The notes under the pieces are model-generated. The model searched no databases and was not told where the DNA came from. It worked only from the letters and a program-made list of their open reading frames with translations. A program made the position numbers and the translations under genes. Positions 1-64,000 of a stretch of DNA of 64,000 nt are shown here, piece after piece. This DNA is from Leucobacter chromiireducens (GTDB lineage: Bacteria; Actinomycetota; Actinomycetes; Actinomycetales; Microbacteriaceae): contig NZ_RPDI01000003.1 of the NCBI RefSeq assembly GCF_003917135.1, forward strand, positions 101,145 through 165,144. The letters are read 5' to 3'. Numbering within the stretch: the first letter of the stretch is position 1; each line of letters begins with the position of its first letter.

Positions 1-474
1 CCGCGGCCGCCCGACGGCGAGCCTGCGCCACACGCGGAGCGCCTGGAACACGACCGGCGCGAGCGGCGTCACGGCGCGCGTGCCGGCGTCGACGTGGTTG
101 TGCATGGTGTGCACGATGGGCACGCGGAGGCCGCGCGCGGCCCGGATCCCGATCATGGCACCCCAGAAGTCACCCTGCACGTGGACGAGATCCACCGGGG
201 GCAGCTCGGCGAGGCGCGCGGCGAGCGCGCGGTCGGTACGCGCGCCGGGCCAGCTGATGCCGTACTCGCGGTCGCGGGTGATGGGGCGGGAGGGGAGATC
301 GAGGTACACGCCGCGATCCGCCGCCGCGACCTCGAAACCCGGCCGGTGCAGGGCCGGCGCGGCGATCGTCACCCGGTGCCCCAGCTGCTCGAGCGCGCGC
401 AGCTGCAACCGGATCGCCACCTGCACTCCGCCGAGCGAATCCGGGTGCTGATCCGTGACGACGAGCACGTGCAT
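1..474 (-). CDS. Glycosyltransferase family 4, N-terminal part (runs off left edge)
   Basis: The first 158 residues of a GT-B fold glycosyltransferase are visible; the C-terminal nucleotide-sugar half lies outside the window. The N-terminus MHVLVVTDQHPDSLGGVQVA followed by a long amphipathic segment (LRALEQLGHRVTIAAPA) is the usual acceptor-domain start of GT4 enzymes, with the glycine-rich SLGGVQ loop. It starts 2 bp after the stop of the upstream glycosyltransferase, so the two are co-transcribed and probably act in the same cell-wall or lipid mannosylation pathway. The acceptor cannot be told from the sequence. Confidence 0.8.
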   Translation of the reverse strand, partial: MHVLVVTDQHPDSLGGVQVAIRLQLRALEQLGHRVTIAAPALHRPGFEVAAADRGVYLDLPSRPITRDREYGISWPGARTDRALAARLAELPPVDLVHVQGDFWGAMIGIRAARGLRVPIVHTMHNHVDAGTRAVTPLAPVVFQALRVWRRLAVGRPR

Positions 475-476
475 GA

Positions 477-1664
477 TCAGCTCGCTGGGGTCTCGCCGCG
501 GTACAGCGCTTCGAAGGTGTCGAGCGTGCGATCGATGTCGTGCACCTGCACCGCCTCGAGCGAGGCCTCCTGCATCTTCCGGTACTCCGCGGGAGACAGG
601 CGCAGGATCTGCTCGACGCGCTCCGCGAGCTCACGGTCGTAGCCGGGCTGGAACAGGTAGCCGTTCTCGCCCTCGTGCACGAGGTGCGGCAGCGCCATCG
701 CGTCGGCGGCCACAATCGGCAGCCCCGAGGCCATCGCCTCCATCGTGGCGATCGACTGCAGCTCAGCGATCGACGCGATGACGAATACGCTCGCCCCGGT
801 CAGGTGCGCACGCAGCTCGGCGTCGGTGACCCGGCCGGTGAAGTGCACGCGGTCGCGAATGCCGAGCTCGCCGGCGAGCTTCTCCAGGTTCTTGCGCTGA
901 TCGCCGTCGCCGACGATCGTGAAGTTCACGCGGAGCTCGGGATCGATGCGCGGGATCGCGCGGAGGATCACGTCGATCTCCTTCTCGAGTGTCACGCGCC
1001 CGACGAAGACGAGGGTGTGCTCGGTGCGCGGCGTCAGGTCGGCGGTGTAGTCGGTGGCCCGCAGGCCGCAGCTCACCGGCAGCACACCGCGGCGGTGCGT
1101 GTTGCGCTCGAGGAAGTCCGCCGCGCGACGGGTCGGCGTCGTCACCTCGGCGGCGTGCCGCAGCACCCGGTCGGCGTCCCGCCAGCCCCAGCGCACGAAC
1201 AGGCGCTTCGCGCGCTCGGGGAGCAGCGTGAAGTCGAGCACGTTCTCGGGCATGACATGGTTGGTCGCCACGATCCGGATCCCGCGCTTGGCGCCCTCGT
1301 GCGCGAGCGCGCGGCCGATCACGATGTGCGACTGGATGTGGATCACGTCGGGGCGTACCCGATCGAGCAGCTTGCGGGCGTAGCCGCGTGCGCGCCACGG
1401 CAGCACGAAGCGCAGCCAGTCGTGAGGGTACCAGCGCCAGCTGGCCCAGCGGTGCACCGTCATCTGCTCGCCCTCGATGGTTTCGAGGAAGCTTCCCGTG
1501 TTGCTGTGCCCCACCGACGGCGCGACCACGTGCACCTCGTCGCCCCGGCGGACGAGGCCTGCGGCGAGCCGCTCGGCGAACCGGGCTGCGCCGTTCACGT
1601 CGGGGAGGAAGGTGTCGCAGCCGATCAGGATGCGAAGCGGAGCCGGGCGCTCAGTGGTGCTCAC
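477..1664 (-). CDS. Glycosyltransferase family 4 (mannosyltransferase-like)
   Basis: A complete GT-B glycosyltransferase of 395 residues. The N-terminal acceptor domain opens with LRILIGCDTFLPDVNGAARF (glycine loop). The C-terminal donor domain carries VFVGRVTLEKEIDVILRAIP, VGDGDQRKNLEKLA and the late E-x7-E region around SIATMEAMASGLPIVA, typical of GDP- or UDP-sugar retaining GT4 enzymes such as PimB-like mannosyltransferases. It probably works at the cytoplasmic face of the membrane on lipid-linked acceptors. It is 2 bp upstream of a second GT4 gene, forming an operon on the minus strand. The exact sugar and acceptor are not determinable here. Confidence 0.88.
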   Translation of the reverse strand: MSTTERPAPLRILIGCDTFLPDVNGAARFAERLAAGLVRRGDEVHVVAPSVGHSNTGSFLETIEGEQMTVHRWASWRWYPHDWLRFVLPWRARGYARKLLDRVRPDVIHIQSHIVIGRALAHEGAKRGIRIVATNHVMPENVLDFTLLPERAKRLFVRWGWRDADRVLRHAAEVTTPTRRAADFLERNTHRRGVLPVSCGLRATDYTADLTPRTEHTLVFVGRVTLEKEIDVILRAIPRIDPELRVNFTIVGDGDQRKNLEKLAGELGIRDRVHFTGRVTDAELRAHLTGASVFVIASIAELQSIATMEAMASGLPIVAADAMALPHLVHEGENGYLFQPGYDRELAERVEQILRLSPAEYRKMQEASLEAVQVHDIDRTLDTFEALYRGETPAS

Positions 1665-1882
1665 GGTGTGCGGGAGTCCTTCGGTCGGGGAGGGATGGTC
1701 GCCGGTGGGCGATCACGCTCAAGTTTAGGCTTCCCGCACCACGAAGTCCCCTTCGGACGCGGTGTTCGCCCCCACTGCGGTACCGAAATGAGCGAAGTCG
1801 GTACCCAGGTGCCATGTCGGAGCCCGGAATGCGGCGCTGTGGGCACCGGGCTCCGTGCTCGTTCCGAGATCTGGGGCTCGGA

Positions 1883-3163
1883 TCAGGGGGTTTCCTGTGC
1901 CTCGGTGGAAGGCCGCGCGCGAGGAATGTAGCGCGGCACCCAGCGCGCGAAGCCGGCGGCCCCGAGGACCGCGAGCGCGCCGGCGGCTCCCGCCGCGATC
2001 GGCAGCGAGGTGGCCGCGAGCGCGGAGATCGCGAGCGGGGCGGCAGCGCCGCCGAGGTCGACGAGGGTGCGCCAGGCTGACAGGAACGGCGCGGGGTGCG
2101 CCTGCGGCGCGAGGTCTGCGCCGAGCGTGAGCACGATGCCGCTCGACAGGCCGTTGCCGAGGCCGACCACCACGGCGCAGCCGAGCAGCCACGCCGCGGC
2201 ATTCGGGCCGTCGTGCGTGAACGCGAGCGTCCCGAACGCGATCCCCATGCCGATGGTGGCGGGCAGCGCCGCCCAGAGCCGCCCGTAGCGGTCCATCACC
2301 TGGCCGCTGAGGTAGAACAGGGCGAAGTCGACGGTGCCGCAGATCCCCATGATGAGTGCGACGGCTGAGGCGTCGAGCCCGATCGAGACGCCCCAGAGCG
2401 GCAGCAGCACGTCCTTCACGGTGCGGAGCCCCGACAGCACTGCCGCCGAGCCGCCGACGCGCACGAGCGGGGCGCCGTGATCCCGGATCGCTGCGCGCAC
2501 GCCGCCGGCGGGCGCGGCGTCCTCGGTGGCGGCGCCGGTGCCTGCCGCGGCGCCGGACCGCGCTCCCGCGACCGGCGCGGCGGGCAGCACCCGCTCGGGA
2601 TCCGGTGCGAACCACACGAGCACCGCGCAGAGCGCGAGGCAGGCGACGAACGCCCACACGGGGGATCGCGGCGAGCCGGTCACGCCCAGCAGCCCGGCCG
2701 CGAGGAACGGCCCACCGAAACGGCCCAGCCGGTGCGAGCCCCCGATGAGGGAGAGCGCGCGTGCGCGGAAGCTGACCGGCACACGCGTCGTCATGAACGA
2801 GTGTCGCGCAAGGCCGAAGGTCGCGGCGGCGAAGCCGATCACCAGTACGGCGATGCCGAGCAGCGCCGAGCTGGGGGCGAGGGCGACGCCGAGTGCGCCG
2901 ACGAGCGCGACGCCGCTCGCAAGCAGCATCGCGATGCGTTCCCCCGCGCGGGCGACGACCCACCCGGCCGGGAGGTTGCCGAGCAGCTGCCCGACCACGA
3001 GCGCCGAGGCGATCACGCCGGATAGCGCGAGGCTCGCCCCCATCCCGACCGCCACCACGGGGATGAGCGGCATGAGCGCGTTCTGCCCGAGCGTGAAGAG
3101 GATGGTCGGCCCGTAGATGCTGGGGGCCATCCGCGTGAGCAGGGTGCGCGTCGGGTGTGTCAT
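1883..3163 (-). CDS. MFS transporter
   Basis: A 426-residue integral membrane protein with about twelve hydrophobic segments. The loop between helices 2 and 3 reads GWVVARAGERIAMLL, a relaxed version of the MFS motif A. The middle shows a charged, Ala/Gly-rich cytoplasmic loop (PDPERVLPAAP to the GGVRAAIRDHG segment) separating two six-helix halves, as in drug/sugar exporters. It is a single gene, divergent from the XRE regulator at 3287, which may control it. Substrate unknown. The 218 bp downstream, before the glycosyltransferase start, holds one weak inverted repeat (GGTACCGA at 1779 and TCGGTACC at 1798) and no gene. Confidence 0.82.
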   Translation of the reverse strand: MTHPTRTLLTRMAPSIYGPTILFTLGQNALMPLIPVVAVGMGASLALSGVIASALVVGQLLGNLPAGWVVARAGERIAMLLASGVALVGALGVALAPSSALLGIAVLVIGFAAATFGLARHSFMTTRVPVSFRARALSLIGGSHRLGRFGGPFLAAGLLGVTGSPRSPVWAFVACLALCAVLVWFAPDPERVLPAAPVAGARSGAAAGTGAATEDAAPAGGVRAAIRDHGAPLVRVGGSAAVLSGLRTVKDVLLPLWGVSIGLDASAVALIMGICGTVDFALFYLSGQVMDRYGRLWAALPATIGMGIAFGTLAFTHDGPNAAAWLLGCAVVVGLGNGLSSGIVLTLGADLAPQAHPAPFLSAWRTLVDLGGAAAPLAISALAATSLPIAAGAAGALAVLGAAGFARWVPRYIPRARPSTEAQETP

Positions 3164-3242
3164 AGCGGCTTCAGACTAGTGCGCCGAGCACCCAGCGCGC
3201 GACGCCGCAACTCCGTACCGTAATGCGGCATTTTTTCACTGT

Positions 3243-3282
3243 GCGTGGACGCTCTGGTGAAGAATGCCTGATGAGTCCACGC
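3243..3282. promoter_or_regulatory. Inverted repeat upstream of the XRE regulator
   Basis: GCGTGGAC (3243-3250) and its exact complement GTCCACGC (3275-3282) lie just before the regulator start at 3287, 24 bp apart. The site could be an operator for the XRE protein, or a leader hairpin. Short arms, so only a candidate. Confidence 0.3.
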
Positions 3283-3286
3283 TGGA

Positions 3287-3598
3287 ATGGCGCCAAAGAT
3301 CCACTCCCCTGCAGCCGCCAAGATCGGAACGCACATCCGTACGGTCCGGCTGAAGCTGGGCATCTCGCAGGAGGATCTGGGCGAGCTCTCCGAGATCAAC
3401 TGGACGAGCATCGGCAAGATCGAACGTGGCGTGTCCAGCCCGAACGTGGAGACCCTCGTGCGGCTCGCGGCGGCGCTGAGCGTCGAGCCAGGCACGCTCC
3501 TCGTCGGCGTCACCCCGGACGACTACGGGGATCGCGCCCATCGGCTCACCGCGCGCGACCTGATCAGGGCGCGGGCCGCCGAGCAGACAGCACGGTAA
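3287..3598 (+). CDS. XRE-family transcriptional regulator
   Basis: A 103-residue protein made almost entirely of one helix-turn-helix domain: AKIGTHIRTVRLKLGISQEDLGELSEINWTSIGKIERG, where residues about 10-65 match the Cro/C1-type HTH (positions QEDLGE and TSIGKIERG are the two helices). It has no sensor or protease domain. It is divergent from the MFS transporter ending at 1883 and its 3' end overlaps the convergent methyltransferase gene by 35 bp. The ATG start has only a GGA immediately upstream, so initiation may be weak. It probably regulates itself and the divergent transporter (inference from position). Confidence 0.8.
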   Translation: MAPKIHSPAAAKIGTHIRTVRLKLGISQEDLGELSEINWTSIGKIERGVSSPNVETLVRLAAALSVEPGTLLVGVTPDDYGDRAHRLTARDLIRARAAEQTAR

Positions 3599-4766
3599 AC
3601 GTCCGATCCCGGGCGAGCTGCCGGCTCGGGCCGACGGTCCGCTCAACGAGCGGGCGGTACCTCAGGTGCGAGTTGAAGACGATGCGGAGCTCGCCGCCGG
3701 GCGCGAGCGCACGCGCGCAGGCCGCGATCAGGCGATGCGCCACCCCGGCGTGCACCGTCGCCCCCGTGTGGAACGGCGGGTTGAGCAGGATCAGCTCGGC
3801 CCAGCCGTCTGGCACCGCCTCGAGCGCGTCGGCGCGGTGCACGCACACGCCGGCAGGCGATTCGGCATCCCCGTCGGCGCACCCGGCGGCCAGGACGCCA
3901 GCGCGCTCCGCCGTCAGCGTCGTGGCCTGGAACGCTGCGGCCGACTGATCGGTCGCGATGACGTGGGCCGCAGGCAGCGCACGCGCGGCGGACACCGCGA
4001 GCACCCCGTTCCCGCAGCCGAGGTCGACGACGCGGCGCACGCCGGCGTCCACACCGCCGAGGCCGGTGAGCAGCAGCCGGCTGCCGTGGTCGAGGGTGGC
4101 TCCACCGAACGTCGCCCCGAACGTCGCGACCGGAAACGCGAGATCGGGATCCGTGCCGAACCGAGGGAAGGGGGCCTGGCCCAGCTCCGCTGCCGCGCGC
4201 GGCCCGCTCGCCGAGAGCACCCGTGACTTCCGCCGCGCGAGCCCGGCCGACACCTCGGTGAAGCGCCGCCTGAGCACCTCGTTCATCGCGAGCGTCATGT
4301 GCTTCACGCGGCCGCCGGCAACCACGCGCACCTCCGGGTGCGCGTACGCGGCGATCGCCCACGCGATCTCGTCGAGCGCGTCGAGACCGCGCGGCAGCTG
4401 CACGAGCACCACGCGCGCGCCGGCGAGGAGTGCGGCGTCGAGCTGGTGCGAGGCGAACGCGCCGTCCTGGCCTGCCGCGATCCCGAGCTGCGTCGCGTTC
4501 CGGTGCAGCGCGCGCTCGCCCAGCACCGGATCCTGGAACACGCGGATGCCGCGCGCACCGAGCAGCGCCGCCGCGCCCAGGGTGAGCGCGCCGTGGCGAT
4601 CGCCGATCACCGCGAGCTCGCCAGCGCCGAGCGCCGCGATCTCCGCCGCCGCGGTGGCGAGCAGGAGCTCATCGCTCGCGTCGTAGGCCTGCAGCTCTTC
4701 CGCGTCGAAATCGGGTGCTCGCGAGAGCCCGGCGAAGAAGTCGGCTGCCCCGGCTAGGGCGTCCAC
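3564..4766 (-). CDS. Class I SAM-dependent methyltransferase, RsmC/RlmG type
   Basis: A 400-residue protein with the two-domain layout of rRNA guanine-N2 methyltransferases RsmC (16S G1207) and RlmG (23S G1835): a degenerate N-terminal half (residues 1 to about 200) and a catalytic C-terminal half. The latter carries VVDLGCGNGVLAVSAA (SAM-binding motif I), VIATDQS (acidic residue of motif II) and the catalytic LILLNPPFHTG (NPPF-H motif IV). Which RNA base it modifies cannot be decided. It overlaps the end of hspR by 13 bp and is read on from the dnaK operon, so it may be transcribed under heat stress. The 3' end overlaps the XRE gene by 35 bp. Confidence 0.82.
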   Translation of the reverse strand: MDALAGAADFFAGLSRAPDFDAEELQAYDASDELLLATAAAEIAALGAGELAVIGDRHGALTLGAAALLGARGIRVFQDPVLGERALHRNATQLGIAAGQDGAFASHQLDAALLAGARVVLVQLPRGLDALDEIAWAIAAYAHPEVRVVAGGRVKHMTLAMNEVLRRRFTEVSAGLARRKSRVLSASGPRAAAELGQAPFPRFGTDPDLAFPVATFGATFGGATLDHGSRLLLTGLGGVDAGVRRVVDLGCGNGVLAVSAARALPAAHVIATDQSAAAFQATTLTAERAGVLAAGCADGDAESPAGVCVHRADALEAVPDGWAELILLNPPFHTGATVHAGVAHRLIAACARALAPGGELRIVFNSHLRYRPLVERTVGPSRQLARDRTFTVLSARRPAP

Positions 4767-5176
4767 ACGACCACTTCCGCGTTGCGGCGCACGCGGGTGC
4801 CGCGGCGGAGCGTGACGACTTCGCCGCCGGCGCCGCCCGCGGCGAATACGCGCCGATCCGGCCGCTGCATGCGCTCCTCGGAGAGCGCACGTTCGAGCTC
4901 GCGCACCTGGTGCTGGAGCTGCTCAACGCGGTCCTCCAGCTGCAGCACGCGGCGGATCCCCTCGAGGCTCAGCCCCTCGGCCGACAGGCGCGCCACCTCG
5001 CGCAACCGGGACACGTCGTGCAGCGAGTAGCGCCTGGTGTTGCCGCGCGTGCGCTGCGGGGACACGAGGCCGATGCGGTCGTACTGCCGCAGCGTCTGCG
5101 GGTGCATCTCGGCGAGCTCCGCTGCTGCCGCGATCGCAAAAACGGGTGTGAAGCGGTCCATCTGGGGTGTTGCCAT
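4754..5176 (-). CDS. hspR: Heat-shock repressor HspR (MerR family)
   Basis: A 140-residue MerR-type repressor that binds HAIR operators and controls the dnaK operon. The HTH segment is AAAAELAEMHPQTLRQYDRIGLVSPQRTRGNTRRYSLHDVSRLREVARL, and LSLEGIRRVLQLEDRVEQLQHQVRELERAL gives the dimerising coiled coil. I placed the start at the ATG beginning MATPQMDRF because AGAGGACC sits the right distance before it; an upstream in-frame extension of 22 residues looks non-coding. It is the fourth gene of dnaK-grpE-dnaJ-hspR, the standard actinobacterial feedback loop in which DnaK acts as co-repressor. HAIR boxes are seen before dnaK and clpB in this window. Confidence 0.93.
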   Translation of the reverse strand: MATPQMDRFTPVFAIAAAAELAEMHPQTLRQYDRIGLVSPQRTRGNTRRYSLHDVSRLREVARLSAEGLSLEGIRRVLQLEDRVEQLQHQVRELERALSEERMQRPDRRVFAAGGAGGEVVTLRRGTRVRRNAEVVVWTP

Positions 5177-5243
5177 GATGTGCGGTCCTCTCGTCCCCGG
5201 TGGTCGGTGTGGGCCGGCCGCGCTGGGCGGCCGGCCCGGCACG

Positions 5244-6200
5244 CTAGCCGCGTGCGCGCGCGAGGAGGTCCTCGCGCGGGTTCTCCTGCGGTTCGACGTC
5301 GCGGAAGGCCTCGAGCGCGGCCCGCGCCTCCGCCGACAGGTGGCTCGGCACCACGACCTGCACCTCAGCGAGGAGATCGCCGGTGGCCTTCGCCGTCTGG
5401 ACGCCGCGGCCCTTGACGCGCAGCACGCGCCCGCTCGGAGTGCCAGGCTGCACCTTCAGCTTCACCGGGTCACCGCCGAGCGTCGGCACCTCGACGGTGG
5501 CGCCGAGCGCCGCCTCCGAGAAGGTGATCGGGAGTTTGAGCCGCAAATTGTTGCCGTCGCGCTCGAACACCGGGTGCTTGCGCACGGCGACCGTGAGAAT
5601 GATGTCCCCCGGCTGCCCGCCGTTCGGGCTCGGTTCGCCCTTGCCGCGCACCTTGATCTTCTGCCCGTCGGACACGCCTGCCGGGATCTTCACCTTGACG
5701 GTGCCGCTCGGCGCCTGCAGCGTGACGGTCTTGCCGTGCACCGCGGTCTCGAAGTCGAGGGTGGTGGAGGCCTGCACATCGCGTCCCGGCTGGGGGCCGC
5801 GCTGCGCTCCGCCGAACATCCCGAAGATGTCCTCGAAGCCCTGGCCACCCCCCTGCTGGAAGGTGTACTGCTGGCCACCGCGACCCGCGCCGCCGAACAT
5901 GCCGCCGAAGACGTCCTCGAAGCCCTGCGCGCCGCCTCCGCCGGAGGTGAAGCGCGCGCCGCCGGCACCCATCGCACGGATCTGATCGTACTCGGCGCGC
6001 TGCTCAGCGTCGGAGAGCACCGAGTAGGCCTCGCTGATCTCCTTGAACTTCGCCTCCGCTGCCGCGTCGCCCGGGTTGGAGTCCGGGTGATAGGTACGGG
6101 CGAGCTTCCGGTAGGTCTTCTTCAGCTCCGCGTCGCTCGCCGTCTTGGAGACGCCGAGGATCTGGTAGAAGTCCTTATCGAGCCAATCTTGACTAGCCAT
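5244..6200 (-). CDS. dnaJ: DnaJ-family co-chaperone lacking the zinc-finger domain
   Basis: Hsp40 partner of DnaK, 318 residues. The J domain (residues 5-70) has the HPD motif at 38-40 (ARTYHPDSNPGD). A G/F-rich region with GGG, FGGMFGG and QQGGGQGFEDIF repeats follows to about residue 135, then the two C-terminal substrate-binding beta domains (GTVKVKIPAGVSDGQKIKVRGKG). The four CxxCxGxG zinc motifs of type I DnaJ are absent, so it has CbpA-like (type II) architecture. It overlaps grpE by 8 bp and precedes hspR by 67 bp. A second, zinc-finger DnaJ with hrcA probably exists elsewhere in the genome (inference). Confidence 0.92.
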   Translation of the reverse strand: MASQDWLDKDFYQILGVSKTASDAELKKTYRKLARTYHPDSNPGDAAAEAKFKEISEAYSVLSDAEQRAEYDQIRAMGAGGARFTSGGGGAQGFEDVFGGMFGGAGRGGQQYTFQQGGGQGFEDIFGMFGGAQRGPQPGRDVQASTTLDFETAVHGKTVTLQAPSGTVKVKIPAGVSDGQKIKVRGKGEPSPNGGQPGDIILTVAVRKHPVFERDGNNLRLKLPITFSEAALGATVEVPTLGGDPVKLKVQPGTPSGRVLRVKGRGVQTAKATGDLLAEVQVVVPSHLSAEARAALEAFRDVEPQENPREDLLARARG

Positions 6201-6798
6201 CAGCCCCCACCGCCACCGCTACCTTGGCGGGGCGCAGCTCAACATCGCCAAGCCGGTACCCCCGCTCGATGACGTCCAGGACCGTGTCCTGCTCGGTGCC
6301 GGGCACGGGCACCTGCGCGATCGCTTCGTGCAGCTGCGGGTCGAAGGGCTCGCCCTTCTCGCCGAAGCTCGCGAGGCCGAAGCGCTCGAGCGTGCTGCGC
6401 AGCTTCTGCCCGATCGTCGCGAACGCGGTGCCCTCAACAAGATCACCGTGCTGCTCGGCGCGGTCGAGATCGTCGAGCACCGAGAGCAGCGGCGTGACCG
6501 CCGCCGCGATGGCGCGCTGCTTCTCGAGGGCGGCGTTCGCCTCGGTGCGCTTCCGATAATTCGCGTACTCGGCGGTCAGGCGACGGAGATCCTCCAGGTA
6601 GGGGTTCTCGGCGTCGTCTGCCGCGCCGTCCGCGCCAGCGGCCGCGTCGTTCTGCTCGGCGTTCAGGATGTCGTCGACCGTGAGGTCCTCCTGCTGCGGC
6701 TCGGGGCCGGAGGCATTCGCCTCCGACCCCGCAGCAGGAACCTCACTCCCGGTGAACTCGTCGTCCGAGCCCGGGGTGTGCTGTTCCGAGTTCGTCAT
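6193..6798 (-). CDS. grpE: Nucleotide exchange factor GrpE
   Basis: A 201-residue GrpE, the ADP/ATP exchange factor for DnaK. After an acidic N-terminal tail come the long coiled-coil helix (EDLRRLTAEYANYRKRTEANAALEK), the four-helix bundle (LLSVLDDLDRAEQHGDLVEG) and the beta-wing (GEPFDPQLHEAIAQVPVPGTEQDTV, with the conserved HEAI), ending in the GYRLGDVELRPAKVAV signature. It lies 2 bp downstream of dnaK and overlaps dnaJ by 8 bp, in the classic operon order. Confidence 0.95.
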   Translation of the reverse strand: MTNSEQHTPGSDDEFTGSEVPAAGSEANASGPEPQQEDLTVDDILNAEQNDAAAGADGAADDAENPYLEDLRRLTAEYANYRKRTEANAALEKQRAIAAAVTPLLSVLDDLDRAEQHGDLVEGTAFATIGQKLRSTLERFGLASFGEKGEPFDPQLHEAIAQVPVPGTEQDTVLDVIERGYRLGDVELRPAKVAVAVGADG

Positions 6799-6800
6799 CG

Positions 6801-8761
<1,961 letters not shown>

Positions 8762-8802
8762 TTTACCGAGCGGCTCGAGTGAGTCAAGTTGATTCACCAA
8801 AA

Positions 8803-8823
8803 CTTGAGCTGATCACACTCAAC
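8803..8823. promoter_or_regulatory. HAIR operator 2 upstream of dnaK
   Basis: CTTGAGC, 7 bp, ACTCAAC: a second HAIR element 62 bp further upstream, with one changed base in each arm. A lone half-site (GAGTCAAG) lies between the two, around 8780. Tandem HAIR sites before dnaK are usual in actinobacteria. Confidence 0.8.
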
Positions 8824-8927
8824 TTTCAGGAAATGGCCACGATCCGGCCAGATTCTCCCCTGATCAGACCACACGCGGTCCCGAATCCCCCTCCCGCCGC
8901 GACCCGCTTGCCACTACTGTGAGCAGC

Positions 8928-10271
8928 ATGAGCGAAACCGCGCCGGCCGCCCCTCCCACCGCGACTCCCCCGGCCGCCCCCGCCGGGAAGGGGCGCATCC
9001 TCGCCTGGTCGCTGTGGGACTGGGGATCCGCGGCGTTCCAGGCCGTCGTGACCACCTTCGTGTTCGGCGTGTACATCACGCAGCCGGCGTTCGGCCCGGA
9101 GGCTGAGGTCACCGCGCAGCTCGGCACCGCGCTCCTCATCGCCGGCATCGCGGTCGCGCTCGTCGCCCCGATCACGGGCCAGCTCTCCGACGCCGCTGGA
9201 CGCCGCAAGCTCTGGCTCGGGATCACGACCGCCGCCACCGTCGGCTGCACCGCGCTCCTCGCGCTCGTCGCCCCCGAACCGAACTACCTGATGCTCGGCC
9301 TCGTGCTGCTCGCCATCGGCAACGTGGCGTTCGAGTTCGCCACCGTCAGCTACAACGCCATGCTCAGCCAGATCTCCACGAACGCGAACGTCGGCCGTGT
9401 CTCCGGCTTCGGCTGGGGCATGGGCTACCTCGGCGGCATCGTGCTGCTCGCGATCCTGCTCGTCGGCTTCATCTTCCCCGATCCCGGCTGGTTCGGCGTC
9501 ACCCACGAGGGCGGCTGGAACATCCGCGTCGCGATGCTCGTGTCAGCCGCATGGTTTGCGCTGAGCGCGATCCCCGTCTTCCTCGCGGTCCCCGAAATCA
9601 CCCCCGACCCCGCGCGGAAGCCCGGCATGCGCGGCGTGTTCACCGCGTACGGCACCCTGTTCCGCACGATCGGCGGGCTCTGGACGAGCGCGCGCCAGAC
9701 GCTCTTCTTCCTCGTCGCGAGCGCGGTGTTCCGCGACGGCCTCGCCGGGGTCTTCACCTTCGGCGGCGTGATCGCGGCGCGCAGCTTCGGCTTCGACGCG
9801 ACCACGGTCATCATCTTCGCGATCGCCGCGAACGTGGTCGCCGGGCTCGCGACGATCGGCGCCGGCTTCGCGGAGGACCGGATCGGCGCGAAGCCGATCA
9901 TGGTGGGCTCACTCGCCTGCATGATCCTCTCGGCGCTGCTCGTCTTCATCCTCGCCGACCTCGGCACGTGGGTGTTCTGGGTGTTCGGGCTGCTCCTGTG
10001 CATCTTCGTCGGCCCGGTGCAGTCTGCGAGCCGCACCTTCCTCACGCGCCTCATCCCCGCGGGCCGCGAGGGCGAGATCTTCGGGCTCTACGCGACGACC
10101 GGCCGCGCCGTGTCGTTCCTCGCACCCGGCGCGTTCACGCTCACGGTCGCGCTCGGCGGCGCGGCGATCTTCGGCATCCTCGGCATCGCGCTCGTGCTCA
10201 TCGTCGGGCTGATCCTGCTCCTCCCCGTCCGCGCGCAGCGCGGCACGGCAACCGTCTCCACAGGCGCGTGA
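8928..10271 (+). CDS. MFS transporter, UMF1 (Atg22-like) family
   Basis: A 447-residue membrane protein starting, after a Pro/Ala-rich tail, with ILAWSLWDWGSAAFQAVVTTFVFGVYI, the W-D-x-G-S-x-x-F signature of the UMF1 / Atg22 vacuolar-efflux-like family. About twelve hydrophobic helices follow, with GQLSDAAGRRKLWL as the loop 2-3 motif A. The ATG at 8928 is chosen because TACTGT (8915-8920) ends 7 bp before it, giving a leaderless transcript; a GTG at 8919 is in frame. Substrate unknown; amino acids are transported by eukaryotic relatives. Confidence 0.85.
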   Translation: MSETAPAAPPTATPPAAPAGKGRILAWSLWDWGSAAFQAVVTTFVFGVYITQPAFGPEAEVTAQLGTALLIAGIAVALVAPITGQLSDAAGRRKLWLGITTAATVGCTALLALVAPEPNYLMLGLVLLAIGNVAFEFATVSYNAMLSQISTNANVGRVSGFGWGMGYLGGIVLLAILLVGFIFPDPGWFGVTHEGGWNIRVAMLVSAAWFALSAIPVFLAVPEITPDPARKPGMRGVFTAYGTLFRTIGGLWTSARQTLFFLVASAVFRDGLAGVFTFGGVIAARSFGFDATTVIIFAIAANVVAGLATIGAGFAEDRIGAKPIMVGSLACMILSALLVFILADLGTWVFWVFGLLLCIFVGPVQSASRTFLTRLIPAGREGEIFGLYATTGRAVSFLAPGAFTLTVALGGAAIFGILGIALVLIVGLILLLPVRAQRGTATVSTGA

Positions 10272-10312
10272 CCGAGGCCCCGGCGGGGGCCGCGAGCCGC
10301 TAACCTGGATCG

Positions 10313-11587
10313 GTGGCCCGTCCCCCTCTGTCCCCCGAGCAGCTCGCCGTCTACGAACGGATCGAGCACACGCGCGAGCACATTTTCGTGACGGGCCGCG
10401 CGGGAACGGGCAAGTCGACGATCCTCACCCACCTGGCGTGGAACACGAGCAAGATCATCGCGGTCTGCGCGCCCACCGGCGTCGCGGCGCTCAACGTCGG
10501 CGGCCAGACCATCCACTCGCTGCTGCGACTCCCCACCGGCGTGATCGCCGACCAGGAGCTCGATCAGCCGGCCGAGCTGAAGAAGATGCTCGCCTCGATC
10601 GACACGCTCGTGATCGACGAGATCTCCATGGTGTCGGCGGACCTCATGGACGCAATCGACCGCTCGCTCCGCCAGGCGCGCGGCAAGCGGCACGACCCGT
10701 TCGGCGGCGCCCAGATCATCATGTTCGGGGATCCCTATCAGCTGCCACCCGTGCCGCCACGGGATCCGCACGAGCGCGCCTACTTCGCGGACACGTACCG
10801 CTCGCTCTGGTTCTTCGACGCGAACGTGTGGCAGGCCGCGGAGCTCTCGACGATCGAGCTCGTCGAGGTGCACCGCCAGCGCGACGATCGCTTCAAGCAG
10901 ATCCTCGGCTCCGTGCGGCACGGCGTCGTCACCGCCGACCAGGCGGCGGAGCTGAACGCCGCGGGCGCGCGCCCGGCGCCGCGCGACGTGATCACGCTCG
11001 CGACGACCAACGCGACCGTGAACCGCATCAACGCCGAGCGGCTCGCGGAGATCCGCGGCGGCGCGCTCCGCGCGGTCGCGGAGATCAACGGCGAGTTCCG
11101 CGAGAACACCTATCCGGCCGACGAGGTGCTCGAGCTCAAGCCGGGCGCACAGGTCATGTTCCTCCGCAACGACGCCGACGGCCGCTGGGTGAACGGCACC
11201 ATCGGCACGGTCTCCCGCGTCGACGGCACCGTCTGGGTGGAGGTGGACGACGAGGAGTACGAGGTCGAGCCCACCGTGTGGGAGCGCTACCGCTACCGCT
11301 ACGACGCGGAGACGAAGAAGCTCGAGAAGGAGGTCGTCGCCGAGTTCGAGCAGTTCCCGCTGCGCCTCGCGTGGGCGGTGACCGTGCACAAGTCTCAGGG
11401 GCACACGTACGACGCCGCCGTGGTCGACCTGGGGCCGCGCGCGTTCAGCGCCGGGCAGACCTACGTCGCGCTCAGCCGCGTCCGCTCACTCGATGGGCTG
11501 TTCCTGCAGCGACCGCTGCAGCCGCGCGACGTCATCGTTGACCCGAACGTGGTCCGCTTCATGCAGCACCGCGAGGTGCGCGGCTAG
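10313..11587 (+). CDS. PIF1/RecD-like superfamily 1 helicase (AAA ATPase)
   Basis: A 424-residue SF1B helicase core. Walker A is GRAGTGKST (residues about 28-36), followed by APTGVAALNVGGQTIHSLL (motif Ia region), VIDEISMVSADLMDAID (Walker B) and MFGDPYQLPPVPP (motif III). The C-terminal domain has LRLAWAVTVHKSQGHTYDAAVVDLG and GQTYVALSRVRSLDGL (motifs V and VI). This matches PIF1-like 5'-3' helicases such as the phage Dda family. TAACCT at 10301-10306 lies 6 bp before the GTG, suggesting a leaderless mRNA. The gene converges on sipW with a 29-bp overlap. A role in unwinding or recombination is family-based. Confidence 0.85.
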   Translation: MARPPLSPEQLAVYERIEHTREHIFVTGRAGTGKSTILTHLAWNTSKIIAVCAPTGVAALNVGGQTIHSLLRLPTGVIADQELDQPAELKKMLASIDTLVIDEISMVSADLMDAIDRSLRQARGKRHDPFGGAQIIMFGDPYQLPPVPPRDPHERAYFADTYRSLWFFDANVWQAAELSTIELVEVHRQRDDRFKQILGSVRHGVVTADQAAELNAAGARPAPRDVITLATTNATVNRINAERLAEIRGGALRAVAEINGEFRENTYPADEVLELKPGAQVMFLRNDADGRWVNGTIGTVSRVDGTVWVEVDDEEYEVEPTVWERYRYRYDAETKKLEKEVVAEFEQFPLRLAWAVTVHKSQGHTYDAAVVDLGPRAFSAGQTYVALSRVRSLDGLFLQRPLQPRDVIVDPNVVRFMQHREVRG

Positions 11588-12125
11588 GCTCGCTCGCATC
11601 GCGCTCCGTTGGCTCCGCACCATCGCGCTCGCGTGTCTGGCCGGGAAAGATGAACAGCAGCACGAACAGTGCCACTATCGCGATCCCAAGCAGCACCCCC
11701 ATACGAGTCTTGATGAGCGTCGCCACGAGCCCAAGCCCGGGGATATGCAGGAGGTACCTGCCCACCTCACTGACGGTGTAGGGGTTCGGGTCCTCGCTCG
11801 CGTTCGCGTCACCCTGCATCCGCATCGTATAGACGCCGGGGTGGTCCTCGACTGGCTCAATCGCGGTCACGCGATGAGTAATGAGCCCGTCACCTTTCAC
11901 CCGTGCGGTCGTGATCACGTCACCCACCTGAACCTCGGCCGCAGCGATGGGTTTCGTGAGGATGAGAGAGCCCGTCGGAATGTCGGGCTCCATCGATCCG
12001 GACATCACGTTCAGCGCTTGCACACCGAGTATCACCGACAGACAGAACACTACGATGCAGAGCCCGCCGATGACCGCAGCGATGTTCAGCACTGTTGTCC
12101 GAAATACTGAATAGAAGCGTCGCAT
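11559..12125 (-). CDS. sipW: SipW-type signal peptidase I
   Basis: A 188-residue membrane protease of the ER/SipW branch of type I signal peptidases. An N-terminal membrane helix (residues about 10-38) is followed by box B VMSGSMEPDIPTGS with the nucleophile Ser44. GLITHRV follows, with His84 in place of the bacterial catalytic Lys (diagnostic of the Ser-His class), then the GDANASEDP box and a C-terminal helix (MGVLLGIAIVALFVLLFIF). The ATG at 12125 follows AGGAGAGGAGG; a 20-residue upstream extension is unlikely. It is the last gene of a seven-gene operon whose other members carry SipW-type signal peptides, so it very likely matures them at the outer face of the membrane. Confidence 0.92.
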   Translation of the reverse strand: MRRFYSVFRTTVLNIAAVIGGLCIVVFCLSVILGVQALNVMSGSMEPDIPTGSLILTKPIAAAEVQVGDVITTARVKGDGLITHRVTAIEPVEDHPGVYTMRMQGDANASEDPNPYTVSEVGRYLLHIPGLGLVATLIKTRMGVLLGIAIVALFVLLFIFPGQTRERDGAEPTERDASEPSRAPRGAA

Positions 12126-12153
12126 GAGCCTCCTCTCCTCTGCGAAACACGTA

Positions 12154-12192
12154 CTCGGCTGTGGGGCGCGAATGCCTCGCCCCACAGCCGAG
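12154..12192 (-). terminator. Intercistronic hairpin between the surface protein gene and sipW
   Basis: A perfect 15-bp stem, CTCGGCTGTGGGGCG (12154-12168) with its complement at 12178-12192 and a 9-nt loop. No T-run follows and sipW starts 29 bp later, so it looks like an attenuator or mRNA-stabilising hairpin that keeps the upstream structural gene more abundant than the peptidase. Confidence 0.7.
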
Positions 12193-12200
12193 CGCCGGGA

Positions 12201-12857
12201 CTATGCCACCGACTCCGCGTCAAAACGTAGGCGGAGGGCGGACTGGCCACCGTTGTAATCAACCGTCTCAGGCTCATCGAGGTACGCGATAGTCAGGTCG
12301 AGGGTGGCCTCGCTCCCCTCGGCACCTGCGACGTACACGCCGCCCTGGCTCAATGGATCGCTCCCGCGAGCAGCCAGCGTGCCAAGTTCCCCACCTGCCT
12401 GGTCCCACGGCAGGTCTGCGAACAGTTCAGTGCCGTCGATCGCTGCGCTGAAGCGGAGAAACTTCGTGATGTTCGGTTGGCTCCCCACTGAACCATCACC
12501 GTTCAGGAGCTGCGTCTCGAAGCTCACCATCGCGCGCATGTTCCGAGTGTTATTGAACACTGGAATCGATGTGCTGATCTCACCGCCGGGGATGAGCCCG
12601 TCCGAGCCGTCGATGATCCAGTCGTAGCCGGCGTCGGAGTCAGCCTGCTCCACCGTGTCGTCGGCGAGGACCACCCCGATATCGAACCGGTTACTGTTCC
12701 CGATGCCTTCACCGCCCAGGTTCAGGTTCGCCCAGTCAGTAAACGCCGCTGCTGTGGCGACTGCCCCCACCAGCAGCAAAGTACCGCCCGCGAGCAGCGC
12801 CCGTTTCCTCCCGGAGGCACGACCGATGGCTCCGAATCGTTCACGCAGTTTCTGCAT
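12201..12857 (-). CDS. SipW-dependent-type surface protein (TasA/CalY-like), copy A
   Basis: A 218-residue exported protein. The signal peptide has a basic stretch (SGRKR), a hydrophobic core (ALLAGGTLLLVGAVATAA) and the SipW-type ending AAFTDWANLNLGG. The mature part continues with GIGNSNRFDIGVV, nearly the same as the first gene of the operon (AAFTDFANLNIG, GGNNRFNIQVV). The rest is beta-rich without cysteines, with PVFNNTRNMRAMVSFETQ as an immunoglobulin-like strand pair. It probably forms the surface layer or fibre, as TasA and camelysin do in Firmicutes (family inference). The ATG at 12857 is preferred over an in-frame GTG seven codons upstream; neither has a strong ribosome site. Confidence 0.82.
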   Translation of the reverse strand: MQKLRERFGAIGRASGRKRALLAGGTLLLVGAVATAAAFTDWANLNLGGEGIGNSNRFDIGVVLADDTVEQADSDAGYDWIIDGSDGLIPGGEISTSIPVFNNTRNMRAMVSFETQLLNGDGSVGSQPNITKFLRFSAAIDGTELFADLPWDQAGGELGTLAARGSDPLSQGGVYVAGAEGSEATLDLTIAYLDEPETVDYNGGQSALRLRFDAESVA

Positions 12858-12898
12858 CACTTTCTCTCTTACTCTCACAGTTCGGATGGACCAGCGGA

Positions 12899-14185
12899 TC
12901 AGTGAAACACGCTGAAGTCGACGGAAGTGATCTTGCGCAGTGCTGCGCCAGTTGGCCTCCCGGTCGCACCCGCTGGGTTGTACCCCTGTCCCCAGTACTC
13001 GCCGTTTGACTTGGCCCAGATGTAGAACCCCTGTCCAGCGAGGACTTGCGACACCTCGGTGTCAATCAGTGCGCTTGTTTGTGGGAAGCCTCCATAATCA
13101 TCAGAAGCGCCATAGCCGTAGAGGTTGCCCGCGCTGTCCAGAAGCGCGGCCCCAGTGAAGCCGGCGACGGAACGAGTAATCCCTGAGAGGAGTGTGCTCG
13201 GGACAAGTCCGGGCGAGGCCGCGGCCGGCGCTCCACCGCCAGCTGGCCTCCCCCCGATACGCGTCGCGTTCGATCCCCAGGTGAGCACCGTCCCGTCTGA
13301 AAGGACCGCGTGCCCCATGTTGATGCCGCCCGCGACACTGACGATGAACGCTTGTCCCGCAGGAACGTTTGATTTGAACCACGGGCTCAGCGCCTGCGAC
13401 ATGACCGCACCACCAGTGCTCCCGGCGTCCCCGGCCGGGGTGGAGCTTGTGCTGCCCCAGTACCACACCTCGCCATTGTTGAGGATCACCCAGAAATTGC
13501 GGTAGGCACCGTGCAGGGAGACGGGGAACCGCTCGCCGTCGTTCACAATTGGGTCTGGCAGTCCGGGCACCTGAGTCGCACCAGTTCCCCCGAGCCCGCC
13601 GTAGCTGTTGCTCCCCCAGGCCCAAACAGTGCCGTCGGTACGGATGCCCGCTCCAGCCATTTCCGTAGAAGAGATCACGGCGATGTCTTCCAGGAGCTCG
13701 CCACCGCCGTTCCACGCGCTCCCGATACGCACGCGTTCGGCGCGGTTGTCCGGACGTGAGGCTTCAGTCCCGTCCCGAGATGGGTACATCCCCCATCCCC
13801 AGACATGGCCGTCCTGTTGGAGCGCGTTGAAGTTGTAGATACCGCCAGTCACAGCGGCCGTCTCGCCCGCGGGAAGCCCGCCAACTTGCGTCGTATTCTG
13901 AAAGGTACCGCCAGCGTTCGAACCGGCCATCTTCATATCGGTGCGACCCCACACGTATGCGTTGCCATCGCTGCCCAGTCCGACACCGGTATCGACGGAT
14001 CGGCCGGGTGCGAGTCCCGTAGCGAACGGAACTTCGATCTTCGCAGTGAGCGGCTCCGACTTCGCGTGTGCTGCATCGGTGTATGCCGCCGACGTAGAAC
14101 TCACTAAGCCACCGGCGAGGAAGGCGAGGGCCGCGGTGGTAGCGAACACGCCGAGAACGGCGCGCCGCGAGGTTCGTGTGATCAT
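12899..14185 (-). CDS. Exported RCC1-like seven-bladed propeller protein
   Basis: A 428-residue exported protein. The signal peptide (RTSRR, hydrophobic core, SSTSAAYTDAAHA) ends in the AxYTD-type motif seen in its neighbours, so it is probably also a SipW substrate. The mature part contains seven DG-x-V-x-x-WG repeats: GSDGNAYVWGR, QQDGHVWGWGM, RTDGTVWAWGSN, NNGEVWYWGST, SDGTVLTWGSN, DSAGNLYGYGA and KSNGEYWGQGY. That number matches one complete RCC1-type seven-bladed beta-propeller. No membrane anchor follows. Its start overlaps the LAxTG-protein stop by 4 bp. A binding or adhesin role is inferred from fold and context; no enzyme motif is visible. Confidence 0.83.
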   Translation of the reverse strand: MITRTSRRAVLGVFATTAALAFLAGGLVSSTSAAYTDAAHAKSEPLTAKIEVPFATGLAPGRSVDTGVGLGSDGNAYVWGRTDMKMAGSNAGGTFQNTTQVGGLPAGETAAVTGGIYNFNALQQDGHVWGWGMYPSRDGTEASRPDNRAERVRIGSAWNGGGELLEDIAVISSTEMAGAGIRTDGTVWAWGSNSYGGLGGTGATQVPGLPDPIVNDGERFPVSLHGAYRNFWVILNNGEVWYWGSTSSTPAGDAGSTGGAVMSQALSPWFKSNVPAGQAFIVSVAGGINMGHAVLSDGTVLTWGSNATRIGGRPAGGGAPAAASPGLVPSTLLSGITRSVAGFTGAALLDSAGNLYGYGASDDYGGFPQTSALIDTEVSQVLAGQGFYIWAKSNGEYWGQGYNPAGATGRPTGAALRKITSVDFSVFH

Positions 14186-14799
14186 CGTTGCGTTCGCTTT
14201 CTCGTAAGTACCAGTGTCACGCCGCCCGCGATCAGCAGCGCGCCAAGCAGCAGCGCGAGCAGCGGGGCAGCTCCGGTAATGGCGAGCTCTATCGGGGTCA
14301 CTGTTTCGGGTACCCCTGGTACATCCGGCCCCTCCGGCGCAGACTGCGTTGCGGTGTAGGCGAAGACGAGCGACCCGCTCAGGCCCTGGTATTCGTCACC
14401 AGCGACCCGGGGGAGCGCGAGGTGACCCATCAGCGTGTAGGTTTCACCTGCCGGTAGCTCCGGCAGGTGATGTTCAGTGCCCAGCACGGCGCCAAGCGGC
14501 ACTGACTCGGCCAATACGTCTCCGGTCCCATCCGTGAGCGTGACCTCGAGCGGAGTCGCCCCGTCGAAGAGTGCCCGGTCGCCCTCCCCGGTCACCGCAA
14601 GGGCGAGCGGCACAGGCATCGCGCTGGTGTTCGTCACCGTCATGTTCCATTCGGAGGAATGACCAGGAGCGGGAACGGCGACACGGACCTGCGCCGGTTC
14701 GACGTCGACCAGCTCGCTTGTGACAGCCTGAGCGCTCGGGCTCCCTGAGAACAGCAAGGACAGCGTGGCGGCACACGTTACGATCATGCGTGCGATCAT
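14182..14799 (-). CDS. Cell-wall-anchored protein with LAxTG sorting tail
   Basis: A 205-residue protein with a conventional signal peptide (cleavage near PSAQA, residue 25). An outside domain follows (about 27-155) with PAPGHSSEW at 43-51, then a Pro-rich spacer. It ends as a sortase substrate: LAITG (172-176), a hydrophobic helix and RKRTQR. LAxTG is the motif recognised by actinobacterial class E sortases. The domain is clearly related to the C-terminal domain of the sigma-factor fusion facing this operon (PAPGHSTEW plus the strands on both sides). It overlaps its upstream neighbour's stop (TGATG) and the propeller start (ATGA). A likely job is anchoring the SipW-processed proteins to the wall. 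No sortase gene is in the window. Confidence 0.82.
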   Translation of the reverse strand: MIARMIVTCAATLSLLFSGSPSAQAVTSELVDVEPAQVRVAVPAPGHSSEWNMTVTNTSAMPVPLALAVTGEGDRALFDGATPLEVTLTDGTGDVLAESVPLGAVLGTEHHLPELPAGETYTLMGHLALPRVAGDEYQGLSGSLVFAYTATQSAPEGPDVPGVPETVTPIELAITGAAPLLALLLGALLIAGGVTLVLTRKRTQR

Positions 14800-15386
14800 C
14801 AGTTCGTCATCCCTTCGAAGACCAGGCCGATTACGGTCTCGCTCCCGCTCCACATGAACGGGATCTCGGGGTCGAGCACTGCCGAGAGCGTGACGGTGTG
14901 CTCCTCACCTGCGATCACGTCACTGAACGCGCGATCCGAGATGCCGTTGAACTCTGCGGCCGAAACGCCACTCGCCACGGCTGTGCCGTCATACAAAACG
15001 TCGAAGACTAAGCCCTCGAATAGTGCGGCGCAGGGACCGCTGCAGTCGCTTCGCAGTTGCAGCGACGGCGTCACATCACCGCCCGGTGCATCCGGGGCGA
15101 TCCGCATGGTGGCAGTGAACTCCACGGGCTTCGAGAAGGTGATTTCCGCGCTTGGCGTGGTCGGATAGACCACAGCCGCTTCGGGGGTGTCTGCTTCGTG
15201 CCAGTTCCCGTCCGTGTCCTTCACCTGCACGGAGAATGCGACCGGGTTCCCTATGCCGCCGGAGGCGAGGTTCACGTTGGCATGGTCGATGTACGCGGCG
15301 CTGGTCACCCCAACCGCGCTCACGAGCAGCAGCGCACCGAGCCCAGCACCAAGCAAGACACGTGCTCTCGGACGCCTTGCGATCAT
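14799..15386 (-). CDS. SipW-dependent-type surface protein, copy B
   Basis: A 195-residue exported protein with RRPRAR, a hydrophobic core (VLLGAGLGALLLVSAVGVTS) and the SipW-type end AAYIDHANVNLASGGIGNPVAFSVQV, which aligns with the FTDxANLNxG and NRFxI segments of copies A and D. The mature part has a single cysteine pair (RSDCSGPCAALF) that may form a disulphide, unlike the cysteine-free copies A and D. No C-terminal anchor. Its start overlaps the upstream gene by 4 bp and its stop shares one base with the next start, so translation is coupled. Probably a minor subunit of the same assembly (inference). Confidence 0.78.
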   Translation of the reverse strand: MIARRPRARVLLGAGLGALLLVSAVGVTSAAYIDHANVNLASGGIGNPVAFSVQVKDTDGNWHEADTPEAAVVYPTTPSAEITFSKPVEFTATMRIAPDAPGGDVTPSLQLRSDCSGPCAALFEGLVFDVLYDGTAVASGVSAAEFNGISDRAFSDVIAGEEHTVTLSAVLDPEIPFMWSGSETVIGLVFEGMTN

Positions 15387-15994
15387 GAGTTCTCTCCATC
15401 AAACCGGAACTGGACGTCCGTAGCGGCAAGCTGCCACTCGTTGCCAAGTCCCTCCGGCACTTCAACGGTGACGTCGAGCACACGCGCTTCGCCTGGCGCG
15501 ACGACCCCCGCGAGACCAACCGTCTGGAGGTCGGGTCCCGCCACTCGGTTGATGAGCACGGTTCCCCCTTCTGCCACGGTGAAGACGAGAGCCGGAAACA
15601 AGTCGACGTAGTTGTTCGTTTCTGGATCCCGCTCGGCGCTGCGGTCGTTGGGGTCCTCAACCCGCAAGCTCAGATGCCCACCCAGCGTCGGACTCGCGTT
15701 CTTTACAGCGATTTTGAGGTCGAGAGAGGCGCCGGGACTCACCACGAACGGAGAATCGTCCTGAGTCAGCCGAATTCGATACGCTTCGGGGTTTCCCTGT
15801 TGCCAATTTGCTGCGGCGGGCTCCCAGGCGGGGTCGGCGGAGCCCATCGTGACGATGTCAAACCGATTCTGAGTACCGTCGAGAATCGCGATACTTTCCT
15901 TTGTGTCGACCAGCATTGCTGCGGTGACTAAGGCGCTCACGCCGAGCACCACGCCCGCGGCCAGCAACGTTCTTCGAATGGGAGGTTGAGTCAT
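15383..15994 (-). CDS. SipW-dependent-type surface protein, copy C (divergent)
   Basis: A 203-residue exported protein. A hydrophobic N-terminus (RRTLLAAGVVLGVSALVTAAM) is followed by LVDTKESIAILDGTQNRFDIVTMG. The NRFDI element is shared with copies A and D, but the FTD motif is reduced to LVDT, so this is the most divergent member. The mature part holds beta-strand segments (LDLKIAVKNASPTLGGHLSLRVEDP) like those of copy D. The ATG at 15994 is preferred because AGGA lies about 10 bp upstream; a GTG two codons earlier is possible. Coupled by a 4-bp overlap to the next gene. Confidence 0.75.
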   Translation of the reverse strand: MTQPPIRRTLLAAGVVLGVSALVTAAMLVDTKESIAILDGTQNRFDIVTMGSADPAWEPAAANWQQGNPEAYRIRLTQDDSPFVVSPGASLDLKIAVKNASPTLGGHLSLRVEDPNDRSAERDPETNNYVDLFPALVFTVAEGGTVLINRVAGPDLQTVGLAGVVAPGEARVLDVTVEVPEGLGNEWQLAATDVQFRFDGENS

Positions 15995-16017
15995 CTGCAC
16001 TGTTTCCTATTCGTCAG

Positions 16018-16053
16018 GTTCGGCGCGGGGCACTGCCGCACCCCACACCGAAC
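16018..16053 (-). terminator. Intercistronic hairpin after the first surface-protein gene
   Basis: GTTCGGCGCGGGG and CCCCACACCGAAC form a 13-bp stem with two G-T type mismatches and a 10-nt loop, 8 bp after the stop of copy D. It resembles the hairpin before sipW (both have a GTGGGG-type core) and, like it, directly follows the more TasA-like genes. Probably limits read-through or stabilises the upstream message. Confidence 0.6.
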
Positions 16054-16061
16054 TTCACGGC

Positions 16062-16688
16062 CTACGGCTGGACGGAGCTGGCGTCGAAATGTGCCTGCAC
16101 GTAGGACACCTGACCCTGGAGCGCGTTGTTCTCCGACTCAGTGGGTTGGTTGGGCAGCGTGACAGAAAGCGTCACAACGCCTTCAGCGCCTGTGGTGTAG
16201 ATCCCGAGATCAAGAGAATTCACTGCGTCTTGATCAGCGCCGGAAACGAGGGGAGTCCCGTTCAGCAGCACCGTGTACTCGAGGAGGTCTCGGATCAGCG
16301 GATCTGAGGTCTTCCCTGGGCGATCTTGGAGCGTGAAGTCCATGTCAGCGCTCAGCACAGGGCTCTCGTTGCGGAATGGAATCTCGACACTCACGGTGTC
16401 ACCCGGGGTCAGCACGTCTGCACCCGGGACGTTCACGTTGACGCCCTCCACGGTATTCGCCTCCTGCCAGGTGCCGGGCACTGGCAGCCCGTCTCCGTCG
16501 GTGCCGACGACCTGGATGTTGAAACGGTTGTTTCCGCCGATGCCGGAATCATCGGTGCCATTGCCGATGTTGAGGTTGGCAAAGTCAGTGAAGGCCGCGG
16601 CAGTGGCCAGACCAGCCACAATGAGAACGGCGCCACCAGCGATGACGGCACGTTTACGGCCGAGGCTTGGGCTGCTCAGATGCGACAT
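16062..16688 (-). CDS. SipW-dependent-type surface protein, copy D (first gene of operon)
   Basis: A 208-residue exported protein, the promoter-proximal gene of the SipW operon. The signal peptide is GRKRAVIAGGAVLIVAGLATAA ending AAFTDFANLNIG, and the mature protein starts with GIGGNNRFNIQVVG. It is beta-rich, cysteine-free, with VEIPFRNESPVLSADMDFTLQD and VVTLSVTLPNQ strands, like copy A. I infer it is a major fibre or surface-layer subunit. The ATG at 16688 follows GAAAGGACC at a rather long spacing; an upstream 23-residue extension looks non-coding. A hairpin follows its stop. Confidence 0.82.
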   Translation of the reverse strand: MSHLSSPSLGRKRAVIAGGAVLIVAGLATAAAFTDFANLNIGNGTDDSGIGGNNRFNIQVVGTDGDGLPVPGTWQEANTVEGVNVNVPGADVLTPGDTVSVEIPFRNESPVLSADMDFTLQDRPGKTSDPLIRDLLEYTVLLNGTPLVSGADQDAVNSLDLGIYTTGAEGVVTLSVTLPNQPTESENNALQGQVSYVQAHFDASSVQP

Positions 16689-17168
16689 ATTCAGTACTTG
16701 GTCCTTTCGTGAGTCATGACGGGGATCATGACGGATGGGGGAACACCGGGACGACATCTGCGCGATTGGGACCCACGCAACGGCGCCCAGTTCGGCGAGC
16801 GACTGACGCCGCTCACACGTGTAGTGGCGAACCGAACAGAAGCGTGACCAGTTTTCTCAACTTTTTTTGAAGCCGCGAAACACCGGGTCGGGCGCGCGAA
16901 ACCTGGCATCAACTGGGTGCGGCGGCCCCTCGGTCTCGTTGCAGAAGCCATCCGGCTGGCTTAGGTTGAAGACCGAGAAACAGCACAGAGACGTTGGGGC
17001 ACTCGGTCGCGTCACGCAGCGTCGAGTGCGCTCCCCTCCGGGGTACTGAGCCCAGCCGAGGGCACCGTCAATCCCGGTGCCGGTTCACGGCACTCGCGAT
17101 TCCTGGGTGGCCCCCTGACGCACTCCGCGGGAACTCCTCAGCACACCCCGCAACAAAGGAACCCACCA
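16689..17168. promoter_or_regulatory. 480-bp divergent control region between the SipW operon and the sigma-fusion gene
   Basis: No gene is visible. Close to the SipW operon is a tandem repeat, TCATGACGG at 16714-16722 and 16726-16734 (12-bp period, one helical turn), a candidate operator or promoter element. Near 16860 there is a run of seven T. On the sigma side a 7-bp hairpin (GGCACCG 17061-17067 with CGGTGCC 17075-17081) precedes an AAAGGAA ribosome site about 8 bp before the ATG at 17169. I cannot assign -35/-10 boxes with confidence on either strand. An ECF-type promoter for autoregulation is expected here. Confidence 0.45.
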
Positions 17169-19868
17169 ATGGACGCTATTGGGACGCTCTACCGGGAGGT
17201 GAGCCCCAAACTCCGCAGTTACCTCCGTACGCTCGGAGCCTCAATGGAAGAGGCAGAGGATGCCGTCGCTACCGCGTTTGAGACGCTGGTCGCAGCGGTG
17301 GACGAGGGAAACCCTCCGCACACAAATCCAACGGGGTTTCTCTACACGGTGGCGAAGCGAAACCTGTACTCCCAGTGGCGCGGCAATCGCCACACAGCAC
17401 CGCTCAATGAGCTCCCCAGCGATCCGCTCCAGGAATCGCCGGATCACCTGACGGAAAACTTTGAGCATTTCATCACCACGCGCGCATTTCTGGCGCTGGC
17501 TGATTCGGAGCAGCAACTCATCTGGGCTGTCGCAGTCGAGCAGGTCCCGCAGAGCGAACTCGCGGCGCGGTTGGAACTCACCGCCGCGACACTGCGCAAG
17601 CGCGTCAGCCGTGCACGCGAACAGTTCCGGACGCACTATCTCGAACACTTCGCAGTGAGTCGCAGCTCGGATCCTGATTGCCGCAAGTACCTTCCTGTCC
17701 TCGCCCGCTTCATTCTGGGCTCGACTTCACGGACGCAGCACCGAAAACTGACTCGCCACCTCGACACCTGCACCCACTGCACACGGGCAGTGCACGAGAT
17801 GCGAGACGAGGCAGCGCTCATCCGTCGGCTTCCCACGGTGCTCCCGACCGCGATCCTGACCGGCGCAGGCGCATCAGCGAGCATGCTGAAGATGCAGACC
17901 GGAGGAACGCCAATCTCGGCGATCCTGCTCCGCTGGTGGCAGGAGATGATTGGGCTTATCGCCATCAGCCTGAGCGGCGTGCTGCTCACCTTCGCGACGT
18001 TCGCAGCAGTTGATACGAATCGTTCCGCGTCACAGAGCTCGGCTGCAGGGCAATCCTCCGCACAGGCTGAACTTGCTCCCACCAATGGGTCGCAGGACGG
18101 CGGGGCTCCCCCCCGGGATGATGGTCAGGGCGCAGACTCCGGAGCAGAGCGGTCCGTGTCAGAGGTCACGATCTCGCCAGAGGGTCTCACGCTCACTCCA
18201 CAGGAGATCGTCCTGGCGATGCCAGCACCTGGCCACAGCACCGAATGGTCACTCCTGGTGGCGAACGATTCGGCGGACGAGGAGGTGTCGCTCAGCCTTG
18301 CGGTCACCGCTGAACTTCATTCGGAACTGACCGCACTCCCGAGAGAGACACCACAGCTCACCGCGACCATCAACAGCGAAGAACATGTCGTGTCGATCCC
18401 GATCGAGACGGAGGGCCACGCGCTCATCGAACTGATTCCGCTCGAGGCGCACGACGTGCAGACGGTGACGTTGAAGCTCCACAGACTGCGATCTGACGAG
18501 GATCAGACTCTTGCTGGCTCCGTCACGGTGCTCGCAACCGCCATCGTTGCCGATGACCGGGGCAAGGACCGCCTCAGTAGCACGCCGCACGACAGTCGAA
18601 CTGCTTCAGAACCCGCTCAACGGACCGGGGGAAGGGGAACCCGGCGGCGCCCAACGCAGCCAGGTATATCCCGGGCCAGACCCCAGCTACGCCGCGGCCG
18701 CCTTCGCCGCGCCGAGGTCGACGAACACCGCGGTGTTGAAGGCGTACGCCGTGCGCACTTCCTCCAGCATGCGCGCACGCTCGGCCTCGTCGAGCCGCTC
18801 GCCGAGCGCGTCGAGCTCCGCGCGGTAGGCGTCCTTGAACTCGGGGAGCGAGCCGAGCGCCGCGAAGTCGTAGAACGCGATGCCGGCGTGCGCGAGCTCG
18901 TGCTGCTTCGCCACGCGCTTCGCGATCATCTGGCCGCCAGACAGGTCACCGAGGTAGCGGGTGTAGTGGTGCGCGACGATCCCCGCGGCCCACCCCTCGT
19001 CAGCGATCTCGCGGATGCGGGCAGCATACGCCGCGGTGGCAGGCACTGGCGCGATGCGCTCGCGCCAGTCGGCGCCGATCAGGTGCGCGAGATCCTCCTC
19101 GAGCGCGGCCATGCGCACGAGCCCGCTCGGGTGGAACCCGGCGAATGCCGGATCCCGCACCAGCTGCTCGGCCGCGGCCTCGAGCGCCTCGTACATGAAG
19201 AAGTGCTGCGCGACGAGGTCGATGTAGTCCTGACGCGTGCCCTTGCCGCGCATGATGTCTTCCATGAACGTGGCGCCCTCGCTGTCGGAGTGGTCGCCCC
19301 ACGAGCTCTCGCGGATCACGCGCGAGAACGGCTTCTCGCCATCCGCGGGCTCCTCGGCCGCGCCGTGGTGCGCTCCACCGTGGTGGCCGGCGCCGTGGTG
19401 ATGATCCCCGTCGGCCGCCGGGGCGTGCTCCTCGCGCGCCGGTACGCCGAGCTTCTCGCACGCGGCGGTGTACAGCGCAACGACCTCGCGCCGGATCTCC
19501 GGGCGCTCCGTGATCGGCCCTGCCGGCCACGCCACCGAGAGTTCGTGCTCCCCTGCCGAGTCGCTGACGCGCCACACCCCGGCGTCGCCCGTCACCCCGA
19601 CCATCGTGCTTGCTGTGGCCTCCGGGTAACCGAACGCTTTCGCGATCAGGAGATTATCGTCTGTATGGTCACCGTTCATGTGCCCAGTTACAGCCGCCAC
19701 CACTTTGTCCGTAAAGATCGTCACCGCATCAGTCTAGTAAGGGCAACCTCACTTCGGCGCGCTGATGCGGTTTCTCACGGCTGTCACTCGGGTCCACATC
19801 TCATGTATGACCGGGCGCTCAGGCTCGCGGGCGCTTCCCTGAGCGTCCCCGCACCGACAACGCAGTAG
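17169..19868 (+). CDS. ECF sigma factor fused to zinc-finger anti-sigma, membrane helix and outside sensor domain (3' end unresolved)
   Basis: One polypeptide joins sigma region 2 (residues 1-75, EEAEDAVATAFETL to LYSQWRGNRH), region 4 (about 112-155, QSELAARLELTAATLRKRVSR) and an anti-sigma zinc finger with H197-x3-C201-x2-C204. A membrane helix (258-281) and a Ser/Gln-rich linker lead to an outside domain (330-462) with PAPGHSTEW, related to the LAxTG protein of the facing SipW operon. Probable role: a membrane-held sigma factor released when the outside domain senses surface assembly, then transcribing the SipW operon (inference). Supported coding ends near 18558. The frame has no stop until 19866-19868 and runs antisense through the heme oxygenase gene, so the last 430 or so residues are not believable as a domain; truncation or an indel is likely. 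Confidence 0.8.
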   Translation: MDAIGTLYREVSPKLRSYLRTLGASMEEAEDAVATAFETLVAAVDEGNPPHTNPTGFLYTVAKRNLYSQWRGNRHTAPLNELPSDPLQESPDHLTENFEHFITTRAFLALADSEQQLIWAVAVEQVPQSELAARLELTAATLRKRVSRAREQFRTHYLEHFAVSRSSDPDCRKYLPVLARFILGSTSRTQHRKLTRHLDTCTHCTRAVHEMRDEAALIRRLPTVLPTAILTGAGASASMLKMQTGGTPISAILLRWWQEMIGLIAISLSGVLLTFATFAAVDTNRSASQSSAAGQSSAQAELAPTNGSQDGGAPPRDDGQGADSGAERSVSEVTISPEGLTLTPQEIVLAMPAPGHSTEWSLLVANDSADEEVSLSLAVTAELHSELTALPRETPQLTATINSEEHVVSIPIETEGHALIELIPLEAHDVQTVTLKLHRLRSDEDQTLAGSVTVLATAIVADDRGKDRLSSTPHDSRTASEPAQRTGGRGTRRRPTQPGISRARPQLRRGRLRRAEVDEHRGVEGVRRAHFLQHARTLGLVEPLAERVELRAVGVLELGERAERREVVERDAGVRELVLLRHALRDHLAARQVTEVAGVVVRDDPRGPPLVSDLADAGSIRRGGRHWRDALAPVGADQVREILLERGHAHEPARVEPGECRIPHQLLGRGLERLVHEEVLRDEVDVVLTRALAAHDVFHERGALAVGVVAPRALADHARERLLAIRGLLGRAVVRSTVVAGAVVMIPVGRRGVLLARRYAELLARGGVQRNDLAPDLRALRDRPCRPRHREFVLPCRVADAPHPGVARHPDHRACCGLRVTERFRDQEIIVCMVTVHVPSYSRHHFVRKDRHRISLVRATSLRRADAVSHGCHSGPHLMYDRALRLAGASLSVPAPTTQ
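18687..19724 (-). CDS. Heme oxygenase with N-terminal DUF2470 domain
   Basis: A 345-residue fusion. Residues 1-95 are DUF2470 (VTGHMNGDHTDDNLL, the heme-utilisation domain also found in HugZ-type proteins). Residues 100-120 are a His-rich linker (HHHGAGHHGGAHH). Residues 130-345 are biliverdin-forming heme oxygenase, with the proximal-ligand region GDHSDSEGATFMEDIM (His145) and the distal helix YTRYLGDLSGGQMIAKR. It opens the heme ring to biliverdin, CO and Fe2+ for iron acquisition. An iron-box-like sequence lies just upstream. It is single and convergent with the sigma-fusion gene, whose open frame runs antisense through it. Confidence 0.92.
   Translation of the reverse strand: MTIFTDKVVAAVTGHMNGDHTDDNLLIAKAFGYPEATASTMVGVTGDAGVWRVSDSAGEHELSVAWPAGPITERPEIRREVVALYTAACEKLGVPAREEHAPAADGDHHHGAGHHGGAHHGAAEEPADGEKPFSRVIRESSWGDHSDSEGATFMEDIMRGKGTRQDYIDLVAQHFFMYEALEAAAEQLVRDPAFAGFHPSGLVRMAALEEDLAHLIGADWRERIAPVPATAAYAARIREIADEGWAAGIVAHHYTRYLGDLSGGQMIAKRVAKQHELAHAGIAFYDFAALGSLPEFKDAYRAELDALGERLDEAERARMLEEVRTAYAFNTAVFVDLGAAKAAAA
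19733..19751 (-). promoter_or_regulatory. Candidate DtxR/IdeR iron box upstream of heme oxygenase
   Basis: On the minus strand TGAGGTTGCCCTTACTAGA matches 11 of 19 positions of the TTAGGTTAGGCTAACCTAA iron-box consensus and sits 9 bp before the start. Iron control of heme oxygenase is well known in corynebacteria. The match is only moderate. Confidence 0.4.
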
Positions 19869-19925
19869 ACTTCCCTACTGTTCTGTAATCCCTCTGAGGT
19901 ATCCCGCGAAGATTGGCGGTCGAGC

Positions 19926-21185
19926 TTGATCCTGAAACGTGCGCATCGCACCGGCCTCGCACTCGTCGGCCTCGTCACCGCGGCGGCCCTCGGCCTCACC
20001 GGCTGCTCCGGCGGCACCAGCGGCTCCTCGGCCGGCAACGTCAACACGATCGACGAGGGGCTCGCAGGCAGCATCAACAGCGCCATCGAGTCCGCGCTCG
20101 CGCTCAGCCAGTCCACCGAGGCGATCGTCGGGGTGTGGAGCTCGGGCGACGGCGGCAGCTACGTCCAGGGATTCGGATCAGACGAGATCGACGGCAACAC
20201 CCGCATCCGCGGCGCGCAGGCCACCCAGCCGGTCATGTGCGCGCTCCTGCTCGACCTCGTCGCCGACGGCAAGGTCGACCTCGACCGCGAGATCTCGAAG
20301 GATCTGACCCGCCAGTCGGGCATCGAGGGCATCACCTACCGGCAGCTGTGCGACATGCGCTCGGGCATCGCCGATTTCAAGGCAGGGTTTGGCGACCTCT
20401 TCGCGAACAACCCCACCCGCCCCTGGCCCGAGCAGGAGCTGCTCGCGCAGGGCCTTGCGCACTCCCCCGAGTCGTGGCCGGGGCTCGACTTCCACCAGTC
20501 AGACACCAACGCGATCCTGCTCGAGCGCGTACTCAAGGTGAAGACCGGCGAGGAGGTGCCGCAGCTGCTCGAAGAGCACGTGTTCGCGCCGGCCAAGCTG
20601 GGATCGACGTACTACCCCGAGGACGACGCGACCACCATCGCGGGATCCACGCTCGGCTCGCTCACGTACCCGCGCAGCGGCGGGAAGCCGGTGTGCGACG
20701 CCGGCCCCGTTGAGGTGCCGGAGGTGTCGCCGACGATGCTCGGCGGCGCCGGGGCCACCGTGACCACCGTCGGGGATCTGCGTGCCTTCTACGAGCAGTA
20801 CCTCGACGGCGCGTTCGGCGGCGATGCCGCCGGTGTCGTCACCGAGCTGCAGCCGACGAAGAACCCGAAGCGCGACGAGGAGGGCACCCCCACCGAGGAT
20901 CCCGACACCGAGGGCCGCCAGTGGGCCTTCGGCATGGAGAAGGTTGGTCCTTTGTATGGCCGCTCCGGCGCGATCACGGGGACGCTCACCGCTGCGTACC
21001 ACGATCCCGAGTCGGGGTACTCGGTTGTAGTGACGCTCAACAACTCGACGGCAGGTGCGGAGTTCGCGAAGCAGCTCGCGATGCAGCTCACCGCGATCGC
21101 AGCCGGCGCCGGCGCGGCCCCCGAGGTCTCGTGGTCTGCGGAGGACTCGGCGGCAGCGCTCGCGGAGCGGGCCGTCTGCCAGTAG
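19926..21185 (+). CDS. Lipoprotein with serine beta-lactamase/PBP fold, catalytic motifs lost
   Basis: A 419-residue lipoprotein (lipobox LTGC, Cys27) of the class C beta-lactamase / DD-peptidase-like family. The fold markers LVADGKVDLDREISKDLTRQSGIEGITYRQLCDMRSGIADF and a typical C-terminal half are present. All three catalytic motifs differ. Where the family has S-x-x-K there is RIRGAQATQPVM (96-104) without Ser or Lys; Y-S-N-T-N is QSDTN; the H-x-G position reads GRSGAITG. It is probably a non-catalytic binding protein at the outer membrane face. The start is TTG (TTG ATC CTG AAA); no ATG or GTG gives a better signal peptide. It ends about 75 bp before the tRNA promoter. Confidence 0.82.
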   Translation: MILKRAHRTGLALVGLVTAAALGLTGCSGGTSGSSAGNVNTIDEGLAGSINSAIESALALSQSTEAIVGVWSSGDGGSYVQGFGSDEIDGNTRIRGAQATQPVMCALLLDLVADGKVDLDREISKDLTRQSGIEGITYRQLCDMRSGIADFKAGFGDLFANNPTRPWPEQELLAQGLAHSPESWPGLDFHQSDTNAILLERVLKVKTGEEVPQLLEEHVFAPAKLGSTYYPEDDATTIAGSTLGSLTYPRSGGKPVCDAGPVEVPEVSPTMLGGAGATVTTVGDLRAFYEQYLDGAFGGDAAGVVTELQPTKNPKRDEEGTPTEDPDTEGRQWAFGMEKVGPLYGRSGAITGTLTAAYHDPESGYSVVVTLNNSTAGAEFAKQLAMQLTAIAAGAGAAPEVSWSAEDSAAALAERAVCQ

Positions 21186-21237
21186 CACGGGGCGGTGCGC
21201 CCGCGCGTGGCGTGCCACACCCGGCTGCGCGCGCGTG

Positions 21238-21266
21238 TGAATCGGCGTCGGGCTTCCTGCTATAGT
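21238..21266 (+). promoter_or_regulatory. Promoter of tRNA-Gly
   Basis: TATAGT (21261-21266) is a strong -10 box 17 bp before the tRNA 5' end; TGAATC-like bases around 21238 sit at -35 spacing, but the match there is weak. Confidence 0.6.
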
Positions 21267-21283
21267 TGGTCCGGCGTCACCCT

Positions 21284-21357
21284 GGGATCGTCGTCTAATG
21301 GTAAGACATCAGCTTCCCAAGCTGAGAACGCGGGTTCGATTCCCGTCGGTCCCTCCA
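21284..21357 (+). tRNA. tRNA-Gly (anticodon CCC)
   Basis: A full cloverleaf: acceptor stem GGGATCG pairs with CGGTCCC (one G-T pair), the D loop has TAATGGTA, the anticodon stem-loop is TCAGC-TTCCCAA-GCTGA with anticodon CCC at 21316-21318, and the T loop is GTTCGATTC. The discriminator is T and CCA (21355-21357) is encoded. It reads glycine codon GGG. Confidence 0.96.
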
Positions 21358-21360
21358 CTG

Positions 21361-21389
21361 AAAAGGCCCCGCACTGTGCGGGGCCTTTT
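21361..21389. terminator. Bidirectional rho-independent terminator after tRNA-Gly
   Basis: AAAAGGCCCCGCA, a 3-nt loop, then TGCGGGGCCTTTT: a 13-bp perfect stem with A/T flanks on both sides, serving the tRNA and probably the convergent DUF3817 gene. Confidence 0.92.
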
Positions 21390-21424
21390 GCGTGTTCGGA
21401 GCGGGGGTGCGGCGCCGGTGCCGG

Positions 21425-21880
21425 CTACCCCTTCGGGATGGGCGGGCCGAGCCACAGCAGCACGCTGAACGCCACCGTGACGCCAGCGAGCAGGATGATC
21501 ACGGACCAGAACGGGTGGCGCAGCACCCAGGCCTGCACGTGCTCGACGAAGCCCCTCGGCGCGTCCTTGCCCGGCGCCAAACGCCAGTCGCCCGCGAGCA
21601 GCCCCCGCTTGTCGAGCCACAGCTCGAACGGAAGCGTCGCGAACGGCACGATCGCGAGCACGAGGCCGAGCACGCCGACGCCGGTGCGCCACCGCTGGTT
21701 CACCCAGACGAACACGGTCACCACGCAGTACGAGAGAAACACGAAGCCGTGCGCGCCGCCCGCTGGCCGCACGAGGTCGTCGGTCACCCCCGCTCCGCGG
21801 AGAATGAGCGCGGTGATGAGCCCCGCCCAGGTGACAAGTTCAGCGAACGCGAAGATCCGAAACAGGAGACGGGGTGACAT
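21425..21880 (-). CDS. DUF3817 integral membrane protein
   Basis: A 151-residue membrane protein with four or five hydrophobic helices. It has the DUF3817 pattern FRIFAFAELVTWAGLITALIL, AGGAHGFVFLSYCVVTVFVW and FATLPFELWLDKRGLL, a family widespread in actinobacteria with no established function. ATG at 21880 follows AAGGAC closely; an in-frame GTG 36 bp upstream lacks a ribosome site. The C-terminal helix (HPFWSVIILLAGVTVAFSVLLWL) is an addition to the basic DUF3817 unit. Single gene, ending at the shared terminator. Confidence 0.82.
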   Translation of the reverse strand: MSPRLLFRIFAFAELVTWAGLITALILRGAGVTDDLVRPAGGAHGFVFLSYCVVTVFVWVNQRWRTGVGVLGLVLAIVPFATLPFELWLDKRGLLAGDWRLAPGKDAPRGFVEHVQAWVLRHPFWSVIILLAGVTVAFSVLLWLGPPIPKG

Positions 21881-21945
21881 AGTCCTTACCGTATCTGGCG
21901 GGAGCTGGGGTTTCACCAGAGTTTGGGCGGATTCCTGTCATCCGA

Positions 21946-22136
21946 ATGGATGATCTTTCCCCCGCCCTCCCCTCCCTCTCTTCCCCCCTCTTCCTCGCAC
22001 CTCTCCCCCTTCTTTTTCGGAGAAATCTGATTTCTCGGACGCTTTCGCGCGAAGGGCTCCGAGATTTCCAATTTCTCCGGTGGGGGGCCTGTTTCTCCGG
22101 TGGGGTGCATCTCCGGCGGGGGGGGTGGCGCCCACG
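21946..22136. repeat. Low-complexity, hairpin-rich spacer between DUF3817 and ogt
   Basis: A pyrimidine run (21957-22017, almost only C and T) is followed by a near-palindrome GGAGAAATCTGATTTCTC (22019-22036) and three spaced copies of TTTCTCCGG or TCTCCGG followed by a G-run (around 22072, 22092 and 22109). No open frame here looks coding. It lies upstream of DUF3817 and downstream of ogt, so it may hold the ogt terminator. Confidence 0.5.
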
Positions 22137-22144
22137 AGGGCCGG

Positions 22145-22696
22145 CTACTCCGCGGGCCGCACCGCACCCTCGTGCACGAGCAGCCGCTCCTTCACCGGCA
22201 CCCCGAACAGGTACCCGCCCAGTCCGCCATCCCGACGCACAATCCGGTGACACGGCACGATCAGTGCAACGAGGTTCGTAGCGCACCCGGACGCCGCCGC
22301 CCGCACGGCGCTCGGCCGCCCCGCCAGCGCCGCGAGCTCCGTGTACGTGACCGCCTCCCCCGCCGCCACGTGGCGCAGCGCGCGCCACACCTCCCCGCGA
22401 AACGGCGTCTCGGGCTGCGCAACGGGGATCGCGTCGAGCGCGCCGAGATCCCCGGCTGCGTAAGCTCGCACGGCGTCGGGAATCGGGCCGTCCGGTGTCT
22501 CCTCCGCGGCCAGCCCGCGCCCGCCCAGCGCAGGATCGAGCCGCACCAAGCGCTCCAGCAGGCTGTGCGCCAGCGGATCCTCCGCGGTGGCGAAGCCCGC
22601 GGCCCGCACGAGCCCATCCTCGGGCGTCCAGATCACTCGAAACGGGTGCCCGACAACGTCGATCGTGACGGTGGCCAGGGGCGCTGCGTTGCTCAT
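22145..22696 (-). CDS. ogt: Methylated-DNA-protein-cysteine methyltransferase
   Basis: A 183-residue suicide repair enzyme that takes alkyl groups from O6-alkylguanine or O4-alkylthymine. The C-terminal domain has TPFRGEVWRALRHVAAGEAVTYTELAALAG (winged helix with arginine finger) and the active-site VALIVPCHRIVRRDGGLGGY, where Cys in PCHR accepts the alkyl group. ATG at 22696 overlaps the stop of the upstream Ada-AlkA gene by 4 bp (ATGA), so the two repair genes are translationally coupled. It supplies the AdaB-type activity missing from that fusion. Confidence 0.95.
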   Translation of the reverse strand: MSNAAPLATVTIDVVGHPFRVIWTPEDGLVRAAGFATAEDPLAHSLLERLVRLDPALGGRGLAAEETPDGPIPDAVRAYAAGDLGALDAIPVAQPETPFRGEVWRALRHVAAGEAVTYTELAALAGRPSAVRAAASGCATNLVALIVPCHRIVRRDGGLGGYLFGVPVKERLLVHEGAVRPAE

Positions 22697-24261
22697 GGTG
22701 TGTCCTTTCTCGACTGCGTGGCCAGGAAGTCTGCCCAAAGAAACTGCGTGGCGTAGCCGCGGAACGGCCGCCAGGGCTCCGCGAGCCGCTCGGCATCGCG
22801 CGGCGCGTCCACGCCGAGCGCCCGCCGCAGGATGAGATCCCCGGCCGGGTACGCGTCGGGATCGCCGAGCGCGCGCATCGCGACGAGCTCAACGGTCCAC
22901 GGCCCGATGCCGCGGATGGCGGCGAGTTCGGCACGGGCACGATCCCGATCTGCTCCCGGCCCGAGGTCGAGGCCACCCGCAAGCACTGTGGCGAGCGCGG
23001 AGAGCGTCGCCGCGCGTGCCCCGGTGATGCGCAGCTCCTCGCGGAGCTCAGCGACGGGCATCGCGGCCACCCGCGTCACGTCGATGCGCGCGACGAACCC
23101 GGGAGCGGCGCCGCGGTCGGGGAGGTCCGCTGTGGCGAAGCGCCGCACCAGGCGCCCCTGCAGCGTGCGGGCCGCCGCGAGCGACACCTGCTGCCCGAGC
23201 ACCGTCGCGAGCGCGAACTCGTGCGGATCCCGCGCGGCGGGCAGCCGGAGCCCGGGCCGCGCCGCGATCAGGGAACCCAGTGTTGGATCGGCGCCGAGCG
23301 CTGCCTGAATCTGCGCGGGATCCGCGTCGAGGTCGAGCATGCGCCGCAGCGTTTGGATTGCGGGGAGCGTGTCGGCGAGGCCGGGCAGCTCAAGCTCGAG
23401 CGGAATCCCCACCGTCCCGCCGGCGCGGTCGCCCCGCTGCGCGGCGAGTTCGGGGACCGCGCCCCAGTCGATCCGCGCGACCGCCGTGCCGCCCGGCACA
23501 TCGACCGCGTGTGCGGTGGCGGAACTCGGGACCGCGGCGATCTCGTCGCGTCCGGGGATCGCGTGCGCCGCGAGGAACGCGCGCATCGCGGCGGCGTCGA
23601 ACGGGGCGCGGGTGTGCAGCCGCAGCGCGATGCGCGGCCGCTCCCCGGATCCCGCGCTGCGTGTCCCGGGGAGCGCCTGGGCGCGGCGGCGGGGAAGCGT
23701 CGAGGGGGCGACACCGAACTGCTCGCGCATCGTGTCCCCGAACTGACGCACGCTGCCGAAGCCCGCGGCGAAGGCGATGTCGGCGAGCGGCAGCTCCGTC
23801 TCCTCGATCAGCGAGCGCGCGGCGTGGGCCCGGCGCGTGCGCGCGAGCTGCACGGGGGTGGCGCCGATCGAGTCGAGCAGCACGCGCCGCAGGTGCCGTT
23901 CGCTCACCGCAAGCTCGGCCGCGAGCCCCGCCACCCCGGCCTCGTCGATCGCGCCGTCGCGGATGCGGCGCATGGCGCGGGCAACGAGGTCGCCGCGCGC
24001 GTCCCAGTCGCGGGTGCCGGGCACCGCCTCGGGGCGGCAGCGCTTGCACGCGCGGAAGCCGGCGGCGACGCACGCCGCCGCGCTCGGGAAGAAGCGGCAG
24101 TTCTCGCGGCGCGGCTTCCTGGCAGGGCAGGATGGCCGGCAGTAGATGCCCGTGCTGGTCACGCCGAGATAGATGCGGCCGTCCCAGCGCGCGTCGCGGC
24201 CCGAGGCGGCGCGGTAGCACGCGTCCGCGTCGAGCGGGAGGATCGGCTGGGAGAGGCTCAC
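22693..24261 (-). CDS. Ada-AlkA fusion: methyl-phosphotriester sensor/regulator plus 3-methyladenine DNA glycosylase
   Basis: A 522-residue three-part protein. Residues 1-85 are the Ada zinc domain (Cys41, Cys45, Cys72, Cys75; TGIYCRPSCPARKP and ACKRC), which accepts methyl from phosphotriesters. Residues 90-195 are an AraC-type HTH (LAVSERHLRRVLLDSIGATPVQLAR, ADIAFAAGFGSVRQFGDTM). Residues about 215-515 are AlkA with the N-terminal beta domain, the HhH motif IRGIGPWTVELVAMRALGDPDAYPAGDLILRR and its catalytic Asp. It thus senses methylation, activates transcription and excises alkylated bases. Coupled to ogt by a 4-bp overlap. Both genes are probably autoinduced by methylation damage. Confidence 0.94.
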   Translation of the reverse strand: MSLSQPILPLDADACYRAASGRDARWDGRIYLGVTSTGIYCRPSCPARKPRRENCRFFPSAAACVAAGFRACKRCRPEAVPGTRDWDARGDLVARAMRRIRDGAIDEAGVAGLAAELAVSERHLRRVLLDSIGATPVQLARTRRAHAARSLIEETELPLADIAFAAGFGSVRQFGDTMREQFGVAPSTLPRRRAQALPGTRSAGSGERPRIALRLHTRAPFDAAAMRAFLAAHAIPGRDEIAAVPSSATAHAVDVPGGTAVARIDWGAVPELAAQRGDRAGGTVGIPLELELPGLADTLPAIQTLRRMLDLDADPAQIQAALGADPTLGSLIAARPGLRLPAARDPHEFALATVLGQQVSLAAARTLQGRLVRRFATADLPDRGAAPGFVARIDVTRVAAMPVAELREELRITGARAATLSALATVLAGGLDLGPGADRDRARAELAAIRGIGPWTVELVAMRALGDPDAYPAGDLILRRALGVDAPRDAERLAEPWRPFRGYATQFLWADFLATQSRKDTP

Positions 24262-24431
24262 TCGTCCATTGTTCCGCGCGGCCGGTGCGTGCGCACGCGG
24301 AAATCGGACAACGCGGTGGATCGCTTGGGGTGGGTGGGGGCGTGGGCGCGTGCGGGTTGTGTGCCGCCGCCCCGAGGCTCGCAGCCGTTGGCGGCACCGG
24401 CCGCGCCACGATCTCGCGTACGCTCGAGAGC

Positions 24432-24968
24432 ATGAACGACGCGACCGGCCGCTCCGCCCTCATCCGCGCCACCGTGGTGGTCGTCGCGGCGGGCGGGCTG
24501 CGCGCGCTCACCTACCGCGCGGTCGCCGCCGAGGCTGGCGTGTCGCACGGACTCGTTCGGCATCACTTCGGGACGCGCGATCAGCTCATCGCCGAGGCCA
24601 TGGAGTACGCGATCCACGAGAGCCTCCGCGAGTCGAACATGCTGCAGGCCGAGCTGACGAGCGACGAGTTCGCCGCGGGCATCGAGTCGCTCGCGGCCCG
24701 CGAGGCGGAGATCCAGTCGTTCCAGTACGAGTTGCTGCTCGAGTCTCGCCGCCGACCCGAGCTGCGTTCGCTCGCGGCGCTGCACTACTCCTCGTACCGC
24801 GAGGCGATCGGGCGGCAGCTCACGCGGCTCGGCGTCTCCGACGCGGAGCTCACCGAGCTCATCTGGTTCGCGCTCGACGGGATCGTGTTCAAGCAGCTCG
24901 TCGTGCCCGAGGACGTGACGCCGGCCGTCCGCCTCATTCGCAAGCTCGTCTCCGCGCAGGCGGCGTAG
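24432..24968 (+). CDS. TetR-family transcriptional regulator
   Basis: A 178-residue TetR-type repressor. The N-terminal HTH is GGLRALTYRAVAAEAGVSHGLVRHHFGTRDQLIAEAM (residues about 20-55) and the rest is an alpha-helical ligand and dimer domain similar to TetR_C_6 (BetI-like). The start ATG (MNDATGRS) is chosen because upstream in-frame sequence lies antisense in the Ada-AlkA gene. It stands 298 bp upstream of the amine-oxidase-type pair on the same strand, separated by a strong hairpin. It may regulate that pair. Confidence 0.85.
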   Translation: MNDATGRSALIRATVVVVAAGGLRALTYRAVAAEAGVSHGLVRHHFGTRDQLIAEAMEYAIHESLRESNMLQAELTSDEFAAGIESLAAREAEIQSFQYELLLESRRRPELRSLAALHYSSYREAIGRQLTRLGVSDAELTELIWFALDGIVFKQLVVPEDVTPAVRLIRKLVSAQAA

Positions 24969-25016
24969 CCCTCCCTCCCTCCCTTTCCCTCCCTCCTTCT
25001 TTCCGCCCTCGCCTCG

Positions 25017-25099
25017 CCCCCTGGATCGGGGTCACTTGGGCAGGGTGTCGCGCGAGCAGGCGCGGCGACACCCTGCCCAAGTGGCCCCGATCCAGGGGG
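25017..25099. terminator. Very long hairpin (34-bp arms) after the TetR gene
   Basis: Arms 25017-25050 and 25066-25099 are complementary over 34 bp with a single G-T mismatch and a 15-nt loop (arm begins CCCCCTGGATCGGGGTCACT). It ends the TetR message; there is no T-run. It is one of three unusually long intergenic hairpins within 5 kb. Confidence 0.75.
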
Positions 25100-25266
25100 C
25101 CGGTGAGAGGGGGGGCGGTGACAGCGCCAGCGCGCTCCCCCCGAATCACGCCGCACTTGACTATCCATTTGGATAGTTTTAGGCTGGCGGCACTCACGGA
25201 CGCCACCGGCGGTGCCCGTGCCCGGGCGCGGCCGCCCGGGTCAGCCAGCGAAAGAGACACACCGAC

Positions 25267-26421
25267 GTGACCGAACCCACGCGCGACGCGACCCCCGACA
25301 CTCAGATCAACTTCCTGTACCTGAACGAACCCGACATGATCCGGGCCGGCGTCACCGACATGGCGGCCTGCGTGGACACCATGACCGATATGCTCGCCCT
25401 CTTCGCCGCGGGCGATTACCGCATGGCCGGCACCGAGAACAACTCGCACGGCGCGCAGATCTACTTCCCCGAGACCGAGGAGTTCCCCGGCATGCCGGTG
25501 GACGGGCCCGACCGCCGATTCATGGCCATGCCGGCGTACCTCGGCGGCGACTACCAGGTGGCCGGCTGCAAGTGGTACGGCTCGAACGTGGCGAACAAGG
25601 AGCGCGGCCTGCCCCGCTCGATCCTCATGTTCACGCTCAACGACAAGGACACCGGCGCGCCGCTCGCCATCATGTCGGCGAACCTGCTGAGCGCATACCG
25701 CACCGGCGCGATCCCCGGCGTCGGCGCCCGCTACCTCGCGCGCGAGGACGCCACCACCGTCGGCATCGTCGGCCCGGGCCCCATGAACCGGACCTCGCTC
25801 GAGTCGTTCATGGCCGTGCGCCCCGGCATCACCACCGTGAAGGTCTCCGGCCGCGGCCAGGCGGGTATCGACGCGTTTATCGCCTGGGCGACGGAGCGCT
25901 TCCCCCAGATCACCACGATCGAGCAGGTCGCCGACATGGAGGCCGCGGTGCGCGGATCCGACATTGTCAGCATCGCCGTTCCGAGCGATTCGGGATCCGA
26001 GCACTACCCGCACGTGCGCGACGAGTGGGTGAAGCCGGGCGCCTTCATCTGCTGCTCGGCGCACCTCGCGCTCGATGAGTCGCTCACCGTGCGCTCACGC
26101 CACGTCGCCGACGCCCGCAGAATCTACCAGGCCTGGGCCGAGGAGCTCCCAGCCCCCGCGCACGAAACCGTGGGGATCTGGGGCATGCACCTCGTCGATC
26201 GGGTGGCCGACGGCCGCATGACCCCCGAGCAGTTTGAAGACATCGGCGAGATCATCCAGGGCAAGACCCCCGGCCGCACGAGCGACGACGAGGTGTTCAT
26301 CTACTCCGTCGGCGGCATGCCCGTCGAAGACGTTGCCTGGGCAACGCACGTCTACCGCAACGCGGTGCGCGACGGCATCGGCACGAAGCTCAACCTCTGG
26401 GACACCCCGGCGCTGGCCTAG
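25267..26421 (+). CDS. Ornithine cyclodeaminase/mu-crystallin family protein (tyramine oxidase subunit B-like)
   Basis: A 384-residue NAD(P)-binding protein of the OCD/mu-crystallin family. The core segments are LLSAYRTGAIPGVGARYLAREDATTVGIVGPGPMNRTSLESF, a Rossmann loop of G-x-G-x-x-x type with GPGPMN, and SDIVSIAVPSDS. In actinobacteria, proteins of this type next to a monomeric sarcosine-oxidase-like flavoprotein are named tyramine oxidase subunit B; the name comes from my memory of annotation, not proof. The start is GTG. It lies 42 bp before the flavoprotein gene, so the pair is an operon likely oxidising an amine or N-methyl amino acid. Confidence 0.8.
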   Translation: MTEPTRDATPDTQINFLYLNEPDMIRAGVTDMAACVDTMTDMLALFAAGDYRMAGTENNSHGAQIYFPETEEFPGMPVDGPDRRFMAMPAYLGGDYQVAGCKWYGSNVANKERGLPRSILMFTLNDKDTGAPLAIMSANLLSAYRTGAIPGVGARYLAREDATTVGIVGPGPMNRTSLESFMAVRPGITTVKVSGRGQAGIDAFIAWATERFPQITTIEQVADMEAAVRGSDIVSIAVPSDSGSEHYPHVRDEWVKPGAFICCSAHLALDESLTVRSRHVADARRIYQAWAEELPAPAHETVGIWGMHLVDRVADGRMTPEQFEDIGEIIQGKTPGRTSDDEVFIYSVGGMPVEDVAWATHVYRNAVRDGIGTKLNLWDTPALA

Positions 26422-26463
26422 CGAAGTCCCGCCAACATCACCCCTCCAACGAAGGAAGCACAC

Positions 26464-27645
26464 ATGGATCTGCAGCAGACCGACGTCATCGTGATCGGAG
26501 CGGGCGCCGTCGGCGCGATGGCGCTCTGGCAGCTCAGCAAGCGCGAGGGCCTGAAGGTGGTCGGGATCGAGCAGTACGGGCGCGTGCACTCGCACGGCTC
26601 CTACGCGGGCGAATCACGCGTCTTCCGCACCGCGGTGCACGAGGGCGGCACCTACGTGCGCATGATCCAGCGCTCGCGTGAGCTCTGGCGCGAGCTCGAG
26701 CGCGAGTCGGGCCGCGACATCTACGCGGAGGTCGGCGCGCTCAGTATCGCCCCCGAGGGCTTCCCCGATCTCGTGACCGCGCTCGGCACGGTGCGCGAGT
26801 TCGAGCTCGAGCACCGCCTGCTCAGCACGGAGGAACTGCGGGCTGAGTACCCGCAGCACCGCGTGCAGGACGGCGATATTGGCCTGCTCGACGCGCACGG
26901 CGGCGGACTCCGCCCCGAGGTCGCGATCATGAGCGCGCTCGACATCGCGGAGGCGAACGGGGCGCAGCTCTTCTTCAACACCCCGGTGATCGACGTTGAG
27001 GAGCGCCCGAACGGGGTCGTCGTGCGCACCACGCAGGGCGCCTGGCTCGCGCGCACCGTGGTCGTCGCCTCGGGATCTTGGTCAACGCGCCTGTCCCCCG
27101 AGCTCGACGAGCTGCTGCGACTGCAGGTGCTCGGCCTCACCTGGTTCATGCCACAGGACCCGAGCCTGTTCGTACCGGAAAAGTTCCCGGCGTTCCTGCG
27201 CGACGCTGGCTCGGTGCACTTCTTCGGCGCCCCGAGCTTCGACGGCTACGCGTTCAAGGCGTGCACGAACCCGGAGTGGCCGGTGTTCCGCGACGTGAGC
27301 GAGGTCCCGACGCACCACACCAGGGAAGAGCTGATCAGGATCGGGCAGCGCGCCGCCGAACTCTTCGAGGGCATCAACCTTGAGCCGGTGCGCGAGAGTG
27401 TGCACCACTGCGCGTACACGCCGGACCGCCTCCCCGTGGTCGACCAGAGCGCGAGCGGCCGGATCGTGACGGTGACCGGGCTCTCGGGTCACGGCTTCAA
27501 GTTCGCGCCGAAGGTCGGCGAGTGGGCGGCCCAGCTCGCGGCGGGCTTCTCTCCTGACGCGGCGGGGGTGGATCCGCGCTTCGCGCTCCCCGCCCACATG
27601 GAGCGCCTCGCGGTGACGGGCCCCTACACGGGCGGCGGCCACTAG
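26464..27645 (+). CDS. Monomeric sarcosine oxidase / N-methyl-L-tryptophan oxidase-like flavoprotein
   Basis: A 393-residue FAD amine oxidase of the MSOX/MTOX (SolA) family. The dinucleotide fold is DVIVIGAGAVGAMALWQLSKR, followed by SHGSYAGESRVFRTAVHEGGTYV, the flavin-contact segment just after the fold in MSOX. The C-terminal part has CAYTPDRLPVVDQ and VTVTGLSGHGFKFAPKVGEWAAQL. The usual covalent-FAD cysteine of MSOX (in K-x-G-x-H-x-C) is matched only loosely by FKACTNPEW, so covalent attachment is plausible but unproven. AAGGAAG lies before the ATG. Second gene of the pair; the amine substrate is not known. Confidence 0.86.
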   Translation: MDLQQTDVIVIGAGAVGAMALWQLSKREGLKVVGIEQYGRVHSHGSYAGESRVFRTAVHEGGTYVRMIQRSRELWRELERESGRDIYAEVGALSIAPEGFPDLVTALGTVREFELEHRLLSTEELRAEYPQHRVQDGDIGLLDAHGGGLRPEVAIMSALDIAEANGAQLFFNTPVIDVEERPNGVVVRTTQGAWLARTVVVASGSWSTRLSPELDELLRLQVLGLTWFMPQDPSLFVPEKFPAFLRDAGSVHFFGAPSFDGYAFKACTNPEWPVFRDVSEVPTHHTREELIRIGQRAAELFEGINLEPVRESVHHCAYTPDRLPVVDQSASGRIVTVTGLSGHGFKFAPKVGEWAAQLAAGFSPDAAGVDPRFALPAHMERLAVTGPYTGGGH

Positions 27646-27679
27646 CCCCCTGGCCCCCTGCCCCCCTGGCCCCCATTCC

Positions 27680-27731
27680 AAAAGTGGCAAAGCGACCCTT
27701 CACGCGCGTGAAGGGTCGCTTTGCCACTTTT
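27680..27731. terminator. Perfect 52-bp palindrome after the amine oxidase gene
   Basis: Perfect dyad symmetry about 27705/27706, with arms starting AAAAGTGGCAAAGCGACCCT and an A-run and T-run at the outer ends. It works as a bidirectional terminator at the end of the amine-oxidase operon. Its length and perfection are unusual. Confidence 0.85.
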
Positions 27732-27852
27732 CACTGGGGGTGGGTGGGCTGGGGGCCAGGGGTGGGGGCGGGACCAGAGCACAGGTGTCCCATTAGTTCT
27801 ACTTCGGGTAGGGTTATTCATGACGACCGCATCACCAGACGAGAGGACGCGC

Positions 27853-28761
27853 ATGGGACTGCCAGTCAGAGTCGATGGGCTCAGCAAGAGTTTCGGGAGG
27901 GTGCGCGCGGTCAACGCGCTCAGCTTCACCGCGCAGCCGGGCCGAGTCACCGGCTTCCTCGGGCCGAACGGATCAGGCAAAACGACCACGCTCGCCATGA
28001 CGCTCGGCCTCGTCAGGCCCGACAGCGGCAGCGCGACCATCGGTGATGCGCCCTACGCGGCGCTGGAGCGCCCCGCCCTCACGGTTGGCGCCGCGCTCTC
28101 CGCCGACTTCCACCCGGCGCACACCGGGCGCGCGCACCTCGACATCGCCCGCCGCGCGATCGGCCTGCCGGAAGCGCGCGTCGAGGAGATCCTCACGCTC
28201 GTCGGTCTGAGCGACGCCGCCGACCGCAAGACCGGCGGCTACTCGCTCGGCATGCGCCAGCGGCTCGCGCTCGGCACGGCGCTGCTCGGGGATCCCGATG
28301 TGCTCCTCCTCGACGAGCCGATCAACGGCCTCGATCCCGAGGGGATCCGCTGGATCCGCGTGTTCCTCCGGCACCTCGCCAGCCAGGGCAAAACCGTCGT
28401 GCTCTCGTCGCACCTGCTCAGCGAGGTCCAGCAGACCGTCGACGACGTGATCGTCATCCGGCGCGGCGAGCTCGCATTCGCCGGCACGCTCGCCGAACTG
28501 CAGCGCGGCGCCGAGCAGGCCCCCGTGCGCGTCGCGGGCAGCGACCAGGCCGCGCTCGCGCGCGCCCTCGAGCAGGCGGGCGCGCAGGTGCACAGCCAGC
28601 ACGGCGCAGCCCTCCGCGTCACCGGATTGGATCCCGACGCCGTGGGGAAGATCGCGTTCGCCGCCGGCGTTCCGCTCTCGCATCTCAGCGCCGAAGCCGG
28701 GGAGCTCGAACAGCGCTTCCTCGACCTGATCAACGGCAGCACCGAGGGAGGCCTCGCATGA
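27853..28761 (+). CDS. ABC exporter, ATP-binding protein
   Basis: A 302-residue DrrA/CcmA-like ATPase. Walker A is LGPNGSGKTTT, the signature is GGYSLGMRQRLALG, Walker B is VLLLDEPINGLDP, and the switch His lies in VLSSHLLSEVQ. A C-terminal extension of about 80 residues is typical for this group. I chose the ATG at 27853, preceded by GAGAGGA; an in-frame ATG at 27820 just after TAGGGTTATTC could be a leaderless start. Overlaps the permease gene by 4 bp (ATGA). Exports a drug, lipid or peptide; substrate unknown. Confidence 0.9.
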   Translation: MGLPVRVDGLSKSFGRVRAVNALSFTAQPGRVTGFLGPNGSGKTTTLAMTLGLVRPDSGSATIGDAPYAALERPALTVGAALSADFHPAHTGRAHLDIARRAIGLPEARVEEILTLVGLSDAADRKTGGYSLGMRQRLALGTALLGDPDVLLLDEPINGLDPEGIRWIRVFLRHLASQGKTVVLSSHLLSEVQQTVDDVIVIRRGELAFAGTLAELQRGAEQAPVRVAGSDQAALARALEQAGAQVHSQHGAALRVTGLDPDAVGKIAFAAGVPLSHLSAEAGELEQRFLDLINGSTEGGLA

Positions 28762-29585
28762 CCCGCATCATTCGCAGCGTCTCCGCCGAGTGGCGGAAGG
28801 TCCGCGCCACCAAGCTGTGGTGGATCCTCGCGCTCGTCCTCGCCGCATACTCGGCCCTGATGGCCGGGGCGTTCGGCTTCATGTTCGGCTCGCTGGCCGA
28901 CCAGATGGGCGGCGTGGCGCTCCCGGCGCAGGAGACGGCCGGCCTGGTGTACTCGGGGGTGGCGACGTTCGGCTACGTGATCCCGCTCATCTTCGGCGCG
29001 CTCATGGCGACGGGCGAGATCCGCCACCGCACGCTGGGCCTCGCGTTCACGTTTGAGCCGCGGCGGGGCATCGTGCTGCTCGGCAAGGTCAAGGTGCTGC
29101 TCGGGGTTGGTCTGCTGCTCGGCGTCGCCGGGGTCATCGGCGCGGTGAGTGCCGGCGGCGGCATCCTCGCGGCGACCGGGGGCGATCCGATGCTCGGCAC
29201 GGCGGACACCTGGGCGCTCCTCGCGCGCACGATCGTCGCGATCGGCGTGTGGGCGGTAATCGGTTTCGGCGTCGGGCTGCTCGTGGGCAACCAGGCCTTC
29301 GCGATCGTGATCACTCTCGTGTTCACGCAGTTCCTCGAGCCGGTGCTGCGGATGGCTGCCGGGTTCTGGGACTGGAGCGCGCAGCTCGCCAAGTACCTGC
29401 CCGGCGCCGCGAGCGACGCGTTCGTCGGTGCGAGCGTGATGAACAGCATGTCGGCGATCGATCCGACCGCGCCAGCGAGCGCGGCCCCGCTCGGGATCTG
29501 GGCCGGCCTTGCCGTGCTCATCGCCTACGGCGTGGTCGCGGTGCTGCTCGGCTGGCTGACGCGCTGGCGCCGAGACGTGGCGTAA
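28758..29585 (+). CDS. ABC exporter, membrane permease
   Basis: A 275-residue ABC-2-type permease with six hydrophobic helices: a first helix LWWILALVLAAYSALMAGAFGF, then GVATFGYVIPLIFGALMATGEIRHRTLGLAFTFEPRR with the cytoplasmic coupling helix, and four further helices. Works with the ATPase encoded immediately upstream, translation coupled by a 4-bp overlap. Followed by a strong hairpin at 29614. Confidence 0.88.
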   Translation: MTRIIRSVSAEWRKVRATKLWWILALVLAAYSALMAGAFGFMFGSLADQMGGVALPAQETAGLVYSGVATFGYVIPLIFGALMATGEIRHRTLGLAFTFEPRRGIVLLGKVKVLLGVGLLLGVAGVIGAVSAGGGILAATGGDPMLGTADTWALLARTIVAIGVWAVIGFGVGLLVGNQAFAIVITLVFTQFLEPVLRMAAGFWDWSAQLAKYLPGAASDAFVGASVMNSMSAIDPTAPASAAPLGIWAGLAVLIAYGVVAVLLGWLTRWRRDVA

Positions 29586-29613
29586 GAGGTCCGGGCCCCC
29601 GGCCCGCCGGGAT

Positions 29614-29666
29614 TGCAGCGAGTCTGATCCGTTTCCGCACGCGGAATCCGGATCAGACTCGCTGCA
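29614..29666. terminator. Long two-part hairpin terminator between convergent genes
   Basis: TGCAGCGAGTCTGATCC (29614-29630) pairs perfectly with 29650-29666, and the inner TTCCGC/GCGGAA pair extends the stem. TTTT follows at 29667-29670. It ends the ABC exporter operon and faces the TrmH-type gene. Confidence 0.88.
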
Positions 29667-29715
29667 TTTTGCCGAATGAAGGGGGCGGAGCCCCGGACCG
29701 GGGCGGGGAGAGCGA

Positions 29716-30408
29716 TCAGGCGCGCGGGACCAGCGGGGAGTGCCGCTGCACCCAGCTGAACATCGCCACCGCGGCCGCCGCCGACGCGTTGATCGAGCGC
29801 GTCGAGCCGTACTGGGTGATCTCCACGACCGCCTCGGCCGCCGCGATCGCCTCGGCGGTGAGGCCGGGCCCCTCCTGGCCGAACAGCATGACGCACCGCT
29901 CCGGCCAGTCGAACGTTTCCATCGGCACGCAGCCGGGCACGTTGTCGATCGCGATGATCGGCACGCCCTCCGCACGCGCCCAGGCGACGAGCGCGTCGAT
30001 GTCCTCGCGGTGCTCGACGTGCTGGTAGCGGTCCGTCACCATCGCGCCGCGCTTGTTCCAGCGGCGGCGGCCGACAATGTGCACGGTGTCGGCGGCGAAC
30101 GCGTTCGCGCTGCGCACGATCGAGCCGATGTTCATGTCGTGCTGCCAGTTCTCGATCGCCACGTGGAACGGGTGCCGGTGCTCATCGAGATCAGCCACGA
30201 TCGCGGCCATCCGCCAGTACCGGTACCGGTCGATCACATTGCGGGTGTCCCCGTGCTCCAGCAGCTCGGGATCGTACCGCTCATCCTCCGGCCACGCGTC
30301 GCGCCCGCCCGGCCACGGCCCGACGCCGGCCGTGGTGCGCTCGGGGTGCGGGGCGGCCGGCTCCGCCACAGCGGCACGTGCGGGATCGGGATCAGCGATG
30401 TGGTTCAC
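29716..30408 (-). CDS. SpoU/TrmH-family RNA 2'-O-methyltransferase
   Basis: A 230-residue knotted (SPOUT) methyltransferase with all three SpoU motifs: NIGSIVRSANAF (motif 1, with N and R), MLFGQEGPGLTAEAI (motif 2) and STRSINASAAAAVAMF (motif 3). An N-terminal extension of about 60 residues is Pro-rich. It methylates a ribose 2'-OH in tRNA or rRNA; the site cannot be read from sequence. The start is GTG at 30408 (VNHIADPD); long in-frame upstream sequence lies antisense in the glycerate kinase gene and is not used. Its promoter region (30409-30463) is shared with the divergent glycerate kinase. Confidence 0.9.
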   Translation of the reverse strand: MNHIADPDPARAAVAEPAAPHPERTTAGVGPWPGGRDAWPEDERYDPELLEHGDTRNVIDRYRYWRMAAIVADLDEHRHPFHVAIENWQHDMNIGSIVRSANAFAADTVHIVGRRRWNKRGAMVTDRYQHVEHREDIDALVAWARAEGVPIIAIDNVPGCVPMETFDWPERCVMLFGQEGPGLTAEAIAAAEAVVEITQYGSTRSINASAAAAVAMFSWVQRHSPLVPRA

Positions 30409-30463
30409 CCGCCCATTCTCCCAGGCCGCGCACGCGGCGCGCGCCGCCCCGTATGCTGAGCGC

Positions 30464-31669
30464 ATGCCTGCCCCCACCGTCCGTGTGCTGATCGCGCCCG
30501 ACTCGTTCAAGGGGAGCTGCGCCGCACCCGATGCCGCACACGCGCTCGCCGCCGGGGCGCGCGCTGCGCTCGGCCCCGCCGCCCGCATCCGGCAGCTGCC
30601 GCTTGCCGACGGCGGCGAGGGCACGCTCGAGGCCCTCACGGCGGCCTGGGGCGGGGACATCGCCACGGTGCCCACCACTGACGCGCTGGGTCGGCCGCGC
30701 AGCGGCCGGATCGGGCTGAGCGCCGACGGCTCGCGCGCGATCATCGAGGCCGCCGAGGCGAACGGGCTGCCGCACGTCGCCGACGCACCGCTGCGCGCGC
30801 TCGACGCGGACTCCGCGGGGGTCGGAACGCTGATCCGCGCCGCCCTCGGCACGGGTGCGCGCGAGCTGCTCCTGTGCGTCGGCGGCTCGGCGACGAGCGA
30901 CGGCGGCGCCGGCATGCTGCGCGCGCTCGGCGTGGGATTGCTGCGCGCGGATGGCTCGCCGATCGCGGCGGGGGCGCGCGGGCTCACCGAGCTGGCGCGG
31001 ATCGACGCGGCCGGGCTGCTCCCCGCTGTGCGCGAGGCGCGGTGGCGGATCGCGGTTGACGTCCAGAACCCGGTGGTCGGCCCGCGGGGCGTCGCCGCCA
31101 TGTTCGGCCCGCAGAAGGGCGCGACACCCGCGGAGATCGGGGTGATCGACGCGGGGCTGCGGCGCTTCGCCGAGCTCCTCGCCGCGCCGAACGCGAGCCC
31201 GCCCCTCACCCGGCTCCCCGGGCTCGGCGCGGCGGGCGGCCTCGCGCTCGGGCCGGTCGCGCTGTGGGGCGCGGAGCTCGTGCCGGGGGCGGAGCTGGTG
31301 GCGGACGCCGTTGGCCTGGACGCCGCGCTCCGCGAGGCCGACCTCGTGCTCACCGGGGAGGGGAGGCTCGACGCGCAGTCCCTCACCGGCAAGGTGGTGT
31401 CGCGCGTGCTCGCGGGGAGCGCGCGGGCGGACGCCTCCCGCCCGCGCACGGTGGTGATCGCGGGCTCCGTCGCGCTCAGCGCGGCGGAGTGCCGCGCCGC
31501 CGGCATCACCGCCGCGCTGTCGCTCGCGCAGGGCCCGGCCTCGCTCGACGCCCTCCAGCGCGACGCACGCGAGCTCCTCGCGGAGGCCGCGGCGCACGCG
31601 TGCGCGCTCGCGTTCCCCGCGGGACCGCCCGAAACGCCGGGGCGCAGCGATCCCGCGCGAGTGAACTAG
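30464..31669 (+). CDS. Glycerate 2-kinase (GarK/GlxK family)
   Basis: A 401-residue kinase that phosphorylates D-glycerate with ATP. Family marks are LIAPDSFKGSCAAPDAAHALAAG at the N-terminus, LPLADGGEGTLEAL (glycine-rich loop), LLLCVGGSATSDGGAGMLRALG and DLVLTGEGRLDAQSLTGKVVS. TATGCT at 30452-30457 lies 6 bp before the ATG, so the message is probably leaderless. It is divergent from the TrmH-type gene and its stop overlaps the convergent aldo/keto reductase by 4 bp. Its pathway is likely glyoxylate/glycerate salvage. Confidence 0.93.
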   Translation: MPAPTVRVLIAPDSFKGSCAAPDAAHALAAGARAALGPAARIRQLPLADGGEGTLEALTAAWGGDIATVPTTDALGRPRSGRIGLSADGSRAIIEAAEANGLPHVADAPLRALDADSAGVGTLIRAALGTGARELLLCVGGSATSDGGAGMLRALGVGLLRADGSPIAAGARGLTELARIDAAGLLPAVREARWRIAVDVQNPVVGPRGVAAMFGPQKGATPAEIGVIDAGLRRFAELLAAPNASPPLTRLPGLGAAGGLALGPVALWGAELVPGAELVADAVGLDAALREADLVLTGEGRLDAQSLTGKVVSRVLAGSARADASRPRTVVIAGSVALSAAECRAAGITAALSLAQGPASLDALQRDARELLAEAAAHACALAFPAGPPETPGRSDPARVN

Positions 31670-32625
31670 GCGGACGCCGCCGCGAGCCGCTCAAGCTCCG
31701 CGCCCGACAGCTCCGTGCGGAGCGAGGCGAGGAGCGCGCCCAGCTGCGACGCAGTGCGCGCGCTCGCGATGGGGGCGGCCACCGTTGGCTGCTGGCGCAG
31801 CCACGCGAGCGCGATCGTGGAGATCTCGGCCGAGTGCGCCGCGGCGACCTCGTCGAGGGCAGCGAGCACGGCCTGCCCGCGCTCGTTCAGGTAGCCGATC
31901 GCGGAAGAGGCGCGGTCGCTCGCGCCCGGCGCGGTCGCGTCGGCGGCGGCGCGGTACTTGCCGGCGAGGAACCCGCTCGCCAGCGAGAAGTAGGGGAACA
32001 CCCCGAGCCCCTCGGCCTCGGCGACCGCGCGCAGACCGTTCGTTTCGAAGTCGCGCTCCACCAGGTTGTAGTGCGGCTGGAGGGCGACGGGCAGGTGGTA
32101 GCCGCCAGCGCGGGCGATGCTGAACCACTCGGCCGCCCGCTCCGCGGTGTAGTTCGAGATCCCGATCGCGCGGATCTTCCCGGCGTCGACGAGCCCGGAG
32201 AACGCGGCAACGGTCTCCTCGAGCGGGGTGTCGGCGTCGTCGAAGTGCGCGTAGTAGAGGTCGATGTGCTCGGTGCCGAGGCGGGCGAGCGAGGCGTCGG
32301 CTGCCGCGCGCACGTTCGCGGCGGCGAGGCCGGAGAACTCGGGGTGCGTCGACACCTTCGTCGCGAGCACGACGCGGTCCCGTGCGCCGCGCGCGGCGAA
32401 CCACTCGCCGAGGATCGTTTCCGACTCGCCGCCGGTGTGCCCTGGGGCCCAGTGCGAGTAGCCGTCGGCGGTGTCGACGAAGTTCCCACCCCCGGCGACG
32501 AACCCGTCGAGCACGTCGAAGGAGGCGTCGCGGTCCGCGGTCCAGCCGAAGACGTTGCCGCCGAGTGCCAGCTGCGTGATCTCGAGCTCGGACGTGCCGA
32601 TGCTGATGCGGGTGGGCTCTGCCAT
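31666..32625 (-). CDS. Aldo/keto reductase
   Basis: A 319-residue TIM-barrel NADPH oxidoreductase. It shows the family tetrad region NFVDTADGYSHWAPGHTGGES (Asp, Tyr), VVLATKV (Lys) and DLYYAHFDD (His), and the late segment TIALAWLRQQPTVAAPIASARTASQL for the coenzyme. It resembles the AKR11/YdbC-type or NADP-dependent oxidoreductase group. GGAG lies before the ATG. Single gene; substrate unknown. Confidence 0.9.
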   Translation of the reverse strand: MAEPTRISIGTSELEITQLALGGNVFGWTADRDASFDVLDGFVAGGGNFVDTADGYSHWAPGHTGGESETILGEWFAARGARDRVVLATKVSTHPEFSGLAAANVRAAADASLARLGTEHIDLYYAHFDDADTPLEETVAAFSGLVDAGKIRAIGISNYTAERAAEWFSIARAGGYHLPVALQPHYNLVERDFETNGLRAVAEAEGLGVFPYFSLASGFLAGKYRAAADATAPGASDRASSAIGYLNERGQAVLAALDEVAAAHSAEISTIALAWLRQQPTVAAPIASARTASQLGALLASLRTELSGAELERLAAASA

Positions 32626-32732
32626 GTCGACTCCTTCGGGGAATGGGCGCGGCGCCCAGGCGGCGCCACACCCACCCCAACGCGGGGCGCGGCGCGGACA
32701 TTCCTCGGAGTGTCCGCGCCGCGCCCGTGCGA

Positions 32733-34901
<2,169 letters not shown>

Positions 34902-34971
34902 GTGGGTCCCTTCCGTTCGCAGAGCCACGCGGCACGGCGTCCGGGCGGCTGCGCCGGACGTTCGCCGCAAA

Positions 34972-34992
34972 CTTGAGTGTTGTTGACTCAAG
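34972..34992. promoter_or_regulatory. HAIR operator upstream of clpB
   Basis: CTTGAGT, 7 bp (GTTGTTG), ACTCAAG: a perfect match to the HspR HAIR consensus, extended symmetrically by AAA and TTT outside. It lies 71 bp before the clpB ATG and is better than either dnaK site. Confidence 0.95.
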
Positions 34993-35102
34993 TTTAACCG
35001 ACGGGCGCGAATCACGCCAGAGAAACTCCTGAACGTGCGATGAACGCTCGCCGCGCAGGGCCGGGGCTCCCGGGCTCCGGTTCCGGGGCTCGGGCTCCCG
35101 GG

Positions 35103-35630
35103 CTAGGGCTCCCGCGGGTGGCGCTCCACGCGGCCCCCGCCCATCAGGCCGGGCGCCGGGTACTGCACACCCGTGACGCGGTGCACCACGAGCGCCACCG
35201 CGACGATCAGCACGGGTGCGGCGAGCGCCGGGAGCAGCAGGAACTGCCAGCCGGCGCCGGTCGCGAGCGCCACCACCGCGGTCGCGACCGCCGGCGGGTG
35301 GATGATGCGCGCGACCGCCATCGCCGCCGTCGCGAGCCCCGCGACGAGCGCCGCGCTCCACCACGCCATCGGCGCGACCAGCGCGGCCCCGACCCCGACC
35401 ATGGCCGACACGACGTGCCCACCGATCACCGCGCTCGGCTGCGACACGGGCGCCTCGGGCAGCAGGTACACGAGGAGACAGCTGGGGGCGAAGCCGAGAA
35501 ACAGCAGGGTCAGGTCGACCGTGTCGCCGAGCAGTCCGAGCAGGGCGACCGCGAGCGCGACGCCGAGCGCCGCGAGCAGGAGTCGCCGCCACGGCAGCCG
35601 CGGCTGCCCCGAACGCCAGAGACCACGCAT
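35103..35630 (-). CDS. HPP-family membrane protein
   Basis: A 175-residue protein with four to five membrane helices and the family motif HPP in MAVARIIHPPAVATAVVALATG. The segment QPSAVIGGHVVSAMVGVGAALVAP is the other conserved part. HPP proteins include nitrite transporters of cyanobacteria/plastids, but the role in actinobacteria is unknown. ATG at 35630 follows AAGGAG at good distance. It lies upstream of clpB on the same strand, but the clpB HAIR site and 200 bp separate them. Confidence 0.85.
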   Translation of the reverse strand: MRGLWRSGQPRLPWRRLLLAALGVALAVALLGLLGDTVDLTLLFLGFAPSCLLVYLLPEAPVSQPSAVIGGHVVSAMVGVGAALVAPMAWWSAALVAGLATAAMAVARIIHPPAVATAVVALATGAGWQFLLLPALAAPVLIVAVALVVHRVTGVQYPAPGLMGGGRVERHPREP

Positions 35631-35751
35631 CGACCACTCCTTCACCTTCACGCACCGCCGCCGCGGCACTCGCGTATCCTACCGAGCCGGTCATGCGGGC
35701 GCGTGTCGGCGGCGCCTCGTATGGTGGGAGTACCCGACGCGAAGGAGTCAC

Positions 35752-36582
35752 ATGGTCACGCTCGCCCCCACCATCCAGCTCACCGGCGGTGCCGCGATGC
35801 CCGCTCTGGCACTCGGCACCTGGCCCATGAACGACGCGGAGACGGCGGAGGCCGTCGCGGCGGCCCTCGCGGCCGGCTACCGCCACATCGACACGGCTGA
35901 GAACTACGGCAACGAGCGCGGGGTCGGCGAGGGGATCCGGCGCTCCGGGCTCCCCCGCGATGAGGTGTTCATCACCACGAAGTTCAATCGCGCCTGGCAC
36001 AGCGTCGACGGTGTGCGCACCGCGTTCGAGGCCAGCTGCGAGCGCCTCGGGGTCGACACGATCGACCTGTTCCTGGTGCACTGGCCCAACCCGGATCAGG
36101 ATCGCTACGTCGACGCCGTGCGCGGCCTCGCCGCGCTCCGTGAGGAGGGACGCATCCGGGCGCTCGGCGTCTCGAACTTCACGCCGGCGCACCTCGCACG
36201 CGTCATCGAGGCCGGCGTCGTACCGGAGGTGAACCAGATCCAGCTCGATCCCGAGCACACGCAGCCGGAGGTGCAGGCGGCGAACCGGGCGCACGGCATC
36301 GTCACGACCGCGTACACGCCGCTCGGCCGCGGCGGGGCGTTCCTCGCCGCCCCCGCCATCACCGACGCGGCCGCGGCGCACGGGAAGACACCAGCGCAGA
36401 TCACGCTGCGCTGGCACGTGCAGCAGGGCAACGCTGCCGCCCCGAAGTCCGCTGATCCCGCGCGGCAGCGGGAGAACCTCGACATCTTCGACTTCGCGCT
36501 CACGGCGGCGGAGATGGCGGCGATCAGCGCGCTCGACGTTGGGGCGCCGCTGCACCACGACGCCGACGAGTTCGGGCACTAG
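35752..36582 (+). CDS. Aldo/keto reductase (2,5-diketogluconate reductase-like)
   Basis: A 276-residue AKR5-type enzyme: MPALALGTWPMND, AGYRHIDTAENYGNERGVGEGI (Asp and Tyr of the tetrad), VFITTKFNRAW (Lys), DLFLVHWPNP (His) and coenzyme segment NAAAPKSADPARQRENLDIF. It reduces small carbonyls with NADPH. GAAGGAG lies 5 bp before the ATG. Single gene, convergent with the IclR regulator 27 bp downstream; substrate unknown. Confidence 0.9.
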   Translation: MVTLAPTIQLTGGAAMPALALGTWPMNDAETAEAVAAALAAGYRHIDTAENYGNERGVGEGIRRSGLPRDEVFITTKFNRAWHSVDGVRTAFEASCERLGVDTIDLFLVHWPNPDQDRYVDAVRGLAALREEGRIRALGVSNFTPAHLARVIEAGVVPEVNQIQLDPEHTQPEVQAANRAHGIVTTAYTPLGRGGAFLAAPAITDAAAAHGKTPAQITLRWHVQQGNAAAPKSADPARQRENLDIFDFALTAAEMAAISALDVGAPLHHDADEFGH

Positions 36583-36609
36583 CCGGCACGGCGGCCAGCC
36601 CACACCCGG

Positions 36610-37419
36610 CTACAGCAGCCTGAGGTCCGCCTCGATCGCTGCGGCGGTCTCCAGCAGCTGCGGGAGGTGGTGCTCGCGCAGGCGCGCCACCGTCTCGCGG
36701 CTGGCGCTCGTCGACACGTTGATTGCCGCGGCGACCCGGCCATCGCGGCCGCGGATCGGGGCCGCGGCCGAGCGGAGCCCCACCTCGAGCTCGCCGTCGA
36801 CAATCGCCCAGCCCTGCTCCGCCACGCGGTCGAGCTCCCCGCGCAGCTCGGGCGTCTCGGCGAGCGTGCGCGGCGTGAGCGCCGTCACTCCGCTCTCACT
36901 CAGGAGCGTCGCCTGCTCCGCCGCGGGGAGCGCGGCAAGCAGCACGCGCCCCATGCTCGTCGCGTACGCGGGGAAACGCGTACCGATCGTGATGCCCACC
37001 GTCATGATCCTGCGCGTTGGCACCCGCGCAACGTACACGATGTCCGTGTCGGAGAGCACCGCGGCCGACACCGACTCGTCGAGCGCGCGCGACAGCCGTT
37101 CGAGGTGGGGCTGCATCACCTCGGGCAGCGAGAGGGCAGAGAGGTAGCTGAAGCCGAGCTCGAGGATCCGCGGGGTGAGCGCGAACGAGCGGCCCGTCGC
37201 GCGGACGTAGCCGAGCGCCTCGAGCGTGCGGAGGAACCGCCTGGCCGCCGCCGCAGGCATCTCGGCCCGCCGCGCGACCTCGCTGAGCGTCAGCTCGGGG
37301 AATTCGGCGTCGAACGCCCGGATGACGGCGATGCCGCGCGCGAGGGACTGCACGAAGTCGCCGCCGCCCTGCTCGGGGGCCGGCGCTGGCTCGGCACCTG
37401 CGCGTTCACTGTCAGTCAC
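36610..37419 (-). CDS. IclR-family regulator (PcaR/PobR-like)
   Basis: A 269-residue IclR protein. Winged HTH at residues about 22-80 (FVQSLARGIAVIRAFDAEFPELTLSEVARRAEMPAAAARRFLRTLEALGYV) and the C-terminal effector domain (SVSAAVLSDTDIVYVARVPTRRIMTVGITIGTRFPAYATSMGRVLLAAL). The FVQSLARGIAVI start and the RIMTVGITIGTRFPAYATSMG loop are typical of the PcaR/PobR branch, which controls beta-ketoadipate genes. pcaF-pcaJ-pcaI lies 1-4 kb away with a tandem palindrome before pcaI, its likely target. An aldo/keto reductase gene is divergent from it. Confidence 0.87.
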   Translation of the reverse strand: MTDSERAGAEPAPAPEQGGGDFVQSLARGIAVIRAFDAEFPELTLSEVARRAEMPAAAARRFLRTLEALGYVRATGRSFALTPRILELGFSYLSALSLPEVMQPHLERLSRALDESVSAAVLSDTDIVYVARVPTRRIMTVGITIGTRFPAYATSMGRVLLAALPAAEQATLLSESGVTALTPRTLAETPELRGELDRVAEQGWAIVDGELEVGLRSAAAPIRGRDGRVAAAINVSTSASRETVARLREHHLPQLLETAAAIEADLRLL

Positions 37420-37475
37420 GAGAATCAGACTAGCCGCTCGGGCGAGCTAGCGGCTCGCGGCCGTACAGTGAGGAC

Positions 37476-38489
37476 ATGGTGAACTATCGCTTCCTCGGCA
37501 ACAGCGGGCTCAAGATCTCGGAGATCACGTTCGGCAACTGGGTGACCCACGCGTCGCAGGTGGGCGACGACGCTGCGGTGCAGACCGTGCACGCCGCACT
37601 CGACGCCGGAATCACCACCTTCGACACGGCAGACACGTACGCGAACACCGCGGCGGAGGCCGTGCTCGGCCGCGCACTGCAGGGCCAGCGTCGCGCGGGC
37701 CTCGAGATCTTCACGAAGGTGTACTTCCCCACCGGCCCGATGGGGCCGAACGACACGGGGCTCAGCCGCAAGCACATCTTCGAGTCGATCGACGGCTCGC
37801 TCACCCGGCTCGGCACCGACTACGTCGACCTCTACCAGGCGCACCGTTTCGACTACGAAACGCCGCTCGAGGAGACCATGCAGGCGTTCGCCGACGTGGT
37901 GCGCCAGGGGAAGGCGCTCTACATCGGCGTCTCCGAGTGGACCGCCGAGCAGCTCCGCGCCGGGCACGAGATCGCGACGCGGCTCGGGGTGCAGCTCATT
38001 TCGAACCAGCCGCAGTACTCGATGCTCCACCGGGTGATCGAGGAGCGCGTCATCCCCGCGTCCGAGGAGCTCGGGATCTCGCAGATCGTGTGGTCGCCGA
38101 TGGCGCAGGGCGTGCTCTCCGGCAAGTACCTGCCCGGGCAGCAGGCGCCCACCGGTTCGCGGGCCACCGACGAGAAGTCGGGGGCCGACTTCATTCAGAA
38201 GTATCTGCGCGACGACATCCTCGAGGCGGTGCAGCGGCTGCGGCCGATCGCCGCCGAGGCCGGGCTGACGATGCCGCAGCTCGCGATCGCCTGGGTGCTA
38301 CAGAACCCGGGGGTCGCCGCGGCGCTCGTCGGCGCCTCGCGCCCCGAGCAGCTCGCCGACACCGTGCAGGCGTCGGGCGTCACCCTCGACGCCGACACGC
38401 TGCGCGCCATCGACGCGGCCCTCGGCGACACCCCGAACCGCGACCCCGAGGACACGTACGGGGTGTCGCCGAAGCGACGCCTCGTGTAG
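37476..38489 (+). CDS. Aldo/keto reductase (Kv-beta-like, AKR6/AKR14 type)
   Basis: A 337-residue NADPH-dependent reductase resembling potassium-channel beta subunits and E. coli YghZ: FLGNSGLKISEITFGNW, TTFDTADTYANTAAEAVLG (Asp, Tyr), EIFTKVYF (Lys), DLYQAHRFD (His), VWSPMAQGVLSGKY and AALVGASRPEQLADTVQASGV. It is divergent from the IclR regulator and convergent with pcaF, sitting inside the beta-ketoadipate region. It may reduce aromatic or aliphatic aldehydes there (inference). Confidence 0.9.
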   Translation: MVNYRFLGNSGLKISEITFGNWVTHASQVGDDAAVQTVHAALDAGITTFDTADTYANTAAEAVLGRALQGQRRAGLEIFTKVYFPTGPMGPNDTGLSRKHIFESIDGSLTRLGTDYVDLYQAHRFDYETPLEETMQAFADVVRQGKALYIGVSEWTAEQLRAGHEIATRLGVQLISNQPQYSMLHRVIEERVIPASEELGISQIVWSPMAQGVLSGKYLPGQQAPTGSRATDEKSGADFIQKYLRDDILEAVQRLRPIAAEAGLTMPQLAIAWVLQNPGVAAALVGASRPEQLADTVQASGVTLDADTLRAIDAALGDTPNRDPEDTYGVSPKRRLV

Positions 38490-38502
38490 CCGCGTGGGCG
38501 CG

Positions 38503-39672
38503 TCAGCGCTCGAGCACCACGGCGAGGCCCTGCCCGACGCCGATACAGATCGCCACCACGGCGACCCCGCCGCCGCGGCGACGCAGCTCGTGCGCGGCGT
38601 GGCCGATGATCCGGCCGCCTGACGCCCCGAGCGGGTGGCCGATCGCGAGCGCACCGCCGTGGATGTTGAGGCGCGCAGGGTCGAGCTCCGGCCACCCCGC
38701 CAGGCAGGCGAGCGCCTGCGACGCGAACGCCTCGTTCAGCTCGACGACGTCGACGTCGGCCCAGGTCTTGCCCGCGCGGGCGAGCGCTCGGTTGGCGGCC
38801 TCGATGGGAGCGGTGGGGAACTGATCGGGATCGACGCCGTGCGCCGCGCGCCCGGTGATCCGGGCAAGGGGTTCGCCTGGCAGCGCACCCTCGGCGCCGA
38901 GCAGCACCGCGGAGGCGCCGTCGTTGATCGGCGACGCGTTGCCCGCGGTCACGGTGCCGTCCGCGGCGAAGAGCGGGCGCAGGCCGCCGAGCTTCTCGAC
39001 CGAGGAGTCGTCCCTGATCCCCTCGTCGCGGGCCAGCTCGGCGCCGGGGACCTGCACGATCTCGGGGTCGTACACCCCGGCGGCCCACGCCTCAGCGGCG
39101 AGCCGGTGCGAGCGCACCGCGAACTCGTCCTGCGCGGCGCGGGTGATCCCCCAGCTGCGCGCGGTCTGCTCCGCCGCCTCGCCGTTCGAGATGGTCCAGT
39201 GCGTCGGCAGCTCGCGGTTGATCATGCGCCAGCCGATCGCGGTGTTCCACATGGTCTGGTTGCCGACCGCCGGCCACGGCTTCGCCGACTTCTCCACGAC
39301 GAACGGCGCGCGGCTCATCGACTCGACGCCGCCGGCGAGCACGACCGTGGCGTCGCCGGTCTCGATCGCACGCGCGCCCTGGATCACGGCCTCCACCGAG
39401 GAGGCGCAGAGCCGGTTCACGGTCACACCGGTCACGGTGGTGGGGAACCCGGCGAGCAGCGCGCCGAAGCGCGCAACGTTCCGATTGTCCTCGCCGGCCT
39501 GGTTCGCGTCGCCGAAGATCACGTCGCCGATCACGGCGGGGTCGACGCCGGTGCGCTCGACCGTGGCGCGCATCACGGTCGCCGCGAGGTCGTCGGGGCG
39601 CACCCCGGCGAGCGCCCCGCCCGCGCGGCCGAACGGCGTGCGCACCGCATCGTAAATCACCGTCTCGGTCAT
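38503..39672 (-). CDS. pcaF: Beta-ketoadipyl-CoA thiolase / acetyl-CoA acyltransferase
   Basis: A 389-residue thiolase with Cys89 in VNRLCASSVEAV (acyl-enzyme nucleophile), the His motif NIHGGALAIGHPLGASGGRI and the C-terminal AICIGVGQGLAVVLE (second Cys). It cleaves 3-oxoadipyl-CoA to succinyl-CoA and acetyl-CoA, the last step of the beta-ketoadipate pathway. The specific assignment rests on its 4-bp overlap with the CoA-transferase genes; thiolase sequence alone does not separate PcaF from FadA-type enzymes. Confidence 0.9.
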   Translation of the reverse strand: MTETVIYDAVRTPFGRAGGALAGVRPDDLAATVMRATVERTGVDPAVIGDVIFGDANQAGEDNRNVARFGALLAGFPTTVTGVTVNRLCASSVEAVIQGARAIETGDATVVLAGGVESMSRAPFVVEKSAKPWPAVGNQTMWNTAIGWRMINRELPTHWTISNGEAAEQTARSWGITRAAQDEFAVRSHRLAAEAWAAGVYDPEIVQVPGAELARDEGIRDDSSVEKLGGLRPLFAADGTVTAGNASPINDGASAVLLGAEGALPGEPLARITGRAAHGVDPDQFPTAPIEAANRALARAGKTWADVDVVELNEAFASQALACLAGWPELDPARLNIHGGALAIGHPLGASGGRIIGHAAHELRRRGGGVAVVAICIGVGQGLAVVLER

Positions 39673-40319
39673 GCCTGTGCTCCTTCATGCAGTGTCAGTC
39701 CGGTCAGCTCACGCAGCTCGGCCATGGTGGTGTCTCCGAAGCGCTCGCGCACGGCGAACCCCGTCGCGGTCACGTCGAAGATCGCCCGATCGGTGTACAC
39801 GCGCGACACGCAGCCCACCCCGGTAAGGGGGTAACTGCAGGCGGCAACGAGTTTCGATTCCCCCTGCTTGGTCAGGAGGTCGGTCATCACGTACACGTCC
39901 TTCGCGCCGATCGCGAGGTCCATCGCGCCGCCCACCGCAGGGATCGCGCCGGGCGCCCCGGTCGACCAGTTGGCGAGGTCGCCGTTCTCCGCGACCTGGA
40001 AGGCGCCGAGCACGCACACGTCGAGGTGCCCGCCGCGCATCATGCCGAACGAATCGGCGTGGTGGAAGTACGCGGCGCCGGCGACGGCGGTGACCGCCTG
40101 TTTCCCGGCGTTGATCAGATCGGGATCGACGAGCCCGGCCGCTGGCGCCGGCCCCATCCCGAGCATCCCGTTCTCCGTGTGCAGGATGATCTCCTGATCG
40201 GCGGGGAGATAGTTGGCGACGAGGGTGGGCGCGCCGATCCCGAGATTGACGACTGCGCCCTCGCGGATATCCGCCGCGATGCGCGCGGCGAGCTCCTGTC
40301 GGGTGATTCCGGTGCTCAT
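39669..40319 (-). CDS. pcaJ: 3-oxoadipate CoA-transferase, beta subunit
   Basis: A 216-residue CoA-transferase beta subunit. NLGIGAPTLVANYLP and HTENGMLGMGP contain the catalytic Glu that forms the thioester, followed by MRGGHLDVCVLGAFQV and AVGGAMDLAIGAKDVYVM. With the alpha subunit it moves CoA from succinyl-CoA to 3-oxoadipate. Overlaps pcaI and pcaF by 4 bp each, so the three are one translationally coupled operon. Confidence 0.92.
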   Translation of the reverse strand: MSTGITRQELAARIAADIREGAVVNLGIGAPTLVANYLPADQEIILHTENGMLGMGPAPAAGLVDPDLINAGKQAVTAVAGAAYFHHADSFGMMRGGHLDVCVLGAFQVAENGDLANWSTGAPGAIPAVGGAMDLAIGAKDVYVMTDLLTKQGESKLVAACSYPLTGVGCVSRVYTDRAIFDVTATGFAVRERFGDTTMAELRELTGLTLHEGAQA

Positions 40320-41083
40320 CGTGCGCCTTCCTGCTCAGCGTGTCCCATGTCGGTGTCCGGCAGCGGCTGCCCCTCGAGGTCGACGCCGCCGACGAACTCG
40401 CCGTCGCGGAGCCAGCGCCGCTCGCCAACGGCGACCACGCGATCGACGAAGATCCCCGGCGTGACCACGGTCTCCGGGTCGATGGCCCCGAGCGGCGCGA
40501 TCTCGTCCACCTGCACGATCGTGGTCTTCGCAGCCGTCGCCATGATGGGGCCGAAGTTGCGCGCCGTCTCGCGGTAGACGAGGTTGCCCCAGCGGTCGGC
40601 CGCCCGAGCGCTGATCAGAGAGAAGTCTGCCCTGATCGGGTACTCGAGCGCGTACACGCGGCCGTCGATCTCGCGGGTCTCCTTGCCGTCAGCGAGCTGC
40701 GTGCCCACCCCGGTCGGGGTGTAGAACGCGCCGATGCCGGCACCCGCCGCCCGGATCCGCTCCGCGAGGTTGCCCTGCGGCACGAGCTCAAGCTCGATCG
40801 CGCCCTCGCGGTACAGGCCGTCGAACACCCAGGAGTCGGACTGACGCGGGAACGAGCAGATGATCTTGCGCACCCGCCGCTTCGCGAGCAGCGCGGCGAG
40901 CCCAACATCGCCGTTGCCCGCGTTGTTGTTCACGATCGTGAGCTCGCTCGCGCCCTGCGCGATCAGCGCGTCGATGAGCTCGACCGGCTGCCCGGCGCGG
41001 CCGAACCCCCCGATCATCACGGTCGCCCCGTCGGGGATCCCCGCGACGGCCGCCTCGACGGACGTGACGGTCTTGTCGATCAT
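40316..41083 (-). CDS. pcaI: 3-oxoadipate CoA-transferase, alpha subunit
   Basis: A 255-residue CoA-transferase alpha subunit: VMIGGFGRAGQPVELIDALI (CoA-binding glycine loop), ELTIVNNNAGNGDVGLAALL, FYTPTGVGTQLADGKE and ALEYPIRADFSLISA. The ATG at 41083 (MIDKTVTS) is preceded by a weak GGGG site. In-frame upstream sequence runs through the operator and is not coding. First gene of pcaIJF, with two 13-bp palindromes 41-72 bp upstream. Confidence 0.92.
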   Translation of the reverse strand: MIDKTVTSVEAAVAGIPDGATVMIGGFGRAGQPVELIDALIAQGASELTIVNNNAGNGDVGLAALLAKRRVRKIICSFPRQSDSWVFDGLYREGAIELELVPQGNLAERIRAAGAGIGAFYTPTGVGTQLADGKETREIDGRVYALEYPIRADFSLISARAADRWGNLVYRETARNFGPIMATAAKTTIVQVDEIAPLGAIDPETVVTPGIFVDRVVAVGERRWLRDGEFVGGVDLEGQPLPDTDMGHAEQEGAR

Positions 41084-41123
41084 CGGTGCCCCGTTTCTGT
41101 CGTTCCAGCCCTCGTGCCAGAAA

Positions 41124-41155
41124 TTCGCTTTGCGAAATATCTTTCGCTTTACGAA
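41124..41155. promoter_or_regulatory. Tandem palindromic operator before pcaIJF
   Basis: Two 13-bp near-identical palindromic repeats, TTCGCTTTGCGAA (41124-41136) and TTCGCTTTACGAA (41143-41155), 19 bp apart start to start, just upstream of pcaI. The arm TTCGC/GCGAA is like IclR-family operators, so the IclR protein at 36610 is the likely binder. Confidence 0.75.
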
Positions 41156-41232
41156 TAGCGTACGCCACTGACGTCCCCGACGGAAGCCCTGGGGGCGGTT
41201 CCCCGGCGGAACAGCGGGCCGGTGCCCGGTGA

Positions 41233-42102
41233 CTAGTCCGACTCGAGCAGACGCGCCGCTTCGGCCCCGGCGCTCGCCTGGAGCTCCGCGCGCCGCGCAC
41301 GGTAGACGGCGGCCGAGCGTTCCGCAGGCCAGTCCTCGCCCAGGTACTCGCACGCAAGACCTGGGTCACGCCGCAGCAGCGTCAGCCAGTCCGCGACGAG
41401 ATGCGTCAGCCGCGAGAGCGGGGGCACGTCGTCCGCACGAGCATCCGTGTCCTCCCACCGGTCGAGGAACCACTCGTGCGCGGCCCGGATGGCTGCAAGG
41501 TCCCAGGCGACGCTCACGCGGTTTGCCATGGGAAAGCTCGCCAGATCGAGCGCGTGGAAGGCAACCACATCAGCCTCCTGCAGTTCGGCGCGCACCCGCC
41601 GCAACGACCACTCTGGATCCTGCTGTCCCGGCCCAATCCAGAGCCCATCACGGAGCGGCGCGAACCCCGCCCAGGTGAGCGCCGAGCGCAGCTGGTGGCG
41701 CACCCCTCGCTTCCCTTCTGGCACCGAGAACGTGACCAGCGTCCATCCCGGACCGCTCGGCGCGAACGGCTGCGGCGCGTGGACGCGGGAGGACGCGTCA
41801 TCGAGCGTCTCCTTCGCGAGCTCAGTCACTCGGTAGTTGACACCGCGGCCGGCACGTTCGCGCTCGAGGAGGCCGCGCACCGCGAACCTGTCGAGCGCGG
41901 CGCGCGCGGCGGACGCTGAGATTCCTGCGCCGGCGAGCACCTGGATCAGCGTCACCGCCCGGAACGGCCCCTCGTAGCCGAACCGCCGCAGCTCACCGAG
42001 CAACGAGAGCACGAACCGCCGTGGATGCGCGTAGCGAATCTCGCCTTCCGCACCCGACTCGGGTGCCACGTCCGCTGCGCTCATACTCCGGTTATATCTC
42101 AC
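41233..42102 (-). CDS. PaaX-family transcriptional regulator
   Basis: A 289-residue PaaX-like repressor. A winged HTH lies at residues about 30-90 (RFVLSLLGELRRFGYEGPFRAVTLIQVLAGAGISASAARAALDRF), then the PaaX middle domain (WTLVTFSVPEGKRGVRHQLRSALTWAGFAPLRDGLWIGPG) and the C-terminal domain. PaaX represses phenylacetate genes with phenylacetyl-CoA as inducer in E. coli; the effector here is unknown. The GTG start at 42102 overlaps the ABC ATPase stop (GTGA), so it may be coupled as last gene of the importer operon; an ATG at 42084 is the alternative. Confidence 0.85.
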   Translation of the reverse strand: MRYNRSMSAADVAPESGAEGEIRYAHPRRFVLSLLGELRRFGYEGPFRAVTLIQVLAGAGISASAARAALDRFAVRGLLERERAGRGVNYRVTELAKETLDDASSRVHAPQPFAPSGPGWTLVTFSVPEGKRGVRHQLRSALTWAGFAPLRDGLWIGPGQQDPEWSLRRVRAELQEADVVAFHALDLASFPMANRVSVAWDLAAIRAAHEWFLDRWEDTDARADDVPPLSRLTHLVADWLTLLRRDPGLACEYLGEDWPAERSAAVYRARRAELQASAGAEAARLLESD

Positions 42103-42899
42103 ACGCTCGGGCGCGCAGCCTCGCCGCGCTTCGCGCGCTGAATCTGCTCGTACACGTGCGTGCGCAGCTCCGTGAAGCGTGGGAGCGCTCGCGTGGTGAT
42201 CTGGTCCCGCTCCGGGGCGAGGTCGATCGCCAGATCCTCCTGCACCCAGGTCGGGGATTTGGAGAGCACGACGACCCGCTCGCCGAGATACACCGACTCG
42301 TCGATGTCGTGGGTGACGAACAGGATCGACATCCCGCGGTCGAGGTGCAGCGAACGCACGAGGTCTTCGAGATCGGCTCGTGTCTGCGCGTCGACCGCAG
42401 CGAAGGGCTCATCCATGATGAGCACCTCCGGCTGATACGCGACCGCGCGGGCGATCGCGACGCGCTGCTGCATGCCGCCGGAGAGTTGCCACGGGTACTT
42501 CGTGTCCGCGTGCTCCAGGCCAACCGCAACGAGCGCGTCGTCGACGAGACGCGTACGTTCCGGTCCGCTGATCCGGCGGTGCTTGAGCGGCAGCTCGATG
42601 TTGCCGCGCACCGTCAGCCACGGGTACAGGCTGCGCCCGTACTCCTGGAACACGAGCGCCATGTTCGCCGGTGGCGCAGTCACCGCCTCACCGTCGAGCG
42701 CAACGCGGCCGCTTGTTGGGCGCAACAGGCCGGAGATGCACTTCAGGAGCGTCGTCTTGCCGCAGCCGGACGGGCCGACAATGCAGACGAGCTCACCGCG
42801 CTTCATCGAGAAGCTGATGTCACCGATCGCCTCGACGCTGCCGGTCGAGGACTCGTAGACCTTACGCAAGTTTTCTACTGTGAGCAGTGTGTCAGGCAC
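42099..42899 (-). CDS. ABC importer ATPase (SsuB/TauB/NrtD type)
   Basis: A 266-residue nitrate/sulfonate/taurine-type ATPase. Walker A is VGPSGCGKTTLLKCISGL, the Q-loop LVFQEYGRSLYPWLT, the signature WQLSGGMQQRVAIARAV, Walker B VLIMDEPFAAVDAQ and the switch FVTHDIDESVYLG. The GTG at 42899 follows GGGAGGTGG; it overlaps the upstream permease by 8 bp, and an in-frame extension to 42953 is unlikely. It powers the two permeases and SBP encoded upstream. The aromatic context and the PaaX neighbour suggest an aromatic or sulfonate substrate (inference). Confidence 0.91.
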   Translation of the reverse strand: MPDTLLTVENLRKVYESSTGSVEAIGDISFSMKRGELVCIVGPSGCGKTTLLKCISGLLRPTSGRVALDGEAVTAPPANMALVFQEYGRSLYPWLTVRGNIELPLKHRRISGPERTRLVDDALVAVGLEHADTKYPWQLSGGMQQRVAIARAVAYQPEVLIMDEPFAAVDAQTRADLEDLVRSLHLDRGMSILFVTHDIDESVYLGERVVVLSKSPTWVQEDLAIDLAPERDQITTRALPRFTELRTHVYEQIQRAKRGEAARPSV

Positions 42900-43716
42900 G
42901 CTCCACCTCCCGAGTTCCGTGGTACCAGCGCAAGACGCGCCGCTCAACCACACCGAATATTGCTGCGAGGAACACCCCGATGAGTCCGAGCAGCACGATG
43001 CCGCTCCACATCTCAGCGATGAGGTAGTTCCGTTGGAAGAACACGATCTGATAGCCGAGCCCCGAGGAGGAGTAGAACATCTCGGAGATCACCATCAGAA
43101 TGAGCGCGATCGAGAGCGTCTGCCGCACCCCGGCCATGATCCGCGGGCTCGCGGCGGGCAGGATCAGGTACCGCAGCCGCTGCGCGGGAGTCAGCGAAAA
43201 CGAACGCGCAGTCTCCTGCATCACCGAATCAACCGATTTCACGCCGTCGATCGTGTTGAGCAGGACCGGCCAGATGGAGCCGGCGACGATCACCACAATC
43301 TTCATCGAGTCGGTCGCGCCAATCAGCACCGCGATGATGGGGATGAGCGCCGGGGGCGGGATCGCGCGGAAGAACTCGAGCACGGGTGTCAGGAGCTCGC
43401 GGAGCCAACGCACCCGGCCGATGAGCGTGCCCGCCGCGACGCCCACACCGACCGACAGCACGATGCCGAGGGCGAGACGCCCGAGGCTCGGCAGCACATC
43501 GGCGGTGAACGCGGGGCCCACCCAGGTCTGCACGAACGCCTCGGCGATGACAAACGGGCTGGGGAAGAAGCGGCCGGGTGCAACCGTGCCCCAGACGCCC
43601 CAGATCGTGAGCAGGATCAGCGGGAGCCCGAGTGCGTACAGCGTGTTCTCGCCGAGCTTCGCCCAGACGCGAGACTTCTGCCGTGGCACCACGAGTGTGC
43701 TGGTGTACAGCGTCAT
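42892..43716 (-). CDS. ABC importer permease (SsuC/TauC type), second
   Basis: A 274-residue inner-membrane permease with six helices and the BPD-type coupling loop RSFSLTPAQRLRYLILPAASPRIMAGVRQTLSIALILMV, which contacts the ATPase. It overlaps the first permease by 4 bp and the ATPase by 8 bp. Two different permeases suggest a heterodimeric channel, unlike the usual SsuC homodimer. Confidence 0.9.
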   Translation of the reverse strand: MTLYTSTLVVPRQKSRVWAKLGENTLYALGLPLILLTIWGVWGTVAPGRFFPSPFVIAEAFVQTWVGPAFTADVLPSLGRLALGIVLSVGVGVAAGTLIGRVRWLRELLTPVLEFFRAIPPPALIPIIAVLIGATDSMKIVVIVAGSIWPVLLNTIDGVKSVDSVMQETARSFSLTPAQRLRYLILPAASPRIMAGVRQTLSIALILMVISEMFYSSSGLGYQIVFFQRNYLIAEMWSGIVLLGLIGVFLAAIFGVVERRVLRWYHGTREVERA

Positions 43717-44537
43717 GCTGGGTCCTCCCCGCGAACTGATTGGTGCCAGAACAGCGCGCGACGTTCGACCACCCCGAAGATGAGGTTCACGATCAGACCG
43801 AGCATCCCGGTCACGATCACGATCGCGAAGACCCCGGTCTGATCCCCGTTGCTGTAGTCGAGCATCAGCCGATTGCCGAGACCGGGGTTGCTGATCGTCA
43901 TCTCCGCGGTCACAGCGAGGACGAGAGCCACGGAGGCCGCGAGCCGCAACCCGGTCATCAGGTACGGCAGCGCGGTCGGCAGGACCACCCTGCCGAGCAC
44001 CTGACTCCGCGTGAGCGAGAAGCTGCGCGCCGTATCGCGCGCGACCGAGTCAACGTCGGCAACCCCGTAGAGCACCTGCACGAACACCTGCCAGAAGCTC
44101 GCGAACACGATGATGACGAGCGCCGCCTCCAGCCGCATACCAAAGCTCAGGACCGCGAGCGGGATCAGGGCGACCGAGGGGATCGGGCGGAGAAACTCGA
44201 CCACGGTGTGCGTGGCGCGGCGCAGGAACGGGACCATCCCGACCACGGTGCCGACAATCAGCGCAAGCACCGTAGCGAGGCCGAGGCCGAGGCCCCACGC
44301 GGTGAGCGTGCGGCCAACGTTTCGCCAGAACTCAAGGTCAAGCGTCTCGGCCCCGAGACGCGCGATCGTGGCGGTGGCGCTCGGAAAGTGTGCCGGGTTC
44401 ACCACCCCAAGTGCTGGCAGCAGCTGCCAGGTGGCGAGGAACCCGACGACACCGAGAGCGCCGAGTGCTGCCTTTCGAGTGGCCTGCCGCGCTCGCGCTG
44501 AGCGCTGTCGCGGTTGGGCCGTTGCGGCGAGAGCCAT
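43713..44537 (-). CDS. ABC importer permease (SsuC/TauC type), first
   Basis: A 274-residue permease, clearly a paralog of the next gene: the coupling loop RSFSLTRSQVLGRVVLPTALPYLMTGLRLAASVALVLAVTAEM and LRPIPSVALIPLAVLSFG match in position and sequence type. GAAAGGGAG precedes the ATG. Forms the channel with its neighbour. Confidence 0.9.
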   Translation of the reverse strand: MALAATAQPRQRSARARQATRKAALGALGVVGFLATWQLLPALGVVNPAHFPSATATIARLGAETLDLEFWRNVGRTLTAWGLGLGLATVLALIVGTVVGMVPFLRRATHTVVEFLRPIPSVALIPLAVLSFGMRLEAALVIIVFASFWQVFVQVLYGVADVDSVARDTARSFSLTRSQVLGRVVLPTALPYLMTGLRLAASVALVLAVTAEMTISNPGLGNRLMLDYSNGDQTGVFAIVIVTGMLGLIVNLIFGVVERRALFWHQSVRGEDPA

Positions 44538-44585
44538 ATCTCCCTTTCAGTGGAGCTGGGTGTGTGAGGCGGCGGCGGCGCGGAC

Positions 44586-44623
44586 GCGTCTGAGCACCAC
44601 CGCGATCGGCGGCGCTCAGACGC
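44586..44623 (-). terminator. Intercistronic hairpin after the substrate-binding protein gene
   Basis: GCGTCTGAGC (44586-44595) pairs perfectly with GCTCAGACGC (44614-44623), with further short pairing inside the loop. It lies in the 98-bp gap between the SBP and permease genes; such hairpins commonly keep SBP mRNA more abundant than that of the membrane parts. Confidence 0.7.
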
Positions 44624-44635
44624 TACGCGTGCGGC

Positions 44636-45616
44636 CTAGTACTGAGTGAAGATCGCGTCGATGTCCGGGCGCTTGTCGAGCACGCCGTACTTCACCGCCA
44701 GGTCAGCGAGCTCGCCGATCTGCTCAAGGTCGAGCTCCGCGTCATAGTTCGGCAGCGTCAGTCCGGCGGCGACCTCCTTCGGGATGTCGAGGTGCGTCTC
44801 GATGGCCGCGCGCGTCACGTCCTCGTTCTCGTTCGTGAACTCGAGCGCCTCAGCCATCGCAGCCGCGTACGACTTCACCAGCTCGGGATCGCTCTCGATC
44901 AGCTCGGTGGTCGTAAAGTTCGTCAGCACGGTGAGCCCGGGCAGCACCTGCTGGTACGGGTGCATCACGAGGGTGCCCTCGGCAGCGATCTGCTTCTGGA
45001 ACGGATCCGGCACCCACGCGGCGTCGATGTTGCCGGCATCGAGCTGCGCCGCCGCATCGGGGAACGCGACCTCAACGAACTCGATGGTCGACGAATCGCC
45101 GCCGTCCGCGTCAACCGCCGCCTTGATCGTGAGATCCCCGGCCGCGCCGAGACTGTTGACCGCCACCTTCTTACCCGCGAGGTCCGCTGGCCGCTCGATC
45201 CCAGAGTCGGCGAGCGCGACGACCCCGTTCACATCGTCACCGCTCGGCTGGCTGCTCGAAAAGTTGCTGAACACCGTGATGCCGAGGTCTTGCAGCCCGG
45301 CACGGAAGGGCCCGAACGGCTGGCCGATCGCGAACTGGATGTCGCCGCTCAGCAGCGCCGGGATGGCCTGTGCGCCGCCCTGCGCCGGCTGGATCTCGAC
45401 ATCGAGGCCGTGCTTCTCGAAAATCCCCTCGTCGATGCCCACCCAGACCGCGATCGAGTCACTGATCGGCAGCGCGGCGACGCGTACCTCTCGCAGCTCG
45501 CCGCTCTCGGGCGTCGATGAGCCGTCGTTTGCCGCTGGAGCGGCGGAGTCGGAGCACCCCGCAAGGGCGAGGGTCGCAGCAGCAAGGGCTCCCAGTAGCG
45601 CGATTCTCTTCTTCAT
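44636..45616 (-). CDS. ABC importer substrate-binding lipoprotein (SsuA/NMT1 type)
   Basis: A 326-residue lipoprotein (lipobox LAGCSDS, Cys20). The mature part is a NMT1/SsuA-like periplasmic-binding fold: VWVGIDEGIFEKHGLDVEIQPAQGGAQAIPALLSGDIQFAIGQPFGP, DLAGKKVAVNSLGAAGDLTI and DAAWVPDPFQKQIAAEG. It captures the substrate outside the membrane for the two permeases and ATPase encoded downstream. A 174-bp spacer upstream separates it from the divergent MFS gene and should hold the promoters of both. Confidence 0.91.
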   Translation of the reverse strand: MKKRIALLGALAAATLALAGCSDSAAPAANDGSSTPESGELREVRVAALPISDSIAVWVGIDEGIFEKHGLDVEIQPAQGGAQAIPALLSGDIQFAIGQPFGPFRAGLQDLGITVFSNFSSSQPSGDDVNGVVALADSGIERPADLAGKKVAVNSLGAAGDLTIKAAVDADGGDSSTIEFVEVAFPDAAAQLDAGNIDAAWVPDPFQKQIAAEGTLVMHPYQQVLPGLTVLTNFTTTELIESDPELVKSYAAAMAEALEFTNENEDVTRAAIETHLDIPKEVAAGLTLPNYDAELDLEQIGELADLAVKYGVLDKRPDIDAIFTQY

Positions 45617-45790
45617 TGAACAGACCTCTCTTGAGTCATCTTTGACTCCCGCTCTCGCGGGCCGATCTCACTCATCGTGGATCACACCGAATAGATTGTC
45701 AACTCTTTCTGCACGATCGTCACGAATTCGCGAATTCAGTACGCGCGCAAAATTTCCAGTCATGTGGCTCGAGCACGATAGGGTCCAGGC

Positions 45791-47032
45791 GTGACCACCC
45801 CTGAGCCGACCACCGCACGCCCCTGGGGCCTGCTGTTCGTTGCGGTCTGCCTCGTGGCCATCAATATGCGCATGACCATCACGGGTGTCGGGCCGCTGCT
45901 CGAACAGATCGCCGCAGATCAGGGCGTCAGTCCTGCCGTGCTCGGCGGCCTCGCATCGGTGCCCTTGCTTGCCTGGGCACTCGTCTCACCGCTCGCGCAC
46001 GGCCTCAGCGTCAGACTGGGCCTGTCCCGCACCGTCACCTGGTCGCTCGTCGCACTCATGATCGGCACGGTGTGGCGCTCCATCCCCGGCGGCCCACTCG
46101 CACTGTGGCTCGGTACGGCACTCATTGGCGCGGCGCTCGCGGTCGGCAACGTGCTGCTCCCCGCGGTGATTCGTCGCGACTTCAGCGACCGCGTCCCGCT
46201 CGTGATGGGCGTGTACACCGCGCTGCTCGGCGGGCTCGGCGCCGTCTCGGCCGGCGTCGTCGTTCCGATCTCGCACCTCGACGCCGGCAGCGGTGAACTT
46301 GGCTGGCGCGTCGCGCTCCTCACCACGGGGGCGCTGATCCCGGTCGCCCTCGTCGTCTGGATCGCAGCTACGAGGGCCCCGCGCGTCCCGCAGCAGCCTG
46401 CGTCGCCACTCCTCGAGGCGACCCCGGCACTGGCGGGCGCCGCGGCGCGATCGGGCCGCGCGATCTGGCGCGATCCCGTCGCCTGGTGGGTAGGGGTCTA
46501 CATGGGGCTCCAGGCCGCGCTGTTCTACATGATCTCAACCTGGCTCGCACCGATCGCCACCACGGCCGGGCGCTCCCCCGTCGAGGCAGGCATCGAATCC
46601 ATGCTGTACCAGATCGTCGCGATCGGCGGCTCGCTCCTCGTCCCACTGCTGTACCGCGGCCGCCTCAAGCGGATCCTGCCCGCGCTCATCCCGGCGATCA
46701 TCGCCGGCGCGTTCGCGGGATTCGTGCTCACCCCGGACACGCCGCTGCCCTGGATCCTGCTCGGTGGCTGCGCTTCCGGGGCGTCACTGAGCATCTCGCT
46801 GCTGTTCATGGCGGTCAAGGCCCCGGATCACGCGTCAGCGAGCGCGCTCTCCGGCATGGCGCAGTCGGTTGGCTACCTCATCGCCGCCACCGGCCCCATC
46901 GCGTTCGGTGCCGTGCACGAGGCGAGCGGAGAGTGGCTCGCGCCGCTGGCGCTGCTCCTCGCGGTCGGCCTCGCCCAGCTCATCGCCGGCGCCGTGCTCG
47001 GCCGCGACCGCCTGGTGTTCGAGCGACCGTAG
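45791..47032 (+). CDS. MFS transporter, CynX/NimT type
   Basis: A 413-residue transporter with twelve helices: VAINMRMTITGVGPLLEQIAADQGVS at the first helix is characteristic of the CynX/NimT (cyanate / 2-nitroimidazole) group, followed by SPLAHGLSVRLGLSRTV (motif A). The start is GTG. It is divergent from the SBP gene and convergent with the MarR regulator; it probably moves an organic acid or aromatic, but this is inferred from position only. Confidence 0.85.
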   Translation: MTTPEPTTARPWGLLFVAVCLVAINMRMTITGVGPLLEQIAADQGVSPAVLGGLASVPLLAWALVSPLAHGLSVRLGLSRTVTWSLVALMIGTVWRSIPGGPLALWLGTALIGAALAVGNVLLPAVIRRDFSDRVPLVMGVYTALLGGLGAVSAGVVVPISHLDAGSGELGWRVALLTTGALIPVALVVWIAATRAPRVPQQPASPLLEATPALAGAAARSGRAIWRDPVAWWVGVYMGLQAALFYMISTWLAPIATTAGRSPVEAGIESMLYQIVAIGGSLLVPLLYRGRLKRILPALIPAIIAGAFAGFVLTPDTPLPWILLGGCASGASLSISLLFMAVKAPDHASASALSGMAQSVGYLIAATGPIAFGAVHEASGEWLAPLALLLAVGLAQLIAGAVLGRDRLVFERP

Positions 47033-47070
47033 CGCAGCGATCAGCGTGCAGCCTGGCCCAGCCCCGCGGC

Positions 47071-47553
47071 CTAGTCGGCCGGGCGCGGCGGCCCGAACGC
47101 CACGCGCCGGAGGAGCCCCGTCAACGTCTCGCGCTCGGCTGGCGTCAGCTGCGCGGCCGGATCCCCGTCCGCGGAGAGCACTGCGGCGTGCGCCGCCTCG
47201 TACAGGCGATGTCCCTCCGCAGTCGCGACGAGCACCTTTGATCGGCGATCGCGGGGGTCCGGGCGGCGCTCGAGGAGCCCTCGCCCTTCGAGGCCGTCGA
47301 TGAGCGCAACGACCTGGCTCGGGTCGAGGCGGAGGAAGTCTGCGAGTTCGCGCTGCGTAGGGCGCAGTCCATCGCAGACGAGCGCGAGCACCGGGTACGA
47401 GCGAACGCGCAGCCCGAACGGGCGGAGCGCGGCGTTTCCCGCGGCGAGCGAGAGCGCGTTTGCGCGGGCGAGAAGAAAGCTCAGGTCGTCGGAGAGCGAG
47501 TGGCGCTCCCAGTCGCGATCGTATCCGGGTGCGTCCCGTTCGGCGTCCTTCAT
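47071..47553 (-). CDS. MarR-family transcriptional regulator
   Basis: A 160-residue MarR repressor. The winged HTH is LRPTQRELADFLRLDPSQVVALIDGLEGRGLLERRPDPRDRRSKVLVATAEGHRLYE, including the wing (DPRDRRSK). Dimer helices lie at both ends. It is divergent from the SDR-amidohydrolase-acyl-CoA operon and shares a 90-bp AT-rich control region with it that contains a palindrome and a TATAAT. It very likely represses that operon, with the pathway substrate or its CoA ester as inducer. Confidence 0.88.
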   Translation of the reverse strand: MKDAERDAPGYDRDWERHSLSDDLSFLLARANALSLAAGNAALRPFGLRVRSYPVLALVCDGLRPTQRELADFLRLDPSQVVALIDGLEGRGLLERRPDPRDRRSKVLVATAEGHRLYEAAHAAVLSADGDPAAQLTPAERETLTGLLRRVAFGPPRPAD

Positions 47554-47581
47554 GCACCCCAGTCTAGCAACCCTTGAAAAA

Positions 47582-47603
47582 TATAATGATTGACTTCTTC
47601 AAT
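47582..47603 (+). promoter_or_regulatory. Promoter and candidate MarR operator of the SDR-ligase operon
   Basis: A perfect TATAAT (47582-47587) is followed directly by the inverted repeat ATTGA-N5-TCAAT (47589-47603), so a repressor there would cover the transcription start. The surrounding 60 bp are strikingly AT-rich for this genome. No clear -35 box at 17 bp. Confidence 0.6.
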
Positions 47604-47643
47604 TAATTTCGGTGTACTTGAGCGACAAGCAGAAGGAGCACCC

Positions 47644-48570
47644 ATGTCACTCGCAGGCAAAGTCGCCATCGTCACCGGATCCGGCCGCGGCCTCGGCCTC
47701 GCCTATGCTCAGGAACTCGCCGCGCAGGGGGCGTCAGTCGTGATCAACGATGTCGACGCAGCCACCGCGGCTGCAGCGGTGGCGAGCATCGAAGCGCTCG
47801 GCGGCACCGCAACCGCGGTGGTCGCACCCGTCGGGCCGAGCGAGACCGCAGCGCAGCTCGTCGCCGCAGCGGTGGACACCTACGGGAGGCTCGACATCCT
47901 CGTGACGAACGCCGGCGTGCTGCGCGACACCGTGCTCTGGAAGATGAGCGACGACGACTTCGACACGGTGATCAACGTGCACCTGCGCGGCACGTTCACC
48001 TGCGTGCGCGAGGCAGCGACGCGCATGCGCGAGCAGGGCGAGGGCGGCCGCATCATCTGCATCGGCTCCCCCACCGGCCAGCGCGGCAACTTTGGCCAGA
48101 CGAATTACGCCGCGGCGAAGGCCGGCATCGTCGGCATGGTGCGCACCTGGGCGCTCGAACTCAAGAAGGCCGGCATCACCGCGAACGCCGTGATTCCGGT
48201 CGCGGCAACGGCCATGACGGCGACCGTTCCCTACTTCCACGCTGCCGTTGAGGCGGACGCACAGGGCGAGGCGATGCCAGGCTTCTTCCGCCACGGTCTC
48301 GGTTTCGGCACCTCCGCCGACGTCGCCCCGCTCGTCGCATACCTCGCCTCGGACGCCGCTGCCGGGGTCACCGGCCAGGCGATCGGCGTTGGTGGAGATC
48401 GCCTGCAGCTCTGGTCGCACCCCGAGCCGGTGCTGAGCGAGTACCACGAGGGCGGCTGGAGCGTCGATGCCCTCGCCGCGTCATTCCCCGGCACGATCGG
48501 CGCACAGCTCCAATCGGTCGGTGAGTCGTTCCCGCCGCTCCCCGACGAGCTGCGGCCCCCGCAGGCGTAG
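47644..48570 (+). CDS. SDR-family oxidoreductase
   Basis: A 308-residue short-chain dehydrogenase: TGSGRGLGLAYAQELAAQGA (NAD(P) loop), LVTNAGVLRDTVLWKM, IICIGSPTGQRGNFGQTNYAAAKAGIVG (catalytic Ser, Tyr and Lys of Y-x-x-x-K). The LRDTVLWKMSDDDFDTVINVHLRGTF segment is like the hydroxyacyl-CoA dehydrogenase part of peroxisomal MFE-2-type enzymes, fitting a beta-oxidation-like pathway. AGAAGGAG precedes the ATG. First gene of a five-gene operon under MarR. Confidence 0.88.
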   Translation: MSLAGKVAIVTGSGRGLGLAYAQELAAQGASVVINDVDAATAAAAVASIEALGGTATAVVAPVGPSETAAQLVAAAVDTYGRLDILVTNAGVLRDTVLWKMSDDDFDTVINVHLRGTFTCVREAATRMREQGEGGRIICIGSPTGQRGNFGQTNYAAAKAGIVGMVRTWALELKKAGITANAVIPVAATAMTATVPYFHAAVEADAQGEAMPGFFRHGLGFGTSADVAPLVAYLASDAAAGVTGQAIGVGGDRLQLWSHPEPVLSEYHEGGWSVDALAASFPGTIGAQLQSVGESFPPLPDELRPPQA

Positions 48571-48588
48571 TCGACCTCGGCAGCCATC

Positions 48589-49482
48589 ATGTCACGCTAC
48601 GAGTCGACCATCGATCTTGACCGCATTGTCGCGATCGACACCCACGTCCACATTGAGATCGGAGCGCACGATCACTCGTCACTCCCCGCAGACCTCGCCG
48701 ATGCCGCGAGCGCGTACTTTCGCACCGACGGCCCACGCCCGGAGCTCGACGCGATCGCGGACTACTATCGAGCGAGAAACATGGCTGCCGTCGTGTTCAC
48801 GGTCGACGCGCGCACCAATCTGGGGCAGGAGCCGATCCCGAGCAGCGAGATCGCTGCCGGCGCAGCGCGGCACAGCGACGTCCTCATCCCGTACGGCTCC
48901 GTCGACCCGCTTCGCGGCACCGCAGCGCTCGACGACGCGAAGCGGCTGATCGAGGAATCGGGCGTGCGCGGCTTCAAGTTCCACCCGACCGTGCAGGGCT
49001 TCGATCCCAGCGACGAACGGTTCTACCCGCTCTATGCCGAACTCCAGGCCGCCGGCAGTATCGCACTCTTCCACACCGGGCAGACCGGCATCGGAGCTGG
49101 GCTCCCCGGCGGGCGCGGCCTGCGGCTTGGGCTCTCGAACCCGATCCTGCTCGACGGCGTCGCAGCTGACTTTCCCGAGCTGCAGATCGTCATGGCGCAC
49201 CCGTCGGTGCCCTGGCAGGAGGAGGCACTCTCGGTCGCCACGCACAAGCACAACACGTGGATCGACCTCTCGGGCTGGAGCCCGAAGTACTTCCCCGCAG
49301 AGCTGGTGCGCTATGCGGGCACCGTACTGAAGGACCGCGTGCTCTTCGGGTCGGACTTCCCGCTCATCACCCCGGATCGCTGGCTCCGCGACATCGAGAC
49401 AACCTCCCTCAAGCCGGAGGCGCTGCCGGGCATCATGAAGCACAACGCGGCACGCCTGCTCGGGATGGGAGGTGCCTCATGA
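48589..49482 (+). CDS. Amidohydrolase family 2 (ACMSD-like)
   Basis: A 297-residue metal-dependent hydrolase or decarboxylase. It has D-T-H-V-H near the N-terminus (IDTHVHIE, metal ligands), GFKFHPTVQGF, IVMAHPSVPWQEEAL (His), and VLFGSDFPLI (Asp). This is the amidohydrolase_2 group that includes ACMSD, gamma-resorcylate decarboxylase and 4-oxalomesaconate hydratase. Given the acyl-CoA genes around it, a decarboxylation or C-C hydrolysis of an aromatic or cyclic acid is likely. Overlaps the acyl-CoA dehydrogenase start by 4 bp. Confidence 0.84.
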   Translation: MSRYESTIDLDRIVAIDTHVHIEIGAHDHSSLPADLADAASAYFRTDGPRPELDAIADYYRARNMAAVVFTVDARTNLGQEPIPSSEIAAGAARHSDVLIPYGSVDPLRGTAALDDAKRLIEESGVRGFKFHPTVQGFDPSDERFYPLYAELQAAGSIALFHTGQTGIGAGLPGGRGLRLGLSNPILLDGVAADFPELQIVMAHPSVPWQEEALSVATHKHNTWIDLSGWSPKYFPAELVRYAGTVLKDRVLFGSDFPLITPDRWLRDIETTSLKPEALPGIMKHNAARLLGMGGAS

Positions 49483-50687
49483 GTGCGGGGCACGGGGCAC
49501 CAAGCATCACGGCAACGAGCGCGATCGGCATCGATCCGCTCGGGTTCGCCGAGAGCCATCTGAGCGAGGCGGCACAGACAGCGCTCAGCGAGCTCCAGGC
49601 GACGCTCACGTCGCAGGTGCGCCCTCACTTGGCGGAAGCGTGGGAGACCGCGACGATGCCGACGGAGATCCTCGAGTCGCTGCTCCCGCTCTCCCTCACG
49701 AGACCGGCGGGGGTGAGTGAGGCCGAGGCGGACTCGTCGCTCTACTCTGGCTTCCGCAACTACGTGCTCGCACGCACCGACGTCTCCGTTGCCACACTCG
49801 TGAACGCGCAGACCGGCCTGTTTCGCACAACGGTGCGGCTCGGTGGTTCCCCGGAGCAGGTCGCGGAACTCGACCCGGAGGTGCGCAGCTTCGCGCTGCG
49901 CGGAGTCTTCGCGCTCACCGAGCCGGAACATGGCTCGGACATCGCTGGCGGGCTCGCAACGACCGCGCACCGCACCGGCGATGACTGGGTCATCTCCGGC
50001 GCCAAAAAGTGGATCGGCGGCGCAGTGTCCGCTGACGTGCTCGCGGTCTTCGCCCGCGACACCGCAGACGGACACGTGAAAGCGTTCCTCGTGCCGCGCG
50101 AGGCCCCGGGCGTCCACCTCACCACGCTCGGTGGCAAGGTCGCGCTCCGCCCGATGCAGAACTCGACGATCGAGCTCGCCGAAGTGCGCGTCGCCGAGTC
50201 GAGTCGCCTCCACGGGGTCAACTCGTGGCGAGACGTTGCCAGGATCCTCGGGGCCATGCGATCCGACGTCGCTTGGATCGCGACCGGCTTGCAGGCCGGG
50301 GCCCTCGACGCCGCACTCGCGTACACCGGTTCCCGCGAACAGTTTGGGCGCCCCATCGGCGGGTTCCAGCTCATCCAGGAGAAGCTCGCGCGGATGCTCG
50401 GCAACCTCACCGCATCGCTCGGTCTCGTCGTGCAGCTCTCGATCCATCAGGATCGCGGAACACGGCGGGACGAGAACTCATCGCTCGCCAAGATGTGGAC
50501 GGCGCTGCACGCACGGGAAACCGTCGCGCTCGGCCGAGAGATCGCTGGCGGCAACGGGATCCTGCTCGAGCATGACGCCGCAAGATTCTTCGCCGACGCC
50601 GAGGCCGTGTATTCGTACGAGGGCACCCACGAGATCACCTCACTGATCGTCGGGCGTGCGCTCACCGGCGCCTCGGCGTTCGCCTGA
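49479..50687 (+). CDS. Acyl-CoA dehydrogenase (glutaryl-CoA dehydrogenase-like)
   Basis: A 402-residue FAD enzyme: FALTEPEHGSDIAGGLATTA and WVISGAKKWIGGAVSADVLAVFAR bind flavin and substrate, SREQFGRPIGGFQLIQEKLARM is the C-terminal family signature, and AVYSYEGTHEITSLIVGRALTG carries the catalytic Glu in the same place as in glutaryl-CoA dehydrogenase. It introduces a double bond (or oxidatively decarboxylates) in an acyl-CoA. ATG overlaps the amidohydrolase stop by 4 bp; apparent in-frame extension upstream is antisense-like and not used. Confidence 0.9.
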   Translation: MSAGHGAPSITATSAIGIDPLGFAESHLSEAAQTALSELQATLTSQVRPHLAEAWETATMPTEILESLLPLSLTRPAGVSEAEADSSLYSGFRNYVLARTDVSVATLVNAQTGLFRTTVRLGGSPEQVAELDPEVRSFALRGVFALTEPEHGSDIAGGLATTAHRTGDDWVISGAKKWIGGAVSADVLAVFARDTADGHVKAFLVPREAPGVHLTTLGGKVALRPMQNSTIELAEVRVAESSRLHGVNSWRDVARILGAMRSDVAWIATGLQAGALDAALAYTGSREQFGRPIGGFQLIQEKLARMLGNLTASLGLVVQLSIHQDRGTRRDENSSLAKMWTALHARETVALGREIAGGNGILLEHDAARFFADAEAVYSYEGTHEITSLIVGRALTGASAFA

Positions 50688-50724
50688 CCACACACAGAAC
50701 CACCATCACCCAACAGGAGTAGCC

Positions 50725-51177
50725 ATGACCACGACAGCCGCATACGCCGACGCACTCAGCCTCACGGGAACCGACCTCGGAACCACCGAGTGGCTCGAGG
50801 TGACGCAGGATCGCGTGAACCTCTTCGCCGACGCCGTCGACGATCAGCAGTGGATCCACGTCGACCCGGAGCGCGCAGCAACCGGCCCGTTCGGTGGCCC
50901 AATCGCGCACGGCTTTCTCTCGCTGTCACTCGCGACGAAGTTCTGGACGGAGCTCTTCGAACTCGATGGCGTCACGACGAAGGTGAACTACGGCCTCGAC
51001 AAGGTACGCTTCATCACACCGGTCAAGGTGGGGGCACGGGTGCGCATGACCGCGGTGATCGCAGAGGTGACCGAGGTGCCGGGTGGCTACCAGTTCGCCG
51101 TCGATCAGGTCATCGAGGTCGAGGGCGGCGCGAAGCCGGCGCTCGTCGCGCGCGGCATCTACCGCTTCTACGCGTAG
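50725..51177 (+). CDS. MaoC-family (R)-enoyl-CoA hydratase
   Basis: A 150-residue hot-dog-fold dehydratase: INLFADAVDDQQWIHVDPERAATGPFGGPIAHGFLSLSLATKF contains the catalytic Asp and His of the hydratase-2 motif (D-x4-H). Works on trans-2-enoyl-CoA, consistent with the acyl-CoA dehydrogenase upstream. AACAGGAG lies 6 bp before the ATG. A perfect hairpin follows its stop. Confidence 0.88.
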   Translation: MTTTAAYADALSLTGTDLGTTEWLEVTQDRVNLFADAVDDQQWIHVDPERAATGPFGGPIAHGFLSLSLATKFWTELFELDGVTTKVNYGLDKVRFITPVKVGARVRMTAVIAEVTEVPGGYQFAVDQVIEVEGGAKPALVARGIYRFYA

Positions 51178-51179
51178 CA

Positions 51180-51206
51180 GTGAGGGCGGTACGCCACCGC
51201 CCTCAC
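51180..51206 (+). terminator. Hairpin between the maoC and acyl-CoA ligase genes
   Basis: GTGAGGGCGGT, a 5-nt loop, ACCGCCCTCAC: a perfect 11-bp stem 3 bp after the MaoC stop. No T-run follows (a C-run does), so it may be a partial terminator or mRNA-stabilising hairpin rather than the operon end. Confidence 0.7.
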
Positions 51207-51253
51207 CCCCCCCACCCAGCATCACACCAGCATTCCTCAATGAAGAGAAGACT

Positions 51254-52840
51254 ATGCACAACCACGGACTTGGCACTTGGCTCACCACGCGCAAGCAGAA
51301 GACCCCGGACAAGGTCGCGCTGATCCATGGCGACGGCGAGGAGGTGAGCTACCGTGAGCTCGCCGACCGCACCGACGCGCTCGCCGGGGTGCTCTGGCAG
51401 CACGGTATCCGACCAGGAGAGGCCGTCGCGTACCTCGGCGAGAACAGCCCGGAGTTCCTCTCCGCACTGTTCGCGTGCGCGCAACTGGGGGCAGTATTTG
51501 TGCCGGTGAACACTCGGCTCGCTCCGCCAGAGATCGCGCACGTGCTCGGCGACTCAGGCGCGCGAGCGGTGATCAACGGACCCGAGTTCACCGAGCTCCT
51601 GAGCCCCATCGCTGCCGAGCTCGGCATCGCGCACCGGTTCCAGCTCGGGCACGAGGACCACCCGGAAGCACGCAGCCTGTCGCGGCTGCTCGAGGCGAGC
51701 ATCGGCGGTCACGTCGACGCTGCCGTCACACTCGACGATCCCGCCGCGATCCTCTACACCTCGGGCACGACGGGCAAGGCGAAGGGCGCCGTCCTCAGCC
51801 ACGGCAACCTCACTTGGGTGTCGATCAACACGGTCATCGACTACGACATCGTGTCGAGCGACGTCGCGCTCATGATCTCGCCGCTCTTCCACGCTGCGGC
51901 GCTCGGGATGGGGGCGCTGCCCGTGCTCCTCAAGGGCGGCACGATCGTGCTCGAACGCGGCTTTGAAGCCGGCAGAGTGCTCGAACTCATCGAGTGCTAC
52001 GGCGTTACCATGCTCAGTGGTGTGCCGACCACCTACCAGCTCCTCGCCGATCACCCGAACTGGGCAAGCACCGATATTTCCTCACTCGCGAAGCTCACCT
52101 GCGGTGGTTCCGCGGTGCCGAGCCGCATCCTCACCGCGTTTGAGGCGCGCGGCCTCTCGTTCTCGCAAGGGTACGGCATGACCGAGACCTCCCCTGGTGC
52201 GACGAGCCTCGCCCCCGCGATGACGCGTGCGAAACAGGGAAGCGTCGGACTCCCCCACTTCTTCACCGAGGTGCGGATCGCGACACAGGCGGAGACCCCA
52301 GACGGCGACCGCGCCGCGACACCAGACACTGATTCCGCACCGAGGATGATGGTGCCGCGCGGCACGGTGGGCGAGATCGAGGTGCGCGGTCCCAATGTGT
52401 TCCTCGGATACCACGGGCTCAGCGAGGCAACGGCGCACGCGTTCACCCCCGACGGCTGGTTCCGCTCGGGCGACCTCGGGTATCTCGATGAGGACGGGTA
52501 CCTCTTCATTGCTGACCGCCTGAAGGACATGATCATCTCCGGCGGTGAGAACATCTACCCGGCGGAAATCGAAGACCAGCTCAACAGCATCGCAGGGGTC
52601 TCCGGTGCCGCGGTAATCGGCGTGCCAGACGAGCAGTGGGGCGAGGTCCCGTGGGCCGTGCTGACGCTCGCTCCCGGCACCGACCCTGCCATCGCCGCGA
52701 CCGACGCGGTGCGCGCAGCGCTCGACGGGAAGCTCGCGCGATACAAGCTCCCGAAGCGCGTGATCGTGATCGATGAGTTCCCGCGCACCGCCTCAGGCAA
52801 GATCAGGAAAGCCGATCTGCGCGAGCAGTACCGGCAGTGA
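51254..52840 (+). CDS. Acyl-CoA synthetase (AMP-binding family)
   Basis: A 528-residue ANL-superfamily ligase: P-loop AILYTSGTTGKAKGAVLSH, GYGMTETSPGATSL (A5), WFRSGDLGYLDEDGYLFIADRLKDMIISGGENIYPAEIE (A7-A8 hinge) and PRTASGKIRKADL with the adenylating Lys. It turns a carboxylic acid plus ATP and CoA into acyl-CoA and so feeds the upstream dehydrogenase, hydratase and SDR. The acid may be a cinnamate-like or medium-chain acid; the sequence does not decide. Weak ribosome site (GAAGAGAAG). Confidence 0.91.
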   Translation: MHNHGLGTWLTTRKQKTPDKVALIHGDGEEVSYRELADRTDALAGVLWQHGIRPGEAVAYLGENSPEFLSALFACAQLGAVFVPVNTRLAPPEIAHVLGDSGARAVINGPEFTELLSPIAAELGIAHRFQLGHEDHPEARSLSRLLEASIGGHVDAAVTLDDPAAILYTSGTTGKAKGAVLSHGNLTWVSINTVIDYDIVSSDVALMISPLFHAAALGMGALPVLLKGGTIVLERGFEAGRVLELIECYGVTMLSGVPTTYQLLADHPNWASTDISSLAKLTCGGSAVPSRILTAFEARGLSFSQGYGMTETSPGATSLAPAMTRAKQGSVGLPHFFTEVRIATQAETPDGDRAATPDTDSAPRMMVPRGTVGEIEVRGPNVFLGYHGLSEATAHAFTPDGWFRSGDLGYLDEDGYLFIADRLKDMIISGGENIYPAEIEDQLNSIAGVSGAAVIGVPDEQWGEVPWAVLTLAPGTDPAIAATDAVRAALDGKLARYKLPKRVIVIDEFPRTASGKIRKADLREQYRQ

Positions 52841-52900
52841 GACGGCTGCGGGGGGGTGGAGGAGCGAATTCCCGCACCGCCTCTCCACCGGGGTCACCGG

Positions 52901-53938
52901 CTAGCTGACGGAAACGACCACCCGCGCGCGCTTGCCCGTTGGCCGGTAGCCCGCGGCCAGCGTCTCAGTTTCCGCGGACGATGCTCCCGGCTCCCCCGCG
53001 ATGACACGCGAGACGCACCCGCACATCTTCGAGTTCGGCGCCTTCTGCCGTTCCGAATAGAACACGTCGCGGTGATCGACGCGCCCATCGAGATCGAGGA
53101 TCCGCACCTCGCAGAGCCCGCACTCTCCGCGCCGGCAGTCGAACATCATGTCGACACCCGCCCGTTCGAGCGCCTCGAGCATTGATTCGTTCGGCTGCAC
53201 CTCAACCGTCACGTCGTACTGCGGCACCGCGACCTCGAACGGCTCAGCCTCGTGCCACCCGGAGTTTCCAAAGGTTTCGTAGCGCAGCGCGGTGATGTCT
53301 CGCTCGCCGCTCACCCACGCTCGGCGTATGGCCTCCATCAGCCGGATGGGCCCGCACATGTAGAGCTCCGCAGTGGCGGGAACCTGGGCCACGAGCGCTT
53401 CGACGCTCATCCGGCCGTGCACGTCGGTGATGTGCTCGATGAGCCGCGCACCGTGCGCCTCCCGCATCTCCTTCAGGTAGGCCATGCGCTCAGCGGATGC
53501 CCCGACGTAGTGGATCTCGTAGTCTGCCCCGAGCCGCCGCAGGAGCGATGCCATGCCACGGATCGCGGTGATCCCGATCCCGCCAGCAACGAGCACGTAG
53601 GCCGGTGCGCCGATTCTCAGCGGGAAGTCCTGCACGGGCGCGGTTGCGGCGATCTCGTCTCCTGGCCGGAGCCCGTGCATGTAGCGCGAGCCGCCCCGGG
53701 ACGTGGGGGCGCGGAACACACTGATCGCAATCCGGTCGCCGCGTTCACTCGCGCCGACGATCGAGTACGAGCGCACATCGGTGCGACCGTCGGGGAGCTG
53801 CACCTCGACGTCGATGTGCGTGCCCGGCCGCGCGGGCGCGGGGCGTTCGAGCGCGAGTTCGATGCGCAGGATCCCAGTTGCGACCTCGCCGCATGCGACG
53901 ACGCGCGCTGTCTGCCAGTCCAGTTGCTTGTCAACCAC
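52901..53938 (-). CDS. vanB: Vanillate demethylase-type reductase (phthalate dioxygenase reductase family)
   Basis: A 345-residue FMN- and 2Fe-2S-containing reductase. N-terminal FMN barrel with RSYSIVGASERGDRIAISV, the NAD domain with YVLVAGGIGITAIRGMASLLRR and LYMCGPIRLMEAI, and a C-terminal plant-type ferredoxin with CRRGECGLCEVRIL plus the final Cys in SKMCGCVSR. It passes electrons from NADH to the Rieske oxygenase encoded upstream. The GTG at 53938 follows GGCGGAGG and overlaps the oxygenase stop by 8 bp. Named vanB by pairing with the VanA-like oxygenase; other aromatic substrates are possible. Confidence 0.88.
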   Translation of the reverse strand: MVDKQLDWQTARVVACGEVATGILRIELALERPAPARPGTHIDVEVQLPDGRTDVRSYSIVGASERGDRIAISVFRAPTSRGGSRYMHGLRPGDEIAATAPVQDFPLRIGAPAYVLVAGGIGITAIRGMASLLRRLGADYEIHYVGASAERMAYLKEMREAHGARLIEHITDVHGRMSVEALVAQVPATAELYMCGPIRLMEAIRRAWVSGERDITALRYETFGNSGWHEAEPFEVAVPQYDVTVEVQPNESMLEALERAGVDMMFDCRRGECGLCEVRILDLDGRVDHRDVFYSERQKAPNSKMCGCVSRVIAGEPGASSAETETLAAGYRPTGKRARVVVSVS

Positions 53939-55127
53939 GCGCTGCCTCCGCCATCGCCGCGCGCGCCGCCGAGGGCGTGAGCCGATAGTCGGATCCGGTG
54001 CCGACCGGCGCGAGCGGGGCCGCGGCCGGCCCGCGCCCCTCAGCTTCGAGCGCGCGCTCGAGGAGGCGCCGCACCCACATGCCGCCAGCGTCGATGTTGA
54101 GGTTGTAGAACTCGTAGTCGGGATTTGCATCGATCGCGTCCTGCTGGGCCTTCAGCATCGCCTCGTCTTCGCCGAACACGCCGTGAACGCCGTTGCGCAG
54201 CTGTGTCGTGATGAGTTGACTGTCAAGCCGATAGTTGCGCATGAACGCCCAGAAGTAGTGGCAGCTGCGATCCTCCTCTGGACTAATCGTGTTCATCACA
54301 TAGCCGTTCACGCCGCGCGATCGGTCGCCCTCCGGGGCTCCAGTGCCCGCCTCGGCGACCCCAACGTCGATGCAGATCGTCGAGGGGAACGTGTAGTGGA
54401 TGATCTGCCAGCGGTCGACTTTGCCGGAGAATCCGGGGAACTTGTCGCGCATGTTCTTCAGCCAGAACGGGGGCGCATCGATCCCGAGCATCCAGCGGCT
54501 CACGGTGACGGTGCTGCCGTCGTGGCTCACCTGGAACTCCGACTCGCTGAGCTCCTCCTGCCCGATCGACGACGAGTGGACGAACTCCTCATGCGTGAGG
54601 TCCATCAGGTTGTCGAGGACGAGCTGGTAATTACACGGCGCGTAGATCGTCTCGCCGTCGCCTGCCCACTCGGTTGAGTCGAGCTGGTGCATGTCGGGAA
54701 TCGTCGCAGGGTCGGCGAGCGTCGGATCGCCGAGCCAGACCCAGAGGTACCGGTAGCGCTCGACGATGGGGAACGACGGCACCAGCGCGGAGGGGTTCAG
54801 CGTCTCCTGCGCTGGCATCGACGTGCAGCGCCCTGCCGGGTTGTAGCGGATGCCGTGGTACGGGCACTGGATCTCGTCGGTACCGACGAGTTTCCCCTGC
54901 GAGAGCGGGGCCAGCCGGTGCCAGCAGGCGTCGGCGAGCGCAACGGGGGTCCCATCCTGCGTGCGGTACAGGGCGAGCGGGCGGCCGGCGATGGTCCGCG
55001 CCAGGATCCCCTTCCCCGTGACCTCGTGATCCCAGGCGACGACATACCAGGCGTTCAGCGGGTAGGTCAGCAGCTTCGCGCTGGAGGTGGTCTGGGCCGC
55101 GGTGGCTGAGACATCGCGATCAAGCAT
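53931..55127 (-). CDS. vanA: Rieske aromatic O-demethylase, VanA-like oxygenase subunit
   Basis: A 398-residue Rieske oxygenase. The 2Fe-2S ligands are Cys68, His70, Cys88 and His91 (ACWHRLAPL, QCPYHGIRY). The mononuclear iron motif is LDNLMDLTHEEFVHSS (Asp172, His179, His184). VanA enzymes demethylate vanillate to protocatechuate plus formaldehyde, which would feed the pca genes at both sides. A C-terminal Ala-rich extension of about 35 residues is present. First gene of vanAB; a perfect palindrome 50-75 bp upstream is shared with the divergent PadR gene. Vanillate is the likely but unproven substrate. Confidence 0.88.
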   Translation of the reverse strand: MLDRDVSATAAQTTSSAKLLTYPLNAWYVVAWDHEVTGKGILARTIAGRPLALYRTQDGTPVALADACWHRLAPLSQGKLVGTDEIQCPYHGIRYNPAGRCTSMPAQETLNPSALVPSFPIVERYRYLWVWLGDPTLADPATIPDMHQLDSTEWAGDGETIYAPCNYQLVLDNLMDLTHEEFVHSSSIGQEELSESEFQVSHDGSTVTVSRWMLGIDAPPFWLKNMRDKFPGFSGKVDRWQIIHYTFPSTICIDVGVAEAGTGAPEGDRSRGVNGYVMNTISPEEDRSCHYFWAFMRNYRLDSQLITTQLRNGVHGVFGEDEAMLKAQQDAIDANPDYEFYNLNIDAGGMWVRRLLERALEAEGRGPAAAPLAPVGTGSDYRLTPSAARAAMAEAARG

Positions 55128-55177
55128 GGTGCACTCCTTTGTGTCCGTCAGCGTGCCGGTGTGTGGAACACCGAGCC

Positions 55178-55201
55178 AAACTAACTATCTACATAGTTAG
55201 T
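55178..55201. promoter_or_regulatory. Perfect palindromic operator between vanA and padR
   Basis: AACTAACTAT (55178-55187) and its exact complement ATAGTTAGTT (55192-55201) flank a 4-bp centre. AT-rich, in the middle of the 146-bp divergent region, it is the probable binding site of the PadR/VanR-type repressor and likely covers the vanA promoter. Confidence 0.85.
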
Positions 55202-55273
55202 TCTCTCGGCATACTCTACCCGCACCGGGTAGCCTTGCCAAGACACCACACGAGAACGCCAGGAGGATCGCCC

Positions 55274-55951
55274 ATGAGTCTGCGCTCCGCCCTGCTCGCC
55301 CTCATTTCCGGCGGCCCGCTCACCGGCTACGACGCCGTGAAGCACTTCCGCAGCTCCGTTGGCCATCTGTGGCACGCGCCCGACTCCCAGATCTACCCCG
55401 AGCTCCGCAAGATGCAGGCAGAGGGGCTCCTCTCCGCAACCGAGGTTCCCTGGGGACGCAAACAGGCCACCAAGACCCGGTATGAGCTCACCGACGCAGG
55501 CCGAGCAGCGCTGTGCGAGTGGCAGGCCAGCCCGCTCGGGTACGCGCCAGAGCGGGATCAGCCCCACCTCATCGCGGCGTACTTTGAGTGGGGCTCGCAC
55601 GAGACCGCGGCCGAGCGGCTCCGGGAGCACATTGCCTTCTACACGGAGGCGCGCGCGGCAGCGGAGCAGCAGGCACGCGAGATTCGCGAGCGCAGCAGCG
55701 CGACCCTCGCCCGACGCCTGCAGGTTACACGTGAGTCAGAGTGGGATCGCATTGCAGCGTTCAAACTCTTCGCCTACGAGGGAAAAATCACACGCGCGAA
55801 CGCCGAGATCGCGTGGGCCGAACGCGGCCTCGAGCTGCTCGCGACGCTCGGCCCGTTCGACGGCCCCGGGACGCCCGTCGAGCCCGGGGCCGCTGGCGCC
55901 CGCGATGCGCCTGGCGCGCCCCGGGGCGGAGGTCCCGTCAGCGCTGCGTGA
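55274..55951 (+). CDS. PadR-family regulator (VanR-like)
   Basis: A 225-residue PadR protein. The winged HTH (residues 1-85, SLRSALLALISGGPLTGYDAVKHFRSSVGHLWHAPDSQIYPELRKMQAEGLL, wing ATKTRYELTDAG) is followed by the helical C-terminal dimer domain (PHLIAAYFEWGS onward). Corynebacterial VanR, a PadR repressor released by vanillate, has the same place next to vanAB. AGGAGG precedes the ATG. Its 3' end overlaps the convergent P450 gene by 14 bp. It ends in a Gly/Pro-rich tail. It should control vanAB and perhaps itself. Confidence 0.9.
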   Translation: MSLRSALLALISGGPLTGYDAVKHFRSSVGHLWHAPDSQIYPELRKMQAEGLLSATEVPWGRKQATKTRYELTDAGRAALCEWQASPLGYAPERDQPHLIAAYFEWGSHETAAERLREHIAFYTEARAAAEQQAREIRERSSATLARRLQVTRESEWDRIAAFKLFAYEGKITRANAEIAWAERGLELLATLGPFDGPGTPVEPGAAGARDAPGAPRGGGPVSAA

Positions 55952-58900
55952 GCGCGGTCGCCGCCACCTCCGCGAGCACCCCGGACACCCACTCACGAGC
56001 CGCCTCGGTCACCGCGAGCGGGCCGCCAGCGTCGTGCCTCCCGTACTCACCAACGCGCGTCGCCCCGCAGGCGGTCAGCGCCTCATCGACGAGTTCGCTG
56101 CCCCGCGAGTACGTCGCCTCGTAGCTGCGATCGCCCATCCCGAACACGGCGTAGCGGACCCCGGCGAGATCCGGCCGTTCCGCCACGAGCGCCCGGTGGA
56201 ACGGCCGCGCCGAGGTGGGCACCTCGCCATCTCCGTAGGTGGCGCAGACGAGCAGATGCATGCGGTCTGCGTCAAGATCCGCTGGCGTGGTGTTCGCCAG
56301 GTCGCACACTCGAACGTCGGCGCCGGGCGCGGCACCCAACAGCTGTGCGAGCTCTTCGGACACCAGCTCCGCCCCGCCCGATTCGGTGCCGTAGAGCACG
56401 GTGAGCGGGACCCCTGCGGCGAGCGCGTCGACCTCTCCCTGCGGCGCGGGGGGCAGCTCGAGCGTGCGGTCCGCCGCCGCGGCGCGCATCTCCTCCCGGG
56501 TGGCGAGCTTGGCGCGCTCGCGCCCCGGGGCAGCCGTCAGGCGTTCCCTGACGTCAATGCGACGCCACCCGTCGAAGTCGGTTCCCGCAGCCCGCGCCCG
56601 GGCGAGTGACGCGGCGGCGCCCTCGGTGGCGCGGTCACCGCGCACGGTGATCGCCCCGGCGGCGAGGTCCGCGGCGACGGTCAGCGCGAGGTCGCGCGCG
56701 TCGGCGCGCTGATCCGGGATCGTCCCGCGCGGCCCACGCCGCAGCCACCCCGCGGTGTAGAGCCCCGGCTCCACCCGCCCATCCGGGTGCGCGCCGGCGG
56801 CGACCGGGGTATCCTCGCTCGCCTCGAATCCGATCGCGGTGATCACATCGTCGACCGGGATGACGAGCGGCCCGGCGTTCGCGTCGCCCATGCGCTCGAT
56901 CGCGACCCCGGTCACCCGTTCGGACCCCTCGATGCGCACCGGCGTCGCGCCAAACCACCACTCGATGCGCACACGGGGTGCGTCCGGGGCCAGCCCATCG
57001 ACGCCCGCCGCGATCAGTTCGCGCACCGCGTCAACCCGCGCGTCTCGCGACTGTTCAGGAAGCCCGTCGGCGCCGTGCACGGTGTGCGTCACCCCCGCGA
57101 GTCCCGCGAGTTCGCGCACCATCACGGGGTCGAACTTCGCGGCGCTCACCTCGCTCCGGCCGATCACGTGAATCGTGCGGACGGCGTCCACGAGTGCCCC
57201 GCGCGAGGCGTCATCAATGTCGGATCCCGCAAACTCCGCCGGATCCCTCGCGAGCAACCGCACGATGTCCATTGCGACGTTCCCGTGCCCGAGCACCGCG
57301 ACGTCCGCCCCCAGCGGGGGCTGGGCCGGCTCGTCCGGGTGCTGGTTGAGCACGCGGGTGACCGTGCCGGCGCCGCGTACCCCCGCCAGGCTGCCGCCGG
57401 GCACCGGGAGAGCACGGTCCTGACGCAGCCCTGTGGCGAGCACCACCACGTCGCACTGGGATCGCAGCTCAGCCAGCGTGATGTCCCGCCCGAGCCTGGT
57501 GTCCCCGGTGAACCGCACGTTTTCGCCGAGGAACAGGCGATCGAACTGCCGCGTCACCGTTTTGGTGCCCTGGTGGTCCGCGGCAACACCGTAACGGACC
57601 AGCCCGTACGGCGTCGGGAGATCGTCGAACACCTCGATGGGCGCAGCGGGGAAGGTGCGACGCAGCGCCTGCGCCGAGAAGCTCCCCGCAGGCCCGGATC
57701 CGACGATCGCGATTCGTGGAGCTGGCGTTTCCGGTGCGTCCGCGACGGGTGCCGGCTGTGCCTCCCCGATCGGCGCGGTTGCCGATCGGGTGCCGCGCAC
57801 CGCGTCCCAGCTGACGGGAAGCTTGGTCATGCCGCGGAATACCCAGCCGCCGATCTCCGGCGGGTTCTCCGGGATGACACGCAGCCCCTCGAGCGTGTCA
57901 AAGAGCAGCGGAAGCCCCACATCTGCCACCTGCGCGCGTGCCACCCAGGCCCCCAGGCACACGTGCACGCCTTTACTGAAGGCCAGGTGCGGCTTCGATT
58001 CGCGGCGCAGGTCGAACTCGTCGGCCCGATCCCAGATCTGCTCGTCTCGGTTCGCTGAGATCACGCAGATCCCGAGCTTCGCCCCCGCGGGGAGGCGCAC
58101 GCCGGCGAGCTCGACCTCGCGAGTGGTCTGCCTGGAGTACAGCCCGATGGGCGCCACCCAGCGCAGCGACTCGTCGAGCGCGGTCGCCCACAGCGAGCGA
58201 TCCGCGGCGACTGCCGCGCGCTGCTCCGGGTGCGTGAGGAGCGCCCAGGCCGTGACGCCGAGCGCGTCGCGGGGCTCGTTGAGCCCGCCGCCGATCGTCA
58301 TCTTCACGTTTGCGCGAATGCGCTCGAGCGGCATCTCGTAGTCGGGGATGCGCAGCAGCGATGAGAGGAGGGAGTTGTCGGGGTGCTTCTGATGCCACGC
58401 GAGCATCTCGTCGAGCACGGCGTCCACCTCGTCAAACGACTGCTTGCCGCGCGCCCACACCTCTGGGTCGTCAGCATAGTTGCCCGTCGCGTCGATCATC
58501 GTCTGGGACCAGCGTTGCAGGTCCTCCTGCGTGGCGTTGTAGAGCCCGATCACGTTGCGCAGGGTCTCGGCCGCGTAGGGGGCGGCGAAGTCCCAGATCA
58601 GATCCGCGCCCGGCCCCTTCTCTGTGAGCTCGGCGAGGTAGTGCTCGGCGGTGCTGCGGAACATGTCGGTCCAGACGCGCTTCACCACGCCTGGCCGGAG
58701 CGCTGGCTGCCAGGCCTTGCGCTCGAGGTAGTGCTCGGGGTCGTCGCGGCGCAGCATGGAGTGCCCCATGGCGCGGATCTGCAGGGAGTCGCGCTCGTTT
58801 GCTGAGAACACCTCCGGGGTGAGCTCGGTCTGGTGCACCGCGGCATAGGAGGTGACGAGATACCGGTTCACCTGGGGGACCCAGTGCACTCCGCCCGCTG

Positions 58901-58988
58901 CGCGGAGTCGCTCGTAGATGGGGAAGGGGTCGCGGTAGAGATCCGGGATCGTTACCCAGTCGGCAATCGGCGCCTCGATACCAGTCAT
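55938..58988 (-). CDS. Self-sufficient cytochrome P450: P450 - FprA-type reductase - flavodoxin fusion
   Basis: One 1016-residue chain with a full electron path from NADPH to heme. Residues 1-394 are P450: Glu273-x-x-Arg276 (LDESLRW), heme Cys344 in FSKGVHVCLG, and an I-helix with Glu238-Pro239 (GGGLNEPRD) instead of the usual acid-Thr pair. Residues 424-785 are an adrenodoxin/FprA-type reductase: FAD loop VGSGPAGSFSAQAL, NADPH loop LGHGNVAMDIVRLL and TAGWLRRGPRGTIPDQ. Residues 862-1012 are a flavodoxin: LYGTESGGAELV, ATYGDGEVP and FGMGDRSYE. The GWVFRGMTKLPVSW segment and Glu-Pro pair recall GcoA (CYP255, guaiacol demethylase), so aromatic O-demethylation is my best guess. AAGGAC supports ATG 58988. 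Confidence 0.93.
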   Translation of the reverse strand: MTGIEAPIADWVTIPDLYRDPFPIYERLRAAGGVHWVPQVNRYLVTSYAAVHQTELTPEVFSANERDSLQIRAMGHSMLRRDDPEHYLERKAWQPALRPGVVKRVWTDMFRSTAEHYLAELTEKGPGADLIWDFAAPYAAETLRNVIGLYNATQEDLQRWSQTMIDATGNYADDPEVWARGKQSFDEVDAVLDEMLAWHQKHPDNSLLSSLLRIPDYEMPLERIRANVKMTIGGGLNEPRDALGVTAWALLTHPEQRAAVAADRSLWATALDESLRWVAPIGLYSRQTTREVELAGVRLPAGAKLGICVISANRDEQIWDRADEFDLRRESKPHLAFSKGVHVCLGAWVARAQVADVGLPLLFDTLEGLRVIPENPPEIGGWVFRGMTKLPVSWDAVRGTRSATAPIGEAQPAPVADAPETPAPRIAIVGSGPAGSFSAQALRRTFPAAPIEVFDDLPTPYGLVRYGVAADHQGTKTVTRQFDRLFLGENVRFTGDTRLGRDITLAELRSQCDVVVLATGLRQDRALPVPGGSLAGVRGAGTVTRVLNQHPDEPAQPPLGADVAVLGHGNVAMDIVRLLARDPAEFAGSDIDDASRGALVDAVRTIHVIGRSEVSAAKFDPVMVRELAGLAGVTHTVHGADGLPEQSRDARVDAVRELIAAGVDGLAPDAPRVRIEWWFGATPVRIEGSERVTGVAIERMGDANAGPLVIPVDDVITAIGFEASEDTPVAAGAHPDGRVEPGLYTAGWLRRGPRGTIPDQRADARDLALTVAADLAAGAITVRGDRATEGAAASLARARAAGTDFDGWRRIDVRERLTAAPGRERAKLATREEMRAAAADRTLELPPAPQGEVDALAAGVPLTVLYGTESGGAELVSEELAQLLGAAPGADVRVCDLANTTPADLDADRMHLLVCATYGDGEVPTSARPFHRALVAERPDLAGVRYAVFGMGDRSYEATYSRGSELVDEALTACGATRVGEYGRHDAGGPLAVTEAAREWVSGVLAEVAATALTQR

Positions 58989-59097
58989 GTCACGTCCTTG
59001 TGTGTAGTGCTTCATTCCTGTTTGACCCGAGTATGCGGGGAAAATAAGTTCAGGAAAAGCGCAATATCTTTCAGAGTTAATTCGGTACTATCGGATT

Positions 59098-59580
59098 ATG
59101 GATCGCACACCGTCGTCGCCGCCCAGCCCCGAGTCCCCCCGAAGTCTCCGCTGGGGCGTGAAAGCCTCGCTCGTCGCCTACGTCACCGACATGTCGGACG
59201 GCAGCGCCACGGTCGAGGCCCCCGCACTCGCCGACGGCGATACGTTCGTCTTCCCGGAGTCGGGATCCGCCACGCCGCTGCAGTTTCGCGGCACGGTGAC
59301 GCTCAGTGGCCACGCGGGGATGCTGCGTCTCGTCTTCGCGGACCCCGCGCTCGAGGAGACCGCTGGCGGCTGGACGCTGACGATCGCCGATCCGCACGAA
59401 GCGGGCGGACGCCTCCCCTTCGCTGCCATCGCTGAGCTCACGCAGACCCGAGATGGCGGGCGGCGCGGCACGGGGCTCCGGCTCACGGAGGCGGGCGCCG
59501 ACCTCTTCTTCTCGGGCCCGTACACCGCTGGCACGGAGCTCGACGACTTCGAGGTCCGCACGGCGGCAGGCCGCCCATGA
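59098..59580 (+). CDS. Single-domain HtaA-like protein without signal peptide
   Basis: A 160-residue protein resembling the HtaA heme-binding domain: LRWGVKASLVAYVTDMSDGSATVEAPALADG, FVFPESGSATPLQFRGTVTLSGHAGMLRLVFADP and GLRLTEAGADLFFSGPYTAGTELDDFEV follow the domain's usual order. HtaA proteins are normally exported heme binders, but this one begins without a signal peptide or membrane helix, so it appears cytoplasmic. TACTAT (59086-59091) lies 6 bp before the ATG (leaderless). It is divergent from the P450 fusion and overlaps the LysR gene by 4 bp, which suggests a link to heme supply or ligand binding for the P450 (inference). Confidence 0.72.
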   Translation: MDRTPSSPPSPESPRSLRWGVKASLVAYVTDMSDGSATVEAPALADGDTFVFPESGSATPLQFRGTVTLSGHAGMLRLVFADPALEETAGGWTLTIADPHEAGGRLPFAAIAELTQTRDGGRRGTGLRLTEAGADLFFSGPYTAGTELDDFEVRTAAGRP

Positions 59581-60545
59581 GCACCCGATCCAGCATCCCG
59601 CCGTTCACGCTGAAGCAGCTCGCGTACTTCGTTGCCGCGGCCGAGGAGGGCACCATCACGGGCGCCGCCGACGAACTGCACGTCTCCCCGTCGGCGATGT
59701 CCGACGCGATCACCGAGCTCGAGTCGATCGTCGGCGAGCGGCTGTGCATCCGCCGCCGCGCGCACGGGCTCACGCTGACCCCCGCGGGGCAGCAGCTCAT
59801 GCGCCACGCGCGGCAGATGCTCACGGAGGCCGACGAGCTTTCGCGCACCATGGGCAGCCGCGCCGACGTGCTCAGCGGCCCGATCGTGATCGGCTGCTAC
59901 CCCACGCTGGCGCCCATCATCCTGCCGCCGCTCCTCCAGGACTTCACCAGCCTCCACCCGGGGGTCGAGCTCTCTATCCTCGAGGCGACGCAGGATCAGC
60001 TCGCGAGCGCGCTCGCCTCGGGGCGCGTCGATCTCGCGTTCGTGTACGACATGCTGGTCGCTGGCACTCCCGCGCGCAGCCGACTGTTTGAGCTGCCGGC
60101 GCACGTGGTGCTCCCCGCGAACCATCGGCTCGCCGATCAGCCGGCGGTGCGCCTCGAAGACGTGATCGACGAAGACCTGATCCTGCTCGATTCCCCGCCG
60201 TCGAGCGAGCACACGCTCACCGTGTTCGCCGAGCGCGGGCTGCGCCCGCGCGTGCGGCACCGCACCGCGAGCTACGAGGTGGTGCGCACGCTCGTTGCGC
60301 GCGGCCTCGGCTACGGCATCCTCGTGTCGCGGATCGCCAACCCGGCGAGCTACGAAGGATTTCCGCTGGTCACCAAGCGGATCGACCCGCCCGTGTCCCC
60401 CGTTGCCATCGAGGTGATCTGGTCGCCGGATCGTCCCCTCCCCGCCCGCACGCGCGCGCTCCTCGAGTTCGCGCGCCAGGTGGACTGGGGCGGCAGCGGC
60501 GGCGTCCCGGCACCTGCCGTGGACGCCGCCGACCTGGCGACGTAG
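59577..60545 (+). CDS. LysR-family transcriptional regulator
   Basis: A 322-residue LTTR: HTH at residues 12-70 (FTLKQLAYFVAAAEEGTITGAADELHVSPSAMSDAITELESIVGERLCIRR) and a periplasmic-binding-type effector domain (GPIVIGCYPTLAPIILPPLLQDFTSLHPGVELSI onward). Coupled to the HtaA-like gene (ATGA). It likely activates the divergent P450 fusion and its own operon in response to an aromatic ligand. The 109-bp divergent region is AT-rich for this genome. Confidence 0.9.
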   Translation: MSTRSSIPPFTLKQLAYFVAAAEEGTITGAADELHVSPSAMSDAITELESIVGERLCIRRRAHGLTLTPAGQQLMRHARQMLTEADELSRTMGSRADVLSGPIVIGCYPTLAPIILPPLLQDFTSLHPGVELSILEATQDQLASALASGRVDLAFVYDMLVAGTPARSRLFELPAHVVLPANHRLADQPAVRLEDVIDEDLILLDSPPSSEHTLTVFAERGLRPRVRHRTASYEVVRTLVARGLGYGILVSRIANPASYEGFPLVTKRIDPPVSPVAIEVIWSPDRPLPARTRALLEFARQVDWGGSGGVPAPAVDAADLAT

Positions 60546-60553
60546 TCGCCCGC

Positions 60554-61900
60554 TCAGTGGGTCTCGGCCAGCTCGGCGGCAGTATCCTGCTCCGCCGCGC
60601 GCTCAATGAGCGGCGTACCCCAGCGATCCCGAATGACGAGCACCGCGACAAGCGAGACGACCGCCATCAGGGCGAGGTAGATCGACACCGAGCCGATCCA
60701 GCCCGTCGACTGCTGCAGCCACGTCGCGATCGTCGGGGCGAACGCGCCACCGAGGATCGCGCCGAGCGCATAGGAGAGCGACACCCCTGAGTAGCGCACG
60801 CGCGACGGGAAAATCTCGGCGAAGTACGCAGCCTGCGGCCCGTAGGTGAGGCCGGTGGAGAGCATCCAGGCAGAAAGCGAGATCGCGATCATGACCACGA
60901 GCTGCATGTCAACGAGCAGGAACAGGGGGAATGCCCAGAGGATCTGCAGCAGATAGCCGACGATGTACACCTTGCGGCGGCTCTGCCAGCGGTCGGAGAG
61001 CCAGCCGCCCAGCAGGGTCGTGCCCGCCCACACTGCGGAGGCGAGCGTCACGCAGGCGAGCACCGCCGAGCGATCCATTCCGTGCACCGTGGTCGCGTAC
61101 GACAGCACATACCCGCCCGTCGACATGTAGCCGGCGGCGTTGTTGCCCGCGAACGTCAGCGCGGCGAGGAGGACCAGCCACCAGTGCTTCCGCAGCAGTT
61201 CGACGAGCGGCATGCGGGAGCGCGACTTCTGCTGCTGCAGCTCCGTGAACACCGGGCTCTCCTCAACAGAGCGGCGGATCATGAAGCCGACGATGAGCAT
61301 CACGATGCTCAGCAGGAACGGGATGCGCCAGCCGAACTCCAGGAACTTCTCCGGTCCGAATGCCGCGGTGGTGAGTGCCAGCACACCGGACGCGAGCAGC
61401 ATGCCGAACGGCACGCCGAGCTGCGGCGCCGAGCCGAAGAGGCCACGCTTGTCCGCCGGCGCGTGCTCCACGGCCATGAGCGCAGCACCGCCCCACTCGC
61501 CGCCTGCCGAGAAGCCCTGCAGAATGCGCAGGAACACGAGCATGATCGGGGCGATGATGCCCGCCTGCTCGAAGGTGGGGAGCACGCCGATCAGCGTGGT
61601 CGCCGCGCCCATGAGGATCAGGGTCAGCACGAGCATTGAGCGCCGACCGAGGCGGTCGCCCAGGTGGCCGGCGACGATCGCGCCGAGCGGGCGGAACAGG
61701 AAGCTGATGCCGATCGTCGCGAACGAGAGCAGCAGTGCCGCCTGCGCACCGAGCGGTTCGAAGAAGAGCTGGGCGAACACGAGGGCAGCGGTGTTCGCGT
61801 AGATGAAGAAGTCGTACCACTCAATGGTGGTGCCGACCATCGTCGCGAGAGCGACGCGGCGGCTCTCCTTGCGGCCGCTCGTGACGGGTGCGGATGACAT
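60554..61900 (-). CDS. MFS transporter, metabolite:H+ symporter (MHS) family
   Basis: A 448-residue symporter with the MHS family opening VALATMVGTTIEWYDFFIYANTAALVFAQLFF, GHLGDRLGRRSMLVLTLILMG (motif A) and RILQGFSAGGEWGGAALMAVEHAP. Members such as ShiA and PcaT/aromatic acid carriers bring in organic or aromatic acids with protons, fitting the catabolic region. AAAGGAG precedes the ATG at 61900. Convergent with LysR, 8 bp apart. The substrate is probably an aromatic acid (inference). Confidence 0.88.
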   Translation of the reverse strand: MSSAPVTSGRKESRRVALATMVGTTIEWYDFFIYANTAALVFAQLFFEPLGAQAALLLSFATIGISFLFRPLGAIVAGHLGDRLGRRSMLVLTLILMGAATTLIGVLPTFEQAGIIAPIMLVFLRILQGFSAGGEWGGAALMAVEHAPADKRGLFGSAPQLGVPFGMLLASGVLALTTAAFGPEKFLEFGWRIPFLLSIVMLIVGFMIRRSVEESPVFTELQQQKSRSRMPLVELLRKHWWLVLLAALTFAGNNAAGYMSTGGYVLSYATTVHGMDRSAVLACVTLASAVWAGTTLLGGWLSDRWQSRRKVYIVGYLLQILWAFPLFLLVDMQLVVMIAISLSAWMLSTGLTYGPQAAYFAEIFPSRVRYSGVSLSYALGAILGGAFAPTIATWLQQSTGWIGSVSIYLALMAVVSLVAVLVIRDRWGTPLIERAAEQDTAAELAETH

Positions 61901-62084
61901 GCAGACTCCTTTGTCCGGACGGTGCGCGGCGCTCCATCCAGCGCGCCGCGGGTGCGCCCGGCTGGGGCGCACGCACCATCCTGCGCGCCGGGACATGCAC
62001 GGGTCAAACGGACTGGATTGCATAACTCATTCGGGAAAACCGAAGAATGTGGGCCGGCGGGGGCGCGCCGTGCGTTCGGCCCGG

Positions 62085-63116
62085 CTATGCCCGTGCGCCC
62101 CGCCGGTGCAGCAGCGCCGAACCGATCGCGAGCGCCGAGCCCACCACCGTGTCGAGGACCCGCTCACCCGCCGAGGAGAACGGGTCGCCGCCGGCAGCAG
62201 CGCCGGTGATCAGCAGCACGAGCGGTGTGATGCACACGAGCGCCAGCGCGTAGTTGCGCACCACGACGACCTCGATCGCGAACTGCAGGGTGGTGAGCAG
62301 CAGCACGAGCACGAGCGGCTGCGCGCCAAGCGGGGCGAGGACGAGGTAGACCGCCGCCCCGAGCAGCGTGCCGGCGGTGCGGTGCAGCCCGCGCCCGAGC
62401 GCGTGACGACGCCCCGCGGTCAGCCCGACCACCGCAACGCCGGCCGACACGGTCCAGTACGCGCGGTGCGGGTCGAGCCACACCAGGCTGATCACGGTGC
62501 CAGCCACCGCGACCACCGCGACGCGCAGGAGCAGCTCCTGTTCGCCCGCCCCGAGCCAGGGGCCAGGCAGCAGCTCGCGCAACGGCCGCGCCTGCCGTGC
62601 GCGCTCCGCTCGGCGCAGCAGGGGCATCAGCGCGACCAGGTACGAGAACACCATGCCGGCGAGCATCGTCAGCAGCACCGACGCCGGCGCGTTGACGCGC
62701 TCCCCATCCCGCACCGCCGTCATCATGCCGGAGAGCCCGAAGATCAGCACGAAGAACACGGGGCCGGGCGGCCCGAGCCTGAACGCGAACGCGAGGCCGC
62801 TCGCCACGACCGCGACGCCGACGAGGCCGACCGCGAGCCACACGGGCCACGGGGCGAGCGCCACGCCGAGCGCGGCAGCGCCGAACAGTCCGGCCCCGAC
62901 AATCGGCAGCACCCTCGCGCGCTCGCGCGCGGATGCCCCCGCGGCGAACAGCGCGAGGAAGGCGCCGACCGCCGCCTGCAGGCCGAGGTCCTCGCGGCCG
63001 AGCAGCGTGAGCAGGGCGAGCGGCACACCGAGCGATGCTGCGGCGCGCACCGCGATCATGCGGCGCGGAGCCGGTGCTGGCGGGAGTCTGAACAGGCTCA
63101 GGAACTCGCGTCTCAC
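62085..63116 (-). CDS. FUSC-family membrane protein
   Basis: A 343-residue membrane protein with about ten helices in two halves. The second half has VISLVWLDPHRAYWTVSAGVAVVGLTAGRRHALGRGLHRTAGTLLGAAVYLVLAPLG, the FUSC (fusaric acid resistance-like, AaeB/YccS) signature. Such proteins export aromatic acids such as p-hydroxybenzoate, a useful safety valve next to aromatic catabolism. It lies 17 bp after pcaC on the same strand. Confidence 0.83.
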   Translation of the reverse strand: MRREFLSLFRLPPAPAPRRMIAVRAAASLGVPLALLTLLGREDLGLQAAVGAFLALFAAGASARERARVLPIVGAGLFGAAALGVALAPWPVWLAVGLVGVAVVASGLAFAFRLGPPGPVFFVLIFGLSGMMTAVRDGERVNAPASVLLTMLAGMVFSYLVALMPLLRRAERARQARPLRELLPGPWLGAGEQELLLRVAVVAVAGTVISLVWLDPHRAYWTVSAGVAVVGLTAGRRHALGRGLHRTAGTLLGAAVYLVLAPLGAQPLVLVLLLTTLQFAIEVVVVRNYALALVCITPLVLLITGAAAGGDPFSSAGERVLDTVVGSALAIGSALLHRRGARA

Positions 63117-63133
63117 AGCGTCAAGAATACGCG

Positions 63134-63559
63134 CTACGCCTCTCCCAGATCCGCGAGCACACGCTGCGCGAGCTTGAACGCGGTGTTCGCGGCCGGCACG
63201 CCGCAGTAGAGGCCGGCCTGCAGGATCACTTCTGTGATTTCGGCGACCGTGAGGCCGTTGCGGCGCGCGGCGCGCACGTGCATCTCGAATTCCTCGTGGT
63301 GTCCGAGCGCGATCATCGCGGTGAGCACCGCGACCGAGCGCGAGCGGCGGTCGAGCCCCGGCCGCGACCAGATATCGCCCCAGGCGGTGCGGGTGATGAA
63401 GTCCTGGAAGTCCGCGGTGAAGTCGGTGGTGCCGGCGATCGCCCGGTCAACGTGCGCGTCAGAGAGCACCTCGCGGCGCACCACCATGCCCCGCTCGACC
63501 CGCTCGCGGTCGCTGAGCCCCTCCCGGGCGCCGCCCGGTTCGGCGTCCACGGCGCTCAT
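63134..63559 (-). CDS. pcaC: 4-carboxymuconolactone decarboxylase
   Basis: A 141-residue CMD-fold protein. The TTDFTADFQDFITRTAWGDIWSRPGLDRRSRSVAVLTAMIALGHHEEFEMHVRAARRNGLTVAEITEVILQAGLYCGVPAANTAF pattern is the PcaC/AhpD-like family, with the H-x-x-E-x-x-x-H core. It converts 4-carboxymuconolactone to 3-oxoadipate enol-lactone. Overlaps the pcaD-like gene by 4 bp, in the order expected for the protocatechuate branch. Confidence 0.93.
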   Translation of the reverse strand: MSAVDAEPGGAREGLSDRERVERGMVVRREVLSDAHVDRAIAGTTDFTADFQDFITRTAWGDIWSRPGLDRRSRSVAVLTAMIALGHHEEFEMHVRAARRNGLTVAEITEVILQAGLYCGVPAANTAFKLAQRVLADLGEA

Positions 63560-64000
63560 CGCGCGATCCCGCCGAAGAAATCGAGCAGCGCGGCGGCGAC
63601 CGCCTCCCCCTGCTCCGCGGGCGGCTGATGGGCCGCGCCGGCGATGATCACGGAGCGCGCGTCCGGCACGCCCGCAACGATCTCGGCCTGCCGCTCAGGC
63701 GGGGCGACGGTGTCGTGCTCACCACCGAGGGCGAGCACCGGGATCCGGATCTGCCCGAGGCGGTCGCGCAGATCGTGGCTGGCGAGCGCCTCAGCGCAGC
63801 GCGCGTAGCCCTCATCGGAGGTGTTCTGCAGCACGCGCAGGATCCGCCCGGTCAGTTCCGGTTCGCGCGCGATCGACTCGGGCGCGAACCAGCTCTTCGC
63901 CGACGCCGCGACGAGCACCGAGGTGGACTGCTCGCGCACGAGGGCGGCACGCGCGGCCCAGTGTTCGCGGTCTCCGAGCGACGCGGCGGAGGCCAGGCTC
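63556..64000 (-). CDS. pcaD: 3-oxoadipate enol-lactonase, C-terminal part (runs off right edge)
   Basis: The last 147 residues of an alpha/beta hydrolase are visible. The cap and C-terminal portion show SKSWFAPE-like FAPESIAREP, IRIPVLALGGEHDTVAPPERQAEI (the acid residue of the triad in GEHDTVAP) and GAAHQPPAEQGEAV (catalytic His). This matches PcaD, which opens 3-oxoadipate enol-lactone to 3-oxoadipate. The nucleophile part and the start lie outside the window. pcaC is coupled immediately downstream. Confidence 0.87.
   Translation of the reverse strand, partial: SLASAASLGDREHWAARAALVREQSTSVLVAASAKSWFAPESIAREPELTGRILRVLQNTSDEGYARCAEALASHDLRDRLGQIRIPVLALGGEHDTVAPPERQAEIVAGVPDARSVIIAGAAHQPPAEQGEAVAAALLDFFGGIAR

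Follow-up and report, generated by a model that had tools for sequence, protein, structure and literature searches.

Results

A three-domain P450 gene and its neighbours

The window analysed here is a stretch of 64,000 nucleotides from Leucobacter chromiireducens. On its minus strand, a single open reading frame that starts with ATG and lacks internal stops runs from position 58988 down to 55938 (55938..58988, stop codon included) and encodes 1016 amino acids. An uninterrupted frame of this size had been claimed in the original prediction, which gave no strand. The gene is annotated here as a three-domain, self-sufficient P450. A search for the same domain order had been proposed at that stage as a check; in 48 of the 54 fused actinobacterial loci that we collected, the window locus included, P450, FprA-type reductase and flavodoxin (Fld) are found in that order in one open frame. 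The remaining six are either reached by the end of the contig (L028, L088) or have an interrupted frame (L030, L042, L075, L076).

The P450 gene is divergent from a small gene of the HtaA family, and the 109-nt intergenic stretch between the two starts (58989..59097) is likely to be a control region with a putative promoter. The HtaA-family gene (59098..59580, plus strand) encodes a predicted haem-binding protein of 160 amino acids that lacks a hydrophobic signal segment (PF04213, E 1.1e-14). It overlaps by 4 nt (ATGA) a gene for a LysR-type regulator (59577..60545, plus strand; PF00126/PF03466), and LysR genes are present in 47 of the 54 fused loci and in 17 of 21 loci with a stand-alone P450. 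An MFS transporter gene follows (60554..62023, minus strand; start codon uncertain), with MFS_1 and Sugar_tr both above cut-off; MFS genes are found in 24/54 fused loci. That the adjacent genes for a Rieske oxygenase, a Fer2 reductase and PadR form a functional unit with the P450 was considered but is not supported: at the thresholds used, such neighbours are found among the 54 fused loci in the window only, or in none.

Domains and cofactor motifs

A domain search, also proposed with the original prediction, returned the three expected Pfam families above their curated cut-offs: p450 (best stretch, residues 269-354), Pyr_redox_2 (425-576) and Flavodoxin_1 (864-1000). No further Pfam family was detected in the protein at E values up to 0.01, hence there is no FNR-type or Fer2 domain.

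The P450 domain (residues 1-398; 57795..58988, minus strand) carries the predicted haem ligand Cys344 and an ExxR motif at 273-276; C344, E273 and R276 are invariant among 34 aligned fused proteins. Its I-helix reads GGGLNEPRD, without the usual Thr. CYP1232A24 is the best PDB match by both sequence (6g71, E 3.7e-159) and fold; SyoA and GcoA are also among the nearest P450 folds. Membership of a P450 family is conventionally granted above 40% identity to a member. With 58.5% identity to CYP1232A24 over 395 residues, compared with 32.7% to GcoA, the domain would be assigned to CYP1232.

The middle domain (residues 424-838; 56475..57719, minus strand) resembles FAD- and NAD(P)H-binding proteins of the FprA/adrenodoxin reductase type, with PDB sequence matches to adrenodoxin reductase (1cjc, E 3.4e-45) and FprA (1lqt, E 4.9e-41) and ranks 2-8 in Foldseek. 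Use of NADPH had been predicted. However, where FprA and adrenodoxin reductase have the Arg pair of GRRGP, 49 of the 52 reductase domains aligned carry Ser in place of the second Arg; NADH use is therefore possible, and the cofactor preference is uncertain.

The C-terminal flavodoxin domain (residues 862-1016; 55941..56405, minus strand; PF00258, E 6.9e-22) has cindoxin as its best solved match (4oxx, E 8.1e-23), and its conserved FMN-loop motifs suggest flavin binding. All three domains of the original prediction are thus borne out, with the spans given here. Among 34 fused proteins, the linker W394–P424 has 12-44 residues and the linker A838–L862 has 21-33; both are variable in length, as expected of linkers. 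The model of the whole chain has a pLDDT of 78.5 and a pTM of 0.61, with values below 50 in the haem loop. No flavodoxin was found among the best 50 Foldseek matches of this model, a list filled by the two larger domains.

Judged from its sequence, the protein has the domain set expected of a self-sufficient P450: a haem-thiolate domain with Cys and ExxR and, in the same frame, a flavin domain predicted to oxidise pyridine nucleotides and a one-electron carrier.

Comparison with known P450 systems

The original prediction had likened the protein to a merger of XplB, a flavodoxin and a P450 with the domains rearranged. Identities agree with this description: XplB shares 44.6% identity with the FprA part, and the N-terminal flavodoxin of XplA from Rhodococcus sp. 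DN22 shares 40.4% with the Fld part. The P450s of both systems lack the usual acid-Thr pair (for XplA, see PMC8081977). In XplA, however, the flavodoxin is N-terminal and the reductase XplB is separate, whereas here the flavodoxin comes last (862-1016) and the reductase is fused. An FprA-type reductase and a cindoxin-like flavodoxin are also shared with P450cin (CinA-CinB-CinC; CYP176A1), whose electron chain is given as NADPH-FAD-FMN-haem (PMC9687028); unlike the window protein, P450cin consists of three separate polypeptides and its P450 belongs to another family. CYP1232A24 from Arthrobacter is the closest solved P450, but the solved chain of 405 amino acids is P450 only and its partners are apparently separate; according to a review, its authors proposed a cluster with genes for flavodoxin and flavodoxin reductase (PMC9687028).

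Among single-chain enzymes, P450BM3 (CYP102) also unites FAD, FMN and P450. In P450BM3, FMN adjoins the P450 and a CPR-like, FNR-type FAD domain is C-terminal; the window protein has an FprA-type FAD domain and a terminal flavodoxin, and its sequence argues against membership of the CYP102 class. P450RhF (CYP116B) is likewise a single chain with three domains, and its reductase has FMN and a [2Fe-2S] ferredoxin domain. By Pfam, the C-terminal [2Fe-2S] ferredoxin that defines this class is absent from the window protein. GcoA/GcoB, an aryl-O-demethylase P450 described as a two-protein system of a new class (PMC6021390), differs in having a separate 2Fe-2S/FAD reductase. Fusions of flavodoxin and flavodoxin reductase that serve as P450 electron donors have been reported (PMC5575160, PMC4503991) but are engineered and involve other reductase types.

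In the original prediction, no described class with this arrangement was known. Our search on P450 fusions, CYP1232 and cindoxin did not find a published class with the order P450–FprA-type reductase–flavodoxin in the open-access literature. With the window protein, the small set of natural single-chain P450 layouts gains a further domain order; the earlier layouts are not known to use the FprA/adrenodoxin reductase fold. It also provides natural linkers between an FprA-type reductase and a cindoxin-like flavodoxin that engineers could use.

Exchange of redox partners

A separate [2Fe-2S] ferredoxin is encoded near all 21 related stand-alone P450s, and a Pdr-type reductase near 19 of them; in the fused lineage, a flavodoxin chain takes the place of this ferredoxin. 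Only one of the 54 fused loci (L053) has a separate ferredoxin of this kind, which belongs to a second, stand-alone P450 located 3 kb away. A P450 lineage has therefore replaced its iron-sulphur partner with a flavin-based one, and both states are present in close relatives.

The fusion probably arose once or a few times, from a CYP1232-type P450 whose relatives have a separate ferredoxin and a reductase-flavodoxin pair similar to CinB-CinC. In a P450 tree of 59 rows, the fused P450 domains form one clade adjoining CYP1232A24 (support 97/83); in a larger tree, support for a fused clade that leaves out CYP1232A24 is only 86/30. The split reductase of L057 is nested within the fused clade in the FprA tree, and the AU test gives p 0.0465 against one fused clade. 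Arrangements short of the full fusion were also detected. A Rhodococcus plasmid carries a three-gene operon, P450-FprA-Fld, in the same order as the fused chain, and in L050-L052 the FprA and Fld genes share a frame and are separated by a single TAG plus three codons.

Proposed substrate and electron path

The CYP1232 family is known for O-demethylation of methoxylated phenylacetates. Because the nearest P450s are CYP1232A24, SyoA and GcoA, and because hpaD, a gene of the homoprotocatechuate pathway, is found in 9 of 27 loci, we infer that the fused P450 is an aryl-O-demethylase with methoxylated phenylacetates as substrate. Those 27 fused loci have flanks of about 8 kb and contain hpaD (9), hpaE (10) and an FAH-type hpaG-like gene (11); no hpa genes were found in the other 27, whose flanks are shorter. 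HpaD and HpaE of L017 exceed the NCBI equivalog cut-offs, and hpa genes in the same order recur upstream in Agrococcus, Microbacterium, Subtercola and another Micrococcales locus. Within the window, hpa genes are not adjacent to the fused P450; HpaD is encoded elsewhere in the same genome (431.5 bits, cut-off 321.4). The argument that homoprotocatechuate must come from the P450 because HpaB is missing was considered but fails: HpaB is encoded in the same genome and is a possible P450-independent source of 3,4-dihydroxyphenylacetate.

Taking these observations together, we favour a self-sufficient aryl-O-demethylase of the CYP1232 group with its whole electron chain fused, probably aided in haem loading by the small HtaA protein, and consider this joint reading probable. 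NAD(P)H would pass a hydride to the FAD of the FprA-type domain, and single electrons would move on to the FMN of the flavodoxin. The flavodoxin, tethered by a flexible linker, would then swing to the P450 and reduce the haem from the proximal face. Methoxylated phenylacetates such as homovanillate would be O-demethylated to 3,4-dihydroxyphenylacetate, which the HpaD-HpaE-HpaG pathway could degrade. The HtaA protein would bind haem and probably help to load the P450.

A real self-sufficient fusion might, however, act on another substrate (another aromatic or a terpenoid), the hpa linkage marking a general aromatic-degradation region. In favour of this alternative, hpa genes occur in at most 11 of the 54 fused loci, and the window neighbours encode a VanA-type Rieske oxygenase, a Fer2 reductase, PadR, PcaC and CoA-pathway proteins. 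We regard it as unlikely, though worth keeping in mind, as GcoA and SyoA act on, or are titled for, methoxylated aromatics, as does presumably CYP1232A24, the nearest solved P450, and the hpa gene order recurs upstream in several genera.

Another explanation is that the domains were united for co-expression only, electrons coming mainly from other cellular partners or passing between chains in a dimer. Linker lengths that differ two- to four-fold, a separate FprA and Fld pair in the same genome and the description of P450BM3 as dimer-active (PMC9687028) are in its favour. Nonetheless, the three domains stay together in 48/54 loci with conserved cofactor motifs, and the fused genes have kept neither a ferredoxin nor a second reductase as neighbour, which makes this explanation rather improbable.

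Finally, an artefactual joining of three genes by frameshift or assembly error, which separate genes in the same order and the four interrupted frames might suggest, is refuted by 48 independent one-frame loci spread over several families.

Small HtaA proteins near P450 genes

The self-sufficient aryl-O-demethylase favoured above includes a role for the small HtaA protein. The window protein scores 55.8 bits for PF04213 (cut-off 24), and its model (pLDDT 92.4) has an HtaA domain, 6jsa, as best PDB fold (Foldseek E 9.6e-09); it thus belongs to the HtaA (CR domain) family. A small HtaA gene is found in 36 of the 54 fused loci, and Tyr28, His72 and Tyr142 are present in all 36 proteins. CR domains are reported to bind haem through an axial Tyr, a helper His and a propionate Tyr (PMC12494546), roles that the three residues are predicted to fill. 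In these 36 proteins, the highest 17-residue hydropathy within the first 60 residues ranges from 0.22 to 1.36; judged by hydropathy alone, they do not appear to be secreted or surface haem receptors. To our knowledge, small HtaA proteins were so far known only from surface haem uptake. HtaA has been tied to haem transport (PMC10060970).

Small HtaA genes elsewhere were also surveyed. The idea of an HtaA–P450 association came from L111 and L112, both within the first 6 of 36 such loci. The set had been chosen by short open frame before P450 genes were searched for (6 of the 8 first matches plus 30 from a longer list) and includes L148 and L149, with two and three HtaA matches. An unrelated P450 gene lies on the same strand at 1.6 kb or less in 13 of the 36, and 23 have no P450 within that distance; the 30 loci gathered after the idea include 11 with a P450 that close. 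None of 20 large, surface-type HtaA genes is so near to a P450. The Fisher P value is 0.0012 and the Poisson expectation 0.34, but many of the small-HtaA loci are mutually related, so that P values overstate their independence.

A tentative extension, to which we lean less than to its opposite, is that the chain P450–FprA-type reductase–flavodoxin represents a new holoenzyme class supplied with haem by a cytoplasmic donor of its own: the small HtaA would be an internalised haem chaperone for catabolic P450s, fused and unfused, from six or more groups distant from one another. A functional HtaA link would answer the question of intracellular haem traffic in bacteria for an enzyme family that is both large and useful. 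In section 7 of a 2024 review such trafficking is called not self-evident; the review names only HemW, Cj1386, CgdH2 and HtpA as shown cases, and the term 'P450' is absent from the text (PMC11442138).

In two loci (L093, L096), coordinates suggested that HtaA and the P450 form one continuous frame; the frames differ, however, and the HtaA and P450 genes of L093 overlap by 4 nt.

Domain composition of the fused protein

The fused P450 gene (window 58988-55938, minus strand) is a stop-free frame of 1016 residues in which a Pfam search recovers p450, Pyr_redox_2 and Flavodoxin_1 in this order, each above its cut-off, with no further family at E values up to 0.01. When the parts were compared by sequence with the PDB, the P450 part matched 6g71 (CYP1232A24) at 535 bits, followed by 8u09 and GcoA at 165-176 bits; the middle part matched adrenodoxin reductase and FprA; and the C-terminal part matched cindoxin on top, followed by the FMN domain of P450BM3 and by MioC. 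The original prediction of a P450, an FprA/adrenodoxin-type reductase and a flavodoxin in one frame is thus borne out, domain order included. A whole-chain AlphaFold2 model built from 34 fused proteins (mean pLDDT 78.5, pTM 0.61) is poorly confident at the interdomain linker (residues 400-419) and around the haem loop. Foldseek ranked 6g71 first with this model, then FprA and adrenodoxin reductase, then GcoA and SyoA. No flavodoxin appeared among the top 50, so assignment of the flavodoxin fold is based on sequence.

No description of a natural P450-FprA-flavodoxin single chain was found in searches of an open-access library, in agreement with the earlier remark that no described class with this arrangement was known to its author. 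Engineered flavodoxin-Fpr fusions appear in published work. What we call new is the domain layout; the electron chemistry is known.

Active site and proposed electron path

Electrons would likely pass from NAD(P)H to the FAD of the FprA domain, then to the FMN of the flavodoxin and to the haem. This proposed cofactor chain resembles that of the P450cin system, as described in passages of PMC9687028. Cofactor motifs are retained in the fused proteins. The first Arg of the GRRGP motif of FprA/adrenodoxin reductase is present in 52/52 reductase rows; the second is Ser in 49 of the 52, XplB included, and the nucleotide used may be NADPH or NADH. The I-helix sequence of the P450 domain is GGGLNEPRD, and E238 and P239 do not vary among 34 aligned proteins. 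The usual I-helix Thr is missing, as it is from CYP1232A24 and GcoA in PDB alignments.

Distribution of the fusion

In a first set of 36 loci from a scan of GTDB contigs, 27 are fused and the other 9 encode the P450 alone. Matches spanning the P450 and reductase parts were found in 20/398 genomes of the Leucobacter family and in 10/396 genomes of an order sample; in a phylum sample (396 genomes, E up to 1e-90) they were confined to the Leucobacter genome itself. Another family, f6, has a CYP1232A24-like P450 in 65/345 genomes, and all 16 loci retrieved there with a long frame and a reductase are fused, one being truncated by the contig end. The same domain order recurs elsewhere: de-duplication left 54 fused loci, the window's locus counted, of which 48 hold all three domains in a single frame. 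Two fused loci (L028, L088) end at contig ends. Frames are interrupted in four others (L030, L042, L075, L076), which may reflect sequencing error or decay.

Origin of the fusion

In a P450-domain tree of 59 rows, 39 fused proteins form one clade (97/83) adjoining CYP1232A24 (100/98) and separate from 18 stand-alone P450s. With 54 fused rows the clade is kept, and its split from CYP1232A24 is weak (86/30). The flavodoxin tree also places 37 fused rows in one clade (97/92). Among the 52 rows of the FprA tree, a split reductase, L057, is nested on a long branch within 38 fused ones, and a common clade of all fused rows is narrowly rejected (AU p 0.0465). The L057 genes (3782-5695) lie in reversed order, flavodoxin before FprA. 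The placement of this reductase may stem from a later separation from the fusion, from an independent fusion or from an error in the tree.

A [2Fe-2S] ferredoxin gene lies near the stand-alone P450 in 21/21 loci, one of them on an Agrobacterium plasmid, and a Pdr-type reductase in 19/21 (of the two loci without one, L035 is a contig of 3.6 kb). Among the 54 fused loci, this pair is found only in L053, where it accompanies a second, stand-alone P450 (2919-4208, 42% identical) about 3 kb from the fused gene. The fused lineage therefore seems to have given up iron-sulphur electron transfer in favour of a flavodoxin chain. Both kinds share a divergent LysR gene (47/54 fused, 17/21 stand-alone).

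Separate relatives of the three domains were also detected. A Rhodococcus pyridinivorans plasmid carries P450, FprA and flavodoxin genes in the order of the fusion, with a P450/FprA overlap of 4 nt, and in L050-L052 one TAG and three codons separate in-frame FprA and flavodoxin genes. The Leucobacter genome itself encodes a three-component system (L060, 8131-11377 on contig C3), an FprA-flavodoxin pair beside a divergent P450; the two proteins share 50.2% and 53.9% identity with their counterparts in the fusion. A row of FprA, flavodoxin, P450 and MFS genes (L082) lies on an Enterobacter hormaechei plasmid with VIM in its name.

A small HtaA protein as possible partner

Divergent from the fused gene lies a gene for a 160-residue HtaA-domain protein (window 59098-59580), whose model (pLDDT 92.4) matches the fold of Corynebacterium HtaA domains. 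Passages of PMC12494546 describe, for the HtaA of C. diphtheriae, an iron-binding Tyr in helix 1, a His that forms a hydrogen bond with this Tyr, and a Tyr further along the chain that holds a propionate; their equivalents, Tyr28, His72 and Tyr142, are kept in 36/36 proteins. The gene is present in 36/54 fused loci vs 0/21 stand-alone loci. In 22 of the 36 it lies on the strand opposite the P450 gene; in the other 14 it directly precedes that gene on its strand, with a 4-nt overlap in L093. All 7 family f7 loci are among the 18 fused loci without it, as are some with little upstream DNA.

Two more small HtaA genes adjoin other P450s in a single genome, G1215. When small-HtaA loci were chosen irrespective of P450s, a P450 was found within 1.6 kb in 13/36, always on the same strand (11/30 among loci fetched after the idea arose). 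The chance expectation is 0.34 loci (168 PF00067 matches, 22 genomes, ~88 Mb), and none of 20 large, surface-type HtaA loci has a P450 within that distance. The P450s compared, omitting the broken one of L148, form five groups. Identity between groups does not exceed 34%, and identity to the window's P450 does not exceed 30%; the nearest solved relatives of three groups are CYP199, P450cin and CYP130. Operon orders include P450-HtaA-ferredoxin-reductase (L112, L126, L132) and FprA-flavodoxin-P450-HtaA (L134, L138). Small HtaA genes also adjoin other-group P450s in L111, L122, L129, L130, L136, L139, L140 and L148. We infer that the small HtaA donates haem to the P450 or stores it for this enzyme. 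A P450 is not its sole setting, as 23/36 loci have none within 1.6 kb (for example L108, L109, L120 and L143-L146); in L108 and L109, aldehyde-dehydrogenase- and aminotransferase-like frames, judged by eye, lie nearby.

Candidate substrate

Klenk et al. 2019 are said to have found that CYP1232A24 handles methoxylated aromatics. GcoA and SyoA act on such compounds, according to titles and passages of papers. Among the 27 fused loci of the GTDB scan, homoprotocatechuate genes lie upstream of the P450 in conserved order: hpaD in 9, hpaE in 10 and an FAH-type hpaG-like gene in 11. HpaD and HpaE of one such locus, L017, score 440.5 and 654 bits (NCBI equivalog cut-offs, 321.4 and 638.35). The Leucobacter genome has its HpaD (431.5 bits) on a different contig, with HpaE, GntR and FAH-type genes (L058). 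The nearest solved P450s, the hpa linkage and this HpaD together lead us to favour a reading in which the fused P450 would O-demethylate methoxylated phenylacetates to 3,4-dihydroxyphenylacetate. Against it count the HpaB also encoded by the Leucobacter genome and the lack of linkage between hpa genes and the fused P450 in Leucobacter loci.

Other genes of the window

Genes for a VanA-type Rieske oxygenase, a Fer2 reductase and a PadR regulator (window 52901-55951) adjoin the fused gene and were not found in the other 53 fused loci. The window also holds beta-ketoadipate-type genes: a thiolase and a 3-oxoacid CoA-transferase B (38503-40319), and a PcaC above its NCBI cut-off (63134-63559).
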